This document shows positions 1-5,537 of a DNA stretch of 5,537 nt, in pieces. This stretch comes from Candidatus Sumerlaeota bacterium (GTDB lineage: Bacteria; CG03; SLGR01). Location: the NCBI GenBank assembly GCA_007136585.1, contig SLGR01000108.1, positions 1 to 5,537 of the forward strand, in the 5' to 3' direction. A program made the translations under genes and the position numbers. The notes below the pieces were generated by a model. It ran no database searches. It was not told where the DNA came from and worked only from the letters and a program-made list of their open reading frames with translations. Each line of letters starts with the position of its first letter. Position 1 is the first letter of the stretch.

Positions 1-73
1 GGATCTTCTTAAAGGGAGTACGGCAAGACTCAGGTTTGACAAAGAGGGTTTTAATTTTAAAATTGTTTTTTAA
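1..73 (+). CDS. 3' end of an upstream gene, possibly a histidine-kinase-like ATPase
   Basis: An open frame enters from the left edge (first full codon at base 2) and stops at TAA 71-73, giving 23 codons. The visible tail, GSTARLRFDKEGFNFKIVF, alternates hydrophobic and polar residues like a final pair of beta strands. It resembles the end of a HATPase domain, where a 'G..F.i.f' strand closes the protein. That resemblance is weak and rests on very few residues. The stop lies 46 nt before the purH start with no hairpin and T-run between them, so read-through into purH is possible. That the frame is coding is fairly likely; the family is a guess. Confidence 0.5.
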   Translation, partial: DLLKGSTARLRFDKEGFNFKIVF

Positions 74-119
74 AAGCCGGGTAAGGCGAGGCAGGAATAA
101 TTAAAAAAGGCAGGTAGAA

Positions 120-1601
120 ATGAGGGCGCTAATAAGCGTATACGATAAGCGCGGAGTCAGAGAGTTCGCGAGGGTTCTTGAAAATAACGGTTGGGAGATA
201 GTTTCTACCGGAGGGACTTATACGGTATTAAAGGAGGCGGGGCTTAATCCGCTGCTTTTAAGTGAGGTTATCTCCTCCCCTGAGATTCTTGGGGGAAGGG
301 TAAAGACGCTTCACCCTTCGGTATTTGCGGCGGTACTTGCCCGTAAGGATCAGGTGGATGAAATTGAACGCCTTAATATTAAAAGGTTTGACCTTATATG
401 CTGCAATCTATATCCTTTTGAGGAAACCGTCAGGAAAGACTCTATCGAGGATATCATACTTGAGAATATAGATATAGGAGGTGTTTCCCTGATAAGGGCT
501 GCGGCCAAGAACTACAGGAACGTCATTACCTTAACCTCTCCTGATGATTACGCTGAAGCGGCCCTGAAGATAGAGAGAGACGATATTGATGAAGAGTACA
601 GGCGGGCGCTGGCCCTTAAGGGTTTCCGTATAACCGCCTCTTATGATGATGCCGTAGCATCTTTTTTCTCTGAAACCTCTCTTCCGGAAGATAAAATTAT
701 TTTAGAGCTTTCAGGACGCAAGGATCTCAGGTACGGTGAGAACCCTCACCAGGAAGCGGCTCTTTTCGGTAACCCGCCCTACAGAAAAATTGCCGGAGAG
801 AAAGAACTGAGTTTCAATAACTACCAGGATCTTGACGCGGCGGTAAGGCTTGCGGCTTCTTTTGAAAAACCCGCCGCGGCTGTTATAAAACACGCCGTGC
901 CCTGCGGCGCGGCTATGGCCGGGACCGCCGAGAAGGCTTTTCTTCTCGCCCGCGCAGCTGATCCCCTGAGCGCTTTCGGGGGAATAATAGGGGTCAACAG
1001 GAGAGTCACCGCCGAGCTGGCCCGGGAGGCGGTAAAGAGTTTCTTTGAAGTGATAGCCGCCCCGGATTTTTCGGATGAAGCCCTGGAGATTCTCTCGGTA
1101 AAACCCTCGGTCAGGGTTGTGAGTTTCGGAGATCTTCCGCGCGCAGAGGTTCTGAGGCAGATAAGCGGGGGGATGCTGCAGCAGAGCCCCGACAGTTTTG
1201 AGGGTGAGAAATTTGATACGGTAACGGAAAAGCACCCGGACCCGTCCGAGATTTCGGATCTCCGGACGGCCTGGAAGGTTGCGGCTTTCCTGAAGTCCAA
1301 CGCCGTTGCGATAGTAAAAGACGGGCAGACGCTCGGCCTGGGAAGCGGCCAGACCGCCAGGGTGGATGCGGTAAAAATAGCCGCCGGGGCTCTGCGGGAT
1401 GAAGAGAGAAACTTTAAAGGGGCTGTAATGGCCTCAGACGGGTTCTTCCCTTTTCCCGACGCTGTTGAAGCGGCCGCGGCGGCGGGTATAACGGCCATCG
1501 TTCAGCCCGGCGGGTCAAAAAATGACAGCGCTGTCATAGAGGCTGCCGAAAGGCTCGGGATAAGTATGGTTTTTACGGGCAGGAGACATTTCCTGCATTA
1601 A
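120..1601 (+). CDS. purH: Bifunctional AICAR transformylase / IMP cyclohydrolase PurH
   Basis: This enzyme carries out the last two steps of de novo purine synthesis in the cytoplasm: formylation of AICAR with 10-formyl-tetrahydrofolate, then ring closure of FAICAR to IMP. The N-terminal MGS-like cyclohydrolase domain (about residues 1-145) shows ISVYDK, STGGT (29-33), GRVKTLHP (59-66) and NLYPF (96-100). It also has ENIDIGG (115-121) and RAAAKN (126-131). K62, Y98, D118 and K130 fall where the human cyclohydrolase residues K66, Y104, D125 and K137 would align. The transformylase domain shows LRYGENPHQ (203-211), the Lys-His pair K257-H258, DPLSAFGG (281-288), KSNA (392-395), ASDGFFPF (438-445), QPGGS and the C-terminal FTGRRHF. 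At 493 residues it is complete but slightly shorter than the usual 510-530. The ATG at 120 gives the canonical N-terminus; its ribosome site is modest (AAAGG at 106-110 or AGG at 112-114). Local oddities: the usual bacterial KHxNPCG reads KHAVPCG, and the common HGG after LHPxx reads FAA. Confidence 0.97.
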   Translation: MRALISVYDKRGVREFARVLENNGWEIVSTGGTYTVLKEAGLNPLLLSEVISSPEILGGRVKTLHPSVFAAVLARKDQVDEIERLNIKRFDLICCNLYPFEETVRKDSIEDIILENIDIGGVSLIRAAAKNYRNVITLTSPDDYAEAALKIERDDIDEEYRRALALKGFRITASYDDAVASFFSETSLPEDKIILELSGRKDLRYGENPHQEAALFGNPPYRKIAGEKELSFNNYQDLDAAVRLAASFEKPAAAVIKHAVPCGAAMAGTAEKAFLLARAADPLSAFGGIIGVNRRVTAELAREAVKSFFEVIAAPDFSDEALEILSVKPSVRVVSFGDLPRAEVLRQISGGMLQQSPDSFEGEKFDTVTEKHPDPSEISDLRTAWKVAAFLKSNAVAIVKDGQTLGLGSGQTARVDAVKIAAGALRDEERNFKGAVMASDGFFPFPDAVEAAAAAGITAIVQPGGSKNDSAVIEAAERLGISMVFTGRRHFLH

Positions 1602-1605
1602 CTCA

Positions 1606-1617
1606 AGAGGAGAGGAG
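1606..1617 (+). promoter_or_regulatory. Strong ribosome binding site of the aminotransferase gene
   Basis: The purine tract AGAGGAGAGGAG fills half of the 23-nt gap after the purH stop. Its last AGGAG (1613-1617) is 7 nt before ATG 1625, which is ideal spacing, and fixes that start. The gap has no room for an ordinary promoter, supporting co-transcription with purH. Confidence 0.8.
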
Positions 1618-1624
1618 TTTATTT

Positions 1625-2761
1625 ATGTTAAAGAGAAGGCTTTTTACACCGGGTCCTACAGAGGTTCCGCCGGAGACTCTGGCTGCTGGCGCAAGACCTA
1701 TCCTTCATCACAGGAAAAAAGAGTTCGGAGAGATATATACGGAGACGGTTAATAACCTGAAGAAGGTCTTTGTTTCGGAAGGGGAAGTCTTTGTTTTCGC
1801 ATCTTCCGGAACGGGAGCGATGGAGGCTGCCGTTACTAACTTTACGAGCCCGGGAGATAAGGTTCTTGTCATCGAGTCGGGTAAGTTCGGAGAGCGGTGG
1901 AAACAGCTCTGCGGCGTTTTTGAGACCGATGTGAATCTTCTTGAGTGCCGGTGGGGAAGTTCTGCTGATCCGGCAGAGGTTGAAAAAATACTTAAAGAGA
2001 ACCCGGGTATAAAAGCTGTTTTTTCGACACTGGTTGAGACCTCTACAGGGGCGCTGCATCCGATAGAGGAACTTGCTTCTGTATCTTCCTCCGCAGGCGC
2101 TTTACTTATAGTTGACGCGGTAAGCGGGTTGGGGTGCGACCGTATCCTTACGGATGAGTGGGGGGTGGATGTCGTTGTCTCCGGTTCCCAGAAGGCCCTT
2201 ATGACACCCCCGGGGCTGGGTTTTATATGCGTCAACAGCCGCGCAGCTGAGGTATACAGGGAAAACAACAGGAAAAACTATTACTGGGATCTGAGGAAAG
2301 CCTCAAAATCCCTTGAGAAGTTCCAGACCCCCTACACGCCTTCGGTTAATCTCATAGCAGGGCTTTTAGCCTCTCTTGAATCAATAAACTCCGAGGGTAT
2401 GGAAAACGTCTGGGCCCGCCACAGGAACCTTGCCGCGGGGACAAGGGCGGGGATAGAGGCGATGGGGCTTGAGATATTCCCCGAGAACCCCGCCTGCGGT
2501 CTTACGGCCGTAAAGATTCCCACTCCGGAAAAGATCGGCTCCGGGTTCGTAAAACACTGCCAGGACCGTTACGGGATAGTGTTTGCGGGAGGACAGGCGG
2601 ATCTGAAGGGTAAGATATTCAGAATCGCGCATATGGGGTATTATGACGAGCTTGATGTTATAAAAGCCCTGGCCGCCGTAGAGGCCGGTCTTCGGGACCT
2701 TGGTGAGAGGGATGTTCTGGGCCGGGGAGTTAAGGCGGCCCTGGAGGTTTTTACTACCTGA
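1625..2761 (+). CDS. Class V PLP aminotransferase, alanine-glyoxylate / serine-pyruvate type
   Basis: This is a 378-residue fold-type I PLP enzyme of the class V family that includes alanine-glyoxylate, serine-pyruvate and serine-glyoxylate aminotransferases. It would move an amino group from alanine or serine to a 2-oxo acid in the cytoplasm. Diagnostic pieces in order are FTPGPTEVPPETL (7-19), typical of the family N-terminus, and HHRKKEF (28-34). The PLP-phosphate loop SSGTGAME lies at 60-67. D164 in VDAVSG should contact the pyridine nitrogen. K190 in SGSQKAL is the Schiff-base lysine, and R333 in IFRIAHMG should bind the substrate carboxylate. The GRGVKAALEV tail is the usual family C-terminus, so the gene is intact. 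ATG 1625 has an excellent ribosome site and gives the expected N-terminus. Some relatives are paired with phosphoglycerate dehydrogenase (serA) and act in serine synthesis; no serA is visible here, so the substrate stays open. It follows purH by 23 nt and precedes the GH65 gene by 1 nt. Confidence 0.93.
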   Translation: MLKRRLFTPGPTEVPPETLAAGARPILHHRKKEFGEIYTETVNNLKKVFVSEGEVFVFASSGTGAMEAAVTNFTSPGDKVLVIESGKFGERWKQLCGVFETDVNLLECRWGSSADPAEVEKILKENPGIKAVFSTLVETSTGALHPIEELASVSSSAGALLIVDAVSGLGCDRILTDEWGVDVVVSGSQKALMTPPGLGFICVNSRAAEVYRENNRKNYYWDLRKASKSLEKFQTPYTPSVNLIAGLLASLESINSEGMENVWARHRNLAAGTRAGIEAMGLEIFPENPACGLTAVKIPTPEKIGSGFVKHCQDRYGIVFAGGQADLKGKIFRIAHMGYYDELDVIKALAAVEAGLRDLGERDVLGRGVKAALEVFTT

Positions 2762-2765
2762 AGTG
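2743..2765 (+). promoter_or_regulatory. GTG start of the GH65 gene, coupled to the aminotransferase stop
   Basis: The start chosen is GTG 2763-2765, one base after TGA 2759-2761. It places ANHYLKKY at the N-terminus, close to where GH65 proteins usually begin. The best Shine-Dalgarno, GGAGG at 2743-2747, is 15 nt upstream, longer than ideal, so initiation probably depends on ribosomes finishing the aminotransferase. In-frame TTG 2700 and ATG 2712 would add about 20 arginine- and tryptophan-containing residues that only read over the aminotransferase 3' end, and neither has a well-spaced ribosome site. Confidence 0.65.
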
Positions 2766-5468
2766 GCAAACCATTACTTAAAAAAATACTGTTCCGGTTC
2801 TCCCGGGTTCAGGGTCTCCGAGGAGGGATTCAAAGAGGAAACTCAGCCTTTTTACGAGACGCTCCTTTCCCTTGGAAACGGGTATATAGGATCCAGGGCG
2901 GTATACGAGGAAAACCCCTCCGGAAGCTCTCCCGGAACCTATATCGCGGGTATCTTTGACAGATCCGCCGCCCAGGTTGAAGAGCTCGTAAACCTACCCA
3001 ACCCTTTAAGCCTTATGATAGCGGCCGAGGGTGAGAAGTTTGATATAGTGACCATGCAGGTGCTCTCAAACAGGCGTGTCCTCGATATGAAGAACGGGGT
3101 CCTTGTCAGGAAGACCCTTTTCCGCGACGCAAGGCGCCGGAAGTACTTATACCAGTCAGCGAGATTTTTCAGTATGGATAATCCTCATATAGGGGCCATA
3201 AAGGTCTCGCTTAAGCTTATTAAGGGGGCTGCCCGGCTTACAATGGTAGACGGTATTGACGATTCGGTATTTAACAGCGGCGGTCTGATGCTTGCCAAAC
3301 GCCGCCACTTTGATACCGCCTCAGCCGAGAAGAAGGGGTATATGAACTACACTGCTTTTTCCACCCACTCCAGCCGCCATCTTATAGCGTATGCCGATTA
3401 TATGAGAGTCAGCCTGGGAGGGAGGAACCGCCGGCTGCGGGACCGGATCCACAACTTTGAGCTTAAGACCGGACATGAGATAACCTTCACAAAGCTTTTT
3501 TCGGTCTGCACAGGGGGTTTGGATAACGCGGATTCCCTCAAAAAGAAGGCTCTCTCCACTCTAAGATCCGCGGTCAACAGGGGGTTTGACGAACTCTTCA
3601 GGCGCCACAGAGACTCGCTGGCGGAGAGGTGGGATAAGAGCGATGTCGCGGTAAAAGGGGACAGGGCGTGCCAGCTGGCTATCAGGTTTAACATATACCA
3701 CCTTCTTATATCCGCCCGGCAGGAATACGCGCATTTTTCCGTAGGCGCAAAAACGCTAAGCGGCCCCGGTTACAGGGGACATATATTCTGGGATACGGAG
3801 ATATATATACTACCGTTTTTTATAAGGACCGACCCGGAGGTGGCGCGGGCCATGCTATTATTCAGGCACGATACGCTTCCTGCCGCACGGGAACTGGCAA
3901 AAGAAAACGGGTACCGCGGGGCTATGTACCCCTGGGAGGCCTCTGCCGACGGAACCGAACAGACCCCCAGGTACGCCAAGGAGCTTGACGGCTCAATCGG
4001 CGAGGTCCGGACTATGGATTTTGAACATCATATCACAGCCGATGTTGCTTACGGGGTATATGATTATGTCAGGGTCACGGGAGATACCGGGTTCCTGATG
4101 AAATACGGGGCCGAGATAGTGCTTGAGACCGCAAGGTTCTGGGCAGACCGGGTTGAGTATGACAGTAAAGGCGGCAGATACCATATCAGGGGTGTAATAG
4201 GTCCGGATGAGTTCCACGTTAACGTTGATGATAACGCCTATACAAACTGCCTGGCCGCCTGGAACCTCTCCTACGCCGCTGAAATTTACAGGAAATACTC
4301 CTCAAGGGCGGATTTCGGAAAACTCTCGGATTCCCTGGGGCTAAGCGCAGCGGAAGTTGAAGAGTGGGAGAAGATTTCTGAGGGTATCGCTATCCCCGAG
4401 TCCCGAAAGTACGGGATAATCGCGCAGTTTGACGGTTATATGCGTCTCAGGGACGTGGAGCTTGCCGGGTACGACCGGTATTTTATGCCCCTTGCTCCGA
4501 AAAGATACGAACACTCAGGGGAGCTTCAGAAGACCCGTTTCATCAAGCAGGCCGACGTTCTCCTTGTTTTTCATCTTCTTCCTGAACTCTTCTCCCGGGA
4601 AACCCTTGAAAAGAACTATGAGTACTACCTTCCGAGAACGCTTCACAAGTCCTCGCTCTCGTATTGCCTGCATTCCGTCGTAGCTTCAGAGCTCGGAGAC
4701 AGCTTCAGGGCCTTTGCCTTTTTCTGGGCCGGGGCCAACATAGACCTGCTTGATATAGCCGGCAACACCTGTGACGGGATACACGCAGCCAACCTGGGGG
4801 GGGTCTGGCAGGCGGCCGTGACGGGTTTCGGGGGGCTGCGTATCGGTGAGGAAGGGGTAAGTATCCGTCCCCGGCTTCCGGGAAATTTCCGTGAGGTCAG
4901 GTACGGTTTTATCTACAGGGGAAGAAGTTTTAAGGTTTCTCAGACAAACCGGAAGGTCCGGATAGGTTTTATGCCCGGGAAAGGCAGGGACAGGAAAATC
5001 CCGGTTGAGGTATTCGGCAGGAGACTCGTCCTTGAACCCGGCAGGTTCAGAACCGTCCTCAACCCGGAACATAAAGGAGGCTCCCGTATGCTTGTAAAGG
5101 ATATCATAAAAAAGGAAAACAGCCTTACGGTAACAGGGAACACACCGGCGGGAGATGTGGGGGAAATGCTTATAAACAGAAAAATATCCAGCGTGCCGGT
5201 TGTTGATTCAGGGAAAAAACTTCTTGGTATAATTTCAGAAAAGAATATAATAAAATCAGCTGTAGATGAGAACTTTCGCCGCCTGAAGGCATCAGATATA
5301 ATGGAAAAAAAAGTTGTCTGCCTGAACTGGAACGATTCTCTGGAGACAGCTACAAAACTTTTTACCAGGCACCCCTACAGGCGTCTTCCTGTTATAAAGC
5401 AGGGCAGGGTTGCGGGGGTTCTTACCCGCCGGGATATAATAGCGGACTTTCTGGGAGGTTACTACTGA
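2763..5468 (+). CDS. GH65 disaccharide phosphorylase with C-terminal CBS-domain pair
   Basis: The first ~765 residues are a glycoside hydrolase family 65 enzyme (maltose/kojibiose/trehalose-type phosphorylases). These split an alpha-glucoside with phosphate, giving beta-glucose 1-phosphate. The N-terminal beta-sandwich has LLSLGNGYIGSR (34-45) and ELVNLPN (74-80). The (alpha/alpha)6 catalytic barrel has HIFWDTEIYILPFF (340-353), GYRGAMYPWEASADGTE (383-399) and VIGPDEFHVNVDDNAYTN (478-495). E483 is the predicted general acid. Expected phosphate ligands are K595 (KQAD), S630-S631 (HKSSLS) and H674 (DGIHAA). The all-beta C-terminal domain ends near VEVFGRRLVLEPG (748-760). After a short linker, two CBS domains follow (about 776-835 and 842-898), with PVVD...GIISEKNII and LPVI...GVLTRRDII; such pairs usually bind adenine nucleotides. 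There is no signal peptide or membrane segment, so it is cytoplasmic. Exact sugar specificity cannot be read from sequence. The protein (901 residues) exceeds normal GH65 length (about 750-800) by the CBS part, which starts at an internal ribosome site. GH65 identity is near certain; the continuous fusion is what the DNA reads. Confidence 0.93.
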   Translation: MANHYLKKYCSGSPGFRVSEEGFKEETQPFYETLLSLGNGYIGSRAVYEENPSGSSPGTYIAGIFDRSAAQVEELVNLPNPLSLMIAAEGEKFDIVTMQVLSNRRVLDMKNGVLVRKTLFRDARRRKYLYQSARFFSMDNPHIGAIKVSLKLIKGAARLTMVDGIDDSVFNSGGLMLAKRRHFDTASAEKKGYMNYTAFSTHSSRHLIAYADYMRVSLGGRNRRLRDRIHNFELKTGHEITFTKLFSVCTGGLDNADSLKKKALSTLRSAVNRGFDELFRRHRDSLAERWDKSDVAVKGDRACQLAIRFNIYHLLISARQEYAHFSVGAKTLSGPGYRGHIFWDTEIYILPFFIRTDPEVARAMLLFRHDTLPAARELAKENGYRGAMYPWEASADGTEQTPRYAKELDGSIGEVRTMDFEHHITADVAYGVYDYVRVTGDTGFLMKYGAEIVLETARFWADRVEYDSKGGRYHIRGVIGPDEFHVNVDDNAYTNCLAAWNLSYAAEIYRKYSSRADFGKLSDSLGLSAAEVEEWEKISEGIAIPESRKYGIIAQFDGYMRLRDVELAGYDRYFMPLAPKRYEHSGELQKTRFIKQADVLLVFHLLPELFSRETLEKNYEYYLPRTLHKSSLSYCLHSVVASELGDSFRAFAFFWAGANIDLLDIAGNTCDGIHAANLGGVWQAAVTGFGGLRIGEEGVSIRPRLPGNFREVRYGFIYRGRSFKVSQTNRKVRIGFMPGKGRDRKIPVEVFGRRLVLEPGRFRTVLNPEHKGGSRMLVKDIIKKENSLTVTGNTPAGDVGEMLINRKISSVPVVDSGKKLLGIISEKNIIKSAVDENFRRLKASDIMEKKVVCLNWNDSLETATKLFTRHPYRRLPVIKQGRVAGVLTRRDIIADFLGGYY
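5072..5090 (+). promoter_or_regulatory. Internal Shine-Dalgarno and ATG at the GH65/CBS boundary
   Basis: AAAGGAGG (5073-5080) is nearly a full match to the anti-Shine-Dalgarno of 16S rRNA. It is followed by a 7-nt spacer and ATG 5088, in frame with the upstream GH65. It is better than the ribosome site at the GH65 gene's own start and sits exactly where the CBS part begins (MLVKDI). A TAA at 5072-5074 overlaps it in another frame, as at many tightly packed gene junctions. Confidence 0.7.
5088..5468 (+). other. CBS-domain pair, possibly also made as a free 126-residue protein
   Basis: Starting at the internal ATG this segment would encode 126 residues, the usual size of a stand-alone two-CBS (Bateman module) protein. 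MLVKDIIKK at the front and ASDIMEKKVV in the middle are the classic lead-ins of CBS repeats 1 and 2. Each repeat ends in a strand-helix of the GIISEKNII / GVLTRRDII type. Its first half looks richer in A (runs such as ATCATAAAAAAGGAAAA) than the preceding GH65 sequence, consistent with a separate origin. It is either the regulatory tail of the phosphorylase, a separately translated protein, or both. The ligand is unknown; AMP, ATP or SAM are typical for the family. Confidence 0.6.
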
Positions 5469-5537
5469 GGAGGGAGGCGGCGGGATAAGAGTTTTTCGTA
5501 TATTTCCTCGTAACGGCCAGCTATGACCCTGCTGGAA
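5462..5537 (-). CDS. 3' end of a convergent gene, probably a glycosyltransferase
   Basis: Read from the right edge on the minus strand, an open frame runs to TAG at 5464-5462. Its tail contains SSRVIAGRYEEIYEKLL followed by SRRLPPQ. This matches the terminal helix of many GT4-type (GT-B fold) glycosyltransferases, where a pattern like 'W..v...y..iY..ll' closes the protein. Only 24 residues are visible, so the family call is tentative. It converges on the GH65-CBS gene and overlaps its last codons by 7 bases, with no terminator between them. If correct, it could belong with the GH65 to a sugar-metabolism module. Confidence 0.55.
   Translation of the reverse strand, partial: SSRVIAGRYEEIYEKLLSRRLPPQ

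Follow-up and report, generated by a model that had tools for sequence, protein, structure and literature searches.

A sugar phosphorylase gene that may hold a second gene for its own CBS sensor

The gene described here encodes a GH65 sugar phosphorylase that runs in frame into a pair of CBS domains, and it appears to encode the CBS pair a second time, as a free protein translated from a start site of its own inside the larger frame. That the fusion is real is near certain; that a free CBS product is made I consider likely, judging from signals conserved in the sequence; and the reading as a whole, a gene within a gene whose free CBS pair joins the fused pair to tune the phosphorylase, strikes me as reasonably probable. 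Most known cases of a regulatory subunit made by internal translation come from phage lysins, CRISPR and secretion systems. If this reading is true, a metabolic enzyme that both carries and releases a CBS sensor would bring the gene-within-a-gene arrangement into the regulation of central sugar metabolism, and further enzymes to which CBS, receiver or ACT domains are attached could be screened for the same internal signal. A literature search found no description of a GH65 protein with CBS domains and none of an allosteric GH65 phosphorylase.

The window, by which I mean the whole stretch of DNA that was analysed, is an entire contig of 5,537 bases from a MAG of 1.88 Mb that is 88% complete, and the window features given below all lie on the forward (+) strand. 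Its third gene occupies positions 2763-5468 and encodes 901 amino acids without interruption, from a GTG at 2763, in register with the ATG starts of its relatives in the alignment, to a TGA at 5466-5468. The product is a complete GH65 with its three domains in the order N-terminal, catalytic and C-terminal, each with a Pfam match above the cut-off, followed by two CBS repeats. The N-terminal beta-sandwich domain (residues 20-250, positions 2820-3512) matches PF03636 Glyco_hydro_65N (E 4.8e-46) and is also seen in the AlphaFold model; the catalytic barrel (residues 308-683, positions 3684-4811) is identified by PF03632 Glyco_hydro_65m (E 4.5e-117), the genome search and invariant residues; and the C-terminal beta domain (residues 692-757, positions 4836-5033) matches PF03633 Glyco_hydro_65C (E 6.9e-7). 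A variable linker (residues 758-775, positions 5034-5087), stop-free in all seven genomes that carry the fusion, leads into two CBS stretches recognized by Pfam, the better of them at residues 843-894 (E 6.5e-23), and AlphaFold models the full-length protein with a pLDDT of 89.9 and a pTM of 0.91. The original prediction of an intact GH65 in frame with two CBS repeats was right in both coordinates and architecture, but it took the gene to have a single product and overlooked an internal ribosome-binding site (RBS) and ATG that are conserved in seven of seven genes.

This internal site consists of a Shine-Dalgarno sequence, AAGGAGG (5074-5080), lying 7 nt before an in-frame ATG (5088-5090) that opens the predicted gene within the gene (5088-5465), which specifies the free CBS pair of 126 amino acids and shares the TGA of the larger frame. 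Every one of the seven fusion genes has GGAGG at the same place, 7-11 nt before an in-frame ATG that stands 126-129 codons upstream of the stop; what would be expected of a gene within a gene, namely that homologues share an internal start with a Shine-Dalgarno sequence where two domains meet, is therefore present throughout. Column 781 of the 910 in the alignment is the sole one with GGAGG at start-like spacing in all seven genes, while 847 columns have it in none and no column away from the border site has it in more than three, and one relative (G005) contains a single GGAGG in its whole 2,706-nt gene, at the border site. The GGAGG encodes unrelated residues (KGG, REE, REV, DGG, EED, KED), falls in two codon phases and sits in a linker of low similarity; the differing residues and the two phases therefore point to selection on the nucleotides and not on the protein. 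The joint chance of finding it in all seven, given each gene's own background, is 1.4e-14 per column (2e-12 without G006), and shuffling nothing but synonymous codons under an unchanged protein sequence gives 1.5e-6 (1.5e-5 without G006), all of these values being approximate since they treat the genes as independent when G004 and G006 are 84% identical and G002 and G005 69%. Taken gene by gene, the synonymous shuffles give 0.04-0.35, which is not significant and makes single-gene shuffling too weak to serve as sole proof of an internal start; the signal is its recurrence across genes. The 16S rRNA of one relative (G001) has the 3' end GGATCACCTCCTTTCT, with the matching CACCTCC, and in seven of seven cases the internal site is predicted to pair more strongly with the anti-Shine-Dalgarno than the main start of the gene does (-10.3 to -11.7 versus +2.0 to -10.5 kcal/mol). 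The first ten codons after the internal ATG are A-rich, and mRNA structure around this ATG is below the gene mean in all seven, a weak trend that is not extreme. The start may nevertheless be a weak one, since elongating ribosomes cross it.

Across the genes, the predicted free product is 126-129 amino acids long and opens in the manner of MxxAKDIM (MLVKDIIKK..., MITAKDIMK... and others), an N-terminus like that of the phylum's stand-alone CBS proteins, whose separate genes carry similar upstream signals; those of related genomes read GGSKMLAKD or GGGKMIAKN, to which KGGSRMLVKD in the window comes close. In length, start and fold it is also similar to the stand-alone CBS-pair proteins MJ0100, AcuB and DarB, although these have genes of their own and the gene of the predicted product is contained in that of an enzyme. 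When the 126-residue pair is modelled alone (AlphaFold), the pLDDT is 90 and 118 residues of the model match MJ0100 with a Z of 19.2 and 1.6 A. The structural matches also include AcuB and CBSX proteins of plants, and several of them were solved with AMP, ADP, ATP or SAM/MTA. Pfam, AlphaFold and the MJ0100 match agree that the two repeats form one pair, a Bateman module. Both repeats of the window protein have the full ribose-phosphate motif of CBS domains, G-h-h-S/T-x-x-D/N (PMC11172384), reading G-I-I-S-E-K-N in CBS1 (residues 822-828, positions 5226-5246) and G-V-L-T-R-R-D in CBS2 (residues 885-891, positions 5415-5435), and among the seven fusions it is complete in CBS1 of five and in CBS2 of six. 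This distribution, with the motif whole in the window protein but not in every relative, favours at least one adenosyl site per CBS pair. It had been proposed beforehand that the pair senses adenine nucleotides or SAM, which is plausible given the motif in both repeats and the matching folds with AMP, ADP, ATP or SAM/MTA bound, and is weakened by the relatives in which the motif is incomplete (two for CBS1, one for CBS2); on balance, I find sensing of an adenosyl ligand moderately probable.

The simplest history is probably that a GH65 gene became joined in frame to a CBS gene lying downstream of it, and the once stand-alone CBS gene would have retained its own RBS within the linker, where selection would have kept it in all known members. 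Such a gene would yield a 901-aa inverting alpha-glucoside phosphorylase with a C-terminal CBS pair and, by initiation at the internal RBS and ATG precisely where the domains meet, a second protein of about 126 amino acids that is the CBS pair alone. CBS pairs normally dimerise, those of two subunits together making a four-domain disc to which adenosine phosphates bind (PMC11172384), and the free pair would dock on the fused pair to complete such a disc, so that the enzyme would have a subunit supplied in excess and phosphorolysis would change when an adenosyl ligand, whether AMP/ADP/ATP, SAM or a dinucleotide, is bound. Completion of the disc on the fused enzyme is suggested by analogy with phage endolysins of the same gene layout (CTP1L, Lys170, LysIME-EF1 and LysP7951), two-product systems in which an in-frame internal start lies between an enzyme and its C-terminal accessory domain, and in which the product of the internal start associates with the full-length enzyme and alters its activity, giving heteromers of full-length protein and free accessory domain in ratios of 2:2, 1:3 or 1:5 (PMC4777826, PMC9430671). 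Endolysins, however, are phage lytic enzymes with cell-wall-binding domains, whereas the fusion is a metabolic enzyme of cytoplasmic type with a sensor domain, and its second product is predicted. With this analogy as the guide, assembly of the free pair with the enzyme comes just under an even chance, and I would be slightly more tentative about a detachable sensor subunit, in which mixed CBS discs would let the ratio of the two starts on a single mRNA, together with adenylate or SAM levels, set the activity of the disaccharide phosphorylase. A C-terminal part separately translated from an internal start is also seen in RpnL/RpnS, Cas11b and SctQ (PMC10327210, PMC11899642, PMC4295842), but these belong to other protein classes, and there is no CBS-bearing carbohydrate enzyme among them. 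Similarly, CBS-PPase and IMPDH have a CBS pair appended to an enzyme (PMC11172384), and the literature search found no internally started free CBS pair described for either.

Could the free pair act elsewhere, in the style of DarB on Rel, with the fusion mainly co-regulating the two products and no mixed disc being formed? Stand-alone CBS pairs can work on other proteins, as in DarB2:Rel2, where a CBS dimer sits between two partner enzymes (PMC9848473), and there are endolysins with two products that form no hetero-multimers (PMC9430671); still, the open frame in all seven genomes suggests a functional fused copy, with a shared domain linking the products, and I would give this explanation a low but not negligible chance. 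It is unlikely that the free pair serves as an inhibitor or buffer, competing for ligand or blocking CBS-mediated pairing of the full-length enzymes, for which the precedent is RpnS, an internally translated C-terminal domain that directly blocks RpnL (PMC10327210); the short form may be in excess given the stronger internal start signal, but the activity of a phosphorylase is not known to be toxic in a way that would call for blocking. I am likewise doubtful that the fusion has one product only, with the CBS pair as a plain C-terminal allosteric domain and the internal GGAGG and ATG as a relic of the former CBS gene or a matter of chance. The conserved fused frame, the structured linker, the confident full-length model and the modest values of the per-gene shuffles are all in keeping with a single product, yet a relic would have decayed among proteins only 51-55% identical, and the GGAGG persists in every gene despite the changes of residue and phase.

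The same full-length fusion (residues 1-901) was found in six further genomes in a protein search of 61 genomes, at 51-55% identity and with no internal stops; together with that of the window, these genomes span four families of one order, and the named records of the relatives are MAGs deposited as 'Elusimicrobia bacterium'. It therefore reflects neither a frameshift nor an assembly error, and the idea that such an artefact joined two separate genes, for which nothing speaks except that the window is the whole of a short MAG contig, was rejected as practically inconceivable because six more genomes, from different assembly projects, hold the same frame. The recurrence in related genomes that the original prediction had wished to see checked is thereby established for six others of the same order, and the two outcomes it had named as fatal, relatives with a separate CBS gene and a base missing at the junction, are both excluded by these stop-free, full-length relatives. 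G007, a genome of this order that is less complete (66%), gave no match in the protein search.

Unfused GH65 relatives end at about 750-785 amino acids, and the nearest of them (38-41% identity), from Omnitrophota, Deltaproteobacteria and other bacterial MAGs, end at about 770-785 and have neither a CBS domain nor an adjoining CBS gene; in G011, from the same phylum as the fusions, the GH65 stops and a glycosyltransferase gene follows. When a CBS model was run on 80 loci and on the loci from a GH65 search of 386 genomes, CBS was found fused to or adjoining GH65 in this order only, with the exception of G130 and G267, where a separate CBS gene adjoins a GH65-receiver fusion. Among the GH65 frames of more than 850 amino acids that were fetched from outside the order, those that have an extra domain read as HAD or receiver fusions and not as CBS fusions. 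Because the fusion is confined to the order and the GH65s of the nearest relatives and of G011 are unfused, it looks like the result of a single event at the base of the order.

As for the enzyme itself, E483, S630, S631 and H674 do not vary across 32 sequences (the seven fusions and 25 unfused GH65s), with E483 as the general acid Glu expected of a GH65 inverting glycoside phosphorylase. Solved GH65 phosphorylases bind phosphate with a Lys, a His and two Ser (PMC8626586), and the whole set is present here, the lysine most likely being K330, which sits in GAKTLSG (with Arg in two relatives) and aligns with GAKGLHG of CsKP, the kojibiose phosphorylase discussed below. K595, to which this role had been given, is also invariant, yet it lies C-terminal to E483, whereas the lysine position in solved GH65s precedes the general acid, as does Met330, its replacement in FjGH65A, relative to Glu472 (PMC8626586); the assignment of the other four residues stands. 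Since the bacterial hydrolase FjGH65A is without the phosphate site (PMC8626586) and the fusion has it, phosphorylase is a sound reading. The best PDB match is the C. saccharolyticus kojibiose phosphorylase, CsKP (533 bits by sequence), and Foldseek gives 3wiq as the best fold match, with a TM of 0.94 over the target and 37% identity. Like CsKP, which is without a CBS pair, all seven fusions have the WET motif (W391, E392, T417; PMC8537180), and the equivalents of E64 and P402 are conserved as well. The motif for kojibiose specificity, EEAPxx at CsKP positions 64/392/394/402/416/585 (PMC8537180), is nevertheless incomplete, the fusions reading E, E, S or T, P, and with Ser/Thr in place of Ala at 394 the enzyme is therefore called kojibiose-phosphorylase-like and is not assigned as a kojibiose phosphorylase. 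It is probably an inverting alpha-glucoside phosphorylase with a kojibiose-like acceptor. Fittingly, a beta-phosphoglucomutase-family gene, the expected consumer of the beta-glucose 1-phosphate that the predicted phosphorolysis would produce, occurs in all seven genomes, and in five of the six relatives it lies right beside the fusion.

Upstream in the window lie purH (120-1601) and a class-V aminotransferase gene (1625-2761) that ends one base before the GH65 start and is a neighbour in G001 too. The order purH, aminotransferase, GH65-CBS, also found in G001 and G003, is kept in three genera (window 120-5468; L035 3364-8664; L036 3360-8715) and makes an AICAR/IMP enzyme the neighbour of a phosphorylase that possibly senses adenylates; the L035 aminotransferase resembles SerC, and those of the window and L036 do not. 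In two genomes (L037 8264-10711; L038 3307-5592) a sucrose-phosphate-synthase-like GT4 gene stands directly 3' of the fusion gene and is either followed by a PfkB-type sugar kinase or fused to one in frame. Unfused GH65s of three lineages (L039 3448-4448; L096 6638-7864; L128) also have a GT4 glycosyltransferase downstream, with a start like HWGFPPIIGGVETHL, and GH65-GT4 is likely a conserved partnership in the unfused relatives.

The GH65-receiver fusions of the unrelated lineage mentioned above (L171, G130:C98, minus strand, plus coordinates 3476-6352 and 2948-3421; L172, G267:C7, 2161-5037 and 1633-2157) combine a trehalose-phosphorylase-like GH65 with a C-terminal domain that reads as a response-regulator receiver, and the separate CBS-pair gene, which has a strong AAAGGAGG site, follows directly; the receiver border likewise shows a purine-rich stretch and an ATG. 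Other long GH65 frames (L148, L156, L157, L165, L168) have N- or C-terminal domains that read as HAD of the beta-phosphoglucomutase type. Lastly, in the window's own genome an entire 11-kb contig (L140, G000:C106, 3-11051, minus strand) is one frame of at least 3,683 amino acids, open at both ends and hence part of a giant protein; it contains a PIG-L domain, a GH65 that is complete (1390-2196, with N, m and C) and a 'Lysine_decarbox' domain of LOG-like type.
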